Assembly: GCF_026157085.1 (NCBI RefSeq)
Contig: NZ_JANPVN010000001.1
Span: 1,488,001-1,552,000, forward strand
Source: Sphingomicrobium arenosum
GTDB lineage: Bacteria > Pseudomonadota > Alphaproteobacteria > Sphingomonadales > Sphingomonadaceae
Direction of reading: 5' to 3'
Length of the DNA: 64,000 bases
Below are positions 1 to 64,000 of this stretch, in pieces. The notes below the pieces were generated by a model. The model searched no databases, had not been told where the DNA came from, and worked only from the letters and a program-made list of their open reading frames with translations. Both the position numbers and the translations under genes were made by a program. Within the stretch, counting starts at the first letter, position 1. Each line of letters starts with the position of its first letter.

Positions 1-286
1 TGGCGCGGGCGATATCGCCATCGGCGGCGTCGAGAAGCTGCCGCACCGGCGAGCCTTCCTCGAGCCGCAGCGTGACGAAGGTCCACGCCCCTTCCTTGCG
101 ACGCGCGACGATTCCCGCCTCGTCGAGGATTCGCAAATGACGCGACACGCGCGGCTGCGATTGGCCGAGCGCCTGCGCGATCTCGCCGACCGTCAACTCC
201 ATCTCGGTGAGGAGCCTGCAGATGCGCAAGCGGCTCTCATCGGCGAGGGCTTGGAAAAGTGCCAATATGTCCATTGCTTGGCTCAT
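1..286 (-). CDS. ArsR-family transcriptional regulator, N-terminal part (runs off the window)
   Basis: Reading the minus strand from ATG at 286 gives about 95 residues that stay open to the window edge. The protein begins MSQAMDILALFQALADESR and carries a winged helix-turn-helix typical of ArsR repressors: LRICRLL, then VGEIAQALGQSQPRVSRHL as the recognition region, then a wing. A second in-frame ATG at 274 is an alternative start. No ArsR-type metal cysteine motif (CxC) is visible in helix 3, so metal sensing is not supported. In sphingomonads, similar N-termini are often fused to a SAM-dependent methyltransferase beside metF/metH; this is family knowledge and the relevant part lies outside the window. 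The fold is clear; the ligand is unknown. Confidence 0.8.
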   Translation of the reverse strand, partial: MSQAMDILALFQALADESRLRICRLLTEMELTVGEIAQALGQSQPRVSRHLRILDEAGIVARRKEGAWTFVTLRLEEGSPVRQLLDAADGDIARA

Positions 287-297
287 GACTTAAAGAC

Positions 298-313
298 ATA
301 AAGAAACCTTTAT
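298..313. promoter_or_regulatory. Inverted repeat upstream of the ArsR-type gene, candidate operator
   Basis: Perfect 6-bp arms ATAAAG and CTTTAT, separated by AAAC, lie 12 bp upstream of the ArsR-type start codon. ArsR-family proteins usually bind such short palindromes over their own promoter, so autoregulation is a reasonable inference. It is not demonstrated, because the arms are short and AT-rich. Confidence 0.45.
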
Positions 314-343
314 CTTCTTCAAGTGAGAAATTCACCGCCCCCG

Positions 344-369
344 GGAACCCGATATGTGAAAAGATCGTT
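344..369 (+). promoter_or_regulatory. EcfG-type (general stress response) promoter
   Basis: GGAAC at 344-348 is followed by 17 nt and CGTT at 366-369. This matches the EcfG sigma-factor consensus of alphaproteobacteria (GGAAC, 16-17 nt, CGTT). It points at the lipoprotein gene at 484 and implies a leader of about 105 nt. The window encodes EcfG itself near 28.4 kb, so control of this gene by the general stress response is plausible. Confidence 0.6.
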
Positions 370-483
370 GCACCCGTCTTCCGAACCAATTAAGTCTCGT
401 TGCAGGCCCGCCCTAGAAATAGGCGCGGGTCGTGCCTTGTGCGCGCGACGAGCGGGCACGCTAACAAGGAATGGGAATACGTT

Positions 484-729
484 ATGAAGAAGATTGCTCT
501 GACCGCTGCGGTCCTCGGCCTCGGCCTCGCCGCTTGCGAAGCGCAGACCGACGAAGCCGCGGAAACCGGCATCGAAAACACCGGTGAAGCCATGGAAGCG
601 GACGCTGAAGCCGCTGGCGAAGCCACCGAAGCTGCCATGGAAGAAATGGCCGCCGAAGCCGACGAAACTGCGACCGAAGTCGAAGCTGCCGTCGAAGGCG
701 AAACCGAAGCGGAAGCCGCTGCCGAGTAA
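484..729 (+). CDS. Small acidic alanine/glutamate-rich lipoprotein
   Basis: 81 residues. The start ATG at 484 has AAGGA at 466-470 upstream. The N-terminus MKKIALTAAVLGLGLAAC is a lipoprotein signal peptide with lipobox LAAC and modified cysteine C18. The mature part is almost entirely A, E, T, M, D and G in a repeating pattern (EAAETG, EAMEADAEAAGEA, EMAAEADETATEVEA). It is highly acidic and probably helical or disordered. The gene is monocistronic: an EcfG-type promoter lies upstream and a strong terminator follows. Small anionic lipoproteins of this kind occur in sphingomonads without assigned function. A role in envelope stress is only an inference from the promoter. Confidence 0.85.
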   Translation: MKKIALTAAVLGLGLAACEAQTDEAAETGIENTGEAMEADAEAAGEATEAAMEEMAAEADETATEVEAAVEGETEAEAAAE

Positions 730-759
730 TTGGCTGCCTTCCACCTTCGGGTGAGATCA

Positions 760-794
760 GGGTCGTCCGGTTCGCCGGGCGGCCCTTTTCTTTT
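760..794 (+). terminator. Rho-independent terminator of the small lipoprotein gene
   Basis: An 11-bp stem (760-770 with 775-785, containing two G-U pairs) with a TTCG tetraloop is followed by TTTTCTTTT at 786-794. It sits 30 nt after the stop codon of the lipoprotein gene. Confidence 0.9.
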
Positions 795-802
795 GCGGGT
801 TG

Positions 803-1549
803 CTAGGCCTCGTCGCGCGGGGCCCGCAGCCGGTCGAGGTCACGCTCGACTTCGAGCGCCTCCAAATCGCACCCCGCGCCCAGATCGAGCGCTTCCACCT
901 GCGCTTCGGCGAGCCTCGCTGCACGCTCGCGCGCCTCGGCCTTCGCCATCGCTGCCTCGGCAAGCGTGCCGTGGACGAGCTGTCGTGCCCGGATCGTGTC
1001 GCGCGCGCTAGCGATCCGCGCCTGCGCCAGCACCTCGCGGCGAAAATCATCGCCGATCCGTCCTTCGAGCGCTTCGATCTCGCGGCACAGGGCGGACAAG
1101 GTTTCTTCGCCCTTGGCGATATCCTCGCGCAGCGCGTCGTGGCGCCGATCGAGGCTGCGCCGTTCGGTGACGAGGCCGCGCGCGCGCTCCTCCTCGCCCG
1201 CCGCCAGCGCATTGGCCGCATCGGCCTCCATCTCGCTGGCCTGTCGGACGAGATCGCGCTCGATCGCGCGCCAGCTGGTGATATTGGCGCCCAGCCGCGC
1301 CGCATTGTCGGTGAGGCGCTTCAATTCCTGTTGCGCCTGCCAGGCCAAACCATGGCTACCGGCCATTGCATCGGCAGAATCGATCCGCTTCGACCAAGCG
1401 CGATATTCGGCGTCGGTCCATTGCTCGCGCACGACCATCGGCAACACCCGCCGCCGTGCCTTGGCGAGGAGTTGCCCGAACCCCATCCAGGCGAGCGTCG
1501 CGATACCGACCACCGTGCCTGTCAGGAAAAGAAGATCGAGCGCATCCAT
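803..1549 (-). CDS. Membrane-anchored PspA/IM30-like coiled-coil protein
   Basis: 248 residues. Residues 1-28 form one hydrophobic segment (DLLFLTGTVVGIATLAWMGF) followed by a basic stop-transfer stretch KARRR. The rest is a long, charged, mostly helical coiled coil rich in A, E and R, with the heptad-like pattern seen in PspA/IM30 proteins. PspA proteins bind the inner membrane under envelope stress but normally lack a true N-terminal transmembrane helix, so this is either a divergent member or a convergent coiled-coil anchor. ATG at 1549 has GAGG just upstream. Its stop faces the lipoprotein terminator. The assignment is by overall character only. Confidence 0.6.
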   Translation of the reverse strand: MDALDLLFLTGTVVGIATLAWMGFGQLLAKARRRVLPMVVREQWTDAEYRAWSKRIDSADAMAGSHGLAWQAQQELKRLTDNAARLGANITSWRAIERDLVRQASEMEADAANALAAGEEERARGLVTERRSLDRRHDALREDIAKGEETLSALCREIEALEGRIGDDFRREVLAQARIASARDTIRARQLVHGTLAEAAMAKAEARERAARLAEAQVEALDLGAGCDLEALEVERDLDRLRAPRDEA

Positions 1550-1624
1550 ACCTCGCTGCTAGCAGCAATGCCTTGCCAATCTCTTTACCTTCGCAAGCCG
1601 TGGATTTGCGCTATCATGGCCGCC

Positions 1625-1837
1625 ATGATCCGTACTCTTCCCCTCGCCATCTGCCTGAGCCTTGCTGGCTGCGGCACGAAGGACGAGGCGCCGCCGCGTC
1701 CCGACGAGCGGGCGAGCGAGCGGCTTGCTTCGATCGAGGAGCGACTCGATGCGGCGGAGGCGGCCGATCCGACGGTGCGCGCGCCAAAAGAAAAAGGGCC
1801 GGATGCCGAAGCACCCGACCCATATTCTTCCGACTGA
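1625..1837 (+). CDS. Small putative lipoprotein
   Basis: 70 residues from ATG at 1625; an in-frame ATG at 1616 is an alternative. The N-terminus MIRTLPLAICLSLAGC is a lipoprotein signal with lipobox LAGC and C16. It is followed by a short, highly charged segment (RASERLASIEERLDAAEAA) that could form one coiled-coil helix. The last codons lie inside the groESL terminator hairpin on the other strand, so the C-terminal sequence is partly dictated by that structure. The lipobox argues for a real gene. No clear ribosome-binding site is visible, so confidence is moderate. Confidence 0.55.
   Translation: MIRTLPLAICLSLAGCGTKDEAPPRPDERASERLASIEERLDAAEAADPTVRAPKEKGPDAEAPDPYSSD
1786..1821 (-). terminator. 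Rho-independent terminator of groESL
   Basis: Read on the minus strand: an 11-bp stem (1811-1821 with 1796-1806, all positions paired if G-U is allowed), a TTCG loop, then TTTTTCTTTT. It lies 34 nt past the groEL stop and overlaps the 3' end of the small lipoprotein ORF on the plus strand. Confidence 0.9.
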
Positions 1838-1854
1838 GCAGTCGGCGGGAGGAC

Positions 1855-3534
<1,680 letters not shown>

Positions 3535-3592
3535 CTACGAAGGGGGAAGTTGAGAAAGTTGACGGTGGTCACCGCCCTTTCCCAATCCGGAA

Positions 3593-3880
3593 TCAGCTGA
3601 CGATCCCGAGGATGTCGCTTTCCTTCATGATGATGAGGTCTTCACCGTCGATCTTGACCTCGGTGCCCGACCATTTGCCGAACAGGATCTTGTCGCCGGC
3701 CTTGACGTCCAGCGGCGTCACCTTGCCGTCCTCGGTCTTCAGCCCCGAGCCGACGGCGACGACTTCGCCTTCCTGCGGCTTTTCCTTTGCGCTGTCGGGG
3801 ATGATGATCCCGCCGGCGGTCTTTTCATCGGCCTCGACACGGCGGACGAGGACACGGTCGTGAAGCGGTTTGAAACCCAT
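3593..3880 (-). CDS. groES: Co-chaperonin GroES (10 kDa)
   Basis: 95 residues. The protein starts [19 protein letters not shown] and contains the mobile-loop region [19 protein letters not shown] and the C-terminal ESDILGIV typical of GroES. It forms the heptameric lid of the GroEL chamber. It is the first gene of the groES-groEL operon, and its start is 40 bp from a CIRCE element, which indicates HrcA repression. Confidence 0.99.
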
Positions 3881-3920
3881 GGTTTCCTCTCACTTTCCTG
3901 GTTGTTGATCTCATAGGCAG

Positions 3921-3947
3921 CTGGCACTCCTACAAGAAGAGTGCCAG
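3921..3947. promoter_or_regulatory. CIRCE operator (HrcA binding site) of groESL
   Basis: CTGGCACTC and its exact inverse GAGTGCCAG are separated by 9 nt, as in the CIRCE consensus (TTAGCACTC, 9 nt, GAGTGCTAA). The site lies 41-67 bp upstream of groES. HrcA is the known repressor at CIRCE sites and is itself GroEL-dependent. hrcA is not in this window. Confidence 0.95.
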
Positions 3948-3991
3948 CATCGAACACGCATCTGGGATGCGCTTTCCAACACGTCAACGGG

Positions 3992-5401
3992 TCAGGCGGA
4001 GATTTTTTTGCTCGGGTCGTCCCGGGTCAGCCCCAACGCCTCGCGGCGCGACCAGCGCCAGGCCATGAGCACGGCGACGATGGCGAGGCCGATGGCGAGG
4101 CCGGTCCAGATGCCGATGCCGTCCCAGCCCTGGGTGAAGGCGAGCCAGACGCCGACGCCGATACCGATCACCCAATAGCCGAGGAAGGTGTAGATCATCG
4201 GCACCTTGGTGTCGTGGATGCCGCGCAGCGCGCCTGCGCCCGCGACCTGCGCCCCGTCGACCAGCTGGAAGATGGCGGCGACACCGAGATAGGCGACGCC
4301 CAAGGCGATGACCGGCGCGTTTTCGGCGCTGTCCTCGAGGAAGATGGTGATGAGCTCGCGCGGGAAGGTCAGCAGGACGATCGCCATCATCCCCATGAAG
4401 CCGACCGCCAGCGCCCAGCCGGTCCAGCCGGCGCGGCCGATGCCGTCATGGTCCTGCCGCCCATACATGATGCCGGTGCGCACGGTCGTCGCCTGGCTGA
4501 TCCCCCAGGGGACCATGAAGGACAAAGCGGCGATCTGGAGCGCGACCGAATGCGCCGCCAGTTCCTGTTCGCCGATGAGGCCCATGAGATAGGCGGCGGC
4601 CGAAAAAACTCCGCCCTCGAACCCCAGCGCGAGGCCGATGGGCAGGCCGAGGCGCCACATTTCGCGATAGCGCGGCCAATCGGCTTTCCAGAAGCGCCCG
4701 AACAGGTGGAAACGGCGAAACTGGCGGTCGCGCACGACCACGAGGCTGAGCATCGCGGCGAGGATCGACCAGGTGATGGTCCCCGCGATGCCGCCGCCGA
4801 GCACGCCCAGTTCGGGCAGGCCGAAGGCGCCGAAGATGAGGCCGTAGCCGAAGAAGGCATTGAGGAGCACGCCCGCCACGCTCATCACCAGCACCCAGCC
4901 CGGGCGCTCGAGCGCGGCAACGAAATTCCTCAATGTGTTGAAGAAGAGGAAGGGAAAGAGCGACCACATATAGCCGCGCAGGAAGGTCTGGGCGATGGCC
5001 GCCAGCTCGGGATCCTGCCCCAGTGCGATGATGATGCCTTGCGCATTCCACATGACGAGCCAGAAGGGCAGGACATAGGTGAAGACAAGCCATACCGACT
5101 GGCGAAAGCTGCGCCGCACGTCGGTCACGCTCTTCAGCTTTCGGCCCAGCGCGCTCGCCATCATCGGCGAGGCGGCGGTGACGAGGCCCAGCGCGACGAG
5201 CGAGAAGGCGAAATAGAGGTTCACCGCCAGCGCCACGCCCGCGATCGCCTTTGGCCCCACCTGCCCCATCAGCCACACGTCGGTCGCGTTGATCGAGGCC
5301 ATGGTGAGGTTCGACAGAATGAGCGGCCAGGCGAGCCGCAGCGTGGCCTTCAGTTCATGGCGCCACGGATGCGCTGTCGGGGTGACGGGAACGGCGGACA
5401 T
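3992..5401 (-). CDS. MATE-family multidrug/toxin efflux transporter (NorM type)
   Basis: 469 residues from ATG at 5401 (MSAVPVTPTAHPW). There are about twelve hydrophobic segments arranged as two similar halves, as expected for MatE domains. It is an inner-membrane antiporter that exports cationic compounds in exchange for Na+ or H+. The substrate cannot be read from the sequence. It is transcribed in the same direction as groES but ends 111 nt upstream of it, with the CIRCE operator in between, so it is a separate unit. It is divergent from sppA. Confidence 0.92.
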   Translation of the reverse strand: MSAVPVTPTAHPWRHELKATLRLAWPLILSNLTMASINATDVWLMGQVGPKAIAGVALAVNLYFAFSLVALGLVTAASPMMASALGRKLKSVTDVRRSFRQSVWLVFTYVLPFWLVMWNAQGIIIALGQDPELAAIAQTFLRGYMWSLFPFLFFNTLRNFVAALERPGWVLVMSVAGVLLNAFFGYGLIFGAFGLPELGVLGGGIAGTITWSILAAMLSLVVVRDRQFRRFHLFGRFWKADWPRYREMWRLGLPIGLALGFEGGVFSAAAYLMGLIGEQELAAHSVALQIAALSFMVPWGISQATTVRTGIMYGRQDHDGIGRAGWTGWALAVGFMGMMAIVLLTFPRELITIFLEDSAENAPVIALGVAYLGVAAIFQLVDGAQVAGAGALRGIHDTKVPMIYTFLGYWVIGIGVGVWLAFTQGWDGIGIWTGLAIGLAIVAVLMAWRWSRREALGLTRDDPSKKISA

Positions 5402-5521
5402 GATCTGAGCGGCTAGCCGCGAGCCGCGGCGGCGTCCAGCGAATAAGGCCAGAGAATAAAGGTGGAGCGCGCGCGCCGCCCGGCCTAAGGTAGTCCGCAA
5501 AAGCTCCTGGGAGATTTGCAC

Positions 5522-7378
5522 GTGAGTTTCGCCCGTTCGCTCTGGAAACTGCTGGTCGGCATCAAGGATTTGCTGGTGCTCATCTTCATGCTGCTCTTCT
5601 TCGGGCTGCTCTATGTCGCACTGCGCGCGTCGCCCGATCCGGTGCTCGGCGACGGCGTCCTGCTGGTCGATCTCGACGGTTCGGTGGTCGAGGAAGCGCA
5701 GCCTGCCGATCCTTTCGCCGAGCTGGCGGGCCAGCCCGCGATCCGCGAATGGGCGCTGCCCGACGTGCTCGCCGCGCTGAAGGCGGCCAAGGAGGATGAT
5801 CGCGTCGCGGCGGTGGCGCTCGACCTCGACGGCTTCATGGGCGGCGGCCAGCCGGCGATGGAGGAAATCGGCGAGGCGCTCGACGCGATTCGGGCCGAGG
5901 GCAAGACGGTCACGGCCTTTGCCACCGGCTATGTCGGCGACAGCTACCAACTGGCCGCCCATGCCGACGAAGTGCATTTGAACCCGATGGGCGCGGTGGC
6001 GCTCGCGGGACCGGGCGGCAGCCAGCTCTATTTCGCCGAACTGCTCGAGCGTCTCGGCGTGACCGCCAATGTCTACAAGGTCGGCACTTACAAGGCGGCG
6101 GTCGAACCCTTTACCGAGCGGTCGATGTCCGAGCCTGCGCGCGAGAATATGCGTGCGTTGGTCGAGGCGCTGGGCGAACAGTGGCGCGACGACGTCAAGG
6201 CCGCGCGCCCTGCCGCGCAGCTCGACCTCGTCATGGACGATCCGGTGAGCGCCTTTGCCGGGTCGAGCGACCTTGCCGCGCGCGCGGTCGAACTGGGGCT
6301 CGTCGACCAGCTGTCGAGCCGCCGCGAATGGGAAGCGCGGCTCGCCGAACTGGGCGGCGCCGATGATGACGCACCGGGCGGTTTCAAGCGCATCGAGCTG
6401 GCCGATTATATCGCGCTCGAGACGCCGCGCGAGAAGGGCGGCGAGATCGCCATCGTCACCGTGGCGGGCAATATCGTCGATGGCAGCGCCGATCCGGGCA
6501 CCGCGGCGGGCGAGAGCCTCGTCGACGCGCTCGAACGCGCCAAGGAACGCGATTACAAGGCGCTGGTCGTGCGCATCGACAGCCCCGGCGGCTCGGCGCT
6601 GGCGTCCGAACGCATCCGCAACGCGATCCTCGACCTGAAGGCCGAGCAGGATATTCCGGTCATCGCCAGCTTCGGCACCTATGCGGCGAGCGGCGGCTAT
6701 TGGGTCGCCACGGCGGCCGACAAGATCGTCGCGCCGACTTCGACGCTGACGGGCTCGATCGGCGTGTTCGCGGTGCTGCCGAGCTTCGAGGGCAGCCTCG
6801 ACAAGCTCGGCATCGGGGTCGATGGCGTGCGCACCACGCCGCTGTCGGGTGAGCCCGATCTGCTCGCGGGGCCCTCGGAGGCGGCAGACACGCTGTTCCA
6901 GGCGGGAGTCGAGAGCACCTATGCCAAGTTCCTCGCCATCGTCGCCGAGGCGCGCGGGCTTCCGGTCGAGCGGGTCGCGACCATCGCCGAAGGGCGCGTG
7001 TGGGACGGCGGCACGGCGCGGCAGCTGGGGCTGGTCGACCAATATGGCGGCTTGGACGACGCCATCGCGCTCGCCGCTGCCGAAGCGGGGATCGAGGGCG
7101 AGCCGAGCGTGCATTGGATTGCGCGGGAATTGAGCTTCTCGGCCAAGCTCGCCGACATGTTCGGCGGCGCCAATGAAGAAGCGCCCGCGCCCGACGCCTT
7201 CGCGCGGATCGCGGGGCGGCCCGACGCGCTGATGCTGCGCGCGGTGTCGACGCTGGAGGAGTTGCTCGCCGGGCCGACGATCCAGGCGCGTTGCCTCGAG
7301 TGCGCGCCGGTGACGCCGCCGCAGGCCGCCGAGACGGCGGCGACGCGATCGTGGCTGGCTCGGGTCTTGTTCGACTAG
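5522..7378 (+). CDS. sppA: Signal peptide peptidase SppA, long (67 kDa) form
   Basis: 618 residues from GTG at 5522, chosen because GGGAG lies 8 nt upstream. One N-terminal transmembrane helix (about residues 14-36) is followed by two tandem S49 peptidase domains. The catalytic dyad is split between them as in E. coli SppA: lysine K191 in VGTYKAAVEPF and serine S390 in YAASGGYW, 199 residues apart. SppA degrades signal peptides released in the inner membrane. Its stop codon overlaps that of the convergent PepSY gene within CTAG. Confidence 0.97.
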   Translation: MSFARSLWKLLVGIKDLLVLIFMLLFFGLLYVALRASPDPVLGDGVLLVDLDGSVVEEAQPADPFAELAGQPAIREWALPDVLAALKAAKEDDRVAAVALDLDGFMGGGQPAMEEIGEALDAIRAEGKTVTAFATGYVGDSYQLAAHADEVHLNPMGAVALAGPGGSQLYFAELLERLGVTANVYKVGTYKAAVEPFTERSMSEPARENMRALVEALGEQWRDDVKAARPAAQLDLVMDDPVSAFAGSSDLAARAVELGLVDQLSSRREWEARLAELGGADDDAPGGFKRIELADYIALETPREKGGEIAIVTVAGNIVDGSADPGTAAGESLVDALERAKERDYKALVVRIDSPGGSALASERIRNAILDLKAEQDIPVIASFGTYAASGGYWVATAADKIVAPTSTLTGSIGVFAVLPSFEGSLDKLGIGVDGVRTTPLSGEPDLLAGPSEAADTLFQAGVESTYAKFLAIVAEARGLPVERVATIAEGRVWDGGTARQLGLVDQYGGLDDAIALAAAEAGIEGEPSVHWIARELSFSAKLADMFGGANEEAPAPDAFARIAGRPDALMLRAVSTLEELLAGPTIQARCLECAPVTPPQAAETAATRSWLARVLFD

Positions 7379-8064
7379 GCGTTGCGGCGGGTCTTGCGGC
7401 GGGTCGCGAGCGGGAGCAGCACCAGCGCCATGAGCGTCGCGAGCGTCGCCAGCGCGGCGAAGATGCGCAGCCAGTTGTTGTTGATGTCCTCGCGCGTCTG
7501 GAGGTCCATGATGTGGAGGCCCCACATGAAGTCGAAGGCGCGCCACCAGCCGGTGCGGACCGCGCCGATGCGGCCCGTGGCCTGTTCGACGTAGAAGCGG
7601 GTGCCGTCCTTGTCCTCGACCGCCCAGGCCGCGGTCGGGCGGCGCCAGTCGAGCGGCGGGTCCTGCGCATCGGTGAGCGTCACATTCGCCAGTTCAAAGC
7701 CGCCGACGTGGCGGGCCTCGACCTCGGCGACCGCCTCGGCGGCGTTCCACGGCTGTAGCCAGTCGCCGCTCATGGGATCGGCGACGCGGACCATGCCCGA
7801 CAAAGGGATGACCCAGACGGGGCCGCGGGCGCGGGGTTCGAGACTGATGCCCGACAGAGGCACCGCCTCGATGCCCTCGGGCAGGCGCGGCGCGGCGGCG
7901 AGGCGCACGGCGTCCTCGCCCTTGAGGAGATGCGAGCCGCGCACTTCCTCGATCGGCTTCAGGACCATGAAGAAGCCCGACAGCGTCCAGAAGAGGATCG
8001 GCACGCCGACCAGCCAGCCGGTCCACAGGTGCCAGCGCCGCAAGGTCTTGCGCATGTTCGCCAT
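7375..8064 (-). CDS. PepSY-domain inner-membrane protein
   Basis: 229 residues from ATG at 8064, with GGGGGG 5 nt upstream. One transmembrane helix follows KTLRRWHLWTGWLVG, then an extracytoplasmic region of about 165 residues, then a second helix (LRIFAALATLATLMALVLL) and a basic tail KTRRNA. The N-terminal RxWHLWTG and the later FMWGLHIMD are typical of PepSY-associated membrane proteins, which occur near iron uptake or reductase functions. No such partner is adjacent here, so the specific role is unknown. It is convergent with sppA, with overlapping stop codons. Confidence 0.75.
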   Translation of the reverse strand: MANMRKTLRRWHLWTGWLVGVPILFWTLSGFFMVLKPIEEVRGSHLLKGEDAVRLAAAPRLPEGIEAVPLSGISLEPRARGPVWVIPLSGMVRVADPMSGDWLQPWNAAEAVAEVEARHVGGFELANVTLTDAQDPPLDWRRPTAAWAVEDKDGTRFYVEQATGRIGAVRTGWWRAFDFMWGLHIMDLQTREDINNNWLRIFAALATLATLMALVLLPLATRRKTRRNA

Positions 8065-8090
8065 CAATTCCCCCCGTTCTTATGCCCTGT

Positions 8091-8170
8091 CGTCATCCCA
8101 GCATAGGCCGGGATCCATGTCGCCGAGAACAGGCGACACGGCATGGGCCCCAGCCTGCGCTGGGGCGACG
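8091..8170. repeat. Two-hairpin intergenic repeat, copy 1
   Basis: The left unit starts CGTCATCCCAGC with a degraded partner arm (CCGGGATCCATG). The right unit is GGGCCCCAGC / GCTGGGGCGACG. The copy lies between lpd and the PepSY gene. Six related copies occur elsewhere in the window. Confidence 0.85.
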
Positions 8171-8195
8171 GTCAAGGCAATGACGTTGCTCGCGC

Positions 8196-9599
<1,404 letters not shown>

Positions 9600-9773
9600 G
9601 TTCACCTGCTCGTCGTGCAATGAAAAAAAGAATGCCGCCCACATAGGACTTTTGGCGGCGAGCGCAACCGAGCGTGACGAAAGCCCGTCGGCGGGGATGC
9701 ATTGTGAGCGATCTCTTAACCCTTTGGGGCCTATGCCTTTTCCCGGACAGGGGTGACGATAAAGGGATAGAAT

Positions 9774-10709
9774 ATGGATCAGCGTAATTGGCTCATCATC
9801 GATACGAGCGCCTCCGAAGGCATTCGTTTCAGCGAGGTCGTGCCCGCCGCGCGCCCCGTGCTGGGCCCGGTCCATGTCGTGTCGCCCGAGGGTAAGCCGA
9901 CCTTCACCGACGTCCTCCAGACCTATGCGCGCGAGGCGGGCAAGGATCTGACCAAGCTCGAGCCGCTGCTCGTTATCGCGGGCGCGGCATCGGGCGAGAT
10001 GATCAGCCTGTCGCGCGCCAATTGGACCATCACGCGTTCGGGGCTGACCAGCCTGTTTGGCACCAAGGTGCGCGTCATCAACGATGTCGTCGCCATGGCC
10101 TGGGCCGCGCAGGCAAGCACTAGCCGCGCCGCCACCGTGCGCGGCACCAAGCCCGCCCCCGACTTCAAGTCGCCGGGGCGTATGAGCATGCTGTTCGTTG
10201 GTGACGGCGTCGGTGCCTCGATCGTGGATGTCGACCGCGACGGCTATCAGCGCGTGATGGAAACCGAGGCCGGGCACGGTGATTTCGCGCCGCAGAGCGA
10301 GCGCGAACTCAAGCTTGCCGAACTGCGCCGCGGCGAGTTCACGCAGACCAGCTGGGAGCGCATGCTCACCACCGATCGCAATGATGAATGCTGGAAGGCC
10401 TTCCCCGAGATGCGCGACATGGAGCGCGACCGGATGCTCGGCGAATGGTTCGGCCGCTTCCTCGCCAACCTCATCCACATCCATGGATCATGGAGCGGCG
10501 TTATGCTGACCGGCCCGCGCGCCAGCCAGCTAACGACCGGCAGCGCCAAGATCGCCTTCGAGGGCATTTTCACCAAGCGCCGCCAGTTCCAGCGCCTCCT
10601 GCTCCAGACACCGGTGTGGACGCTGTCGCAGACCGATGCCGTCATGCACGGCGGCGCCGCGCTGATGGCGGTGCGCGCCGCGCAGGAGGGGCCGCGCATC
10701 GCGGCCTAG
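9774..10709 (+). CDS. Glucokinase-like protein with a degenerate phosphate-binding loop
   Basis: 311 residues, near the usual length of the Glk family. Family motifs remain: INDVVAMAWA carries the catalytic Asp after Asn, EAGHGDFAPQSE corresponds to the EGGHxxFAP sugar-binding motif, and GDGVGASIV resembles the second phosphate loop. The N-terminal ATP loop DxGGTxxR is replaced by DTSASEGIRF, losing both glycines and the threonine. The enzyme may be weakly active, may have changed substrate, or may be a regulatory pseudokinase. It is transcribed divergently from lpd and is followed by a marR-protease pair. ATG at 9774 is the first codon of the open frame with good family alignment. Confidence 0.7.
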   Translation: MDQRNWLIIDTSASEGIRFSEVVPAARPVLGPVHVVSPEGKPTFTDVLQTYAREAGKDLTKLEPLLVIAGAASGEMISLSRANWTITRSGLTSLFGTKVRVINDVVAMAWAAQASTSRAATVRGTKPAPDFKSPGRMSMLFVGDGVGASIVDVDRDGYQRVMETEAGHGDFAPQSERELKLAELRRGEFTQTSWERMLTTDRNDECWKAFPEMRDMERDRMLGEWFGRFLANLIHIHGSWSGVMLTGPRASQLTTGSAKIAFEGIFTKRRQFQRLLLQTPVWTLSQTDAVMHGGAALMAVRAAQEGPRIAA

Positions 10710-10795
10710 CCCCACGCCGCGCGTTCGGTCTTCCGCATTGTCTGCCGCCGTTCGTCGAAAACTTGCTTGACGACCCCAGTTTTGGAGCCGCATTA

Positions 10796-10823
10796 GCATA
10801 AGCCATTATATAGGCACTTATGC
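10796..10823. promoter_or_regulatory. Inverted repeat over the marR promoter, candidate MarR operator
   Basis: GCATAAG (10796-10802) and CTTATGC (10817-10823) are perfect inverse arms around an AT-rich 14-nt centre. They end 16 bp before the marR start. A TTGACG at 10767-10772 could be the -35 box, which would place the repeat over the -10 and start region, a usual position for MarR autorepression. Confidence 0.55.
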
Positions 10824-10839
10824 AAAGGCGATTTCGGAG

Positions 10840-11322
10840 ATGACACCTGTTGATGTGGGACTGGGCACCGCGTTGCGCGCGCTGATCCATGCGCTCGATG
10901 GGGCGGTGCAGCGCGTCTATGATGCACATGGCGTGGATTTTCGCCCGCGCTTCTATGTCGTGTTGCGGCATCTGGAGGAAGCGGGCGAGGCACCGGTCTC
11001 CATGCTTGCCGAGACTGCGGGCGTGAGCCAGCCCGCGATGACGCAGACGATCGCCAAGATGCTCGAAAAGGGTCTTGTCGCCCCGGTGCGCAACAGCGAC
11101 GGGCGGCGCCATGTCGTCACCCTGTCGGACAAGGGCCGCCTGCTGGCCGCCGACATCGCCCCCGTTTTCGCCGCCACCCGGCGCGCTGCCGAGAAGCTCG
11201 AAGCCGAGACCGGCGTCGACCTGTCGGGCGCGATTGCCAAGACCCTCGATGCCCTGCGGACCGACGATTTCGCTGCGCGTATCGAACGCGAACTCTCCTA
11301 CCCCGAAGGACATGCCCGATGA
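10840..11322 (+). CDS. MarR-family transcriptional regulator
   Basis: 160 residues. A central winged helix-turn-helix (VSMLAETAGVSQPAMTQTIAKM, then GLVAPVRNSDGRRHVVTLSDKG as wing) is flanked by dimerisation helices, as in MarR proteins. It is expected to bind a palindromic operator and release it on ligand binding. It overlaps the following S41 peptidase gene by 4 nt (ATGA), so the two are co-transcribed and the peptidase is a likely target through autoregulation. GGAG directly abuts the ATG; AAAGG 11 nt upstream may serve as the ribosome-binding site. Confidence 0.9.
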   Translation: MTPVDVGLGTALRALIHALDGAVQRVYDAHGVDFRPRFYVVLRHLEEAGEAPVSMLAETAGVSQPAMTQTIAKMLEKGLVAPVRNSDGRRHVVTLSDKGRLLAADIAPVFAATRRAAEKLEAETGVDLSGAIAKTLDALRTDDFAARIERELSYPEGHAR

Positions 11323-12293
11323 AGACACTTTTCCTGCCCGTGCTGGCCCTCGCGAGCCTGCTCGCCGCCCCGGCCTGCGCCGCCCCGATCAGCCAGGCCG
11401 AGCGCATCGAGGCGCTCGATCAGGCAGCGATCCTGCTCGAAGAGCGCTATACCTATGCCGACAAGGGCGCCGCGCTCGCGGCGGGGTTGCGCGCCTCGCG
11501 TGAGCAATTCGCCGCCCACAACGAGGGTGAGGCGTTCGCCGCAGCGGTGACCGACTGGCTGCGCGCGCAGAGCGGGGATGGGCATCTCGGGCTGTCCTAC
11601 AGCGAGGCCGTGATCCCCGAGCCCGAGGAGCAGCCGGGCGAGGACCTCGCGCTCAACGACGATATGGAAGAATGGTATGGCGCCGGGGTCAATCACGGCG
11701 TCGAGAAGATCGAGCGGCTCGAGGACAATATCATGCTGTTCGACCTGCGCGTCTTTCCGCCGCCCGCGATGGGCGCGGAGGTGATCTCGGCGGCGATGGT
11801 GACGGTGGCGCAGGGCGATGCGCTGATCATCGATCTGCGCAAGAATGGCGGCGGGGCGGAGACGGTGAACCTCATCCTCGGCTATCTGGTGAAGCCCGGC
11901 TCGCCCGCCATGTCGACCTATCATCGCGCCACCGACAGCTGGACGCATGAGAGCGTCCCCGACTGGGTGCCGGGTCGCCGCTTCGGCGAGGACAAGCCGC
12001 TCTATGTGCTGACGTCCAAGCGCACCTTTTCGGCCGCCGAAGCGCTGGCCTACAGCCTGCGGGCGCTCGGCCGTGCGACCATCATCGGCGAGGTCACCGG
12101 CGGCGGCGCGCACCCGTTCGAATATCGCAAGGTCAGCGACCATTTCGCGCTCGACCTGCCCGAATGGCGCTCCGAGCATCCGCTGACCGGGGCGAATTGG
12201 CAGGATGTGGGGGTGACGCCCGATGTGGCGGTGCCCGCCGAAGAGGCGCTGGACAGGGCGCTCGAACTGGCGCGGGCGGCGATCGCTCGCTAG
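11319..12293 (+). CDS. S41-family peptidase, IRBP/Tsp-like, exported
   Basis: 324 residues with an N-terminal signal peptide (LPVLALASLLAAPACA). The core has the S41 strand DALIIDLRKNGGGAETVNLI and the nucleophile region LTSKRTFSAAEALAYSL, where the serine before AAEA is the expected catalytic residue, followed by GEVTGGGAH. The family includes C-terminal processing peptidases. This short form, with no visible PDZ domain, resembles the retinoid-binding-protein-like subgroup and is probably periplasmic. It is the second gene of the marR operon. The substrate is unknown. Confidence 0.85.
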   Translation: MKTLFLPVLALASLLAAPACAAPISQAERIEALDQAAILLEERYTYADKGAALAAGLRASREQFAAHNEGEAFAAAVTDWLRAQSGDGHLGLSYSEAVIPEPEEQPGEDLALNDDMEEWYGAGVNHGVEKIERLEDNIMLFDLRVFPPPAMGAEVISAAMVTVAQGDALIIDLRKNGGGAETVNLILGYLVKPGSPAMSTYHRATDSWTHESVPDWVPGRRFGEDKPLYVLTSKRTFSAAEALAYSLRALGRATIIGEVTGGGAHPFEYRKVSDHFALDLPEWRSEHPLTGANWQDVGVTPDVAVPAEEALDRALELARAAIAR

Positions 12294-12311
12294 CTCTTCA
12301 GCGCAAAAGCG

Positions 12312-12348
12312 AAAGGGGCGCCGGACCGACCGTCCGACGCCCCTTTTT
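12312..12348. terminator. Bidirectional terminator between the S41 gene and sucB
   Basis: GGGGCG...CGGAC (12315-12326) pairs with GTCCG...CGCCCC (12332-12343), with one mismatch. An A-run lies to the left and TTTTT to the right. It can end the plus-strand marR operon and, read in reverse, the minus-strand sucAB operon. Confidence 0.85.
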
Positions 12349-12369
12349 CGTACCGTGTGACGAACGACC

Positions 12370-13641
12370 TTAAAGGTCGATCAGCAGGCGGGTCGGATCT
12401 TCCAATGCTTCCTTGATGCGGACGAGGAAGGTCACTGCCTCGCGGCCGTCGATCAGGCGGTGATCGTAGCTGAGCGCGAGATACATCATCGGCTTGATGA
12501 CGACTTCGCCGTTCACCGCGATCGGGCGCTCCTCGATGCGGTGCATGCCGAGCACCGCCGACTGGGGCGGGTTGATGATCGGGGTCGACAGGAGCGAGCC
12601 GAACACGCCGCCGTTCGAGATGGTGAAGGTGCCGCCCGCCATGTCTTCCATGCCGAGCGTGCCTTCCTTGGCGCGCTTGCCATAATCGGCGATGGCCTGC
12701 TCGATCTGGGCAAAGCTCATCTGGTCGGCCGAGCGGATGACGGGGACGACGAGGCCCTTGGGCGCCGAGACCGCGACCGAGACGTCGAGATAGTCGTGAT
12801 AGATGATCTCGTCGCCCTCGATGCGCGCGTTGACCGCGGGCACGTCCTTGGCGGCGAGGCTGACGGCCTTGATGAAGAAGCTCATGAAGCCGAGGCGGAT
12901 GCCGTGCTTCTTGGCGAAGTGGTCCTTGTACTTCGAACGCGCTTCCATCACCGCCGACATGTCGACGTCGTTGAAGGTGGTGAGCAGCGCGGCGGTGTTC
13001 TGCGCGTCCTTCAGCCGCTTGGCGATGGTCTGGCGAAGGCGGCTCATCTTGACGCGTTCCTCGCGGCGTTCGCCCGAGACGGTGACGCTGGTCGGGGCCG
13101 AAGCCTGGCCGCCCGATGCCGCAGCCGCCTTGGCAGCGGGCTCGGCGCTCTTGTCCTTGGCGGCGGCGAGGACGTCGTCCTTGGTGATGCGCCCGTCCTT
13201 GCCGGTGCCGGTGATCCTGGAGGGGTCGACGCCATGTTCGAGCACCGCGCGGCGCACGGCGGGCGAGAGGGTGAGGTCGCTTTGCAGCGCCTGTTCGTCG
13301 GTCTTGCCCTGCTCGATCACGCTATTGTTCTCGGTGATCGCGTCGGGGCCTTCGGAGGACTGCGCGTCGCCCGCCGGCCTGGGGGCATCGGCGACCGCGC
13401 CCGAGCCTTCGCCCACGGTGGCGATGACCTGGCCGACCTCGACCGTGTCTCCCGCGCCGAACGCCTGGCTTTCGAGCACGCCCGCGACCGGGCTCGGCAC
13501 GTCGACCGAGACCTTGTCGGTCTCGAGGCTGACGATCGGCTCGTCCTGCTCGACCGGGTCGCCCGGCTGTTTCAGCCATTCGCCGACAGTGGCTTCGGTA
13601 ATCGATTCGCCCAGCGTGGGGACGGTGACGTCGGTCGCCAT
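12370..13641 (-). CDS. sucB: 2-oxoglutarate dehydrogenase E2, dihydrolipoyl succinyltransferase
   Basis: 423 residues in the usual order: one lipoyl domain (residues 1-80) with lipoyl lysine K43 in ETDKVSVDV, an A/P/E-rich linker, an E1/E3-binding domain ([17 protein letters not shown]) around residues 125-165, and the CoA acyltransferase core with catalytic H394 and D398 in [12 protein letters not shown]. It transfers succinyl groups to CoA in the TCA cycle. It starts 43 nt after the sucA stop, so the two form an operon. Confidence 0.98.
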
Positions 13642-13684
13642 GGAAACGTGTCTCTCTTCTTCGTCTATGTCCTGCCCGGGACCC

Positions 13685-16444
13685 TTAGAGCCCGAGCGCG
13701 TCTTCGATCAAGGCGGCCTGCTGCGCGGCGTGGCGCTTGGCGAGGCCGGTGGCGGGCGAGGCCGCCGCATCGCGTCCCGCATAGCGCGGTCGCATGCCCG
13801 TCTTGCCCGCCTCGTCGAGGCAGCGTTCGAGCAGTTCGTGGACCAGCAGCCAGCTGCCCTGGTTGCGCGGCTCTTCCTGGCACCAGATCAGGCTTTCCAG
13901 CTGCGGCATTTCCGACAGGCGCTTGATGAGCGGCTCGATCGGGAAGGGATAGAGCTGCTCGATGCGGATGATCTGCGTGTCGGTCACCCCCGCCTCGTCG
14001 CGTTTGTCCATGAGGTCGTAAGCGACCTTGCCCGAACAGAGGACGACCTTCCTGACCGTGTCGCTCGGCGCGCCGTCGGGGTCCGACAGGATGCGGAAGA
14101 AGTGGCCTTCGCCGACGAAATCCTCGCGCGCCGACACCGCGCGTTTGTGCCGGAGCAGCGACTTGGGCGTCATGATGACCAGCGGCTTCCTGAAGTCGCG
14201 GCGCATCTGGCGCCTGAGGACGTGGAAATAATTGGCCGGCGTTGTGATGTTGCACACCTGCATATTGTCTTCGGCGCACAGCTGGAGGAAGCGTTCAAGG
14301 CGCGCGCTACTATGCTCCGGCCCCTGCCCTTCATAGCCGTGCGGCAGGAGCAGGACGAGGCCCGAGGCGCGCAGCCACTTGGCCTCGCCGCTAGCGATGA
14401 ACTGGTCGATCATGATCTGCGCGCCATTGGCGAAGTCGCCGAACTGCGCTTCCCATAGCGTCATCGTCATCGGATCGGCGATCGAATAGCCATATTCGAA
14501 GCCCATCACGCCATATTCGGACAAGGGCGAGTCGCGCACTTCGAAGCGCGGGCCCGGCACCTCCATCTCGCGCAGCGGGATGAACTTCTCGCCGGTTTTC
14601 TGATCGACCCAGACGGCGTGGCGCTGCGAGAAGGTGCCGCGGCCGCTGTCCTGCCCCGACAGGCGGATGCCATAGCCATCGAGCAGCAGGCTGCCGAAGG
14701 CGAGCGCTTCGCCGGTCGCCCAGTCGATGCCCTCGCCGCTCTCCAGCGCCTTGTGCTTGGCCTTGAGGATGCGGGTCAGCGTCTTGTGCACGTCCAGTTC
14801 GGCGGGGACGTGGGTCAGCACCTCGGTGAGCTTGTCATAGGCGTCGGCGTCGATCGCGGTATCGGTGTTGCGCCGTCCCGACACACTTTCATCGGGCATC
14901 TTGAGCTTGGACCAGCGCCCGCCGAACCAGTCGGCCTGCTGCGGTTCATAGTGGTTGCCCGCCTCGAACTCCTCTTCGAGGTGGCGGGTGAAGTCGGCGA
15001 CCTTCTGGTCGACCCAATCCTTCGACACGACATTCTCGGCGATCAGCCGTTCAGCATAGACCTTGGAGATGGGCGGATGCTGGCGGATCTCGGCATACAT
15101 GAGCGGCTGGGTGAAGCTCGGCTCATCGCCCTCATTATGGCCGAAGCGGCGATAGCACCACATGTCGATGACGACGTCGCGCCCGAAGGTCTGACGAAAT
15201 TCGATCGCGACCTTGCAGGCCCAGGTGACCGCCTCGGGATCATCGCCATTCACGTGCAGGATGGGCGCCTGAATCGATTTGGCGATGTCGGACGGATAGG
15301 GGCTGGAGCGCGCGAATTGCGGGCTGGTGGTAAAGCCGACCTGGTTGTTGATGACGAAATGGATGGTACCGCCGGTGCCATAGCCCGGCAGCCCGCTCAT
15401 CATCAGACATTCGGCGACCACGCCCTGCCCTGCGAAAGCGGCATCGCCGTGGAGCAGGATGGGCAGCACGGTCTTGCCATGCTTGTCGCCGCGGATGGTC
15501 ATGATGGCGCGGCTCTTGCCGAGCACGACGGGGTCGACCGCCTCGAGGTGCGAGGGGTTGGGCACGAGGCTCAAATGGACGTCATTGCCATCGAAGCTGC
15601 GATCGGACGAGGTGCCGAGGTGATATTTCACATCGCCCGACCCGCCGACATCCTCGGGGTTGGAGGCGCCGCCCGCAAATTCGTGGAAGATGGCGCGATA
15701 GGGCTTGCCCATGACATTGGCGAGGACGTTCAATCGCCCGCGATGCGCCATGCCGATGGTCATCTCGGTGACGCCCATCTGACCGCCATATTTGATGATC
15801 GCTTCCAGCGCCGGGATCATGCTTTCGCCGCCGTCGAGGCCGAAGCGCTTGGTGCCGACATATTTGCGGGCGAGGAATTTTTCCCACTGCTCGCCCTCGA
15901 TCACCTTGTCGAGGATCGCGGTCTTGCCCTCGGGGGTGAAATGGATCTCGGCATTCTTGCCCTCGACGCGCTCCTGCAGGAAGCGGCGCTCATCGAGGTC
16001 GTTGATGTGCATATATTCGACGCCGACGGTGCCGCAGTAGTTGTTCTGCAGCACGCCGACGATCTGGCGGATGGTGGCGCGGTCGAAGCCGAGCACCCCG
16101 CCGAGCCAGACTTCCTGGTCAAGATCGGGGAAGCCGTGGTGCGCGGGGCTGAGTTCCTTGGGGAAGTCGTGGTGCGACAGGCCGAGCGGATCGAGCCGCG
16201 CGGCAAGGTGGCCGCGCACGCGATAGGTGCGGATGAGCATCATCGCGCGGATCGAATTGTCGGCGACGCGAATGAGGTCCTTCTCGGCATATTCGCCCGA
16301 GGCCCGCGCGGCTTCCTTCGCCTGCTCGACAAAATTGGCCTCGACCGGATCGAGCCCCAGATTGGCATCGTCGAGTTCGCTGATCGGCCAATTGGGCCGG
16401 GCCCAGCTCGGGCCTTGTTTCACGTCGGGCGAGATCGCGTCCAT
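13685..16444 (-). CDS. sucA: 2-oxoglutarate dehydrogenase E1 component
   Basis: 919 residues from ATG at 16444, chosen because AAAAGG precedes it at good spacing; an upstream extension in the same frame is unlikely. It has thiamine-diphosphate features: [15 protein letters not shown], then GDAAFAGQG followed by [11 protein letters not shown] (the GD...NN cofactor motif), and a transketolase-like C-terminal half. It decarboxylates 2-oxoglutarate and passes the succinyl group to SucB. It is the first gene of the sucAB operon, divergent from the GDPD lipoprotein gene. Confidence 0.98.
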
Positions 16445-16643
16445 GATCACCTTTTCTTCGAGGGTTCGTGCCCCCTTGTCCTTACGTCCCGGCACCGCCC
16501 CCGGTTGCACCGCGAGCGGCTTTAACCAGATGGAGGGCGGCTGGCTAGGCCCGCCGTGGCCCCATCTTGCTGCATTGCGACATAGGAAGGACGCGCGTCC
16601 TTTGCCACTGGAAAAAGGGCGGGTCGCGCCCTAGCCTTCGCAG

Positions 16644-17579
16644 ATGATGTACCGCCCCCTCCTCGCCACTGTGGCGCTGCTTGGCCTCGCGGGCTGCCAG
16701 CATGATGCGGCGCCCCGCATCATCGCCGCCGACCTGCCCGAACCCGCGCTCGCGCTCGACCTGTCGCGGGTCGGTCTGGGCGGCTTTCTCGACTGTTTGC
16801 AGGATCGCGAGACGACCATCCTCGCCGCCCATCGCGGCGGCCCGGCGGAGGGCTATCCCGAGAACCATCTCGCCACGCTGGCCTATAATAGCGCGGCCGC
16901 GCCGATGCTGTTCGAGGTGGACGTGCAGGAAACGGCCGACGGGCATTACGTCCTCTATCATGACGAGACGCTGGAAGAGGACAGCAACGGCAGCGGGCGG
17001 ATCGCCGATCATACGCTCGCCGAGCTCGGGTCGGTCGCCTATGACAATGGCGGGCTCGGCCTGTCGACGCTGGCAGAGGTGCTCGACTGGGCGCGGGGGC
17101 GCACGATCCTCCAGCTCGATATCAAGCCCGGGGTCGACCTGCCCCGCCTGCTGCGCTGGCTCGATGCGCGCGATGCCGAGGAGTTCGCGCTGGTGATCAC
17201 CTATAATCTCGAGCAGGCGCGCGTGGTGGCGGCGCATCACGACAGCATCATGATCTCGGCGAGCGTGGATGAGGAGAGCGATCTCGACGCGCTCAATGCC
17301 GCCGGGATAAGCGATGAGCGCATCGCCGCCTGGACCGGGCTGGAGGCGCCGCGCCCGCCGCTGTGGAACATGCTCGACCGCCGCGACATCAGCGCCAATT
17401 ACGCCACCTATCGCTCGCTCGACACGTGGACGGGGTCGCCCAGCAATGGCGCGGGCTATATGCGGTTGGGCGGGGTCGGGCTCGAGATCCTGTCGACCGA
17501 CCACCCGCTCTATGTCCATCGCTGGATGGAGGATCGGCAGGACATCATGGCCGCCGCGAGCGCCTGCCTCGCGCCATAA
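16644..17579 (+). CDS. Glycerophosphodiester phosphodiesterase-family lipoprotein
   Basis: 311 residues. Lipoprotein signal MMYRPLLATVALLGLAGC with C18. The GDPD catalytic signature is present: AAHRGG, then PENHLAT, then FEVDVQETADGHYVLYHDE and LQLDIKPG. These residues coordinate the divalent metal and cleave glycerophosphodiesters or related phosphodiesters. Membrane anchoring suggests an envelope lipid or teichoic-like substrate; this is inferred. The gene sits alone on the plus strand between sucD and sucA, separating two genes that often lie together, and ends at a shared bidirectional terminator. Confidence 0.88.
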   Translation: MMYRPLLATVALLGLAGCQHDAAPRIIAADLPEPALALDLSRVGLGGFLDCLQDRETTILAAHRGGPAEGYPENHLATLAYNSAAAPMLFEVDVQETADGHYVLYHDETLEEDSNGSGRIADHTLAELGSVAYDNGGLGLSTLAEVLDWARGRTILQLDIKPGVDLPRLLRWLDARDAEEFALVITYNLEQARVVAAHHDSIMISASVDEESDLDALNAAGISDERIAAWTGLEAPRPPLWNMLDRRDISANYATYRSLDTWTGSPSNGAGYMRLGGVGLEILSTDHPLYVHRWMEDRQDIMAAASACLAP

Positions 17580-17614
17580 AAAAGGCCCCCGCATCGCTGC
17601 GAGGGCCATTTTTT
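17578..17614. terminator. Bidirectional terminator between the GDPD gene and sucD
   Basis: A hairpin of about 10 bp (17584-17607, loop TCGC, one mismatch) is flanked by an A-run on the left and TTTTTT (17609-17614) on the right. It can act in both directions for these convergent genes. Confidence 0.9.
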
Positions 17615-17633
17615 GTCGGCGATGCGCGGGGCC

Positions 17634-18518
17634 TTAGCCCTGCAGCACCTTCTTGAGGGTGGTGCCGAGTTCGCTGGGCGAGGGCGAGACGGTGATGCCC
17701 GCCGCTTCCATCGCCGCGATCTTGTCCTCGGCGCCGCCCTGGCCGCCCGAGACGATCGCGCCGGCATGGCCCATGCGGCGCCCGGGAGGCGCGGTGCGGC
17801 CGGCGATGAAGCCGACGGTGGGCTTCTTGCGACCGCGCTTGGCCTCGTCGGCGAGGAACTGCGCGGCTTCTTCCTCGGCGCTGCCGCCGATTTCGCCGAT
17901 CATGATGATGCTTGTCGTGGCATCGTCGGCGAGGAAGAGTTCGAGGCAGTCGATGAAGTTGGTGCCGTTGACGGGATCGCCGCCGATGCCGACCGCGGTG
18001 GTCTGGCCAAGGCCCTCGTTGGTGGTCTGGAACACGGCCTCATAGGTGAGCGTGCCCGAGCGCGAGACGACGCCGACCGAGCCCTTGGAGAAGATCTTGC
18101 CCGGCATGATGCCGATCTTGCACTCGCCGGGGGTGAGGACGCCGGGGCAATTGGGGCCGATGAGGCGCGACTTCGAGCCGTCCAAGGCGCGCTTCACCTT
18201 GACCATGTCGAGCACCGGGATGCCTTCGGTGATGGCGACGATAAGCGGAATTTCCGCGTCGATCGCCTCGAGGATCGAATCCGCCGCGAAGGGGGGCGGG
18301 ACGTAGATGACGCTCGCATCGGCGCCGGTCTTCTCGGCCGCTTCGCGCACGGTGTCGTAGACCGGCAAGCCGAGGTGGGTCATGCCGCCTTTGCCCGGGG
18401 TGACGCCGGCGACCATGTTGGTGCCGTAATCCATCGCCTGCTGGGTGTGGAAGGTGCCGGTGTCACCGGTCATCCCCTGGGTGATGACCTTGGTGTTTTT
18501 GTCGACGAGAATGCTCAT
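17634..18518 (-). CDS. sucD: Succinyl-CoA ligase, alpha subunit
   Basis: 294 residues. It has an N-terminal CoA-binding fold ([18 protein letters not shown]), [20 protein letters not shown], and the phosphorylated histidine H251 in RRMGHAGAI. With the beta subunit SucC it converts succinyl-CoA to succinate and makes ATP or GTP. Alphaproteobacteria commonly encode sucC directly upstream of sucD. Here the upstream neighbour is instead a small secreted protein gene overlapping by 4 nt, and no sucC occurs in the window. Confidence 0.98.
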
Positions 18519-18985
18519 TCATTTGTCTCCGTCGCAGTGCCAACTACGAGATTGAGGCGGGGTTTGTCCTGGGTGCCGGCCAGCCTGAAGAGGATCGGCT
18601 GGCCCTCGGCGAAAAAGCTCACCTGTCCATCCTCGAAGGCGGGGAAATTTTCGCCCCAGGCGGACAGGAACTGGTTGATCGAGGCCACGTCGGAAAAGGC
18701 GGCCATGACGACGCAGATGCCACCGCCATTGTCCGACCCGTTGACCAGCAACAGGGGCGCACGATCGCTATGCGAAAAGAAGGACGGGCCGTCCGATGCC
18801 CCGCCCGACTGTTCTGCCTCGCGCCAGCCGAGATCGGTCAGCGCCGCCGGGTTCAGCACCCCATCGCTCGTCGCCGCGAAGCAGTCGTTATAGCTCTGAT
18901 AGATGTCCTCCAGAGGGCCGACACGACCCATCGGATCATCCTGCGCGACCATCAGCGCGGCGAGAAGAGGAGCGGCAAGGATCAT
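18515..18985 (-). CDS. Uncharacterised exported protein, paralogue B of the mdh-sucD interval
   Basis: 156 residues. A short N-terminal signal ([15 protein letters not shown]) is followed by a domain with two cysteines (YNDCFAA and [10 protein letters not shown]). I do not recognise a named family. It aligns by eye with the preceding gene's product: both have LxxLGxxxA after the first cysteine, then CVVxA, a helix, and a C-terminal strand region. It overlaps sucD and the preceding gene by 4 nt each, so translation of all three is probably coupled. Export to the periplasm is inferred from the signal. Confidence 0.75.
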
Positions 18986-19515
18986 TCGGCGGCCGGTTCC
19001 ACGGCGGCGGGGACATTGTCCTCGCCCGTCTTGGTCATGGTGAAGCGCGCGAAGGGCGCGTCCTGTTCGCCTTCGGGCTGGACCACGAGGCGATGATCGT
19101 CGAGCTGCCAGACATAGCTATAGCCTTCCTGGCCGACGGGCATGCCGATGATCGCCGACAGTTCCTGCGCGAGCACGCCATAAGCGGCAGTATCGGGCAG
19201 GCTGGCCGAGACGACGCAGCTCTTTTCCTTCAACTGGTCACGCATGGTGATGATCGAACTGGGGTTGCCGCGCTTCTGGTAGAGGCCGGTGACGCTCGCG
19301 CCCGAGCGACGACCGCCGGCGCGGCGACGCGCCTGATCGTAGCCCAAGGAGGCGAGCCGATCGAGGTGGATCCAGTCGGTGTCGGTGATCAGCTGGCAGG
19401 CGGCGATCGATTCGGCGACCTGCTGGGCGGTCGGATGCTCGTCCGCCGCCATTGCCGGGCTCGCCACGGCCATCGCGGCCAGCGCCGCCATCGATCCAAA
19501 CGCAACTTTCATCAT
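18982..19515 (-). CDS. Uncharacterised exported protein, paralogue A of the mdh-sucD interval
   Basis: 177 residues from ATG at 19515, chosen over an upstream in-frame start because AGGAG and AGGGA lie just upstream and the signal peptide (MMKVAFGSMAALAAMAVASPAMA) then begins at residue 1. The mature part has cysteines in AACQLITD and KSCVVSASL. The second matches the CVV motif of the downstream paralogue, suggesting tandem duplication and possibly a disulfide. No named family is recognised. It lies 68 nt after mdh and in the same operon direction as mdh and sucD. Confidence 0.75.
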   Translation of the reverse strand: MMKVAFGSMAALAAMAVASPAMAADEHPTAQQVAESIAACQLITDTDWIHLDRLASLGYDQARRRAGGRRSGASVTGLYQKRGNPSSIITMRDQLKEKSCVVSASLPDTAAYGVLAQELSAIIGMPVGQEGYSYVWQLDDHRLVVQPEGEQDAPFARFTMTKTGEDNVPAAVEPAAE

Positions 19516-19583
19516 CGTCCCTACTCCTGTGTCACGGGCCATCCGTCGGCCCATTCCTTAAGCTCGCGCCGCTGAAAGCAGCC

Positions 19584-20564
<981 letters not shown>

Positions 20565-20830
20565 TCATGCGTCGCGTCCGCTTGGAAAGCGCGGACTCGG
20601 TCTTGCCCGCGCACCTAGCCCGCCGCGCAGGCGCTATCAACCTTCGGCTGCGGATTTTGCGCCGAGACCGCACCGGGCTCGCCATCGGGCGCACGATTTC
20701 GGGCTGTCAGCGCGTTGGACGGCGGGTTTACGACAAAGCGATCCCACGACACGACCAAATGGCGTGCACGAGGCGGCAATGCAGCGTTCGGACAGCGGAT
20801 ATTCAGCGCAAAACCGCTATAAACAGCTTC

Positions 20831-21211
20831 ATGAAAACACGCATGACCCTGATCGCCCTCGGCGTTGCCGCCTTTGCCGCCACGCCGTCCGCCGCCAAGC
20901 CGCCCGCCCATGCCGGCGGGGGCAAGCATATGGCGCATGGCATCGCTTATGCGCAGCCCGGCTGCCCGCCCGGCCTCGCGAAGAAGAACAACGGCTGCCT
21001 GCCCCCGGGCCAGGCCAAGAAGCGCTACGAGCAGGGCTATCGGTTCGACCGTAGTTTCTCGGGCTATACGGCCTATGACCGCATTCCCTACGACCTGCGC
21101 CGTCATTACGAGCTCGATCCGCGCAGCCGCTACATCTACGACAACGACTATATCTACCGCGTCGACCCCACCACGCTGGTGGTCCGCGAAGTGCTTCGCG
21201 CCATTCTCTAA
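20831..21211 (+). CDS. Small basic exported protein of unknown function
   Basis: 126 residues from ATG at 20831; an in-frame extension upstream lacks a signal peptide. Signal MKTRMTLIALGVAAFAATPSAA. The mature region has a repeated CPPGLAKKNNGCLPPGQAKK with two cysteines, then a tyrosine-rich segment (YDRIPYDLRRHYELD, YIYDNDYIYRVDP). This layout resembles small RcnB-like or DUF1236-like periplasmic proteins of sphingomonads, but I cannot place it firmly. A TATAAA-like -10 lies about 12 nt upstream of the start, and a strong hairpin follows the stop. Confidence 0.75.
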   Translation: MKTRMTLIALGVAAFAATPSAAKPPAHAGGGKHMAHGIAYAQPGCPPGLAKKNNGCLPPGQAKKRYEQGYRFDRSFSGYTAYDRIPYDLRRHYELDPRSRYIYDNDYIYRVDPTTLVVREVLRAIL

Positions 21212-21240
21212 GCGCTTGGGCAAGCGCGGTTAACGAGATC

Positions 21241-21274
21241 ATGAGGGTCGCCCCAGCCGGGGCGGCCCTCATTT
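21241..21274 (+). terminator. Probable terminator of the small exported protein gene
   Basis: A 14-bp stem (21241-21254 with 21259-21272, one G-U pair) and an AGCC loop are followed by a short TTT. The stem is very stable but the T tract is poor, so it may terminate inefficiently or only protect the 3' end. Confidence 0.65.
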
Positions 21275-21362
21275 GACTCTGACGGTCCGATTTGGAATTC
21301 CTTCACCCCTTGGCTTTACGCCAGTAAGCCACTGAAATTCCGGGGAATGGGGAAAGTTTAAC

Positions 21363-22145
21363 ATGGATAAGGTCATTGCCGTTGCCGGCATCATCCTTGG
21401 TGCCGCGCTTCTGGGCAGCGTCGCCGCCTGGCTCATGGGTCATCCGGCGGGCCAGGAAGTGGGCGCCACCGGGCACCGCCGCGCGCGCCGCTACGGGCTC
21501 GCCACCTATGTCATGGTCGGTCTCGTCGCCGCCGGCTCGGTGCCGCTGCTCCTGAGCCTCGTGCGCTCCGACCTCGTCGCGGGGATTTTTGATGCGGAAT
21601 GGGGCGCGATCTACGAAAATCTCGTGATCCTGTTCGGGCTCGGCCTCGTCGCCAGCTATTCGAGCCGCTTCTTCGTCGAAAGCTCCTCGCGCCGCATCAT
21701 GGACGATGTCGACGTGATGCGCACCCAGCTGAAGGAAGCGCAGGCGACCAATCGCGCGCTGGCCGAATATGTCGACGATCGCGCCGCCGAGCCGCGCTCG
21801 GAAGCCAAGGGTGCCGCGGCCAAGAAGCAGGCCGAGGCGCACAAGAAGGCCGCCAACGACCTGTCGGAGGCGCAGCAGCTGTTCGTCCAGTCGCTCGGCT
21901 ATGAGGACCAGGCGATCCTCAAGGCGCTGACGGTGCGCGACTATCGCACTGCAGCGGGCATCGCCGCCGACCTCGAAATGCCGCGCTTCAAGGTGACCGA
22001 GAAGCTCGACGACATGGTCGAGGCGGGGCTGGCCAAGGCAGTGGAATCGCCCGTCACTCATGGCCTGCGCTATGCCATCCAGCCGATCGGCTGGGGCGCG
22101 CTGGCGCATGCGCACAAGGCGGAGCCGGTGGCGAGCCTGATCTAA
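21363..22145 (+). CDS. Membrane protein with N-terminal helices, coiled coil and C-terminal winged helix
   Basis: 260 residues. Three hydrophobic helices lie at about residues 4-25, 45-66 and 75-95. A charged, alanine/lysine-rich coiled coil follows (residues 105-170), then a C-terminal segment of about 85 residues that reads like a winged helix (LKALTVRDYRTAAGIAADL, FKVTEKLDDMVEAGLAKAV, HGLRYAIQPIGW). The arrangement suggests a membrane-tethered DNA- or protein-binding factor. I recall similar three-helix modules in YEATS-associated families, but this link is uncertain. The gene stands alone with a strong terminator; no substrate or partner is visible. Confidence 0.7.
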   Translation: MDKVIAVAGIILGAALLGSVAAWLMGHPAGQEVGATGHRRARRYGLATYVMVGLVAAGSVPLLLSLVRSDLVAGIFDAEWGAIYENLVILFGLGLVASYSSRFFVESSSRRIMDDVDVMRTQLKEAQATNRALAEYVDDRAAEPRSEAKGAAAKKQAEAHKKAANDLSEAQQLFVQSLGYEDQAILKALTVRDYRTAAGIAADLEMPRFKVTEKLDDMVEAGLAKAVESPVTHGLRYAIQPIGWGALAHAHKAEPVASLI

Positions 22146-22169
22146 GGATTGAAGGCCTGAATTGGATGA

Positions 22170-22204
22170 GGGGAGCCTGCGCGAAGAGCGCGGCTCCCCT
22201 TTTT
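22170..22204 (+). terminator. Rho-independent terminator of the membrane/winged-helix gene
   Basis: GGGGAGCC...GCGC pairs with GCGC...GGCTCCCC across a short loop, followed by TTTTT (22200-22204). It directly precedes repeat copy 2. Confidence 0.9.
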
Positions 22205-22288
22205 CGTCGCCCCAGCGCAGGCTGGGGCCCATGTCGACGAGGTTGTGCAAGCGGGTTGGCAGAGGCCCCAGCCTGCGCTGGGGCGACG
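22205..22288. repeat. Two-hairpin intergenic repeat, copy 2
   Basis: Both units carry the GC form: CGCCCCAGC / GCTGGGGCCCATG on the left and GGCCCCAGC / GCTGGGGCGACG on the right. It lies between the convergent membrane protein gene and zapE, immediately after the terminator T tract. Confidence 0.95.
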
Positions 22289-22296
22289 TCGGGAGA

Positions 22297-23430
22297 TTAT
22301 GCCTCGCGGCCCTCGGGGCGGTGACCTTCGTCGAGATAGTCGGCGCTGCGCATTTCCTCGAGCCGGCTGACCGTGCGCTCGAATTCGAAGCTGCCGTCGC
22401 CGCTGGGGTAGAGGTCGGCGGGTTCGGCCTCAGCCGCCACCAGCAATCGCACGCCATGTTCGTAGAGCGCATCGACGAGGCTGACGAAGCGCGCTGCCTC
22501 GTTGCGCATGTCGGGGCCCATGACGGGGACGCCGACGAGGATCACCGTGTGATAATTGCGCGCGATGGCGAGATAGTCGGCGCTGCCGCGCGCCTCGCCG
22601 CACAGGCGCTTGAAACTTAACACTGCGACGCCGCCAAGGGCCCTGGGCACGTACAGGCTGCGCCCGCCGCCGACGTCGAGCTCGGTCGACGGGACATTCT
22701 CGGGTTCGGTCTCGGCATGGCCGGTGAGGTCGAAGAAGGCATGGCTCAAGGCTTGCGTTGCCGCAGGGCCCAGGGGGCTGTGCCATAGCCGCATCCCCTT
22801 CACGCGGCCGATGCGATAGTCGGTCGGGCCATTCAAGGGCACGACGCGCATCTGCGCCTCGATGAGCTTGATGAAGGGCAGGAAGAGTTCGCGATTGAGA
22901 CCATCTTTGTAGAGGTCTGACGGCGGCCGGTTCGACGTGGTCACCACCCCTACCCCGCGCTCGATCAGCGCGGTGAAGAGGCGGCTCATGATCATCGCAT
23001 CGGCGCTGTTGGTGACCATCATTTCATCGAAGGCGAGGAAGCGCGCCTCGTCGGCAATATCCTCGGCGACGCGGATCAGCGCGTCCTCGACCCCTTCGTC
23101 GCGCTTGCGGCGCAATCGCTGGTGCACGTCGAGCATGAAGGGCGCGAAGTGCGAGCGTTTCTTGCGCTGGATCGGGATGGTCTCGAAGGCGAGGTCCATC
23201 AGCATCGACTTGCCGCGCCCGACGCCACCCCACATGTAGACGCCGCAGGGCGCGGGGGTCTCGCGCCCGAACATCCGGCTGAGGAAGCCGCGCCTCGTGC
23301 GGCCGAGGTCGGCGGCGAACTTGTCGAGCGCGTCGACGGCGCGGCTCTGGTCGGGGTCGGGGCGAATTTCGCCCGCCTCGATCGCCGCCGCATAGGCCGT
23401 GCCGACGGGGCCGGCCTCAGCGCTCGTCAT
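22297..23430 (-). CDS. zapE: Cell division ATPase ZapE (AFG1-like)
   Basis: 377 residues from ATG at 23430 (MTSAEAGPVG); the longer upstream frame has no family match. Walker A GGVGRGKS at residues 68-75, Walker B FLAFDEM at about 131-137, and TTSNRPPSDLY as a sensor region, all typical of AFG1/ZapE P-loop ATPases. ZapE associates with the Z ring in E. coli; mitochondrial AFG1 helps protein quality control. Its start overlaps the end of the thioesterase gene by 14 nt, so the two are co-transcribed. Confidence 0.95.
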   Translation of the reverse strand: MTSAEAGPVGTAYAAAIEAGEIRPDPDQSRAVDALDKFAADLGRTRRGFLSRMFGRETPAPCGVYMWGGVGRGKSMLMDLAFETIPIQRKKRSHFAPFMLDVHQRLRRKRDEGVEDALIRVAEDIADEARFLAFDEMMVTNSADAMIMSRLFTALIERGVGVVTTSNRPPSDLYKDGLNRELFLPFIKLIEAQMRVVPLNGPTDYRIGRVKGMRLWHSPLGPAATQALSHAFFDLTGHAETEPENVPSTELDVGGGRSLYVPRALGGVAVLSFKRLCGEARGSADYLAIARNYHTVILVGVPVMGPDMRNEAARFVSLVDALYEHGVRLLVAAEAEPADLYPSGDGSFEFERTVSRLEEMRSADYLDEGHRPEGREA

Positions 23431-23908
23431 CGGCTTTCTTTCGCGGATCGCGCACGCGCTTGGCGGTGCCGTTGTAGCTGTAGCAGGGACGCCCATCCTG
23501 CGTGACGAGCCCCGACATGAAGACGATGCCGCCCGGCGTCTGACGCTCGATGCGGACGAGGCAGTCCAATGGCTTGCCCGCCCGCGCGCGGTCCATGAAG
23601 CGCGTGTGGCAGTCGAGCGTGACGTAATGCGCACGCTCCATCCCGGCGGCGAACCCGCCCGCGAACATCGCCATGTCGATGAAGGTCATGATGCAGCCGC
23701 CATGGACCGAGCCGCCGGGGTTCAAGTGCCGTTCTTCGGGGAACATGCGCACCAGCCCCGTACCGGGCTCCTCGCCCTTCCTGAACAGCATCAGCCCGAT
23801 CTGCGCGGCAAAGCTGTCGGGCTGCTTCCACCCGCCCCACCAATACCAGCCGGGATGGTCGGGATGCTCGCGCACCCCATTCTCGTTCTTGGTTTCCTCG
23901 GTCGTCAT
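23417..23908 (-). CDS. PaaI-family hotdog thioesterase
   Basis: 163 residues. Hotdog-fold signature NPGGSVHGGCIMTFIDMAMF, then a strand region (HYVTLDCHTRFMDRARAGK) and YSYNGTAKRV at the end. These enzymes hydrolyse acyl- or aryl-CoA thioesters; the substrate is not predictable from sequence. It overlaps zapE by 14 nt. Repeat copy 3 separates it from sdhB upstream. Confidence 0.88.
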   Translation of the reverse strand: MTTEETKNENGVREHPDHPGWYWWGGWKQPDSFAAQIGLMLFRKGEEPGTGLVRMFPEERHLNPGGSVHGGCIMTFIDMAMFAGGFAAGMERAHYVTLDCHTRFMDRARAGKPLDCLVRIERQTPGGIVFMSGLVTQDGRPCYSYNGTAKRVRDPRKKADDER

Positions 23909-23949
23909 GAGGTTCGCCTAGCGCGCACTTCACGCCGTCACAAGTTAGC

Positions 23950-24026
23950 CGTCATCCCAGCGGCTGGGATCGAAATCGAGGCGAAGTGTCGCGATGACAT
24001 GGGCCCCAGCCTGCGCTGGGGCGACG
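23950..24026. repeat. Two-hairpin intergenic repeat, copy 3
   Basis: The left unit is the AT form (CATCCCAGC / GCTGGGATC, shortened spacer) and the right unit the GC form (GGCCCCAGC / GCTGGGGCGACG). It lies between sdhB and the thioesterase gene, both on the minus strand. Confidence 0.95.
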
Positions 24027-24033
24027 AGTAAGA

Positions 24034-24813
24034 TTACGCCGCGCGTTCGGCGATCAGCTTCTTCGTTTCCGCGATCGCCTTGGCCGGGTTGAGGCCCTTG
24101 GGGCAGGCGTTGGCGCAGTTCATGATCGTGTGGCAGCGATAGAGGCGATAGGGATCCTCGAGCTGGTCGAGGCGCTCACCGGTGGCTTCGTCGCGGCTGT
24201 CGGCGATCCAGCGATAGGCCTGGAGGAGGATCGCCGGGCCGAGGAAGCGGTCCGAGTTCCACCAGTAGCTCGGGCACGAAGTCGAGCAGCAGGCGCACAG
24301 GATGCATTCGTAGAGGCCGTCCAGCTTGGCGCGGTCGTCGGGTGCCTGCTGGCGCTCGCGGCCCGAGGGTTCGGGGGTTTCCGACTTCAGCCAAGGCTGG
24401 ATCGAGCTGTACTGCGCGTAGAAGTGGGTGAAGTCGCCGACGAGATCCTTGACCACTTCCATGTGCGGCAGCGGGTGGATCGTCAGCGTGCCCTTGTAAT
24501 CCTCGATCGCCGAAGTGCAGGCGAGCCCGTTCTTGCCGTCCATGTTCATCGCGCACGAGCCGCAGATGCCCTCGCGGCACGAGCGGCGGAAGGTCAGCGT
24601 GGGGTCGATCTCATTCTTGATCTTGATGATCGCGTCGAGAACCATCGGCCCGCACTTGTCGAGGTCGATCTCGTAGGTGTCGTAGCGCGGATTCTCGCCC
24701 GTTTCGGGGTCGTAGCGGTAGATCTTGACCGTCTTGGTGTTGGTCCCTTCCTGCGCGGGATGGGCCTTGCCCTTCTTCACACGGCTGTTCTTGGGAAGAC
24801 GAAATTCCGCCAC
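24034..24813 (-). CDS. sdhB: Succinate dehydrogenase iron-sulfur subunit
   Basis: 259 residues. All three Fe-S clusters are ligated as expected: C79, C84, C87 and C99 for [2Fe-2S] ([10 protein letters not shown]), C170, C173, C176 and C237 for [4Fe-4S], and C180, C227 and C233 for [3Fe-4S] (approximate assignment). It passes electrons from the flavoprotein SdhA to quinone in complex II at the inner membrane. sdhC, sdhD and sdhA, which usually precede sdhB, are absent; the upstream neighbour is bcp. The gene itself is intact. Confidence 0.98.
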
Positions 24814-24898
24814 GAGACTTGTCCTTCAACTAGAGCTTGGCGCGCATATGGCAAATGCGCTGGCATCGGGCAAGGCGGCCCTTGTCCTAGGCGTGGTT

Positions 24899-25357
24899 CT
24901 ACGCTTCTCGGGCCGCCGCAAGGACCTTGTCGACATGACCCGCGACGCGGACATTCTTCCACGCCTCGAGGATGGTGCCGTCCGCGCCGATGAGGAAGGT
25001 CGAACGGATCATGCCCATATAGGTGCGCCCGTAATTCTTCTTCTCGCCCCATGTCCCGAAGGCATCGGACACGGCCCCATCCTCGTCGGCGACGAGGGGC
25101 ACGGTGAGATCGTGCTTCCGGGTGAAGCGGTCATGGCTCGCCATCGGATCGCGCGAAACGCCGATGACGCGGGTACCAGCGGCGGCGAAGTCGTCGAGGC
25201 TTTCTGAGAAGCCGATCGCTTCCTTGGTGCAGCCCGGCGTATTGTCCTTGGGGTAGAAGAAGACGACGAGCTTGCCCTGCGGCTGGGCGAGGTCGATCAT
25301 CTCGCCCGTCCCCGTCTTCACCGTCAACGACGGCGCCTTGTCACCCTTGTCCAGCAT
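24899..25357 (-). CDS. bcp: Peroxiredoxin, BCP/PrxQ type
   Basis: 152 residues from ATG at 25357; the longer frame overlaps glnE without a match. Peroxidatic cysteine C43 in PKDNTPGCTKEAIGF, then SRDPMASHDRF and GMIRSTFLIGADG as in thioredoxin-dependent peroxidases. Many BCPs have a resolving cysteine five residues after the first; here that position is isoleucine, so this is a 1-Cys form or uses an external thiol. It reduces hydroperoxides in the cytoplasm. It overlaps the end of glnE by 17 nt and is probably co-transcribed with it. Confidence 0.95.
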   Translation of the reverse strand: MLDKGDKAPSLTVKTGTGEMIDLAQPQGKLVVFFYPKDNTPGCTKEAIGFSESLDDFAAAGTRVIGVSRDPMASHDRFTRKHDLTVPLVADEDGAVSDAFGTWGEKKNYGRTYMGMIRSTFLIGADGTILEAWKNVRVAGHVDKVLAAAREA

Positions 25358-28028
25358 CGCGCACCTCTTTCCAATAGTCGGCGATGTTGTGCCGGGCCGC
25401 GTCGTGCGCCGCAACCGCCTCGTCCCAATTTTCAAAGCCGAGCCGCTCGGCTACCAATGCGCGGGTGCGGCGCGAGGGCGATGAACTGTCGGGGCTGACG
25501 AGGCGGAACAGGAGGAGCATCCGGGTGAGCAGGTCGTGATCCTCGGCCAGACTTCGAGGCGCCAGCCCCGCCTCGATGAGCGCCGCCACCGCTTCGCCGA
25601 GGCGCGGCGACAGGCCCTCGCGGCTGACGAGCTGCGTGACGTGGACGGCGAATTCCAGATCGACCAGCCCGCCCGGACCGAGCTTGAGGTCGAGCGGCCC
25701 GGTGGGCGGTTTGTGCTTCTCCATGTCGGCGCGCATGATCGCGGCGTCGCGCGCAGTGCCGACGGGATCGCGGTCCATGCCGAAGATGTCGCCGAGCAGT
25801 TCGGCGACCCGGTCGAGCGCGCCTGTCCGGCCATAGACGGGGCGGGCGCGGGTCAGCGCCATATGCTCCCACGTCCACGCATCGCCGCGCTGATAGGCGT
25901 GGAAAGCGTCGAAGCTGACCGCCAGCGCGCCCTCGAGTCCCTGCGGCCTGAGGCGGGTATCGACATCGTATAAGGGCCCTGCCGCGGTCGGCACCGACAG
26001 CGCCGACACTATGCGGTTCGCGAGGCGATTGTAATAGTCGGCGGGTGTTAGCGGGCGGGCCCCGTCCGACTGCCCCGCCTGCGGCGCGTCATAAAGGAAG
26101 ACGAGGTCGAGGTCGCTGGCATGGGTCAGCGCCTCGCCCCCGAGCCGCCCGAGCCCGAGGATGGCGAGCCCGAGGCCGTCGAAGCGGCCATGGACCAGCT
26201 CGAATTCGGCGCGCGTGCGATCGGCCAGCGCATGGATCGCGCCCTCGGCGACCTCGGCATAGCCGCGCGCGACCTGGAGCGGGTCGACCTCGCCGTCGAT
26301 CAGCTGGACGCCCAAGGCGAAGCGTTTCTCGTTGATAAGGCCGCGCGCCCGGTCGAGCGCCTGGTCATAGTCGAGCCCGCCGATCGCCGCGGTGATGCGG
26401 GCGCCGAAGGCCTCGGCCGAGTGCGGCGGGTCGAAGGCCGATTTATCGAGCAGGCCGTCGAGCAGGACGGGGCGGCGCGCCAACTGCCGGGCCAGCGTCG
26501 GCGAATAAGCGAGCAGTCGCCCGAGCAATCGCGCCAGCTTGGGGTTGGCTTCGAGCAAGCGATAGAAGTTGATCGCGCTCGGTACCCGCTCGACGATATC
26601 GGCGAAGCGGTTGAAGGCGTGCGCCGGATCGGGGCCCGCGCCGATGGCCTCGAGCATGGTCGGCAGCATGGCTTCGAACGCGGCGCGCGCCTTGGCCGAG
26701 CGCAGCGAGCGCGCCTTGCCCGCGCGCCAGCCGCCGATCAGCCGCGCCGCCGAGGCGGGATCCTCGAGCCCGAAATCGGCGAGCCGTGCCGCCAATGCGC
26801 GCGGCTCGGCGGGCAGCCGCCCCTGCTGTTCGGCGACGAGCTCGTCGAAGCGCGGTGCGACGGCTTGCGTGTGCGGTTCGAGCGCCTCCAGCCATGCCGT
26901 GCCCGAGGCGGCGCCGTCCAAAGCGGCGACATTGTCGATCGCCTCGGGTTCGGCGGGGATGCTGTGGGTCTGCTTGTCGGCGACCATCTGGAGGCGATGT
27001 TCGGCGGTGCGCAGCGCGCGATAGGCGTGGCCGAGGCTGGCGGCATCGTCGGACTGGAAATGCCCGCCTGCGACCAGTGCCGCGATGGCATCCAGTGTCG
27101 CGCCCTCGCGCAAGGCCGGTTCGCGCCCGCCGAAGATCATCTGGTGCGACTGGACGAAAAATTCGATCTCGCGGATGCCGCCGCGCCCGCGCTTGAGATC
27201 ATAGCCCGGTCCGAAGGCCTGCCCGCTGGCATAATGGTCGCGCACTTGGCCCGCGATGCCGCGCACCTCGTCGATGACGCCGAAGTCGACCGCGCGGCGC
27301 CAGACGAAGGGCTGGATCGCGTCGAGGAAATGCTGGCCGAGCAAGCGGTCGCCGCCCGCGACCCGCGCGCGGATGAAGGCGGCGCGTTCCCACGGCAGCG
27401 CGGCGCTCTCATAATGGGAGATGGCCGCGCCGACGGGCAGCGCGATCGGGGTCGCCTCGCTGGCGGGGCGGAGGCGGAGGTCGACCCGCTGGACATAACC
27501 CTCGGGCGTGCGCTCCTGCATCAGCGACACGAAGTCGCGCGCGATCCGCACGGCCGTTTCCCCCGCCTCGCGGCGCGGCGGGAGCGGCAATCGTTCGGGA
27601 TCGTAGAGCAGGATGAGGTCCACGTCGGACGAATAGTTGAGTTCGCGGCTTCCCAATTTGCCCAGCGCGATGGCGGTAATGCCTTCGAGCGGCGCGCCCT
27701 CGACCCGCTTGTGGAGCGCGGCGGCAAAGGCGCGGTCGATGGCCATGTCGGCGAAATCGGACAGGCTGCGCGTCACCTGCTCCAACTTCCATTCGCCCGA
27801 CAGGTCGGCGAGCGCGACGCCCAGCGCCAGCGCATCGCGCCGCGCGCGCAATTGGCGCCCGATGCCATCTTCCTCGATGGCCATGGCCTGCGCCACCGCT
27901 GCCTCGCTGCCGTCCGACAGGAACGTGTCGAGGATCGCGGGATGCCGCTGCGCGGCGGCGCGCAGGAAGGGCGCGTGGCGCTCGGCGCGCTGCCAAGCGT
28001 GGTCGCGGTCGTTTCGGCCTCGATTCAT
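25341..28028 (-). CDS. glnE: Glutamine synthetase adenylyltransferase/deadenylylase
   Basis: 895 residues from ATG at 28028 (MNRGRNDRDHAWQ). Two nucleotidyltransferase domains are visible: ALGKLGSRELNYSSDVDLIL at the N-terminal half (deadenylylation) and LGLGRLGGEALTHASDLDLV at the C-terminal half (adenylylation), each with the DxD metal site. It adjusts glutamine synthetase activity to nitrogen status, together with PII proteins. It is divergent from the NepR-like ORF at 28089 with a 60-nt gap, and upstream of bcp in the same operon. Confidence 0.97.
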   Translation of the reverse strand: MNRGRNDRDHAWQRAERHAPFLRAAAQRHPAILDTFLSDGSEAAVAQAMAIEEDGIGRQLRARRDALALGVALADLSGEWKLEQVTRSLSDFADMAIDRAFAAALHKRVEGAPLEGITAIALGKLGSRELNYSSDVDLILLYDPERLPLPPRREAGETAVRIARDFVSLMQERTPEGYVQRVDLRLRPASEATPIALPVGAAISHYESAALPWERAAFIRARVAGGDRLLGQHFLDAIQPFVWRRAVDFGVIDEVRGIAGQVRDHYASGQAFGPGYDLKRGRGGIREIEFFVQSHQMIFGGREPALREGATLDAIAALVAGGHFQSDDAASLGHAYRALRTAEHRLQMVADKQTHSIPAEPEAIDNVAALDGAASGTAWLEALEPHTQAVAPRFDELVAEQQGRLPAEPRALAARLADFGLEDPASAARLIGGWRAGKARSLRSAKARAAFEAMLPTMLEAIGAGPDPAHAFNRFADIVERVPSAINFYRLLEANPKLARLLGRLLAYSPTLARQLARRPVLLDGLLDKSAFDPPHSAEAFGARITAAIGGLDYDQALDRARGLINEKRFALGVQLIDGEVDPLQVARGYAEVAEGAIHALADRTRAEFELVHGRFDGLGLAILGLGRLGGEALTHASDLDLVFLYDAPQAGQSDGARPLTPADYYNRLANRIVSALSVPTAAGPLYDVDTRLRPQGLEGALAVSFDAFHAYQRGDAWTWEHMALTRARPVYGRTGALDRVAELLGDIFGMDRDPVGTARDAAIMRADMEKHKPPTGPLDLKLGPGGLVDLEFAVHVTQLVSREGLSPRLGEAVAALIEAGLAPRSLAEDHDLLTRMLLLFRLVSPDSSSPSRRTRALVAERLGFENWDEAVAAHDAARHNIADYWKEVRDAGQG

Positions 28029-28088
28029 GTCGCCATCTTGCACGATTGGTCGCATCGGTGAAACGACCATCCGCAGGGGATGCAACGC

Positions 28089-28304
28089 ATGAGCGACTCG
28101 GGCGTTACCCCTTTAAGCATGTATCGCAGCCAAGCTTCGAGGACTGACACGAACGACCGGTCGCAACGCGACCGCGATCCCATTCGTGTTACGATTCCAA
28201 CACCCACCGATCCGGTGACGGCGCATTTGTGCCGTGCGTTCGACGCGGTGAAGTGCGAGCCGTTGCCCGAAGAGATGCGCCTCCTCCTTGCCAAGCTGAA
28301 TTAG
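28089..28304 (+). CDS. NepR-like anti-sigma factor (second NepR paralogue)
   Basis: 71 residues from ATG at 28089, with GGGGA 8 nt upstream. The N-terminal 40 residues are polar and probably disordered. The C-terminal 29 residues (VTAHLCRAFDAVKCEPLPEE then MRLLLAKLN) align with the two-helix core of the NepR at 30369 (LGRALKSVYDETLREDIPDD then LRDLLGKLD). Matching positions include the hydrophobic residues of helix 1, the E-P/D-I/L-P turn, and LLxKL at the end. NepR binds EcfG and PhyR, and some sphingomonads carry a second NepR. It is convergent with ecfG, its likely partner. Confidence 0.75.
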   Translation: MSDSGVTPLSMYRSQASRTDTNDRSQRDRDPIRVTIPTPTDPVTAHLCRAFDAVKCEPLPEEMRLLLAKLN

Positions 28305-28360
28305 GACGCGCTGGTCGGCATTGGTCGGCCCCAACAATCCACAACATCGACGGTGAACAA

Positions 28361-28386
28361 GCGAGCGCTCGATGACGTTCGCTCGC
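28361..28386. terminator. Hairpin between the convergent NepR-like gene and ecfG
   Basis: GCGAGCG (28361-28367) pairs with CGCTCGC (28380-28386) across a 12-nt loop. It lies in the 117-nt gap between convergent genes. No T tract follows on either strand, so it could be a weak or Rho-assisted terminator; this is tentative. Confidence 0.35.
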
Positions 28387-28421
28387 TCATCACCGCCCGT
28401 TCGCCTACTCGGGCGCGCGGC

Positions 28422-29057
28422 TCAATTCTCGTTGGAGAGTTCGTCGACCTGGCTCATGATATTCTGCAGCGCCGACAGGTCGGGGTCGGTCTCATGCTGC
28501 TTGCGCGGCGGGAGATCCTCGCCGTTGAGAAGATTTTCCAGCGCCACGCGTCCGCGTGCCACCCGGCTCTTGATCGTGCCGACCGCGCAACCGCAGATCT
28601 GCGCCGCTTCTTCATAGGCGAAACCGCCCGCGCCGACGAGGATCAGCGCCTCGCGCTGCGGCTGCGGCAGCTGCATCAGCGCGCGCTGCATGTCGCCCAG
28701 TTCGACGTGACGGTCCTGCGCAGCGGGCGCGGCGAGGATCTTGGCCGCGGTCACATCGTCCCATTCGCCCTTGAAACGCGCGCGGCGCATCTGGCTGAGG
28801 AACAGGTTGCGCAGGATGATGAAGGTCCAGGCGCGCATGTTGGTGCCCGCCTGGAAGCGCTTGCGCGCCGCCCATGCCTTGAGGAGCGTTTCCTGAACGA
28901 GGTCATCGGCGGTATCGCGGTTGCCCGAGAGCGAGCGACCGAAGGCGCGCAGATGCGGAATGACCTGCGCGAGCTGGTCCTTGAACTCGTCGTCCGGCAG
29001 CGGCACCGGATCGGGCTTCTTCTCGCCCTCGTCCTCTGCTTTGGCCTGGTTGGTCAA
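28422..29057 (-). CDS. ecfG: ECF sigma factor EcfG, general stress response
   Basis: 211 residues. Sigma region 2 runs from about residue 35 to 95 (DTADDLVQETLLKAWAARKR, RAWTFIILRNLFLSQMRRAR). Region 4 spans about 125-185 (ALMQLPQPQREALILVGAGG then YEEAAQICGCAVGTIKSRVA). The sequence and its position beside phyR identify it as EcfG, which directs RNA polymerase to GGAAC...CGTT promoters when NepR is titrated by phosphorylated PhyR. It is downstream of phyR on the same strand, separated by 155 nt containing a long palindrome. No EcfG-type promoter is seen directly upstream of its start. Confidence 0.95.
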   Translation of the reverse strand: MTNQAKAEDEGEKKPDPVPLPDDEFKDQLAQVIPHLRAFGRSLSGNRDTADDLVQETLLKAWAARKRFQAGTNMRAWTFIILRNLFLSQMRRARFKGEWDDVTAAKILAAPAAQDRHVELGDMQRALMQLPQPQREALILVGAGGFAYEEAAQICGCAVGTIKSRVARGRVALENLLNGEDLPPRKQHETDPDLSALQNIMSQVDELSNEN

Positions 29058-29153
29058 CGACTAGTCCCCTTCTCGCGCATCGTCGCGCGACCCGAACGCC
29101 CATCATGGCGCATCATGGTTACAAATCAAGGTAGGGAGCATCCGCCCCCGAAA

Positions 29154-29190
29154 CAACCGCCAGCGAACCGATATCGGTTCGCTGGCGTTG
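29154..29190. terminator. Long perfect palindrome between phyR and ecfG (terminator or binding site)
   Basis: Positions 29158-29187 form a 30-bp perfect palindrome centred on GATATC; three more pairs flank it across one bulged base (29154-29156 with 29188-29190). On the plus strand it is followed by TTTTTC, on the minus strand only by GTTGTTTC. It lies 26 nt downstream of phyR. It may terminate or attenuate phyR transcription, or bind a dimeric protein. Confidence 0.6.
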
Positions 29191-29212
29191 CTTTTTCGAA
29201 ATTTTGACGGGC

Positions 29213-30013
29213 TCAGGCCGGGACGGTCGCCGCGTCGAAGAACAGTGCCTGGCTGATCGCCGCCTTCACGGTCGAACGCTGGAACGGCTTGGTGATGAGG
29301 AAGGTCGGCTCGGGGCGCTCGCCGGTGAGCAGTCGCTCGGGGAAGGCAGTGATGAAGATCACCGGCACCCGGAAATCGGCGAGGATGTCCTTGACCGCGT
29401 CGATCCCTGAGGAATCATCGGCCAGCTGGATATCTGCCAGCACGAGGCTCGGGCGGTCCGACTTGGCCTGCGCCACTGCTTCATCGCGCGTGACGGCGAC
29501 GCCGGTGACATTATGGCCGAGGTCGCGCACGATCGTCTCGATATCCATCGCGATGATCGGTTCGTCCTCGATGATGAGCACGTCGGCGCGGGTCTGCTTC
29601 TCGATCTCGCTGGTTGCTTCCTTGACCAGCTTGTCGACATCTTCGGCGCTGGTGTCGATGAGATAGGCCGTATCCTCGTTGGAAAAACCCTCGAGGCTGG
29701 TCAGCAGGAGCGCCTGGCGCGACAGCGGGGTGATCTGCGACAGGCGGGCCTGTGCGATGCTCTCCGCCTCGCCGGTCTGGCGCGCCGACGGATCGGCATC
29801 ATCCTCGATGTGCGCGGTCGACCAGATGGCGTGGAAGGTGCGATAGAGCCCGAGACGCGGATCGCGATCGCGCGGGAATTCGTCGGGATTTTCGACGATC
29901 GTCTCGAGCGTGGTGCGCACGAAATTGTCGCCGTGCACCTGGCTGCCGGTCAGCGCGCGCGCATAGCGCCGCAGGAAGGGCAGATGGGGGGCGAGTTCCT
30001 GGCCGAGTGACAT
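29213..30013 (-). CDS. phyR: Response regulator PhyR, NepR anti-sigma antagonist
   Basis: 266 residues from ATG at 30013 (MSLGQELAPHLPFLRRYARA), the conserved PhyR start. A TTG 12 nt upstream is in frame but AGGAG abuts it, so ATG is preferred. Residues 1-135 are a sigma-like domain mimicking EcfG. Residues 140-266 are a receiver domain with acidic pocket IIEDEP, phospho-acceptor D194 in LADIQLADDS, and FITKPF with the conserved lysine. When phosphorylated the sigma-like domain binds NepR and releases EcfG. It is divergent from nepR-phyP and preceded by an EcfG-type promoter. Confidence 0.97.
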   Translation of the reverse strand: MSLGQELAPHLPFLRRYARALTGSQVHGDNFVRTTLETIVENPDEFPRDRDPRLGLYRTFHAIWSTAHIEDDADPSARQTGEAESIAQARLSQITPLSRQALLLTSLEGFSNEDTAYLIDTSAEDVDKLVKEATSEIEKQTRADVLIIEDEPIIAMDIETIVRDLGHNVTGVAVTRDEAVAQAKSDRPSLVLADIQLADDSSGIDAVKDILADFRVPVIFITAFPERLLTGERPEPTFLITKPFQRSTVKAAISQALFFDAATVPA

Positions 30014-30073
30014 AAGTGTCTTCAACTCCTGTAATGCGTTGGCTCCAAGGTGGAACCGTTACGTTGGCGTTTC

Positions 30074-30098
30074 AACCCCCCGTCGCCGCGTCCGTTCC
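30074..30098 (-). promoter_or_regulatory. EcfG-type promoter of phyR
   Basis: Read on the minus strand: GGAAC (30098-30094), 16 nt, GGTT (30077-30074). This differs from the GGAAC-N16-CGTT consensus only in the first -10 base. A start near 30067 would give a leader of about 55 nt to phyR. It implies positive feedback by EcfG. Confidence 0.6.
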
Positions 30099-30177
30099 GG
30101 CAAGACGGCGACCAAGGGCGTTGCGGGGGCACTGTGTCATGTTCGTAACGGCCCCCGAGCATTCGATCCGTGAGAGG

Positions 30178-30202
30178 GGAACAAAGCTGGAGGGCTTTGG
30201 TT
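30178..30202 (+). promoter_or_regulatory. EcfG-type promoter of nepR-phyP
   Basis: GGAAC (30178-30182), 16 nt, GGTT (30199-30202): the same spacing and -10 variant as the phyR promoter on the other strand. It faces nepR. Feedback control of the anti-sigma factor and phosphatase by EcfG is the expected logic. Confidence 0.6.
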
Positions 30203-30368
30203 TCACCTCGCATCAGATCATCTGGTGAGGGGTCGGGTTGACGACACAGTCGGTCTGGCTCTACCTCCCTCGACCAGATTCAATCGGCCTCGGCGATTTT
30301 CCGGCGTGAGCGCGTCGGGCGATCCCACCTCCCCAAGCGGGAAGAAGGGCGTTTGGGAGTATGACGTT

Positions 30369-30590
30369 ATGGCGCGAGACAATCCGCGCGAAGGGGATGA
30401 AGGCTTGAGCGGCACCGACAAGAACGCAGCTTCTGACAAGAAGAGCGAGGACACCGCCAAGCCGGCCAAGGGCGCCGCGCGCAAGGGCCGCGACGACAAT
30501 CTCGGTCGGGCGCTCAAGTCCGTCTACGACGAGACGCTGCGCGAGGACATTCCCGACGATCTGCGCGACTTGCTCGGCAAGCTGGACTGA
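30369..30590 (+). CDS. nepR: Anti-sigma factor NepR
   Basis: 73 residues from ATG at 30369, with GGGAG 9 nt upstream. A polar, lysine/alanine-rich N-terminal tail is followed by the two-helix NepR core (DDNLGRALKSVYDETLRED, then IPDDLRDLLGKLD). NepR holds EcfG inactive and is titrated by phosphorylated PhyR. It is the first gene of an operon with the PhyP-like gene, 14 nt apart, and is divergent from phyR. Family and context agree, so the call is firm. Confidence 0.93.
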   Translation: MARDNPREGDEGLSGTDKNAASDKKSEDTAKPAKGAARKGRDDNLGRALKSVYDETLREDIPDDLRDLLGKLD

Positions 30591-30604
30591 CGCGCGACCG
30601 CGCC

Positions 30605-32146
30605 ATGACCGCCATCGAGCGCCTCTTCCGTTCGCTCTCCACCCCGACGAAGCTGGTCATCGCCATCGCCGTGGCGTTGCTTCCGATCGGCGCGCTGACG
30701 GTCTACACCACCTCCGCCGAACTGGCCGACACGCGCCGCGCGGTCCTCGGTGACGCCCAGGGCGAGATGCTGTCCGCGGCGCGCTCGGTCGAGACGCTGA
30801 TCGCGCGCAACGCGCTGGCGCTGCGCGTGTCGGCCTATGGCGCGCTGGCGGTGGACGAGCGCGATCCGTGCGCGGTGGCGCGCGATGCGCTGTCGGTCGC
30901 GCCGGCCGTGGCGCGGCGATTCTCGATCACCGGGGGCGATGGCGCCGTGGATTGCGGCAATCTCGACCTCGAGGGACTTGCCGAGATGGATCCCGTCGCC
31001 AACGGGCGGGTCGAACTATGGGTCGATCCGGCACGCGAGGGCCTGTTGCTGCGCGTCGGCATCCCGGGCGCGAGCGCGACCGGCATGATCACCTCGAAGG
31101 AACTGGCCGAAGCCATCGCCGCTGCGACCAGCGATGTGGACGGCTTCACCCTCGAGGACGGCAGCCGCAGCCTCGTCCTGATCGAACCCGCCGCGACCAG
31201 GCCGCCGGGGACGCGCCACGAGGAACTGTCCTTCGCGCTGGTCGATCGCAAGCTCACCGCGCTCGTCGCGTCGGATTATGTCGACATCGACGTGCGCGAC
31301 CGGCTCAACATCTTTCTGCCGGTGCTGATGTGGGCGCTCGCCGCCATCCTGTCCTGGGCGCTGGTCCACCTGCTCTTCATGAAGCCGCTCAGGCGCCTCA
31401 ACCGCGCGGTGCGCGATTATGACGTCGAGACGCATGATTTCACCCCGCCCGAAAAGCTCGGCCCCGCGCGCGAGATTCGCGAATTGGGCGAGAGCTTTTC
31501 CGCCACCGTCGCGCGGATCGAGGAGGGCGAGAAGGATCTCCTCCAGGCGATCGAGGGGCAGCGCAAATTGGTGCGCGAGGTGCATCACCGGGTGAAGAAC
31601 AACCTTCAGGTCGTCGCCAGCCTGCTCAACATCCATTCGCGCGGCGCGAGCGGCGATGAAGCGCGCGAGGCCTATGCCGGCATCGGCCGCCGCGTCGAGG
31701 CGTTGAGCGTCGTCCACCGCAACCATTTCGCCGAGATCGAGGAGAGCCGGGGCATCCAGCTGCGTCCGCTGGTGACCGAGCTCGCCGCGAGCCTGCGCGC
31801 GTCGGCCCCCAATGCGCAACTCGCCATGAACCTCGATCTCGACGGTGCGGCCACGACGCAGGACGCCGCCGTCTCGGCCGCCTTCTTCATCACCGAGGTG
31901 GTCGAATATGCGATCCTGCGCGATGCGGTCGAGGTCGAGATCTCGCTGCGCCGGACGAGCGAATTGACCGCGCGGCTGTCGGTCGCGAGCGAGGCGCTGG
32001 TCGGCGCCGGCGGGGACGAACCGCGCCATGTCCAGTTCGAGCGGATCGTCGATGGCTTGAGCCGCCAATTGCGCTCGCCGCTCGACAAAAAACTCGGTGG
32101 CTACTCGGTCGAATTGCCGGTTTTCCCGGAAGAAAATGACGCCTGA
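30605..32146 (+). CDS. phyP: PhyP-like HisKA_2 sensor protein, probable PhyR phosphatase
   Basis: 513 residues. Two transmembrane helices (about 17-35 and 235-258) bracket a periplasmic domain of about 200 residues, followed by a HAMP-like linker. A HisKA_2 dimerisation helix carries H328 in REVHHRVKNNLQVVASLLN. The ATPase part is degenerate: the N box reads ITEVVEYAILRD instead of NELxxNA, and no DxGxG loop is seen. The gene is linked to nepR. In Sphingomonas, PhyP of this layout acts as a negative regulator and phosphatase of PhyR. That function is inferred here from the lost ATP site and the locus. Confidence 0.85.
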   Translation: MTAIERLFRSLSTPTKLVIAIAVALLPIGALTVYTTSAELADTRRAVLGDAQGEMLSAARSVETLIARNALALRVSAYGALAVDERDPCAVARDALSVAPAVARRFSITGGDGAVDCGNLDLEGLAEMDPVANGRVELWVDPAREGLLLRVGIPGASATGMITSKELAEAIAAATSDVDGFTLEDGSRSLVLIEPAATRPPGTRHEELSFALVDRKLTALVASDYVDIDVRDRLNIFLPVLMWALAAILSWALVHLLFMKPLRRLNRAVRDYDVETHDFTPPEKLGPAREIRELGESFSATVARIEEGEKDLLQAIEGQRKLVREVHHRVKNNLQVVASLLNIHSRGASGDEAREAYAGIGRRVEALSVVHRNHFAEIEESRGIQLRPLVTELAASLRASAPNAQLAMNLDLDGAATTQDAAVSAAFFITEVVEYAILRDAVEVEISLRRTSELTARLSVASEALVGAGGDEPRHVQFERIVDGLSRQLRSPLDKKLGGYSVELPVFPEENDA

Positions 32147-32188
32147 TCAGGCCGTTAAATTTTATTTGAAAAAAAGTGATCCGGGACA

Positions 32189-32213
32189 GGAACCCGCCCC
32201 CACAAGGGGCGTT
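32189..32213 (+). promoter_or_regulatory. Consensus EcfG promoter of the candidate sRNA
   Basis: GGAAC (32189-32193), 16 nt, CGTT (32210-32213): an exact match to the EcfG consensus, 43 nt past the phyP stop. It predicts transcription starting near 32220. No protein gene follows on this strand, which points to an RNA product. Confidence 0.8.
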
Positions 32214-32219
32214 GTGTAC

Positions 32220-32320
32220 CATGGATAGTGACCTTTTGCCCCCCCCGCTCTCGCTATCCACTCAAGTGGGCCCGGAACCGCCAACCCTCCCCCCCCCCGG
32301 TGGCGTTTCCGGGCCCTCAT
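32220..32320 (+). ncRNA. Candidate GsrN-like stress-response small RNA with C-rich loops
   Basis: About 100 nt downstream of a perfect EcfG promoter. The 5' hairpin pairs TGGATAG (32222-32228) with CTATCCA (32254-32260) and exposes a loop with eight consecutive C (32239-32246). The 3' hairpin pairs 32268-32283 with 32301-32316 (15 bp plus one mismatch) around a loop with ten consecutive C (32289-32298). The following T tract is weak. Position beside the ecfG locus, EcfG control and unpaired C-rich loops are the features of Caulobacter GsrN, which pairs with G-rich leaders such as Shine-Dalgarno regions. No primary-sequence homology was tested. The 5' end is predicted from the promoter and the 3' end from the hairpin. 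The rest of the 329-nt gap to tatC shows nothing convincing. Confidence 0.7.
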
Positions 32321-32475
32321 TTGTCCAGCGGGGCCCTTTCCTTCCAGAACCGATGAGCGGAACCGACAGGCCGAGCAGCTTGGCCGAGCCGATACACGTG
32401 CGCCACGCGGGACGCGACGGCGCGTAACAGGCGTTGTCGGAGAGGCGTGTCGGGATGGCATCGCGGCGGCGGCGA

Positions 32476-33261
32476 TCAGGCCTCGGCGTCGGCGGTGTCC
32501 TCGTTCGCCTTGACGCCCCCTGCCCGTGCGCGGCGCCAATGGGTGAGCCGGATCGCGACCAGCGCGAATTCGTAGAGCAGGATCAGGGGTACCGCGAGGA
32601 TGATCTGGCTGACCGCATCGGGCGGGGTCAGGACGGCAGCGATGAAGAAGGCGGCGACGATCATGTAGCGCCGCCCCTTGGCCAGCTGTTCGCGCGTCAC
32701 CAGCCCGGCGCGCTCGAGGATCATCAGCAGGATCGGCAGCAGGAAGGCGACCCCGAAGCCGAACAGGAACTTGGTCGAGAAGGACAGGTAATTGCCGATG
32801 CCCGGCAGCGCCTCGGTCTCGACCCCGCCGACACTGCCCTCATAGCCCAGGAGGAAATCGAGCGCGATCGGCATGGCGACGACATAGGCGAAGCTCGCCC
32901 CCATGGCGAAGAAGAGCGGCGTCATCAGGAGGAAGGGCAGGAACGCCTTTTTCTCCTTGGCATAGAGCCCCGGCGCGACGAAGCGCCAGAGTTGCACCGC
33001 GAGCATCGGGAAGGTGATCATCAGCGCGGCGAACAGCGCCACCTTCACCTCGACGAAAAAGGCCTCGAAGATATCGGTGAAGATGAGGCGCCCCTGCCCC
33101 GCGTCGAGCAAAGGCTGGACCAGCACGGCGAAAATGGGCTTGGCGACATAGAAGCAGGCGATGAAGGCGATCCCGAGCGTCGCCACCACCCACAGAAGCC
33201 GTTTGCGCAGCTCCACGAGATGGTCGAGGAGCGGCATCTTGGTGTCGTCGATATCCTTCAC
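32476..33261 (-). CDS. tatC: Twin-arginine translocase subunit TatC
   Basis: 261 residues. Six hydrophobic helices; the N-terminal MPLLDHLVELRKRLLW and the loop FVAPGLYAKEKKAFLPF are conserved TatC features. TatC recognises twin-arginine signal peptides and forms the receptor complex with TatB for export of folded proteins. It is the last gene of the tatABC run and overlaps tatB by 4 nt. Confidence 0.98.
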   Translation of the reverse strand: MKDIDDTKMPLLDHLVELRKRLLWVVATLGIAFIACFYVAKPIFAVLVQPLLDAGQGRLIFTDIFEAFFVEVKVALFAALMITFPMLAVQLWRFVAPGLYAKEKKAFLPFLLMTPLFFAMGASFAYVVAMPIALDFLLGYEGSVGGVETEALPGIGNYLSFSTKFLFGFGVAFLLPILLMILERAGLVTREQLAKGRRYMIVAAFFIAAVLTPPDAVSQIILAVPLILLYEFALVAIRLTHWRRARAGGVKANEDTADAEA

Positions 33262-33593
33262 GCGCGTTCGTCCCCGTCGGGCCTTGGCGGTGTCGCATCG
33301 CCCTCGCGGGGGACGTCCTGCTCGCCCGCCAGCGGCGGTTGTTCGTCATAGAGATCGGCGGGGAAGCGCTTCATGATCTCCTCATTCTGGCGCTTCCACT
33401 GCTTCTCCATCTCCTCGAGCTCGGCCTCGCGGACGATATTGTCGATCCCGGCGGTGAAGTGGCGCGCATAGGCGCGCGCCTTGCCGACCCCGCGGCCGAT
33501 GATCCGCATCAGCCCGGGCAGCTCCTTGGGGCCGACGACGAGCAGCGCCATCACCCCGACGATGAGGATTTCGATGCCGCCAATGCCGAACAT
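33258..33593 (-). CDS. tatB: Sec-independent translocase subunit TatB
   Basis: 111 residues. One N-terminal membrane helix (MFGIGGIEILIVGVMALLVV) with the conserved GPKELPG hinge, then an amphipathic helix and a charged tail. It pairs with TatC in the Tat receptor. It overlaps tatC by 4 nt and follows tatA by 7 nt. Confidence 0.95.
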   Translation of the reverse strand: MFGIGGIEILIVGVMALLVVGPKELPGLMRIIGRGVGKARAYARHFTAGIDNIVREAELEEMEKQWKRQNEEIMKRFPADLYDEQPPLAGEQDVPREGDATPPRPDGDERA

Positions 33594-33600
33594 GGTCGGC

Positions 33601-33843
33601 TCAGCCCGCGGGCTTGTCCTGTTCGCGGTCGCGCTTCACCTCGGCCTCGATGGTCTGGTCCTCGCGCGGCAGCTGGCGCGGTTCGGCAGGGCGCTTGGCC
33701 TCCTCCTCTTCGGCCATGCCCTTCTTGAAGCTCTTCAACCCCTGCGCGACATCGCCCATCAGGCTGGAAAAGCGCCCGCGCCCGAACAGGAGCAGGATGA
33801 TGAAGGCAAGGATGAGAAGGCCGGGAAGCCCGATATTGCCCAT
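33601..33843 (-). CDS. tatA: Sec-independent translocase subunit TatA
   Basis: 80 residues. An N-terminal membrane helix (MGNIGLPGLLILAFIILLLF), the FGRGRF hinge, an amphipathic helix (LMGDVAQGLKSFKKGM) and an acidic/charged tail are typical of TatA, which polymerises to form the translocation pore. It starts 36 nt after the scpB stop, in the same operon. Confidence 0.96.
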   Translation of the reverse strand: MGNIGLPGLLILAFIILLLFGRGRFSSLMGDVAQGLKSFKKGMAEEEEAKRPAEPRQLPREDQTIEAEVKRDREQDKPAG

Positions 33844-33879
33844 GGGAAGACTCCGAAGAAAAGTTGTTTCAGGGGCGGT

Positions 33880-34497
33880 TTAGACGTCTTCGTCGTCCAG
33901 TGCCACCTCATCCTCGTCATCGTCGTCTTCATCGTCCCCATCTTTGGCCGACAGCGCCAGTTCGAGCGCTTCCTCGTCAAGCGGATCGAGCAGCCCGGCG
34001 GCCTTCAGATCTTCCAGCCCCGGCAGGTCGCGGCGGCTTTCCAGGCCGAAGTGGGTGAGAAAGTCGCGCGTCGTGGCATATTGGAGCGGGCGGCCCGGCA
34101 CCTCGCGGCGCCCTGCGGTGCGCACCCAGCCTGCTTCCATCAACACGTCCAGGGTGCCCTTGGAAATCTGCACGCCCCGGATGGCCTCGATCTCGGCGCG
34201 GGTGACGGGTTCATGATAGGCGATGATGGCGAGGCATTCGGTGCCTGCGCGCGACAATTTGCGCGGCTCCTCGCGGGTGCGGCGCAGGAGGTGCGCAAGG
34301 TCGCCCGCCGTCTGGAAATGCCAGCGCTTGCCGCGCTCGACCAATGCGATGCCGCGGCCCTCGTAATGCGCCGCGAGGCTCGCCAGCGCGGCCTTCACGT
34401 CGCCCTCGCCCGCATGGTCGGCGATCTGCTCGGCATTGAGCGGTTCGTCGGAGGCGAACAGCACCGCCTCCACCTTGCGCGCGAAATCGTCCATCAT
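33880..34497 (-). CDS. scpB: Segregation and condensation protein ScpB
   Basis: 205 residues from ATG at 34497, which overlaps the scpA stop by 4 nt; the longer frame upstream lies inside scpA. Two winged-helix domains (residues 1-160, including RKLSRAGTECLAIIAYHEPV) and a very acidic C-terminal tail (DGDDEDDDDEDEVALDDEDV) are visible. ScpB with ScpA bridges the SMC condensin heads for chromosome segregation. It is co-transcribed with scpA and tatABC. Confidence 0.96.
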   Translation of the reverse strand: MMDDFARKVEAVLFASDEPLNAEQIADHAGEGDVKAALASLAAHYEGRGIALVERGKRWHFQTAGDLAHLLRRTREEPRKLSRAGTECLAIIAYHEPVTRAEIEAIRGVQISKGTLDVLMEAGWVRTAGRREVPGRPLQYATTRDFLTHFGLESRRDLPGLEDLKAAGLLDPLDEEALELALSAKDGDDEDDDDEDEVALDDEDV

Positions 34498-35246
34498 CGG
34501 CCCCGCTTCACCTTCACCGCCCCGAAAGCCTCTTCCTGCTCCAGTTCGATCATCCCCGTGCGCGCCAGTTCGAGGCTGGCGAGGAAGGAGGAGGCGAGCG
34601 CGCTTTTCAGGAACGCCTTGTCGCCGCTCTTGGGGAGGAATTTGGTGAGATCGGTCCATTCGACCGCGAAGCCGAGCATGGATTGCAGCCGCTCCATCGC
34701 GGTCTCGAGCGTCATGACCTTGCGATCATGCACGACGTGCATGGCCGGCTGGGTGCGGGCGCGGACCTGGCCATAAGCGGCGAAGAGGTCATAGGCGCTG
34801 ACTTGCCAGTTCGACTTGCGATGTACCCGCAGGCCCTCTGGTGCGCCGCGCAGGAAGACGTCGCGCCCGACCCGGTCGCGGCCCAGCAGCCGTGCCCCTG
34901 CCTCGCGCATCGCATCGAGGCGCATCAGCCGTTGTTGCAGCCGCCATGCCAGCTCCTCGGGGCTGGGGTCGACCTCGGGATCCTTGGGTAGGAGGAGGCA
35001 GCTTTTTAGGTAAGCCAGCCACGCCGCCATGACGAGATAATCGGCCGCCACCTCGAGCTGCAGCGCCTTGGCGCGCTCGATATAGGCGATGAATTGTTCG
35101 ACCAGTTCGAGGATCGAGATTTCGATGAGGTCGACCTTCTGCCCGCGAGCGAGGTCGAGGAGAAGGTCGAGCGGGCCTTCCCAATGTTCGAGGTGGAGCG
35201 TCAGCCCCTCTTCCTCGATCCTTGGATGCAAGACGACGTCCCCCAT
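34494..35246 (-). CDS. scpA: Segregation and condensation protein ScpA (kleisin)
   Basis: 250 residues. The N-terminal kleisin region (LHLEHWEGPLDLLLDLARGQ then VDLIEISILELVEQF) and the C-terminal winged helix (AFLKSALASSFLASLELART) are conserved. ScpA closes the SMC ring. It overlaps scpB by 4 nt. Repeat copy 4 lies between it and nagZ. Confidence 0.96.
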   Translation of the reverse strand: MGDVVLHPRIEEEGLTLHLEHWEGPLDLLLDLARGQKVDLIEISILELVEQFIAYIERAKALQLEVAADYLVMAAWLAYLKSCLLLPKDPEVDPSPEELAWRLQQRLMRLDAMREAGARLLGRDRVGRDVFLRGAPEGLRVHRKSNWQVSAYDLFAAYGQVRARTQPAMHVVHDRKVMTLETAMERLQSMLGFAVEWTDLTKFLPKSGDKAFLKSALASSFLASLELARTGMIELEQEEAFGAVKVKRGR

Positions 35247-35286
35247 GGGGATGAGCGTAGCGTAAATCGATCGTCACACAAGCGAT

Positions 35287-35366
35287 CGTCGCCCCAGCGC
35301 AGGCTGGGGCCCAGGTCTTGGAGACTTTGCGCAACGGCATGGATCCCAGCCTTCGCTGGGATGACG
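35287..35366. repeat. Two-hairpin intergenic repeat, copy 4
   Basis: The left unit is the GC form (CGCCCCAGC / GCTGGGGCCCA) and the right unit the AT form (GGATCCCAGC / GCTGGGATGACG), the reverse of copy 3. It lies between nagZ and scpA inside an otherwise tightly packed operon. Confidence 0.95.
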
Positions 35367-35375
35367 CGAGGAGGG

Positions 35376-36380
35376 TTACGCGAGGCGGAGCAGTTCGTCG
35401 CGCTTGGCGATGGCCTCGGCCATGTCCATCGGGTCGTCGTCGGCGGCGATCTCCATCGCCGCATCCATGCGGCGGCGGCCCGCGTCGGTAAGATCGGGGA
35501 TGACCTCGGCGACCGAGACCATCTCGTCCATCTTGCCCGAACAATGCAGCGCCACGTCGCAGCCCGCATAGATGACGCCGATGGCGCGCTCGGCGACCGA
35601 GCCTTCCATCGCCGCCATGTTGAGGTCATCGCTCATCAGCCAGCCATCGAAACCGATGCGCCCGCGCACGATGTCCTGGATGACGAGGCTCGACTGGCTG
35701 GCGATATGGTCGGGGTCCCACGCTTCGTAGACGATATGCGCGATCATCCCCATCGGCGCCCAGGACAGCGTCTCGAAGGGCTGGAGATCCACATCGAGTT
35801 CGAGGCCGGTGGCGGTGACGGTGGGGCGGTCCTTGTGGCTGTCGACGAGCGCGCGGCCATGGCCGGGGATATGCTTGATGATCGAGACGACGCCTGCCGA
35901 ATGGAGCCCGTCGATCACGGCCCGGCCCAAGGCGGCGACCTTCATCGGTTCATCGCCGAGCGAACGATCGCCGACGATGGGGTCGGCACCCTTCTGGCGC
36001 ACGTCGAGCACGGGGAGCGCATCGACGCTGACCCCGCAATCCTTGAGCAAAAGGCCGATGGCGCGCGCATTGACCCGCGCCGCCTCGATCGCCGAGGAGG
36101 GTGCGCTGTCGTAGAGGCGCGCGAAGGGCTCCATCGCGGGGAAGGCCGGGAATTCGGGCGGGCGCATCCGCGCCACGCGCCCGCCTTCCTGGTCGATCAG
36201 GATCGGCAGCTTGTCGCGCCCGTGGAGCGAGCGCAGCTCGTCGGTCAGCGCGCGCACCTGCGCGGGGGTCTCGACGTTGCGCCCGAACAGGATGTAGCCC
36301 GCAGGGTTAGCGTCCTTGAAGAAGGTCTTTTCTTCGCGCGTGAGGGTGGGGCCCGACAGGCCGTAGATGACCGCTTGCAT
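35376..36380 (-). CDS. nagZ: Beta-N-acetylhexosaminidase NagZ (GH3)
   Basis: 334 residues. GH3 signature KHIPGHG at 169-175 and nucleophile D251 in LMSDDLNMAAM. NagZ is cytoplasmic and removes N-acetylglucosamine from muropeptides during peptidoglycan recycling; its products can affect beta-lactamase induction. Its start shares one base with the stop of the SPOR protein (TGATG), indicating coupled translation. Confidence 0.97.
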   Translation of the reverse strand: MQAVIYGLSGPTLTREEKTFFKDANPAGYILFGRNVETPAQVRALTDELRSLHGRDKLPILIDQEGGRVARMRPPEFPAFPAMEPFARLYDSAPSSAIEAARVNARAIGLLLKDCGVSVDALPVLDVRQKGADPIVGDRSLGDEPMKVAALGRAVIDGLHSAGVVSIIKHIPGHGRALVDSHKDRPTVTATGLELDVDLQPFETLSWAPMGMIAHIVYEAWDPDHIASQSSLVIQDIVRGRIGFDGWLMSDDLNMAAMEGSVAERAIGVIYAGCDVALHCSGKMDEMVSVAEVIPDLTDAGRRRMDAAMEIAADDDPMDMAEAIAKRDELLRLA

Positions 36381-37036
36381 CAGTTGACGATGACGCAGGC
36401 CTCGCCCGCCGCGTCAAGCGCGTTACAGGCCGAGCGTGCCGTGCCTGCGTCCGCCGCCCGCGCGCGCAGGCGATAGACGGTGTTGCCGTTGACGGTGGCT
36501 TCCTGGATCACCTTGGTCAGCGCCGCCACCTCGGGGAAGCGCGAGGACAGGAGCGCCCAGCCGGTCTCCGCCTTGGCGCGGGTCGAATAGGCACCGAGCT
36601 GGACGAGCGGACCACTCGCCGCCGGGGTCGGGGTCGGCGCCGAGTCCGGCCGCGCGGGTGTCGGCGCCGGCGCTGGCGCGGGCTCTGGTTCGGGCGCGAC
36701 CGCGATGCGGGGCGTGTCGTCGCGAAGTTTGGAGGTGTCGAGCTGCGCGTCGGGGTCTTCGCCAACACTGGTCGCATGGGCCGTGCCGCTGTCTTCCGAC
36801 AGGTCGAGCCCGCCCGGATCGTCGGGGCGTGTCTTATAGGGTTCCTCGGGCGCCTCGATGAGCACCGGCGCGCCGCCCGCATCCTCGCGGCCGATCATGA
36901 AGGTGGTGACGCCCACCGCGGCGAGCCCGGCCACGACCAGTCCCGCGCCGACCGCGATCTTGGTCGCCGAAATCGCCTTGGGCGCTTCCTGGTCCTCGAC
37001 CGCCTCGAGCCAGGGAAGCCGTTCTTCGTCCGACAT
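36380..37036 (-). CDS. SPOR-domain membrane protein
   Basis: 218 residues from ATG at 37036, overlapping the argS stop in TGATG. A cytoplasmic N-terminus is followed by one membrane helix (about residues 26-48), a proline/alanine-rich periplasmic linker (PEPEPAPAPAPTPARPD), and a C-terminal SPOR domain (LVQLGAYSTRAKAETGWALL). SPOR domains bind denuded peptidoglycan at septa, so a role in division or wall remodelling is likely. FtsN-like proteins share this layout, but assignment to FtsN is not proven. Confidence 0.9.
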   Translation of the reverse strand: MSDEERLPWLEAVEDQEAPKAISATKIAVGAGLVVAGLAAVGVTTFMIGREDAGGAPVLIEAPEEPYKTRPDDPGGLDLSEDSGTAHATSVGEDPDAQLDTSKLRDDTPRIAVAPEPEPAPAPAPTPARPDSAPTPTPAASGPLVQLGAYSTRAKAETGWALLSSRFPEVAALTKVIQEATVNGNTVYRLRARAADAGTARSACNALDAAGEACVIVN

Positions 37037-38766
37037 CAACGCATCTCCTCGGCGGCCTCGACGCCCATGATGGCAAGGCCGTTCTTCAACACCTGCCCGA
37101 TCCCGCGCGCCAGTTCCAGCCGCGCACGCGACAATTCAGGCTGGTCCTCGAGGAGGAAGCGCTTGCCCGGATCGTCGTTGCCGCGGTTCCACCCGGCGTG
37201 GAAGGCGGCGGCGAGGTCGTAGAGATAGAAAGCGATGCGATGGGGTTCATAGGCATCGGCGGCGAGCTTCACGACGCGCGGGAATTGCGCGGCTTGGCGG
37301 ACGAGACCGCGTTCGACCTCGTCGAGCAGCGACAGGTCGGCCTCGCCCTTGTCCAGCCCCGCCTCGGCCGCCTTGCGTCCGAGGCTGGCGATGCGGGCAT
37401 GGGCATATTGGACGTAGAAGACGGGGTTTTCCTTGGACGCCTCGGTGACCTTGGCGAAATCGAAATCCAAGGGCGCGTCGGCCTTGCGGGTGAGCATCAT
37501 GAAGCGCACCACGTCCTTGCCGACTTCCTCGACCATCTCGGCGAGCGTGACGAAATTGCCCGAGCGCTTGGACATCTTCACCGGCTCGCCGTCGCGGAAC
37601 AGGCGGACCATCTGGACGAGCTTGACGTCGAGCCCCTTGTCGCCGCCGGTGAGCGCGGTCACCGCAGACTGGATGCGCTTGACCGTCCCGGCATGATCGG
37701 CGCCCCAGATGTTGACGAGGTGATCGGCGTCCTGGCTCTTCTGATAATGGTAGGCGGCATCGGCGCCGAAATAGGTCCAGCTGCCGTCCGACTTCTTCAT
37801 CGGGCGATCCTGATCGTCGCCGAACTGGGTCGAGCGGAACAGGGTCAGTTCGACGGGTTCCCAATCCTCGGGCGTCTCGCCCTTGGGCGCTTCGAGCACG
37901 CCTTCGTAGACGAGCCCCTTGGCGCGCAGCGTTTCCATCGCTTCGTCGACCTTGCCCGATGCCTGCAATTCGGCCTCCGAGGAGAAGAGATCGTGGTGGA
38001 TGCCGAGCCGCGCGAGGTCGGCGCGGATCATGTCCATCATGCGCGCAACGACGAAGGGCTTGAAGACGGGAAGCCACTCGGCCTCGTCCTTGCCGACATA
38101 GCGTTCACCAAATTCGTCCTTGAGCGCCGCGCCGACGGGCACCAGATAGTCGCCCGGATAGAGCCCCTCGGGGATCGCGCCGACATCCTCGCCCAAGGCC
38201 TCGCGATACCTGAGGTGCGCCGAGCGAGCGAGCGTGTCGACCTGCGCGCCGGCATCGTTGACATAATATTCGCGCACCACCTTGTTGCCCGCCCATTCGA
38301 GGAGGCTGGAGAGCGCATCGCCGACCACCGCGCCGCGGCTGTGCCCCATGTGCATCGGGCCGGTCGGATTGGCGCTGACATATTCGACGTTGACGGTACG
38401 CGCTTCATCGCCCGCGGGCGCGCGGCCATAGTCGCCGCCTTGCGCGATGATGCTTTCCAGTTCCTCGTCCCACACGGCAGGATCGAGGCGCAGGTTGATG
38501 AAGCCCGGTCCGGCGATCTCGGCGGCGGTGACGCCTTCCAAGGCTTCGAGGCGCGGCGCGATCTCGCCGGCGAGCGCGCGCGGATTGGTGCCTGCGGGCT
38601 TGGCCAGCACCATCGCCGCATTGGTGGCAAGATCGCCATGCGAGGGGTCGCGCGGCGGTTCGACCGCGACCGCACGGGTGGCGATGCCTTCGGGCAGCAC
38701 GCCCTCCTTCTGGAGGTCGGCGAGAATGGCGAGGAGCTTGTCCTGGAAACGGGCGTAGAGCGACAT
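37036..38766 (-). CDS. argS: Arginyl-tRNA synthetase
   Basis: 576 residues. Class I signature HMGH at residues 139-142 and KMSKRSGN downstream, with the ArgRS N-terminal domain (GDLATNAAM) and C-terminal anticodon-binding helices. It charges tRNA-Arg. It is the first gene of the argS, SPOR, nagZ, scpAB, tatABC operon. Confidence 0.99.
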   Translation of the reverse strand: MSLYARFQDKLLAILADLQKEGVLPEGIATRAVAVEPPRDPSHGDLATNAAMVLAKPAGTNPRALAGEIAPRLEALEGVTAAEIAGPGFINLRLDPAVWDEELESIIAQGGDYGRAPAGDEARTVNVEYVSANPTGPMHMGHSRGAVVGDALSSLLEWAGNKVVREYYVNDAGAQVDTLARSAHLRYREALGEDVGAIPEGLYPGDYLVPVGAALKDEFGERYVGKDEAEWLPVFKPFVVARMMDMIRADLARLGIHHDLFSSEAELQASGKVDEAMETLRAKGLVYEGVLEAPKGETPEDWEPVELTLFRSTQFGDDQDRPMKKSDGSWTYFGADAAYHYQKSQDADHLVNIWGADHAGTVKRIQSAVTALTGGDKGLDVKLVQMVRLFRDGEPVKMSKRSGNFVTLAEMVEEVGKDVVRFMMLTRKADAPLDFDFAKVTEASKENPVFYVQYAHARIASLGRKAAEAGLDKGEADLSLLDEVERGLVRQAAQFPRVVKLAADAYEPHRIAFYLYDLAAAFHAGWNRGNDDPGKRFLLEDQPELSRARLELARGIGQVLKNGLAIMGVEAAEEMR

Positions 38767-38850
38767 GAATGTTCAATCCGCGAGAAAGGGGAGTAGTTGC
38801 GCCCAGCCTCTAGCGCGCCCGCCCTGCGGATAAAAGCCCGCGCTTGGCGC

Positions 38851-39345
38851 TCAGTCGCGCTTGGGAGCGAAGACGAGGCGCCAGCGCCCCGCATCCTCGC
38901 CGGTGCTGACGATCTGCGCCACCGGGCGCGCCGGGGAAGCGGCGCGGTCGGCGAAGGCGAAATGCGAATGGTCGCCCTCATCGAGGCTCTCGATCAGCAC
39001 ATAGCCGGCGGCGCGATAGGCCGCCGCGATCTGGTGATGGCGCACGCCCGGACGGCGCGCGATGTCGATGGCGCGGTTGCGCAGGTGATAGCTGTTGGGC
39101 ACCCCGCCGACGCGGGCGTTGTGCGCGGGGCTGCGATAGGTCGAGGTGACCACCCCCCATTGCGCGCCGATGGCGGCGGCCGCGCTCATGCTGAAGGCGG
39201 CGGCGGGCGCGATGATCGGTTGAGGGGCGGCGGTGAGGCTCGGCGCCGACAGGTTGGGCGGCGTGACGATGCGCATGCCCGAAGGCGGTTCGCCCTCGCC
39301 GTCCGCTGCCATTAGCGCCATGGCGGCCAACATCATCATCGACAT
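38851..39345 (-). CDS. Peptidase M15-family protein (D-Ala-D-Ala carboxypeptidase-like)
   Basis: 164 residues from ATG at 39345. A short hydrophobic N-terminus is followed by a domain with STYRSPAHNARVGG, SYHLRNRAIDIA and DHSHFAF, matching the zinc-binding SxHxxxxAxD...HxH pattern of M15A peptidases. Such enzymes cut peptidoglycan cross-links or stem peptides in the periplasm. It is monocistronic and downstream of argS's promoter side. The substrate is inferred from family only. Confidence 0.82.
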   Translation of the reverse strand: MSMMMLAAMALMAADGEGEPPSGMRIVTPPNLSAPSLTAAPQPIIAPAAAFSMSAAAAIGAQWGVVTSTYRSPAHNARVGGVPNSYHLRNRAIDIARRPGVRHHQIAAAYRAAGYVLIESLDEGDHSHFAFADRAASPARPVAQIVSTGEDAGRWRLVFAPKRD

Positions 39346-39447
39346 GTCCCGCGACTCCCCGCTGTTGAGGGGCCATGGTATAACAGAAGTTAACATTTCG
39401 CGCCAAGGGGTAGGGGCGATTTTGTCCCGTTGCGGTACAGCCGCGCG

Positions 39448-39942
39448 CTAGGGCAGGCGGGCGAATTCCTCGGGTGTCGGGATGTCCTCGCCCGGACCTT
39501 CCGCCGCGCGGCGCGCCGCGTCGCGCACCCGCCAGTCGCGCTCGAACAGCCAATAGGCAAAGCCGACGCAGGCGCCATAGACCGGCCCCGGGTCGACCGC
39601 CCAATTGCCCGCCACGCCGAACGTGCCGCCCGCGAGCACCGCCATCAGCGCGATGCGCACCATCCAGCCCGCCAGCGCGCCCATGATCACGGCGGCGACC
39701 CAGACCCATTTTTCGCGCCATGCCGCGCCGACCGCATTGGCGGCGGGATAGCCGAACAGCGCGATGGCGAAGGCCGAGACGGGGACCAGCGCGGCGCTCA
39801 AGAGCACCAGCGGCGCGATAAAGGCGAGATCGATCCTCCCGCCCAGCGCCAGCGTGATCGCCGCCATGGCGAGGCTGCCCGCGAAGGTGCCGGTGATGGC
39901 GCCCATGACGACGGGTGCCTTGGGAATGAAGGGCCGCATCAT
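39448..39942 (-). CDS. Uncharacterised four-helix membrane protein
   Basis: 164 residues with about four hydrophobic helices (VVMGAITGTFAGSLAMAAIT, FIAPLVLLSAALVPVSAFAI, VWVAAVIMGALAGWMVRIA and a weaker one) and a soluble C-terminus. No named family is recognised. It overlaps the preceding NAD-binding protein gene by 4 nt (ATGA), so the two are co-translated. Confidence 0.75.
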   Translation of the reverse strand: MMRPFIPKAPVVMGAITGTFAGSLAMAAITLALGGRIDLAFIAPLVLLSAALVPVSAFAIALFGYPAANAVGAAWREKWVWVAAVIMGALAGWMVRIALMAVLAGGTFGVAGNWAVDPGPVYGACVGFAYWLFERDWRVRDAARRAAEGPGEDIPTPEEFARLP

Positions 39943-40616
39943 GCGCGCGTCTCCCCCGCTGCCGCCGCCAGCGCGCGGATCTCGGCATTGTGATGCACGG
40001 TGACCCCGGAGCCCGGCCGACCGACCAGCTGCGCCATGGCCTGCGCCACCGTCTCGCCGTCGATGGCGCGGACCTTGTCCGGCACGAAGCGATTGACGAG
40101 GGGCGAGAGGAGGATGCCGAGCCGCTCCTTGAGGCGCCGTTCCTTGCCGCGCTCGCCGCGCAAGAGGCCGGGGCGCATGATGTCGACACGCTCGAACCCG
40201 AGGCTCGCCACATCGGCTTCCATCTGCCCCTTGATGACGAGATAGCGGCTCTTGCTGTCACGATCCGCCATGGAGGAGGAAACGACGATCAGCTGGCGCG
40301 CGCCCGCCGTCCTTGCAGCGCGCGCGAAATTGACCACCGCGTGGCGGTCGATGCGGTCGAAATCCTCCCAATTGCCGACCTTGGCCCAGGTCGTGCCGAT
40401 GGTCGCCACCGCGACATCCACCGTCTCTTCCTCGAGCATGGCGGGCCAGCGCTCCATCGGCCCGACCTTCTCGCACCAGCCCGGCGCCTGCCCGAGGCTG
40501 GCGCGCCGCGCGAGGCTGAGCAGTTTCTGCCCCTTGAGCAACGGCGCAAGGTGCGAGCCGATGAGCCCGGTGGCGCCGATCAGCGCAATGCGTTGCGGGT
40601 CCGAAATGTCGTTCAT
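39939..40616 (-). CDS. NAD(P)-binding Rossmann-fold protein, atypical SDR
   Basis: 225 residues. N-terminal nucleotide-binding motif IALIGATGLIGSHL; later LIVVSSSMADRDSKSRYLVIKG resembles the SxxxYxxxK region of short-chain dehydrogenase-like epimerases, here as Y-x-x-x-K (YLVIK). Similar TIP30/HTATIP2-like proteins occur widely. The substrate is unknown. It is in an operon with a membrane protein gene. Confidence 0.82.
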   Translation of the reverse strand: MNDISDPQRIALIGATGLIGSHLAPLLKGQKLLSLARRASLGQAPGWCEKVGPMERWPAMLEEETVDVAVATIGTTWAKVGNWEDFDRIDRHAVVNFARAARTAGARQLIVVSSSMADRDSKSRYLVIKGQMEADVASLGFERVDIMRPGLLRGERGKERRLKERLGILLSPLVNRFVPDKVRAIDGETVAQAMAQLVGRPGSGVTVHHNAEIRALAAAAGETRA

Positions 40617-40653
40617 CGGCTAGATATAGGGCGCGCCGCCGCCCGTACCAGCC

Positions 40654-41100
40654 TCAACCACCCGGCGCGATGATGCGAATGTCGCGCAGGTCCTGGATGA
40701 GATAATCGCATGCCGTCTGGCTGTTGCAATCGGCGAAGACATCGAGGCTGTAGTCAATCCCGTCGAGCGGGACATAGACATGGAGGAACCGCCCCTCGGG
40801 GCCATTCTCCAGCTTCTCCTCGATGCGGAAATGGGCGATGTGGCCGTCCACATATTCGCTGTAATTCTTGCAGAAGGGCGCCTCGGCCGCCCAGTGGCAG
40901 GTGGCGGGGTAGCTGCCGCCCGTGCCGAGATCGAGGCGGAATTTCACCTCGCTATTGTTCCAGCGCTCGACCTGGTTGGAATAATTGCCGTCGAGCGGTC
41001 GCTCCCAATAGCCGCGCGAATCGAACTCGAAGCGCCATCCGCCCGTGCTGTCGTCCTGCGAGGCGGCGGCAAGGGCGAAGGCGAGCGTGGACGCGAACAT
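40654..41100 (-). CDS. Small exported protein of unknown function
   Basis: 148 residues. A short signal (MFASTLAFALAAASQ) is followed by an aromatic-rich mature domain (WRFEFDSRGYWERP, CHWAAEAPFCKNYSEY) with four cysteines that could form two disulfides (two near the middle, two in DCNSQTACDY). No family is recognised. It lies alone between the SDR gene and dgt. Confidence 0.7.
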   Translation of the reverse strand: MFASTLAFALAAASQDDSTGGWRFEFDSRGYWERPLDGNYSNQVERWNNSEVKFRLDLGTGGSYPATCHWAAEAPFCKNYSEYVDGHIAHFRIEEKLENGPEGRFLHVYVPLDGIDYSLDVFADCNSQTACDYLIQDLRDIRIIAPGG

Positions 41101-41185
41101 GGGTGATGGTCTCCGTGAGGTGAAGGAATGTGGCCACTCCTAAGATCGAGCGCCGCGATCGTCCCGCCCTCTTCGACCAACAGTC

Positions 41186-42343
41186 CTAAAATTTCGCTTC
41201 GAGGTCGACCGGCCCGACCCATTGTTCGTGCCGCGCGATGGCGAAGGGGTCGGTCATGCCGGCGATATAGTCGGTCATGCCGCGCAGGTGCGCCGTTTCG
41301 CCCTCGCCGCGCACCCATCCGGCGGGCAGGAGGTCGGGGCGCTCGATCAGCACCTGCGCAAGCCCGGTGACCACATTCTTGGCCCCGCGCCGGATCGGCT
41401 GGAGCGGGTCGCTGTCATAGAGGTTGGCGTAGAGATATTTCTTCAGCGCGCGTTCCTCGGCCGCCATCGCGGGGCTGAAGCCGACAAGCGTGCGCCCGGC
41501 GGCGCGCACTTCATCGACATTCCCGACCCCCGACGCCGTGATCCGTGCACGCGTTTCGGCGAGCACGTCGCCGACCATCGTGCCGATCATGTCGCGCACC
41601 AGCGCGGCGCGCTTGCGGTCGGGATCGAGCCCCGGATGCCGCGCCTCGATCGCGCGCCAGTGCCGCGCGACGATCGGCACCTCGAGCAGGGCTTGGAGGT
41701 CGAGGATCCCGGCGCGCAGGCCATCGTCCACGTCGTGATTGTCATAGGCAATGTCGTCGGCGATGGCGGCCAGCTGCGCCTCGAGACTGGCGTGGCTCGA
41801 CAGCTCCAACCCATGGTCCACATCGACCTTGGCGAGCGCCCAGCCCGGCGCGCTCACCGGGCCGTTATGCTTGGCCAGCCCTTCGAGCGTCTCCCACGAC
41901 AGGTTGAGCCCGTCATGGCCGGGATAGGGGCATTCGAGCAGCGTCAGGATGCGCAGGCTGTGGCCGTTGTGATCGAAGCCGCCGGCATGTGCGACGGCGG
42001 CCTCGAGCGCGTCCTCCCCGGCATGGCCGAAGGGCGGATGACCGAGGTCGTGAGCGAGGCACAGCGCTTCGGTGAGATCCTCGTTCAAACCCAGCGTACG
42101 CGCCATGGCGCGGCCGATCTGAGCGACCTCGAGGCTGTGGGTCAGGCGGACACGGTAATGATCGCCGTCGGGCGCGACGAACACCTGCGTCTTGTGGCGC
42201 AGGCGGCGAAAGGCGACCGAATGGATGATCCGGTCGCGGTCGCGCTGGAAGGCATCGCGGGGCCCACGCGGGCCGCGATCGTCCTCGTCATGCAATCGAC
42301 CGCGGGACTGGTGGGGATCGCTCCTCAGGCGCGGGTCGAGCAA
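41186..42343 (-). CDS. dgt: dNTP triphosphohydrolase (dGTPase-like)
   Basis: 385 residues from TTG at 42343, chosen because AGGAG lies 9 nt upstream and no ATG or GTG is available. The HD-domain metal ligands are visible: H69 in LTHSLEVAQIGR, and H98 and D99 in AHDLGHPPFGHAGE. It hydrolyses dNTPs to nucleosides and triphosphate. It starts 12 nt after the TPR-SPOR gene and is likely co-transcribed with it. Confidence 0.95.
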   Translation of the reverse strand: MLDPRLRSDPHQSRGRLHDEDDRGPRGPRDAFQRDRDRIIHSVAFRRLRHKTQVFVAPDGDHYRVRLTHSLEVAQIGRAMARTLGLNEDLTEALCLAHDLGHPPFGHAGEDALEAAVAHAGGFDHNGHSLRILTLLECPYPGHDGLNLSWETLEGLAKHNGPVSAPGWALAKVDVDHGLELSSHASLEAQLAAIADDIAYDNHDVDDGLRAGILDLQALLEVPIVARHWRAIEARHPGLDPDRKRAALVRDMIGTMVGDVLAETRARITASGVGNVDEVRAAGRTLVGFSPAMAAEERALKKYLYANLYDSDPLQPIRRGAKNVVTGLAQVLIERPDLLPAGWVRGEGETAHLRGMTDYIAGMTDPFAIARHEQWVGPVDLEAKF

Positions 42344-42355
42344 GACTTTCTTCTC

Positions 42356-44011
42356 CTAAAGCGGGTCGATGCGAAGCTGCGCGGGATCGCGCCGCCAAGC
42401 GTAGCTGTCGACCCCCTCGGCCTTGAGGGTGTTGACCAAGGCCTGCGCCTCGCTCCTGCCCGCGAACGGCCCGACGAGCAAGCGGTGAAAATCCACCCCG
42501 CGCGTCAGCAGCGGCTCATGGTCGGACAACGTGCCGAGCGCCTTGCGCTTCAGCCGGCGCCATTCGTAATCCATCGCCCCGCGATTGTCCGATCCCGCGA
42601 GCTGGACGAACCAGCTGCCCTCGACCCCGATGTCGGGCGCGGCGGGCGTGGGGCGCGGTGCCGGGCGCGCGGTCTCGACCTTGGGCGTGGGGGGCGGCGG
42701 TGCGTCATATTTGGGCTGTGGCGGTGGCGGCGGGGCGGCGGCCCGCACATTGCGCGTGTCGGCGGGAACCCGGCGGAGCGTCGCATCGAGGCCGGCAAGG
42801 CGGGGCGCGTCCTGCTGGGCTGCGGCGACCGTGGTCGTGTCGGGGGCCGACGTCGGCGCGGCCTGCGGCTGCGCGACGATCGGGCTCGGGGCGGGCGGCG
42901 GCGGGGGCAAAGACGCCTCCTCTTCCTCCTGCGCACGCGCGGTGCGGCGGGTCGTGGGACGAGCGCGGATGGCGCCGGGCGCGACCAGCCCGCTGCGCGT
43001 CGCATAACGATCGTCCTCGACGCGTACGACCTCGATCGGTCGGTCGTCCCGAGGACGGACTTGTTCACCTGGGGTCGAAGGGGTCCCGGCCACGTCGCGG
43101 CGAACCTCGGTTCGCGCTGTCGGCTCGACCCGCGCCTGGGACGGCGCGGCCGGGGGATTAGGGCGAGAGTCGGCGCTCGCCACGCGAACCGGTTCGGGGA
43201 CACGGGCGGGTGGCGGCGCGGGCGTGGGCGTCGCGGCGGCCATCGCATTGCCTGTCGGGAACACGCCAAGATGCACGGCGGCGGCCTTTTGCGGCGCGGT
43301 CAGGCTCGGCAGGCGGCGCAGGAAGGGGTCGATCGCCGCGCCCGAGCCGGGCATCGCCGCCTCGATGGCGCGGCGGGCATTGTCGATATCGCCGGTGAGC
43401 GCGAGCACGAAGGCGCGCGCTCTCAATGCCGCCGGATCGCCGTCGGCAATGAGCGGGTTGAGGAGCGCCATGGCGGCGGTGCGATCCCCGCCCATGGCGA
43501 GGTTGAGCGCGAGACGCCGCCGCGCGTCATTGGCGCGCGGGCCTGCCATGGCGGCGCGATAGTCGGCCTCGGCCTCGCGCGTCTGGCCGAGCAGGTCGTG
43601 GGCCAGCCCGCGGCTCGCCCCCATCTGGACCGCGCTGCCGCCGCGCCCCTGCGCCGCCGCGAAATATTGCATCGCGAGCGCCGGGTCGTTCATCTGCACC
43701 GCGACCGCGCCCTGTCCCATCAAGACGCGGGGGTCGTCCGGGCTGACCTCGGCGGCGCGCCCGAAAAAGCCCGCCGCACTCGGCAGGTCGCCGATGGCCA
43801 GCGCCGCTTCGCCCGCGCCGACGAGCGCGGCAAGATCGCGCGGATTGCTGTCGAGTTGGGTCAGATGCCCGGTCAGCTCGTCGACGGGGCTGGCCTGCGC
43901 CGCCGCCAAGGCGGGCGCGGCGGTCCCGGCGAGCAGCAGCGCGAGCGCGGCGGTGAGGGCACGCGATGCGCGCCGTGATCTGGTGGGATGTTGTCGCATG
44001 GCCGCGTTCAT
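42356..44011 (-). CDS. Exported TPR-repeat protein with C-terminal SPOR domain
   Basis: 551 residues from ATG at 44011; starts at 44053 and 43999 are possible, and no ribosome-binding site settles it. A basic signal peptide (RALTAALALLLAGTAAPALA) is followed by TPR-like helices (residues 45-230), a long proline/alanine/arginine-rich disordered region with poly-proline runs, and a C-terminal SPOR domain (GSWFVQLAGSDNRGAMDYEW). SPOR targets it to septal peptidoglycan and TPRs suggest protein partners. It follows ftsZ, fitting a role in division, but no specific function can be named. Confidence 0.85.
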   Translation of the reverse strand: MNAAMRQHPTRSRRASRALTAALALLLAGTAAPALAAAQASPVDELTGHLTQLDSNPRDLAALVGAGEAALAIGDLPSAAGFFGRAAEVSPDDPRVLMGQGAVAVQMNDPALAMQYFAAAQGRGGSAVQMGASRGLAHDLLGQTREAEADYRAAMAGPRANDARRRLALNLAMGGDRTAAMALLNPLIADGDPAALRARAFVLALTGDIDNARRAIEAAMPGSGAAIDPFLRRLPSLTAPQKAAAVHLGVFPTGNAMAAATPTPAPPPARVPEPVRVASADSRPNPPAAPSQARVEPTARTEVRRDVAGTPSTPGEQVRPRDDRPIEVVRVEDDRYATRSGLVAPGAIRARPTTRRTARAQEEEEASLPPPPPAPSPIVAQPQAAPTSAPDTTTVAAAQQDAPRLAGLDATLRRVPADTRNVRAAAPPPPPQPKYDAPPPPTPKVETARPAPRPTPAAPDIGVEGSWFVQLAGSDNRGAMDYEWRRLKRKALGTLSDHEPLLTRGVDFHRLLVGPFAGRSEAQALVNTLKAEGVDSYAWRRDPAQLRIDPL

Positions 44012-44108
44012 GCCCTGCCCAAGCTGACTGATCGCTGTCCGCGAGCGTGCCATGCGACGATCCGTGCCGCCGAGGCGACGAGCGGCGCGCCGATGGCGGC
44101 TGCGCGGA

Positions 44109-45623
44109 TTAGCTGTTCGACCGGTTGAGGAAGCCTGGAATGTCGAAGCTTTCCTTGCCGAAGCCCGGCTCGTCCTCGGCCTCGTCCTCGCCAGTCGCCT
44201 GGGCACCGCGCGCGATGTTGCTCATCCGCTCGAACAGCGTCCCGCCACCACCCGGCGGGGGCGTAGGTACCATTGTCTTCTTGGCCGCGCCCTTGGTCGC
44301 GAGCAGCGAAGGCATGGCGTCCACCGTTTCCTCATCCTCGGCAATCTCGTCCTCGAGCGGCGGCGCCACCGGGGGCGCGCCGACCGGGCCGGCGAGAATG
44401 TCGTCGGCTTCGAGCATCAGCGGATCATCGCCTTCGCTCTCGTCCTCGGCGACTTCCATCGCGTCGGTGAGGTCGAACGCATCGTCATCGGCGCTCGGCG
44501 CACTCGCGGAGGTCGCGGCGGTCGCATTGTCGATCGAAAAGCTCGCCTTGGGCGGGGTGACCGGCACGGCGGGCGCCGCGCCCGAACGCGCGCCGGGGAA
44601 GGTGAAGACGCTCGACGCGCTGGTCGAGGTGGTGGACGGAATGCCCTTCACATCCTCTTCGCCGTCGATGCCCGTGGCCACGACGCTGACGCGGATCTTG
44701 CCCTCGAGGTCGTCGTTGAAGGCCGAACCCCAGATGATATTGGCGTCCTCGTCGACCAGCTCCTTGATGTGGCTGGCGGCCTCGTCGACCTCCATCAGCT
44801 TCATGTCCATGCCGCCGGTGATCGAGATGATGACGCCCTTGGCGCCCTTCATGCTGACCCCGTCGAGGAGGGGATTGCTGATCGCCTTTTCGGCGGCCTC
44901 GATGGCGCGGTTCTCGCCCTCGGCCTCGCCGGTGCCCATCATCGCCTTGCCCATCTCGCTCATCACCGAACGCACGTCGGCGAAGTCGAGGTTGATGAGG
45001 CCGGGCATGACCATGAGGTCGGTGATGCCGCGCACGCCCTGCTGCAGCACCTCGTCGGCCATTTCGAAGGCCTCCTTGAAGGTGGTGTCGGGCGTGGCGA
45101 GGCGGAACAGATTCTGGTTGGGAATGACGATCAGCGTGTCGACATGCTGCTGCAGCTCGTCGATGCCGCTATCGGCACTGCGGCCGCGACGCGCACCCTC
45201 GAAGGCGAAGGGCTTGGTTACGACACCGACGGTCAGGATGCCTTTCGCGCGGGCCGCCTTGGCGATGACGGGGGCCGCGCCGGTACCGGTGCCGCCGCCC
45301 ATGCCGGCAGCGACGAAGACCATGTGGCTACCTTCGAGCGCGCGCTCGATTTCCTCGATCGTTTCTTCGGCAGCGGCACGACCGATTTCGGGACGCGAGC
45401 CGGCGCCGAGACCCTGGGTGATCTTGAGACCGAGCTGGAGACGCGTGTCGGCGGCGCTGTTGTTCAATGCCTGCGCGTCGGTGTTGGCAACGAGGAAATC
45501 GACCCCCTGCACGTCCGCCGCCATCATGTTGGCGATGGCGTTGCCACCCGCGCCGCCCACGCCGACCACGCTGATGCGCGGGCGCAGTTCGTCGACCTCT
45601 GGCCGCTGGAAATCGATGCTCAT
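44109..45623 (-). CDS. ftsZ: Cell division protein FtsZ
   Basis: 504 residues, long because of an acidic disordered linker (about residues 330-480). The GTPase signature GGGTGTG lies at 109-115, with the tubulin-like core before residue 320. The C-terminal peptide [10 protein letters not shown] binds FtsA/ZipA-type partners. It polymerises into the Z ring. It is the last gene of the dcw cluster, with its own 180-nt upstream gap rich in GANTC sites. Confidence 0.99.
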
Positions 45624-45686
45624 GCTGGGTGCCTCCCCCTTGTCTCGCCAATCGTGCGGATCGCCAACCTACTGATCCGTAGAGCG

Positions 45687-45790
45687 GAATCTTTGCACAT
45701 CGCGAGTCGCGACCAAAGCGAAAACTGCTCGAGAACGGCAATTAGTGAAGAAATGATTCAGTATGGGACGATTAATCGAGTCCCTGATTC
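45687..45790. promoter_or_regulatory. Cluster of five GANTC sites upstream of ftsZ
   Basis: GANTC occurs at 45687, 45704, 45755, 45778 and 45786, all in the ftsA-ftsZ gap. GANTC is the target of the cell-cycle methyltransferase CcrM of alphaproteobacteria. In Caulobacter, methylation near the ftsZ promoter affects its transcription through GcrA. The same control is plausible here. No full CtrA motif (TTAA, 7 nt, TTAA) is visible; a single TTAA is at 45772-45775. Confidence 0.55.
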
Positions 45791-45803
45791 AAATCGGGAC
45801 GCC

Positions 45804-47039
45804 TCAACCGCCTTTCAGCGCCCCCAGCAGCCGGTCGATGAGCCCGCCGCGCCGCCGCCGCCGCGTCGGCACCGCGATATCGTCCGACCCTTCGCCCTGT
45901 TCGGCGGCGAGCAGGAGCAGGCCGACGAGGCTGGAGAAAGCCGGGCCGCGCTGCGCCTCGGGCAGGCCGCGCACGCGCTTCGGGCGCCCGATCCGCACGC
46001 GGTGACCGAGCACGCCCTGAAGATAGTCGTCGATATTCTTGAGTTCGGCGCCGCCACCTGTGAGCACCACCTGCCGTTTCACCGGCCCGCCGAAGCCGAG
46101 ACTCTTCAAGGCATTGTCGATCTCGCCCGCCAGTTCCTCGAGGCGCTGGCGGATGACGGTGATGAGCTGCGCCTGGCTGATCCGCGCGGGCTCGCCATCC
46201 TCGCCGATCTGGGCGTCGATCATCTCGTGATTGTCCGACGGCGAGAGGTTGGCCGAGCCATAGCGGCATTTCATCCGCTCGGCATCGCGGCGCGACACGC
46301 CGAAGGCCATGGCGATATCCTCGCTGATATCGCGCGCGCCAACCGGCAGCGTGCGCATCGCCACCAACATCCCGCCGACATGCAGTGACACGCTGGTCAT
46401 GTCCGCGCCGAGTTCGACCAGCGCCACGCCGAGGTCGCGCTCGTCCTTGGTGAGGCACGCGCGCGCCGATGCCAGCGGGGCGGCGATGATTGCGCCGACG
46501 CCAAGGTGGGCGGAGCGGATGACGTAATCGAGATTTTTGAAGGGGGCCATGTCGGCGGCGATGACATGGATGTCGACGCCGAGGCGCTCGGCATGGAGCC
46601 CGCGCGGGTTCTTCACCCCCTCGACCCCGTCGAGCGTATAGAGCGCGGGCTGGGCATGAAGCACGACCTGGCCCTCGCGATCGAGGCTGCCGCGCCCGGC
46701 ATCGAGCAGCGCGGCGATATCGCCCTCCTCGACCTGCTGGCCGCCCAGTTCGACTTCGACGGTGGCGACGTCGCTGGTCAGCCCGCCGGCGGCGAACCCC
46801 GCCCACACCTCGTCGATCGCCAGCGCATTCTTTCGCTCGGCCTGATCCATCGTCTCGCGCACCACCGTCTCGGCGGCGTCCATGTCGACGATGGCGCCGC
46901 GCTTGATGCCGCGGCCCTGGTGCTGGCCCGAGCCGACCACTTCCAATTGCCCGTCCTCGCCGACGCGGGCGATCAATGTCGCCACCTTGGACGAGCCGAT
47001 ATCGAGCGCGGCGATGAGATTGTCGCTGGAAACCGCCAT
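45804..47039 (-). CDS. ftsA: Cell division protein FtsA
   Basis: 411 residues. Actin-fold motifs IAALDIGSSKVATLIARVGE (phosphate 1) and QVVLTGGGAELKNIDDYLQG (adenosine). The C-terminus RRGGLIDRLLGALKGG is an amphipathic membrane-targeting helix. FtsA anchors FtsZ to the membrane. Its start shares one base with the ftsQ stop (TGATG). Confidence 0.97.
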   Translation of the reverse strand: MAVSSDNLIAALDIGSSKVATLIARVGEDGQLEVVGSGQHQGRGIKRGAIVDMDAAETVVRETMDQAERKNALAIDEVWAGFAAGGLTSDVATVEVELGGQQVEEGDIAALLDAGRGSLDREGQVVLHAQPALYTLDGVEGVKNPRGLHAERLGVDIHVIAADMAPFKNLDYVIRSAHLGVGAIIAAPLASARACLTKDERDLGVALVELGADMTSVSLHVGGMLVAMRTLPVGARDISEDIAMAFGVSRRDAERMKCRYGSANLSPSDNHEMIDAQIGEDGEPARISQAQLITVIRQRLEELAGEIDNALKSLGFGGPVKRQVVLTGGGAELKNIDDYLQGVLGHRVRIGRPKRVRGLPEAQRGPAFSSLVGLLLLAAEQGEGSDDIAVPTRRRRRGGLIDRLLGALKGG

Positions 47040-47899
47040 CAGTCGACCCTCCGTGCATCGCTGGCGGCGGCGGCGGCTTCCTCGCGCGCCTCGACGAATT
47101 CGGGGCTGCGCGCCACCGCCTTGCCGGGCAGGCGGAGGTCGTAGCGCTCGACCCCGACGCCGAGCAGCGCGGCCTTGGCGTCAAGCGCCATGAATTTTTC
47201 CAGCGCCTCGCCCGCGGCGCGCTCGCCCTCGGGCAAAGCGAGGATCTCGCCCGTCTGGACGTTGAGGTCCCAGCGTCGCCCCGACACCCAGCGCGCCGAG
47301 GCGAGCTGCGGCTTCAAGGCGGGGACGCGCGCCATGAGCCGCTCCAGTTGAGCAAGTTCGCGATTGGCGCCGGCGCCGATGAGCAGCGGAAGGTCGGGCA
47401 TTTCGGCGACAGGCACGCGTTCGAGCACGACGCCTTCGGCATCGACGAGGAATAGGCGATCCTCGCCCTGCCACAAGGCGGCGGGCTGGCGCTCGACCAT
47501 GTCGATGACCAGCGTGTCGGGATAGCGGCGCGAGACGCGGGCATCCTTCACATAGGGAAATTCCAAGAGCTCGGCGCGAAGGTCGGCGACGTCGACAAGC
47601 GGCAGCGCGCGCGCATGTTCCTCCAGCGCGATTTGATAGACCGCGTCCGAATCCATCTGCTCGATGCCCTTGATGTCGATGCGGCTGACCTCGAGCCCCA
47701 TGCGCCCCATGCCCTCGCCCATCGCCCGGCCGATCATCTGGTGCACCCCGAGCGCTGCGAGCGCGACCACAGCCGCGACCATGGCGGCGCCGACCATGAC
47801 GATTCGCAGCAGCCGCTCGGCGCCGGGGGTCGCCTGCACCGTGCGCCGCTTGGGCGTTGGCGCGCTCTTGCGCTTCTTAGGAGTCCCCCCACGCGCCAT
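47039..47899 (-). CDS. ftsQ: Cell division protein FtsQ
   Basis: 286 residues from ATG at 47899, overlapping the ddl stop in TGATG. A basic cytoplasmic tail and one membrane helix (about 33-56) are followed by a POTRA domain (LEVSRIDIKGIEQMDSDAVY, FPYVKDARVSRRYPDTLVID) and the FtsQ beta domain. It links early and late divisome proteins with FtsB and FtsL. Confidence 0.95.
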   Translation of the reverse strand: MARGGTPKKRKSAPTPKRRTVQATPGAERLLRIVMVGAAMVAAVVALAALGVHQMIGRAMGEGMGRMGLEVSRIDIKGIEQMDSDAVYQIALEEHARALPLVDVADLRAELLEFPYVKDARVSRRYPDTLVIDMVERQPAALWQGEDRLFLVDAEGVVLERVPVAEMPDLPLLIGAGANRELAQLERLMARVPALKPQLASARWVSGRRWDLNVQTGEILALPEGERAAGEALEKFMALDAKAALLGVGVERYDLRLPGKAVARSPEFVEAREEAAAAASDARRVD

Positions 47900-48816
47900 C
47901 AGCCAAGCGCCTCGGCGATCAGGCGTTCGCACAATTCGCCATAGTCGATGCCCCGCGCCTTGGCCTGTTCGGGCACGAGGCTGAGCGGGGTCATGCCGGG
48001 CTGGGTGTTGGTTTCGAGCAGGAACAGGCCGTCCATCCCGCGCTCTTCGTCCCAGCGGAAATCGGAGCGCGAACAACCCTTGCAGCCAAGGAGGCGATGC
48101 GCCTTCAAGGTGAGGTCCTTCATTCGCTCGGCGATGTCGGCGGGCACTTCGGCGGGGCAGACGTGGACGGTCTGGCCTTCCTCATATTTGTGGGCGAAAT
48201 CATACCAGCCGCTGGCGATCTTGAGTTCGGTCACCTCGAGCGCCTCGTCGCCCAGCACCGCGACGGTCAGTTCGTGCCCGGCGATATATTCCTCGGCGAG
48301 CAGCCGGTCGAACTCCTGCCACGGGCCGGTGCTCTCGGGCGTGATGGGTCCCGTTTCGTCGGTGACGATGGCGACCCCCACGGACGAGCCTTCGTCGACG
48401 GGCTTGAGGACATAGGGGCGCGGCAGCGGGTCGCCCGCATAGACGCTTTCGCTCTCCACGATACGGCCCGGCGGCATCGGAATGCCGTGCGGTTCGAGCA
48501 CCGCCTTGGTCAGCTGCTTGTCGATGGCGACCGCCGAGGTCGTGACGCCCGAATGGGTATAGGGGATCTGCATCAGGTCGAGCATGCCCTGCACCGTGCC
48601 ATCCTCGCCCGGCGTGCCATGGAGCGCGTTGAAAACGACGTCGGGGCGAAGCTCGGCGATCACGGCGGCGACATTGCGGTCCATGTCGACGGGCGTGACG
48701 TTCGACCAGCCGCGTTCGCGCAGCGCCTTCACCACGCCCTCGCCCGACGACAATGACACGTCGCGTTCGGCGGACCAGCCACCCATCAGCACCACGACCT
48801 TCATGTCCTTGTTCAT
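47899..48816 (-). CDS. ddl: D-alanine-D-alanine ligase
   Basis: 305 residues from ATG at 48816, supported by GGAG 5 nt upstream; the longer frame runs into repeat copy 5. ATP-grasp motifs: VVVLMGGWSAERDVSLSSG, VFNALHGTPGEDGTVQG, FLLETNTQPGMTPLSLVP. It makes the D-Ala-D-Ala used by MurF. It is transcribed with murB upstream and ftsQ downstream. Confidence 0.97.
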   Translation of the reverse strand: MNKDMKVVVLMGGWSAERDVSLSSGEGVVKALRERGWSNVTPVDMDRNVAAVIAELRPDVVFNALHGTPGEDGTVQGMLDLMQIPYTHSGVTTSAVAIDKQLTKAVLEPHGIPMPPGRIVESESVYAGDPLPRPYVLKPVDEGSSVGVAIVTDETGPITPESTGPWQEFDRLLAEEYIAGHELTVAVLGDEALEVTELKIASGWYDFAHKYEEGQTVHVCPAEVPADIAERMKDLTLKAHRLLGCKGCSRSDFRWDEERGMDGLFLLETNTQPGMTPLSLVPEQAKARGIDYGELCERLIAEALG

Positions 48817-48824
48817 ACTCACTC

Positions 48825-48920
48825 CGTCATCCCAGCGAAGGCTGGGATCCATGCCAGCTCATGTTCGACCAGGCCGGCGGCAGCGCGCCGACATGGGCCC
48901 CAGCCTACGCTGGGGCGACG
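48825..48920. repeat. Two-hairpin intergenic repeat, copy 5
   Basis: The left unit is the AT form (CGTCATCCCAGC / GCTGGGATCCATG) and the right unit the GC form (GGGCCCCAGC / GCTGGGGCGACG), with a long centre. It fills the gap between murB and ddl within the dcw cluster. Confidence 0.95.
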
Positions 48921-48934
48921 AGAAATTCGAGCGA

Positions 48935-49825
48935 CTATCGCCGCCCCACCCGCTTGATTTCCCATTCGAGCTCCTGGCCCGAATGCTTCTTCACCCGTTC
49001 GCGTACCTCGTCACCGAGATCCTCGATATCGGCACTGGTCGCATCGCCCGTGTTGATGAGGAAGTTGGTGTGCTTTTCCGAGACCTGCGCGCCGCCCTTC
49101 CTGAGGCCGCGACACCCCGCCTCGTCGACGAATTTCCAGGCCGAGCCGCCTTCGGGGTTCTTGAACGTCGAGCCGCCCGTCTTGGTACGCACCGGCTGCG
49201 ACGCCTCGCGCGATTCCTGGATGCGGTCCATCTCGGCCTGGATCACCTCGGGCTTCTCGGGGTGGCCTTGAAGCGTGGCCGAGACGACGATCGCGCCTTC
49301 GGGCAGGTCGCTGTGGCGATAGGAATAGCCGAGTTGGTCGTTCGACCAGGTCTCGAGCGTGCCGTCGCGCCGCACGATCTGCGCCTCAGTCAGGATCTCG
49401 CAGGTCTCGCGCCCGTAGGCGCCGCCGTTCATCCGCACGAAGCCGCCGAGCGTGCCCGGGATCGAGCGCAGGAATTCCATCCCGCCGATGCCCGCATCGC
49501 GCGCGGTCGAGGAGATGAGGACGCCATGCGCGCCCCCGCCTGCCTTGAGCGTGACTTCGTCGACCTGCTCGACTTGGGCGAAGGCTTTGGGCAGCTTGAC
49601 CACCACGCCTTCGACGCCGCCGTCGCGGATGATGAGGTTGGAGCCGAGTCCCAAGCCCATGACCGGCACGTCGTCATCGAGCTGCGACAGGAAAGCGGTG
49701 AGGTCGTCGACGTCGGCGGGTTCGAACAGCCAGTCGGCATGGCCGCCCGACTTGAACCAGACGAGCTTGGCGAGGGGCGCGTCGGCCTTGAGCTTGCCGC
49801 GTACTGAAATCTCGTCGGGCTTCAC
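48935..49825 (-). CDS. murB: UDP-N-acetylenolpyruvoylglucosamine reductase
   Basis: 296 residues from GTG at 49825, which overlaps the murC stop as GTGA and has GAGGAA upstream. FAD-binding motifs [16 protein letters not shown] and [18 protein letters not shown]; the active-site region [11 protein letters not shown] and [15 protein letters not shown] are present. It reduces the enolpyruvyl group to make UDP-MurNAc. Confidence 0.97.
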
Positions 49826-51237
49826 TTGTTCTTCCTCGCACTTTCGATGCCGTCGGCGAGGCGGGCCGCCCAACTGGTGATGTCGCCCGCGCCCATGCAC
49901 AGGATGACATCGCCCTTTGCCGCCACGTCGCGCAGCGCCAAGGCAAGGTCGGCCTCGTCCTCGACGGTGCGCACCATGCGGACCCCGCGATTGCGCAGAC
50001 CCTCGGCAAGCACCTCGGACGACACGCCCTCGATCGGCTCCTCGCCTGCCGCATAGACCGGCGTCACATAGACGATGTCGGCCTCGTTGAAGGCGGTCTG
50101 GAATTCCTCCATCAGGTCGCCGAGGCGCGAATAGCGGTGCGGCTGGACCACCGCGATGACGCGGCTGTCGGGGCAGGCATCGCGCGCCGCCTCGAGCACG
50201 GCGCGGATTTCCACGGGGTGATGCGCATAATCGTCGATGATCGTCGCGCCGCCGATTTCGCCGACCTTGGAGAAGCGCCGCTTGACGCCGTCGAAGCTCT
50301 TGAAGCCCTCGCGGATCTGCTCCTCGGTGACGCCCAGCTCCATCGCCGCGCCGATCGCGCCAAGCGCGTTCAGCACATTATGCTTGCCGGGGATGGGAAC
50401 GTGAATGTCCGACATCGTCGTCACGGCCCCATCGCGGTCGGTGTGCGCGACGTCGAAACAGGTGCCGCCCAGCTCGGGCCGGACATTGTCGGCACGAAGG
50501 TCGGCATTGGTCGAAAAACCATAGGTGCGGATGCGCCGATCCTGCACCTGCCCGATGACATTCTGCACCTCGGGATGGTCGATGCACATCACCGCGAGGC
50601 CGTAGAAAGGGACGTTCTCGACGAATTGCGCGAAGGCCGCCTTCACCCCGTCGAAGTCGCCATAATGGTCGAGATGCTCGGGATCGATATTGGTGACGAT
50701 CGCGATCGTGCCGTCCAATCGGAGGAAGCTGCCGTCGCTCTCGTCGGCCTCGACCACCATCCAGTCGCTGCTGCCGAGGCGCGCGTTGGAGCCATAGCGA
50801 TTGATGATGCCGCCGTTGATGACGGTTGGATCGATCCCGCCCGCATCCAGGAGCGCGGCGACCATCGAGGTCGTCGTCGTCTTGCCGTGCGTGCCCGCCA
50901 CCGCGACGGTCTGCTGCATCCGCATCAGCTCGGCGAGCATCTCGGAGCGCTTGACCAGCGGCAGGCGCTTTTCGGACGCGGCCTGTACCTCGGGATTGGT
51001 GCGCCGGATCGCGGTCGAACAGACCACGACTTCGGCATCGCCGAGATTGTCGGGTTCATGGCCGATATGGACGGTGATGCCGGCATCGCGCAGCTTCTGC
51101 GTGACCGGCCCGTCCTTCATGTCGCTGCCCTGCACCTTGTAGCCCAATTGGTGCATCACCTCGGCGATGCCCGACATGCCGATGCCGCCGATACCCACGA
51201 AGTGAATGGTGCCGAGATCCCTGCCGAGCGCCTTCAT
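49822..51237 (-). CDS. murC: UDP-N-acetylmuramate-L-alanine ligase
   Basis: 471 residues. An N-terminal Rossmann motif ([18 protein letters not shown]), the ATP loop [12 protein letters not shown] at about 114-125, and [10 protein letters not shown] identify a Mur ligase of the MurC type. It adds L-alanine to UDP-MurNAc. It overlaps murB and murG by 4 nt each. Confidence 0.98.
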
Positions 51238-52388
51238 GCGGGCACCCCCAATCCCGACGCACGGGGCGTCGGGTTGGCCGCCCCCACCATGCCGACCGGC
51301 ACGGGGGTATCGCCCGCCGCGATCCGTTCGACGAGGTCGGCGAGGTCCTCGGCGGCACGCGGGCGTCCGACCGAGAGGCTGCGCTGCGCCGCGGTGGCCA
51401 GCGCCTCGCCGTCGCCTGCGATCTCCTCGATCTGGCGTGCGAGCTTTTCGGGCGTGAAGTCGGGCTGCTTGATCATCGCCGCGCCGCCCGCCTTGGCCAT
51501 TTCCATGGCATTGAAGGTCTGATGGTCATCGGTCGCGATGGGGAGCGGCACGAGGATCGCGGGGCGCCCCGCCGCCGTCAGTTCAGCGATGGTCGAGGCA
51601 CCCGCACGCGCGATGACGAGATGCGCATTGCCGATGCGGCGCGGCATGTCCTCGATATAGGTCAGCGTTTCCGCCGGGATGTCGAGGTCGGCATAGCGGG
51701 CGCGGACCCGGTCGATGTCTTCAGGGCGGCACTGCTGGACGACATTGAGGCGGTGGCGCAGGCCTTCATCGAGCTGGCCGAGCGCCTCGGGAACCACCTC
51801 GCCGAGGATGCTGGCGCCCTGGCTGCCACCGGTGACGAGAAGGTGGAAGGGGCTGGTTTCGTCCAAGGGCGGAAAGGGCATTTCGCCCAGCCGCGCCACT
51901 TCGACGCGCACCGGGTTGCCGACCAGCGCTTCCTTCCTCTTGTCCTTCGAACGATGCACGGTCTTGTAGGCGGTCGCCACCGCCTTGGCGCGGCCCGCGA
52001 GCATGCGGTTGACGCGGCCGAGCACGGCATTTTGTTCATGCAGGATCGTCGGCACGCCTTCCGCATGCGCGGCGAGCAGTGCGGGGAAGGCCGGATAGCC
52101 GCCGAAGCCGACGACGCAATCGGGGGTGAAGTCGCGGTACAAGGCCCGCGCCGCCTTGCGGCCCTTGAGGACGCTGAAAAAGGCCTTGACGAGCCCGAGC
52201 GGTCCGCCGCCGAGCCGTCCGGCGGGCAGCACCTCGACCGGCACGTCGTCGAAGATCGCGGGGATCTTTGCGCCGCGCGCGTCGGTGACGAGCATGACGC
52301 CGTGGCCGCGGGCCTTCAGTTCGTTGGCCAGCGCATGCGCGGGGACCATATGGCCACCGGTCCCACCGGCTGCCAGCGTGATATTCAT
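51234..52388 (-). CDS. murG: Lipid II synthase MurG, N-acetylglucosaminyltransferase
   Basis: 384 residues from ATG at 52388, with GGAG 6 nt upstream and a 4-nt overlap with ftsW. Motifs: [17 protein letters not shown] at the N-terminus, [11 protein letters not shown] in the middle and [20 protein letters not shown] for UDP-GlcNAc binding. It converts lipid I to lipid II on the inner face of the membrane. Confidence 0.98.
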
Positions 52389-53554
52389 GTTCCGCTCCAT
52401 CGGACCACATAGGGTGATCGGTTGAGATAGGGGTTCCGGCGGCTGAAAGCGAGCAGCAATCCCATGCCGATCGACAGCGCCAGCATCGAGCTGCCGCCAT
52501 AGGAAATGAAGGGCAAGGTCATGCCCTTCGACGGCGCGATCTGGACGTTGACCGCCATGTTGATGAACGCCTGCAAGCCGAATTGCAGGACGAGGCCTGC
52601 CGAGGCGAGGATGGCGAGCGCATCGTCCTCATCGAGGAGCTTCACCAGCACCCGCGCGACGATCATGAAATAGAGGATGGCGACGGCAAGGCAGGCGACC
52701 AGCCCGAATTCCTCGCCGATGACGCTGAAGATATAGTCGGTATGCGGCTCGGGCAGCGAGAATTTGAGTTCGCCCGCCCCCGGTCCCGCGCCGAACAGGC
52801 CGCCCGCGGTCAGCGTCGCCATGGCCTTGTCGGTCTGGAAGCTGTCGCCCTCGCCGAACAGGAAGGCGTCGATGCGGGTCGTCGCCACGTCATAGAAGAA
52901 ATAAGCGAGGATGATGCCGACGAGTCCTGCCACGCCCATGCCCACCACCAGCTTCATCCGTGCCCCCGCCAATGCGAACAGCGCCGCCCAGGTCGCGAGG
53001 AAGATGACGGTGGTGCCGAAATCGGGCTGGCGCATGAGAAGCAAGGCGGTGAAGGCGGCGAGCCCGCCGCTCGCCCCGGCCCGCGCGAGGAAGCTCCACT
53101 TGCGGGTGAAGAGGAAGGCCAGCGCCACGACATAGACGGGTTTCAGGAATTCGGACGGCTGGACCCGCGACACGCCGAAATCGAGCCAGCGCCGCGCCCC
53201 GTTCACCTCGCTGCCGAGCCACGGCACCAACGCCAGCGCGACGAGGCCGACGGCGGTGGCGAGGAGGCATAGCCGCGTGAGCAATTCGCGCGGCATGGCC
53301 GAGACGAGAAACATCACCGGCAGCGACACGATGATCCAACCGAGCTGGCGCCAGAAGAAATAAAGTTCGGGCAGCCGCGCGGTGGCCGAGGAATAGCGAT
53401 CCGCCGCCGCGGGGCTCGCCGCCGCCACCGCCACCAGCCCGATGGCGATGAGCACGAACAGCAGCGCGATCAGCGTGCGATCGACTTCCCAATACCATTG
53501 GCTCTGCGCCGAACGGTCGGAACGGCCATAGCTGGCGGGGCGCAGCTTGAGCAT
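52385..53554 (-). CDS. ftsW: FtsW, septal peptidoglycan polymerase (SEDS family)
   Basis: 389 residues with about ten membrane helices. SEDS features: WLDFGVSRVQPSEFLKPVYV and the C-terminal FISYGGSSMLALSIGMGLLL. With FtsI it polymerises septal glycan strands from lipid II. It is 3 nt downstream of murD and overlaps murG by 4 nt. Confidence 0.97.
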   Translation of the reverse strand: MLKLRPASYGRSDRSAQSQWYWEVDRTLIALLFVLIAIGLVAVAAASPAAADRYSSATARLPELYFFWRQLGWIIVSLPVMFLVSAMPRELLTRLCLLATAVGLVALALVPWLGSEVNGARRWLDFGVSRVQPSEFLKPVYVVALAFLFTRKWSFLARAGASGGLAAFTALLLMRQPDFGTTVIFLATWAALFALAGARMKLVVGMGVAGLVGIILAYFFYDVATTRIDAFLFGEGDSFQTDKAMATLTAGGLFGAGPGAGELKFSLPEPHTDYIFSVIGEEFGLVACLAVAILYFMIVARVLVKLLDEDDALAILASAGLVLQFGLQAFINMAVNVQIAPSKGMTLPFISYGGSSMLALSIGMGLLLAFSRRNPYLNRSPYVVRWSGT

Positions 53555-53557
53555 CGC

Positions 53558-54781
53558 CTAGAGCGCCTCCACGGCGGCGCGGAACGCCTCGCCCCGCGCT
53601 TCGAAGTCCCTAAACTGGTCGAAGCTCGCACAGGCCGGGGACAGGAGCACGGTCTCGCCCGGCTGCGCTGCTGCCGCGGCCTGTTCTACCGCTGCCTCGA
53701 TGGTGCCCGTCTTCACGACCTCCACCTTGCCGTCCAGCGCGTCCCCGAACAAGTCCTGCGCCTCGCCGACGAGATAGGCGCAAACGATGCGGCCGAAATG
53801 CGGTTCGAGCGCCGTGAGGTCGCCCGACTTGGCCCGTCCGCCCGCGATCCAGTGAATGCGATCGAAGGCGGCGAGCGCGGGAGCGACGCTGTCGACATTG
53901 GTCGCCTTGCTGTCGTTGATGAAGGCGACGCCTTGCTTTTCGGCCACGCGCTCCATCCGGTGCGGCAGGCCGGCGAAGCTCGCCAGCCCCTTCTCGATCT
54001 CGTCGCGGTGAAGTCCGAGTGCCGAACAGGCGATGATCGCGGCCGCCGCATTTTGCGCATTGTGCGGGCCGGCGAGCGCGGGCGACCAATGTTCATTGCC
54101 CCCCGGCACCTCGATCTCGCGCATGTCGACGGCGACGCCCTCGTGCGACTGCATCGAGAAGAGGCGCTCCTTGGAGGCGACATAGTTGTCGAATTCACCG
54201 TCATAGCGGTCGAGATGGTCGGGGGTGATGTTGAGCAGGACCGCCACCTCGCAATCGAGGCTCTGCGTGAGGTCGATCTGGTAGGAGGAGAGTTCGAGCA
54301 CATAAGCGCTGCCCTCCGGTAGGGGGTCGAGGCTCAGGATCGGTTCGCCGATATTGCCCGCCGCGACGCTGCCCACCCCCGCCTCGCGCAGGATGTGGTC
54401 GATGAGCGCGGTCGTCGTCGACTTGCCGTTGGTGCCGGTGGTGCCGACGACGACATGGCGCGGCAGGCCGGGGCGGGCGCGCGCGAACAGTTCGACATCG
54501 CCGATGACCTCGCAATTGGCGCGTCTTGCGAGCGCGGCGATGGGGTGCGTGTTGATCGGCACCCCGGGCGACACGACGAGCGCATCATAGCCTTCGAGGC
54601 CGGTGTCGATGAAGTTCACCCGTTCGGCAAAGGGGTTGGCGCGGCCGCGCGCCTCTTCATTGTCGTCCCAGCAAGCGACCGTGGCGCCCGAGCGCACCAG
54701 CGCCGACACCGTGGCCAGTCCCGAACGGGCGAGACCGTAGACGGCGTAACGCTTGCCCTGCCATGCCTCCGATAGGATCAC
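53558..54781 (-). CDS. murD: UDP-N-acetylmuramoylalanine-D-glutamate ligase
   Basis: 407 residues from GTG at 54781, with GAGGGGG 5 nt upstream. Mur ligase motifs: VVGTTGTNGKSTTTALIDHI, LELSSYQIDL, LNITPDHLDRYDG. It adds D-glutamate to UDP-MurNAc-L-Ala. Repeat copy 6 lies between it and mraY. Confidence 0.98.
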   Translation of the reverse strand: MILSEAWQGKRYAVYGLARSGLATVSALVRSGATVACWDDNEEARGRANPFAERVNFIDTGLEGYDALVVSPGVPINTHPIAALARRANCEVIGDVELFARARPGLPRHVVVGTTGTNGKSTTTALIDHILREAGVGSVAAGNIGEPILSLDPLPEGSAYVLELSSYQIDLTQSLDCEVAVLLNITPDHLDRYDGEFDNYVASKERLFSMQSHEGVAVDMREIEVPGGNEHWSPALAGPHNAQNAAAAIIACSALGLHRDEIEKGLASFAGLPHRMERVAEKQGVAFINDSKATNVDSVAPALAAFDRIHWIAGGRAKSGDLTALEPHFGRIVCAYLVGEAQDLFGDALDGKVEVVKTGTIEAAVEQAAAAAQPGETVLLSPACASFDQFRDFEARGEAFRAAVEAL

Positions 54782-54795
54782 CGACGCCCCCTCTT

Positions 54796-54882
54796 GTCAT
54801 CATCCCAGCGGAGGCTGGGATCCAACCCATGGCCGGTCGGCGCTGCGAGCCGACATGGGCCCCAGCCTACGCTGGGGCGACG
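54796..54882. repeat. Two-hairpin intergenic repeat, copy 6
   Basis: The left unit is the AT form (CATCCCAGC / GCTGGGATCC) and the right unit the GC form (GGGCCCCAGC / GCTGGGGCGACG). It fills the mraY-murD gap. Confidence 0.93.
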
Positions 54883-54911
54883 ACGGTGAGAAACGAAAAA
54901 CGTCGACGATG

Positions 54912-55982
54912 TCACCGCAGTTTCAGCGTCGACAGGCCGGCGAGCGCGAGGACGAAGCTGATGATCCAGAAGCGGATCACCACCGTCGGCTCGCTCCACC
55001 CCATCTGTTCGAAGTGATGGTGGATGGGCGCCATCTTGAAGATGCGCTTGCCGGTGCGCTTGAAGAAGAAGACCTGGAGGATCACGCTGACCGCCTCGAG
55101 GACGAACAGCCCGCCGACGATCGCCAGCACGAATTCATGGTGCGTCGCGACCGCCACCGCGCCCAGCGCGCCGCCGAGCGCGAGGCTGCCGGTGTCGCCC
55201 ATGAAGACGGCGGCAGGCGGCGCGTTGAACCAGAGGAAGGCGAGCCCCGCGCCGACGATGGCGAGCAGCACGACCGCGAGATCACCGACGCCGAGCACGT
55301 GCGGAATGCCGAGATAGGCCGAGAAGACCGCATTGCCGACGAGATAGGCGATGAGCGCGAAGGTCACGCTGGCGATGATTACCGGCATGGTGGCGAGCCC
55401 GTCCAAGCCGTCGGTCAGGTTCACCGCATTGCCGAAGGCGACGATCACGAACGCCCCGAAGGCGATGTAGAGCCAGCCGATGTCCATCACCGGCCCCGAG
55501 ACGAAGGGCAGGTGCAAATTGGTGCCGGACAGGTCGACCATCAGCCAGGTGGCGAAGCCCGCGATGATGAATTCGAGCAGCAGTCGCACCTTGCCGGGAA
55601 TGCCTGCGTGGTGCGCTTTTCGCACCTTGTCGTAATCGTCCATGAAGCCGATGAGCCCGAAGCCCGCCGTTACCAGCAGCACGGCCCAGACATAGCGGTT
55701 CGACAAGTCCATCCACAGGAAGACCGAGAGGAACACGCTGATGAGGATGAGCAGCCCGCCCATCGTCGGCGTCCCGCGCTTGGCAAGGTGCGATTGCGGC
55801 CCGTCGGCGCGGATCGGCTGTCCCTTGCCCTGCTTTTTGCGGAGCCAGGCGATGAAGGCCGGCCCGAGCAACAGCCCGATGAGCAGCGCGGTCCCCGTCG
55901 CAGCGCCCGCGCGGAAGGTGATGTAGCGGATGAGGTTCAGCGGCCCGGGAAAACCCAGCCATTCGGCAATCAGATAGAGCAT
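54912..55982 (-). CDS. mraY: Phospho-N-acetylmuramoyl-pentapeptide transferase
   Basis: 356 residues with about ten membrane helices. Conserved MraY motifs: [15 protein letters not shown], the aspartates of [21 protein letters not shown], and [17 protein letters not shown]. It makes lipid I from undecaprenyl phosphate. Its start shares one base with the murF stop (TAATG). Confidence 0.99.
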
Positions 55983-57364
55983 TATGCGCCGCCCCCTGCC
56001 ACTTTGGCGACCAGTTTGCCAAGTCCCATCGAATTCGACGCCTTCACGAGGATCGCGTCCCCGGCGCGCATCATCGTTAACAGGTTAGTCGTTGCGGCCT
56101 CGGCATCCTTGACGTGGACGACCTCTACCGGCGTGAGACTGAGCGCGTCGGCGAGCGGTGCGGTTTCCTCGCCCACCGCGATGACAAGGCTGACGCCTGC
56201 GGCCTGGACCGGCGCGGCGAGGTCGGCATGCGCCTTGGCACTGACCGCGCCCAATTCCTTCATGGTGCCGAGGACGGCGATCTTGCGCGTCGCCCTTTCC
56301 TCGGCGAGCGCCTTCAAGGTCGCCTCCATGCTCGCGGGATTGGCATTGTAGCTTTCATCGATCAGCAGCAGCTCGCCGCCCTCGACAGTCACGACGTGAC
56401 GTTCGCCCCGGCCTTTCAGCCCGCCCATTTCGGTCAGCGCCAAAGCGGCGCGCGCGACATCGCCGCCTACTTCGCCGATCGCGCTCAGCACGGTCAGCGC
56501 ATTCTGCACCCAATGCGCGCCGCGCTGCGAGACGGTGAAGGTCAGCCGCCGTCCCGGCAGGCGCGCGGTGACGAGGCTGCCGCCCGCCGCACTGGGGGCC
56601 GAATGAAGTACTGCCGCATCGCCCTCCTCGCCGCCGATGGTGAGGATCCGTGCCGCCTTGCCGCGCGCCGCCTTGATGAGCCGGTCGCGCTGGTCGGTGG
56701 CCTCGGGGACGAGCGCCACCCCGCCCGGCTCCAGTCCTTCGAAAATCTCGCCCTTGGCATCGGCGATGGCCTCGATGCTGCCGAGGTTCTCGATATGCGC
56801 GGGGGCGATGGCGGTGACGAGCGCGACATGGGGGCGCACCATCCGCGTCAGCGCGGCGATCTCGCCGGCATGGTTCATCCCCATTTCCTGCACCGCATAA
56901 AGCGTATCACGCGGCATCCGCGCGAGGCTGAGCGGCACGCCGGTGTGATTATTGTAGCTCTTGACCGAGCGATGGACGCGACCCGGGGCGAGCCGTTCGA
57001 GCGCTTCGGCAAGCGCCTCCTTGGTCGAGGTCTTGCCGACGCTGCCCGTTACGCCGAAGACGACGGCATCGTCGCTCAAACGCTCGCGCGCGGCGCGTGC
57101 CAACGCTTCCAGTGCGGCCGGTACATCGTCGACCAGCACATGCGGGCCGTCTACCGGCTGTGACACCAGCGCGGCGGCGGCGCCCTTGTCGAAAGCACCC
57201 GCGACGAAGTCGTGGCCGTCATGCACGGTCCCCGGCATGGCGACGAAGAGGAAGCCGTCCTCCACTTCGCGGCTGTCGAAGGCGACGCCGGTGACGGTGA
57301 AATTCCCGCTTGCGGTGCCGCCGGTGGCGACGACTATTTCCTCGGAGGTCCAAAGTGTCGTCAT
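55982..57364 (-). CDS. murF: UDP-MurNAc-tripeptide D-Ala-D-Ala ligase
   Basis: 460 residues from ATG at 57364, with GGAGG 7 nt upstream; the longer open frame upstream is translated from repeat copy 7 and is rejected. Mur ligase motifs: [47 protein letters not shown]. It adds the D-Ala-D-Ala made by Ddl. Confidence 0.97.
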
Positions 57365-57375
57365 CGCCGCGCCTC

Positions 57376-57460
57376 CGTTGCCCCAGCGGAGGCTGGGGCC
57401 CATGTCGAGGAGGATAGGCGCGGTTCGATGGCATGGGTCCCAGCCTTCGCTGGGATGACG
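57376..57460. repeat. Two-hairpin intergenic repeat, copy 7
   Basis: The left unit is the GC form (TGCCCCAGC / GCTGGGGCCCATG) and the right unit the AT form (GGGTCCCAGC / GCTGGGATGACG). It fills the murE-murF gap. Confidence 0.95.
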
Positions 57461-57479
57461 GCGGGGATTTTCAGATGGC

Positions 57480-58895
57480 TCATCCCGCACACTCCCGCGC
57501 TACCTGCACGTCGTCGAAGGGAAGGACGTGATCGCCGACGATCTGGCCCTGTTCATGCCCTTTGCCCGCGAGCAGGACGATATCGCCAGCCCCCGCCAGC
57601 GATATCGCATGCGCGATGGCGGCGCGGCGATCGGCGACCTCGATGGCGCCCGATGCGCCTTCCATCACCTCGGCGCGGATCTGGCCCGCATCTTCGCCGC
57701 GCGGATTGTCGTCGGTGACGATGACGAGGTCGCTATGTTCGACCGCGACCTGCCCCATCGGCGCGCGCTTGCCCTTGTCGCGGTCGCCGCCCGCGCCGAA
57801 CAGGGTGATGAGCCGCCCCTCGACATGGGGCCGAAGCGCCGCGATGGCGGCCTCGAGCGCATCGGGCGTATGCGCGTAATCGACATAGACGGGCGCGCCG
57901 CGCGCGGAGATGACCGCGCGTTCCAAGCGCCCGCGCACCGGCGAGAGGCGTCCCATCGCCTCGAACAGCTTGCCCCAACTGGCGCCGGTCGCCAGCGCAA
58001 GCCCCGCCGCGACCATGACATTGGCCGCCTGATAGGCGCCGATGAGCGGCAGCTTCAGCAATTTCGTCTCGCCGTCATGGGTGACGCTGATCGCTTGGCC
58101 GAGTGGGGTGGCGCGGCGCTCGCCGAGGCGGATCGTCTCACCCCGGCTGCCGACTGTCATCAGCTTGAGGCCCCGCGCCTTGGCGAGCGCAATGACCGCG
58201 TCGGAGGCCGGGTCGTCGGTCCACACCACTGCCGTGCCCGAGGGGCTGAGGCGCTCCTCGAACAGCTTCATCTTGGCGGCGAAATAATCCTCCATCGTGC
58301 CATGATAATCGAGATGGTCGCGGGAGAAATTGGTGAAGGCGGCGGCCTCGACGGGCACGCCCGAGACGCGATGCTGGTCGAGGCCATGGCTACTCGCCTC
58401 GAAGGCGACATGGCTGATCCCCATGCGCTTCAGCCCCGCCATATTATGAAGGAAGGTGACGATGTCGGGGCTGGTGAGCCCGGTCTTCACCTGTTCCTCG
58501 GCCGTCGTCACGCCCAAGGTGCCGATCGAGGCCGAGCGGTGCCCCATCATGCGCCACAACTGGCGCGTCATCTCGACCGTGGAGGTCTTGCCGTTGGTCC
58601 CCGTCACCGCGACGACGCGGTCGGGATAAGGCGCGTAGAACTTGCCCGCCACCTCGGCGAAGAGAGCGCGCGGGTCCTCGGCCTCGATATGCACCGCGCC
58701 CTCGACGCTGGCGCCGGGGCGGGCGATCACGCCGATGGCGCCTTTCTCGATGGCGGCGGGAATGAAATCCTCGCCATTGACGGATGCGCCTTGGAACGCG
58801 CCGAATACATTGCCCTTCACCACCTTGCGATGGTCGATGGCAAAGCCGGTTACCTTGGTATCGCTCGCCCTTCCGGCGAGGTCGCACAGGCGCAA
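57480..58895 (-). CDS. murE: UDP-MurNAc-L-Ala-D-Glu meso-diaminopimelate ligase
   Basis: 471 residues from TTG at 58895, supported by AGGAG 7 nt upstream; no ATG or GTG is in frame. ATP loop VVAVTGTNGKTSTVEMTRQL, FTNFSRDHLDYHGTMEDY, and VTDDNPRGEDAGQIRAEVM, whose DNPR is the motif for meso-diaminopimelate rather than lysine. It adds the third residue of the stem peptide. It lies 10 nt downstream of ftsI. Confidence 0.97.
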   Translation of the reverse strand: MRLCDLAGRASDTKVTGFAIDHRKVVKGNVFGAFQGASVNGEDFIPAAIEKGAIGVIARPGASVEGAVHIEAEDPRALFAEVAGKFYAPYPDRVVAVTGTNGKTSTVEMTRQLWRMMGHRSASIGTLGVTTAEEQVKTGLTSPDIVTFLHNMAGLKRMGISHVAFEASSHGLDQHRVSGVPVEAAAFTNFSRDHLDYHGTMEDYFAAKMKLFEERLSPSGTAVVWTDDPASDAVIALAKARGLKLMTVGSRGETIRLGERRATPLGQAISVTHDGETKLLKLPLIGAYQAANVMVAAGLALATGASWGKLFEAMGRLSPVRGRLERAVISARGAPVYVDYAHTPDALEAAIAALRPHVEGRLITLFGAGGDRDKGKRAPMGQVAVEHSDLVIVTDDNPRGEDAGQIRAEVMEGASGAIEVADRRAAIAHAISLAGAGDIVLLAGKGHEQGQIVGDHVLPFDDVQVARECAG

Positions 58896-58905
58896 ATCGT
58901 CACTC

Positions 58906-60612
58906 CTATTCTTCTCTCACAAAGGGCAGCACCTGCCCCATGTCGGGTTCGCGCGATGCATCGGGGCGCACCCCCAGCATCGGCGCCACCCGCGCGATGG
59001 TCTTCGACACGACCGGCGCCACGTTCCAGCCCGCCGTCCGAAACCCAAACGTCTCTTTGGTCCCCTTGGGTTCATCGAGCATCACCACGATGACGTAGCG
59101 CGGCTCGTCGATCGGGAAGACGCCCGCGAAACTGTTGACCACCAGCCGCTTGGAATAGCGACCGTTGACGATCTTCTCGGCGGTCCCGGTCTTGCCCCCG
59201 ACGCGATAGCCGGGCGCATCGGCCTTGCGTCCCGTGCCATGGGTGACGACCAGCCGCAAGAGCGCGCGCATCTGTTCGCTGGTGCGCTCCGAATAGACCC
59301 GTTCGCCTTGCTCGGCCGGATGGTCGGGCCCGACCTTGAGAATGGTGGGCGAGCGATACAGCCCGCCGTTGAACAGCGTGGCATAGCCCGAGGCGAGGTG
59401 CACCGGGGTCACCGCGATGCCATGGCCATAGCCCACCGTGACGGTCGCGATCTCGCTCCATTCGCGCGGGGTCAGCGGGCGCCCGCGCTCGGGCAGTTCG
59501 TACCTCAGGCGCTGGGTGAAGCGCATCTTGTCGAGGAACGCCTTCTGCCGCTTCGCGCCGAGTTTCTGCGCGATCTGGGCGGTGCCGACGTTGGAGCTTT
59601 CCATCATGATCTCGGCGACCGAGCAGGGGCGATTGAAGGGGTGGGTGTCGCTGATCCGGCGATTGCCGACCTGGTAGCTTCCGGGGCAATCGTACATCTG
59701 CCCCATCGACGCGATCTGCCCCGTCTCCAGCCCCATCGCCACGGTGAAGGGCTTGAAGGTCGAACCGAGTTCGTAAACACCGAGCGCGGCGCGATTGAAG
59801 CGCGCTTCGGTCCCGCCCTGGCCGGCGACATTGGGATTGAGCTGCGGCAGGCTGGCGAGCGCGATGATCTCGCTCGTATGCACGTCCATGACGACGCCCG
59901 CCGCGCCGATGGCGTCGAAGGTCGTCATGGCGGCGGCCAGCTCGGCGCGCAGCGCGCCCTGCACCGGGGCGGAGATGGACAGCTGCACCGGGGCGCCCGC
60001 GCGGCGCGGATCGGACAGCATTTCATCGAAGGCGGCTTCGGCGCCGGCCACGCCCTTGCCGTCGACGTCGGTATAGCCGATCACGTGCGCGGCGAGCGCG
60101 GTTTGCGGATAGAGCCGGTCGGGTTCGCGGGTGAGCTGGATGCCGGGTTCGCCGAGCGCATTGACCGCTTCGACGAGCCGCGGCCCCGCGCGCCGCTGCA
60201 GATAGGCGAAGCGCTTGCCGCCGGTCAGCAGGGCATAATAGTCCGCCTCGTCCTTTTCGGGCATCAGCCGCGCCAGGTCGCGGGCGAGGTCGAGCTTGTT
60301 GCCGATGACCTTGTGCGGCTGCACCGCCACCGTCCACGCCTCGATGGTGCGGGCCAAGGGCTGGCCGTCGCGGTCGACGATGTCGCCGCGCGTGCCCGCA
60401 TAGGCTGAGGCACCGAGCGTGGCATTGGCGTCCGCGCCGAAGATGGCGAGATAGCCGATCCTGCCGCTCACGGTCAGGATACCGAAGGCGAACAGGAGCA
60501 TCGCGACCATCAGCCGCTGGTGCATCATCGACAGGAGCTGGCGTTTTTGTCCCTGCAGCTTGAGGCGTTCGGGCGCGCTGACCAGCGCCGGTCCCGTCAC
60601 GCCCCCGCTCAT
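58906..60612 (-). CDS. ftsI: Peptidoglycan transpeptidase FtsI (PBP3)
   Basis: 568 residues. One N-terminal membrane helix (about 33-55), a pedestal domain, and a penicillin-binding transpeptidase domain with S284 in GSTFKPF, the SxN motif at 339-341 (SSN), and K474 in GGKTGTAEK. It cross-links septal peptidoglycan with FtsW. It overlaps ftsL by 4 nt. Confidence 0.98.
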   Translation of the reverse strand: MSGGVTGPALVSAPERLKLQGQKRQLLSMMHQRLMVAMLLFAFGILTVSGRIGYLAIFGADANATLGASAYAGTRGDIVDRDGQPLARTIEAWTVAVQPHKVIGNKLDLARDLARLMPEKDEADYYALLTGGKRFAYLQRRAGPRLVEAVNALGEPGIQLTREPDRLYPQTALAAHVIGYTDVDGKGVAGAEAAFDEMLSDPRRAGAPVQLSISAPVQGALRAELAAAMTTFDAIGAAGVVMDVHTSEIIALASLPQLNPNVAGQGGTEARFNRAALGVYELGSTFKPFTVAMGLETGQIASMGQMYDCPGSYQVGNRRISDTHPFNRPCSVAEIMMESSNVGTAQIAQKLGAKRQKAFLDKMRFTQRLRYELPERGRPLTPREWSEIATVTVGYGHGIAVTPVHLASGYATLFNGGLYRSPTILKVGPDHPAEQGERVYSERTSEQMRALLRLVVTHGTGRKADAPGYRVGGKTGTAEKIVNGRYSKRLVVNSFAGVFPIDEPRYVIVVMLDEPKGTKETFGFRTAGWNVAPVVSKTIARVAPMLGVRPDASREPDMGQVLPFVREE

Positions 60613-61187
60613 GGCGTGGTCCGCGGTTCGGGCAGCGGCGCCAGCGGGTCGCGCGGCGGCTCGGCCTTTACGACCTTCGGTTTAGTCGGCGCCGCCGGAA
60701 TGTTCGTCTCTTCCGGCGGCGCCGTGGGCCCCTCGCCCTCAACGCGTGATTTCTTTTTGGTCGTCGCGGTGCTGAAACCGGCCTGGTGGACGAGATCGCT
60801 CGCTGCCACGCCGACGCTGCTGCCACCGCCCTGCTGGGGCACCGCCTGCTCGACGGGCGCGCTGGCAAGGATCACCGGCCCTTCGAAGCCGCGCCCGCGC
60901 TCGGGCGCCGCCATCGCCGCGACCATATAGGCGGACGGCGCGAACTGATCGGCTTCGGGCGCCGACAGCTTGAGGAAATTGACGTTCCAGCGTTCGAGCT
61001 GCGCCAAGCGGCCGCGCGTGCCGATCTCGGTTTCCAGCGTGCGGATCTCGCGGGTGGTCAGCACGATCTGGCGCTCGACGTCCTCGAGCTGCGTGCGCGA
61101 GGAAGCGACCTGCAGGCTGACGAGGTAGCAGGCGAGCACGGCCGCGGCGATGCCGCCCGTCCAGAGGATCGAACCGAAGCCCCTCAT
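60609..61187 (-). CDS. ftsL: FtsL-like cell division protein
   Basis: 192 residues: a short cytoplasmic N-terminus, one membrane helix ([20 protein letters not shown]), and a coiled coil ([20 protein letters not shown]). Then comes an unusually long proline-rich periplasmic tail with KKKSR and many P/E residues. Position between rsmH and ftsI and the helix-plus-coil layout identify FtsL despite low sequence conservation. It forms the FtsQLB complex. Confidence 0.87.
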
Positions 61188-62116
61188 GCCGCCGCTCCCC
61201 AGATGGGCGCGTGCGTACGTGTCGCGGCGCGCAGCTTGGAGCTACGGGCGCGCGGATTTTCGAGCATCTCGGCGTCCGACGGCGCGATCGCCTTCGAAAC
61301 ATCCTCGAAGGTCGCGGGCGGGCCATCGGCACGCTGCGGCAGGTGGCGCGAGCCCTGCGGCTGGTTGCCCGAGCGCTCACGCAGGAATTTCTTGACGATC
61401 CGGTCCTCGAGGCTGTGGAAGCTCACGACCGCAAGACGCCCGCCGGGCTTGAGGATCTTCTCCGCCGCGACCAGCCCCTTCTCGAGCTCTTCCAGTTCAG
61501 CGTTCAAATGGATGCGAATGGCCTGGAAGGTCCGCGTCGCCGGGTCGGTCTTCATGCCCTTGTGATAGCCAAGCGTCCCCCGCACCACATCGGCGAGTTC
61601 GCCGGTGCGGCTGAGCGGGCGCGCCTTGACGATCGCGGCGGCCACGCGGCGGGCGCGCGGCTCCTCGCCATAAAGCTTGATGACCCGCGCCAGCTCGGCC
61701 TCCTCGGCCGTGTTGACGAAGTCGGCGGCGCTCATGCCCTCCTGGCTCATGCGCATGTCGAGCGGGCCGTCCTGCTTGAAGGCGAAACCGCGCTCGGCTT
61801 GGTCGAGCTGCATCGAGGAGACGCCGAGATCGAGGACGACGCCATCGACCTGCCCGTCGACCCGTTCGCCCATCCGAGAAAAGGTCGCGGCGACCAGCGT
61901 CAGCCGTTCGTCCGGCACGCGTTCGTGTGCAGCGGCGATGGCGTCGGGATCACGATCGAAACCGATGACTTCGCCGGCGCCCGCCTCGAGGATCGCTTTC
62001 GTATAGCCGCCCGCGCCGAAGGTGCCGTCGACGATGCGGTCGCCTGCCTCGATCTTTAGTTCGCGCACGACCTCTGCGAGCAGGACGGGCAGATGGGGCT
62101 TGCCCGGCCTGCTCAC
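61184..62116 (-). CDS. rsmH: 16S rRNA (cytosine-1402 N4)-methyltransferase RsmH (MraW)
   Basis: 310 residues from GTG at 62116, overlapping the mraZ stop (GTGA). SAM motif [19 protein letters not shown]; further [18 protein letters not shown] and [20 protein letters not shown] are diagnostic. It methylates the ribosomal P site. Second gene of the dcw cluster. Confidence 0.98.
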
Positions 62117-62604
62117 AGTTCGACCCCCCGCTCTTCCAGCCGGAAGCGCGCGATATCCTTCATGTCCTCATGGATGCGTGCATCCTCGAGGAAGAGTTTG
62201 GGGTTCCAGATCTGGAAGGTCTCGCCGACGCCGATGAACAGTGCGAGGTCTTCGATCTTGCCCTTGCGCCGCATCATCGGCGGCAGGACGATGCGGCCCG
62301 TCTTGTCATAGGGCACTTCCTCGGTCGCGCCGAAGGCCATCATGCTGGCCATCATCGCGTCGAGCTCGGAGCCCTCCTCCGTCTCGACCTTCTCGGCCTT
62401 GCGTTCGAGCTTCTCGTGGCGACGCGCGGCGAAGGCCGGGTCATAGGCGTCGAGCGCGGGGAAGAGCTTGTGCTTGGCAAGGACGATGGTCCGGGCATCG
62501 CCACGCTTCTCGATCACGCTCCGCAGGAAGGCAGGCACGGAGACGCGACCCTTGGCGTCTACCGCGTTGACCGCGCTTCCCTGGAAAAGATGATCGAGTG
62601 CCAT
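62113..62604 (-). CDS. mraZ: Transcriptional regulator MraZ
   Basis: 163 residues from ATG at 62604 ([20 protein letters not shown]). Two AbrB-like domains with the DxxxR signatures DAKGRVSVP and DKTGRIVLP. In other bacteria MraZ forms a ring that binds repeated TGGGN boxes at its own promoter and controls the dcw genes; a matching array lies upstream here. The longer open frame upstream is not conserved. The ribosome-binding site is close to the start (AAGGGG). Confidence 0.96.
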
Positions 62605-62722
62605 GGCCCCTTTTTCGTCCCTTGGTGCGCCCTCGCTCCCGCCGGCGGTCGGGGACGTAGGCCTGACCAGGACCATGCGACCGGCGGCGGGAGCGGGGCG
62701 ACTTGAAGACCTGTGTGTAACG

Positions 62723-62787
62723 CAGGATAGCGTGGGATACAATGGGATTTCATGGATTCTGATGGTCAGTAATGGATTTTGTAGGAT
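62723..62787. promoter_or_regulatory. Array of 10-bp-phased TGG boxes upstream of mraZ, MraZ operator
   Basis: On the plus strand, boxes start every 10 bp: CAGGA 62723, TGGGA 62733, TGGGA 62743, TGGAT 62753, TGGTC 62763, TGGAT 62773, AGGAT 62783. MraZ is known to bind TGGGN boxes spaced by 5 nt. Seven in-phase positions is more than the three described in E. coli, with the outer boxes degenerate. Confidence 0.8.
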
Positions 62788-62889
62788 TCCTGCGGGGTTT
62801 GGCGACACGGCATGACGCGGCTCGACCGCCCCGGCGCGGTCCTGCCGTTGTGGATAAGTCTGTTGGAAAGCCCGCGGGGGCTCGAATCA

Positions 62890-63663
62890 CTAGCGGCCGA
62901 GTCGCGCCAGAAGGGTGATCAGCGCGTTTCGATTGTCGTCCCCCGCCGCATCCTCGCGCACCGCGAAATCGGCATCGGCGAGCACGGTCACGCGCCCTTG
63001 TTCGATAGCGCATTCGGCGCGAAAGCCGTCGTCATGGACGCTGCAGGCCTCGCCAGTCGCCACCAGTCGTCCCGGCGCGGTGACGAGCAACGCGCCCGCC
63101 TCGGCCGCTACTGCCGCATCGCCTTCGGTCAGCGGCCCCTCGAGCGCGAGGCCCCAGTGGTCGAGCAGCCCGGTATCGGCAAAGAAGGGTGGCGGCCCCA
63201 TGTTGCTTGGCAAGTCGCCCGCGCCGCGAAAGGCGGGGTCGGCGAGCAACAGCAGCCGCCCCCCGCCGCGCACCCAGTCATCGAGCGCGACGAGATTTTC
63301 CGCTGTCTGCGCACGCGGGTGCGCCATCAGCAGCAGTCGCGCATCGGCAAGCGCCTCGCTGCTCGTGCTGTCGATCATCTCGAGATCATGCGCGCCGTCG
63401 AGCGCCTGGAAGAGCGGCGACGGTGCCGCGTCGAGCGAGAAGCCTTGGGTGAAATAGAGCGGCAGCCCCGACAGGACATGGAGCGCCCCGCCATTGCTCC
63501 CCGTCGCCGCTTCATGGTCGATCGGCATGACCTGCGGACCGTCGGCAGCGGAATCGCGGACGGTATCGACAATGAAGGCCGTCAGGGCGAGGAGGAACAC
63601 GGTGCCGCCTACGAGCCTGACGGCGATCGCGAGGCCGCGCGCGCCGCCGCCATCGCGCGTCAC
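62890..63663 (-). CDS. Membrane-anchored protein with GldG/DUF4350-like domain
   Basis: 257 residues. One N-terminal membrane helix (about 12-33) is followed by a soluble domain with LMAHPRAQTAENLVALDDWV then RGGGRLLLLADPAF. That pattern is typical of the GldG-like domain linked to uncharacterised ABC transport systems. No catalytic residues are evident. It overlaps the next upstream gene by 4 nt. Possibly part of an export complex whose other genes lie outside the window. Confidence 0.65.
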   Translation of the reverse strand: MTRDGGGARGLAIAVRLVGGTVFLLALTAFIVDTVRDSAADGPQVMPIDHEAATGSNGGALHVLSGLPLYFTQGFSLDAAPSPLFQALDGAHDLEMIDSTSSEALADARLLLMAHPRAQTAENLVALDDWVRGGGRLLLLADPAFRGAGDLPSNMGPPPFFADTGLLDHWGLALEGPLTEGDAAVAAEAGALLVTAPGRLVATGEACSVHDDGFRAECAIEQGRVTVLADADFAVREDAAGDDNRNALITLLARLGR

Positions 63664-63959
63664 TCGGCCTCCGGCGGCACGGCGATCTCGTTGACGATCA
63701 ATTCCTCGGTCGCCGGATCGATGGGAATGGGCAACGGTTCGATGGGCGTTTCGTCCGCGGGCGCTTCCGACCCCGGCGCGGCCCCGATCTGCGACAAGGG
63801 TTCGGCGGGGGCGGGCGGCTCTTCCTCGGGGCCGGCGACCACGACGCGCTCCTCGCCCGCGCCGACGCCCAGCAGCGCGGTGCCAAGCAGCACGAGAAGG
63901 AAGACGATCGCAAGGCCCGTGATGCCGATGCGGATGCGCTGTTGGGGATGAACGGCCAT
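63660..63959 (-). CDS. Small single-pass membrane protein of unknown function
   Basis: 99 residues from ATG at 63959; in-frame starts at 63977 and 63995 are possible and no ribosome-binding site decides. One membrane helix (IGITGLAIVFLLVLLGTALL) precedes an acidic, proline-rich tail. It overlaps the GldG-like gene by 4 nt and is probably its operon partner. Confidence 0.6.
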   Translation of the reverse strand: MAVHPQQRIRIGITGLAIVFLLVLLGTALLGVGAGEERVVVAGPEEEPPAPAEPLSQIGAAPGSEAPADETPIEPLPIPIDPATEELIVNEIAVPPEAE

Positions 63960-64000
63960 GGGTCCAAATCTAGGCATGGCGCCCCGCCGATGCAATCGCT

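What the first reader, a model, noticed from the sequence alone, without database searches (positions are those of the whole stretch)
32189..32320. Candidate EcfG-dependent small RNA resembling GsrN, with two poly-C loops
Seen directly: a perfect GGAAC-N16-CGTT promoter 43 nt after phyP, then two strong hairpins whose loops hold runs of 8 and 10 C, and no convincing coding frame. Known: Caulobacter GsrN is a general stress response sRNA encoded near the ecfG locus, driven by its EcfG-type sigma factor, acting through unpaired C-rich loops that pair with G-rich mRNA leaders. Inference: this is a sphingomonad member of the same functional class. The C runs are longer than a typical loop and would suit direct blocking of Shine-Dalgarno sequences.
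Basis: partly seen in the sequence, partly recalled or inferred. Interest (0 to 1): 0.9.

Follow-up and report, generated by a model that had tools for sequence, protein, structure and literature searches.

The report
Conserved stress-response RNA with poly-C loops
Next to the genes that switch on the general stress response, this bacterium carries what looks like a small non-coding RNA with two cytosine-rich loops, shared by many of its relatives and not found as a described RNA family, so the RNA side of their stress response can now be tested directly.

Summary
In detail: GGAAC-N16-CGTT at 32189-32213, then two hairpins with C8 (32239-32246) and C10 (32289-32298) loops. It is an unannotated structured RNA family: in 62 aligned homologues 21 of 26 base pairs show compensatory change. 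A covariance model matches 116 of 298 family genomes; 110 genomes (37 of 96 genera) remain after I dropped weak hits. An EcfG-type promoter, not part of the model, precedes 78 of 92 fetched hits at near-constant distance (chance 0.7%). Typical setting: phyR / nepR-phyP-RNA / tatC. No Rfam match. Most likely it is an EcfG-dependent trans-acting sRNA whose C loops pair with G-rich mRNA leaders; it works like Caulobacter GsrN, but homology to GsrN is not shown. Expression and targets are untested; the one target lead, ftsZ, failed outside the genus. Unexpectedly, many sister genera carry a different C-loop RNA divergent from phyR, with a mostly CATT promoter: exact loop in 90 of 239 genomes, 40 of 96 genera, none of them among the 37. 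None of nine genomes without a detected PhyR had either.

The parts
32189..32213 (+). EcfG-type promoter GGAAC-N16-CGTT
   Evidence: Exact match; the same element precedes 78 of 92 fetched model hits, mostly 8 nt before the model start, and all 67 blastn-derived loci, 63 distinct
32221..32326 (+). Predicted small RNA, about 105 nt; 5' end inferred from promoter spacing, 3' end from the model
   Evidence: Covariance model hit 32222-32326 (converted from G000:C1:1520222-1520326); no transcript data
32222..32260 (+). Hairpin 1; loop holds C8 at 32239-32246
   Evidence: Fold; of 9 pairs counted 4 with changes on both sides, 99.3% of cells paired in 62 sequences
32268..32316 (+). Hairpin 2; loop holds C10 at 32289-32298; possible weak terminator
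   Evidence: Fold; 17 of 17 pairs counted have changes on both sides, 91.0% of cells paired
30605..32146 (+). PhyP-like HWE/HisKA_2 histidine kinase gene upstream
   Evidence: Pfam HisKA_2 and HWE_HK; the name PhyP rests partly on position
30369..30590 (+). nepR, anti-sigma factor, with its own GGAAC-N16-GGTT at 30178
   Evidence: Pfam NepR above its cut-off; promoter
29213..30007 (-). phyR, with GGAAC-N16-GGTT at 30098 on the minus strand
   Evidence: NCBIfam PhyR family; promoter
28422..29057 (-). EcfG-like sigma factor gene
   Evidence: Pfam sigma-70 regions 2 and 4 and PhyR_sigma2; the name EcfG rests on position and resemblance
32476..33261 (-). tatC, convergent neighbour
   Evidence: NCBIfam and Pfam TatC

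Best explanation
A conserved non-coding small RNA of the general stress response. Stress frees EcfG from NepR (established pathway, recalled); EcfG then transcribes the RNA from its own promoter just downstream of phyP (inferred from the promoter). The RNA folds into two hairpins, the second probably ending transcription (inferred), and exposes two C-rich loops. The loops pair with G-rich stretches in the leaders of several mRNAs, often near the Shine-Dalgarno sequence, and change their translation or stability (inferred). Computed here: structure, conservation, promoter position, locus. Not shown: transcript, EcfG dependence, targets, sign of regulation. Step by step I would put about 0.95 on a real structured RNA gene, 0.9 on EcfG dependence and 0.65 to 0.7 on action by loop-mRNA pairing.
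For: 21 of 26 pairs with compensatory change, 0 of 500 shuffles reaching the observed value on any of the five measures, slid controls at most 46.4% paired against 93.9%. The promoter is outside the model yet precedes 78 of 92 hits. Loop C runs are kept while stems drift: 22 invariant columns, including C runs of both loops; loop 1 C run is 6 or 7 in 124 of 140 distinct sequences. GSR location: same-strand PhyP upstream at 49 and convergent TatC downstream at 68 of 83 retained loci. Loop 2 pairs at -14 kcal/mol or better with 26 of 302 windows before start codons against 14 of 300, 8 of 304 and 6 of 304 controls. GsrN gives a proven precedent for C-loop pairing (passages).
Against: No expression data. 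No target is supported: the ftsZ lead holds in the genus (G5 run in 21 of 29) but in 0 of 11 other genera with the RNA. Loop 1 enrichment before start codons is weak (63 of 302 against 38 of 300, 46 of 304 and 50 of 304). Terminator is weak. 13 of 83 retained loci are beside neither PhyP nor TatC (some loci are cut by contig ends).
Confidence: 0.7

Rival explanations
1. A real EcfG-dependent RNA whose C loops bind a protein or Rho (a decoy) and do not act by pairing with mRNAs.
For: Loops are almost pure C, and no conserved mRNA target was found. C-rich RNA is what Rho binds (recalled).
Against: Loops are short for a Rho site (recalled); GsrN, alike in promoter, size and place, works by pairing (passages).
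Confidence: 0.2
2. The hairpins are only the terminator and 3' end of the nepR-phyP operon (and of convergent tatC), with no separate RNA.
For: Position between phyP and convergent tatC.
Against: A promoter sits at near-constant distance before the RNA in 78 of 92 hits; 13 of 83 retained loci lie beside neither gene; loop letters are conserved, which a terminator does not need.
Confidence: 0.06
3. A short protein-coding gene.
For: ORFs of 83, 123 and 125 codons overlap the site, and some frames stay open in most homologues.
Against: Single-C length differences between close relatives, and covarying base pairs.
Confidence: 0.01

Closest known systems
GsrN of Caulobacter crescentus (PMC5869019: section 14 read whole, other passages seen)
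   Different: Sequence homology not shown; here a second C run lies in the 3' hairpin loop; GsrN processing, Hfq dependence and katG activation are not tested here. In that paper Erythrobacter litoralis is given as having no apparent gsrN-like gene.
Location-based GsrN-like RNAs of Rhizobiaceae and others (same paper, section 14)
   Same: Predicted from an EcfG-type site near the GSR genes, with an exposed C-rich 5' loop in the Rhizobiaceae.
   Different: No sequence comparison made here; that prediction also used transcript data, which are missing here.
C-rich-loop stress RNAs such as Rhodobacter CcsR1-4 and staphylococcal RsaE (recalled, no call)
   Same: C-rich loops or motifs thought to pair with G-rich, Shine-Dalgarno-like stretches.
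   Different: Other promoters, structures and organisms; analogy only.

Membership tests
GsrN (Caulobacteraceae sRNA) | Transcribed from an EcfG/sigma-T type promoter | tested here: met
   Motif only: exact GGAAC-N16-CGTT, conserved in 78 of 92 hits; no transcription measured
GsrN (Caulobacteraceae sRNA) | Exposed C-rich loop in the 5' half of an RNA of about 100 nt | tested here: met
   C8 loop, mean unpaired probability 0.91; model hit of 105 nt
GsrN (Caulobacteraceae sRNA) | Near the ecfG/nepR/phyR locus (typical, with C. crescentus itself the exception) | tested here: met
GsrN (Caulobacteraceae sRNA) | 3' intrinsic terminator | tested here: inconclusive
   Hairpin 2 is strong, but no classic T run was found
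GsrN (Caulobacteraceae sRNA) | Nucleotide homology to Caulobacteraceae GsrN | tested here: inconclusive
GsrN (Caulobacteraceae sRNA) | Processing to a stable 5' isoform, Hfq stabilisation, katG activation | not testable with these tools
   Needs experiments
Rfam 15 families | Match at gathering score | tested here: not met
   0 matches in the window; below threshold the best is 23.9 bits against a cut-off of 52

The most novel reading that the evidence does not exclude
Sphingomonadaceae (GTDB sense) run the RNA arm of the general stress response with one of two different C-loop RNAs that exclude each other by genus: the tatC-side two-C-loop RNA found here, and a one-C-loop RNA divergent from phyR under a GGAAC-N16-CATT promoter. 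Both go when PhyR goes, and both act as broad regulators of mRNAs with G-rich leaders. Either one replaced the other or they arose separately as a near-obligatory part of the PhyR-NepR-EcfG system.
Probability: 0.45. Interest if true: 0.82.

Novelty: new variant of a known kind. Interest (0 to 1): 0.7.

Why it matters
The general stress response of Alphaproteobacteria is well known at the protein level, while an RNA partner has been worked out in Caulobacter (GsrN); the 2018 paper saw no gsrN-like gene in Erythrobacter litoralis, its outgroup, which belongs to the sphingomonad order (recalled). Here a covariance-supported RNA family is found in 37 genera and a second C-loop RNA in 40 others, both mostly beside GSR genes. 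That makes 'does the sphingomonad stress response have an RNA arm?' a matter of a deletion and a Northern blot, and offers two unlike RNAs that may do the same job for comparison.

Tried and rejected
Coding ORF: rejected, though open frames exist. My length-modulo-3 count (20/23/19 of 62) depends partly on how I trimmed the ends, so I do not lean on it. Terminator only: rejected as the full account. Known Rfam family: none. Viral carriage: the exact 21-base core has 0 matches in viral contigs. Perfect 11-base complement of loop 1: two matches in the own genome, one being the RNA's own opposite strand, the other inside a long open frame. ftsZ as a family-wide target: dropped.

Rows dropped. Nine of 92 fetched model hits (L179, L182, L183, L184, L185, L186, L187, L189, L190; 38 bits or less, no promoter); three of them (L183, L186, L187, one genus) do lie beside tatC and may be degenerate members, and three of the genera lost by the drop (g38, g49, g70) carry the sister RNA, so with the raw hits the two RNAs would overlap in three genera. 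L003 was left out of the alignment because its sequence turns into G and C runs after loop 1, and L009 as a copy of the window. L355 was left out of the ftsZ count because no ATG stood at the aligned start. L195 was flagged by the script but not taken as an RNA by eye. Found by eye from promoter plus C loops and not counted in the 37 genera: L193 (its genus is already counted through L177), L213 and L228 (two further genera), and L286 (a genus already counted).

Literature: ten searches listed no paper that by title or start of abstract describes this RNA; of long lists I saw only the first 20 rows. The library lacks most subscription journals and supplements could not be read, so unnamed entries in Zymomonas or Sphingopyxis sRNA lists cannot be excluded.

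Full report
WHAT IS THERE. The window lies in a 2.56-Mb genome of three contigs, close to Sphingomicrobium astaxanthinifaciens (PhyP 84% identical). The locus reads: EcfG-like sigma factor (28422-29057, -), phyR (29213-30007, -), nepR (30369-30590, +), a PhyP-like HWE/HisKA_2 kinase (30605-32146, +), tatC (32476-33261, -) ('EcfG' and 'PhyP' rest partly on position). Between phyP and tatC stands GGAAC-N16-CGTT (32189-32213), followed by two hairpins with C8 and C10 loops. nepR and phyR have promoters of the same type with GGTT (30178 +, 30098 -). The promoter motif alone is not beyond chance in 64 kb (mean 0.34 in shuffles). Conservation carries the case.

CONSERVATION AND STRUCTURE. blastn with 196 bases matched 39 of 149 family genomes. 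All 30 PhyP loci returned for the genus (of 60 genomes with a match among 61; the best by score, the window's own included) and all 7 PhyP loci of named genomes carry the RNA downstream. Of 67 loci so gathered (63 distinct, the window and some double fetches among them), 67 have GGAA-N-N15-18-[CTG]GTT a near-constant distance before hairpin 1. I aligned 62 distinct sequences (A2). Of 26 base pairs 21 show changes on both sides; 93.9% of cells pair; 0 of 500 shuffles reach any of the five measures; slid controls pair in at most 46.4%. RNAalifold finds the same two helices unprompted. Loop letters are kept while stem 2 letters drift: 22 columns are invariant, among them C runs of both loops and the GCTC after the first.

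DISTRIBUTION. Covariance model R1 matches 116 of 298 family genomes, 41 of 96 genera, at E up to 0.001. Only 13 candidates per genome were scored, so absences are soft. I fetched the 91 family hits that had no locus, plus the one class-level hit, 92 in all. The promoter is not in the model, yet 78 of 92 have it within 60 nt upstream, nearly always 8 nt before the model start; random 60-nt pieces of the same loci have it in 0.7%. I dropped nine weak hits without a promoter. Since the drop was guided by the missing promoter, the later figure of 83 of 83 (78 strict, 5 only with a relaxed pattern) is not independent; 78 of 92 is the fair one. With these dropped, 110 genomes and 37 genera remain (my count). 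In a class sample 3 of 385 genomes matched at E up to 0.01: two are family members and the third, L190, is one of the dropped (10 candidates scored per genome). At the 83 retained loci a same-strand PhyP lies upstream at 49, a convergent TatC downstream at 68, both at 47, neither at 13. Five genomes had two hits; in three of them both copies have the promoter (L160/L181, L124/L168, L121/L175).

A SECOND RNA. From genera whose first representative had no R1 hit (plus G063 and G108, whose hits were dropped) I looked beside tatC in 58 genomes: 3 of 58 loci hold a diverged two-C-loop RNA (L193, L213, L228). I then sought PhyR in 60 genomes (59 without a retained hit, plus G061): 51 have it at E up to 1e-40, 9 do not. 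I fetched the surroundings of 40 of the 51 phyR genes. Of these 40, 30 have a different RNA (loop CCCCCCTCCCGTCCAA with up to 2 mismatches, and a promoter), always divergent from phyR, 139-263 nt or about 1 kb upstream. It has a 5' hairpin with loop AGACCCCCC(C)TCCCGTCC and a strong terminator hairpin followed by T. All 41 distinct sequences, which were picked by the exact core of the loop, have GGAA[CT]-N15-17-[CG][AGT]TT at near-constant distance, but only 2 of 41 have the strict CGTT; most have CATT, so whether EcfG reads it is open. In 40 sequences 93.3% of cells pair and 9 of 22 pairs change on both sides (1 of 500 shuffles reached that count, none the other four measures); eight of the nine are in the terminator helix and only one in the 5' hairpin. 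The exact 16-base loop occurs in 90 of 239 family genomes, 40 of 96 genera; the reversed control pattern in 1 of 239. None of these 40 genera is among the 37 that retain the first RNA; with raw hits three would be shared (g38, g49, g70). Among 59 genomes without a retained R1 hit the exact loop is in 35 of 50 with PhyR and 0 of 9 without (Fisher p = 1e-4, not corrected for kinship). Of the 40 phyR loci, 30 have the sister RNA, L286 has a two-C-loop RNA beside phyR, three come from genomes with a two-C-loop RNA elsewhere (L250-L252), and six have neither by these tests (L249, L253, L254, L285, L287, L288). No Rfam family matches L259, L263 or L283 with the sister RNA, or L286, L170 and L171 with diverged first-type RNAs.

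HOW IT MAY WORK. Fixed promoter, loops under selection and the likeness to GsrN point to a trans-acting sRNA. GsrN is about 106 nt, made under sigma-T, and activates katG by pairing of its C-rich loop with a G-tract, backed by compensatory mutations (PMC5869019, section 14 and passages). CCTCC, the anti-Shine-Dalgarno core (recalled), stands in the 3' part of 77 of 140 distinct sequences. In a 344-kb sample of the genome with crudely called genes, loop 2 pairs at -14 kcal/mol or better with 26 of 302 windows before start codons against 14 of 300, 8 of 304 and 6 of 304 controls; loop 1 with 63 of 302 against 38, 46 and 50. That is a modest tendency, not a target list. ftsZ has a run of five or more G before its start in 21 of 29 genus members (other genes 4 of 43, 7 of 249, 2 of 113) but in 0 of 11 other genera with the RNA, 0 of 10 with the sister RNA and 1 of 9 without PhyR, so it cannot explain the family's conservation.

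WHAT IS KNOWN. No Rfam match in the window. The GsrN paper found BLASTn homologues only in Caulobacteraceae and gives Erythrobacter litoralis as having no apparent gsrN-like gene. In an ECF review the word GsrN does not occur (term search, passages only). The Zymomonas sRNA paper was seen in passages; its sequences are in supplements that I could not read. Two letter-string searches of full texts found nothing.

VERDICT. A real, so far unnamed structured RNA family, very probably EcfG-dependent, working like GsrN by best inference but not shown to be its homologue; and, beside it, a second C-loop RNA in sister genera that may take its place.

Noticed in passing
L259:5950-6046 (+) and equivalents in L255-L284 and L289-L313: A different RNA with loop CCCCCCTCCCGTCCAA, divergent from phyR, with a GGAAC-N16-CATT promoter; exact loop in 90 of 239 family genomes and 40 of 96 genera.
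   Followed up: partly
L149, L150, L153, L156, L188, just after hairpin 2: A third C-rich stretch in a possible small hairpin (such as CCATCCCCCCCGGT) follows the two-hairpin RNA in these loci (seen).
   Followed up: no
window 28080-28304 (+): A 74-codon ORF ending PLPEEMRLLLAKLN, which looks to me like a NepR-type tail but has no Pfam or NCBIfam match.
   Followed up: partly
L183, L186, L187 (one genus): A C-loop hairpin beside tatC at the usual place, but without an EcfG-type promoter; the upstream sequence has TTGACA-like letters.
   Followed up: no
window 45621-45640 (-) and L330-L359: ftsZ has a run of five or more G just before its start in 21 of 29 genomes of the genus, rare in other genes there, and not seen in 11 other genera with the RNA.
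   Followed up: yes
L263:7780 (-) / 7803 (+), also L256, L258, L261, L262, L265-L267 and others: Two EcfG-type promoters overlap back to back ahead of nepR-ecfG, so that one palindrome-like site could fire both ways.
   Followed up: no
L160/L181, L124/L168, L121/L175: Three genomes have two promoter-bearing copies of the two-hairpin RNA.
   Followed up: no
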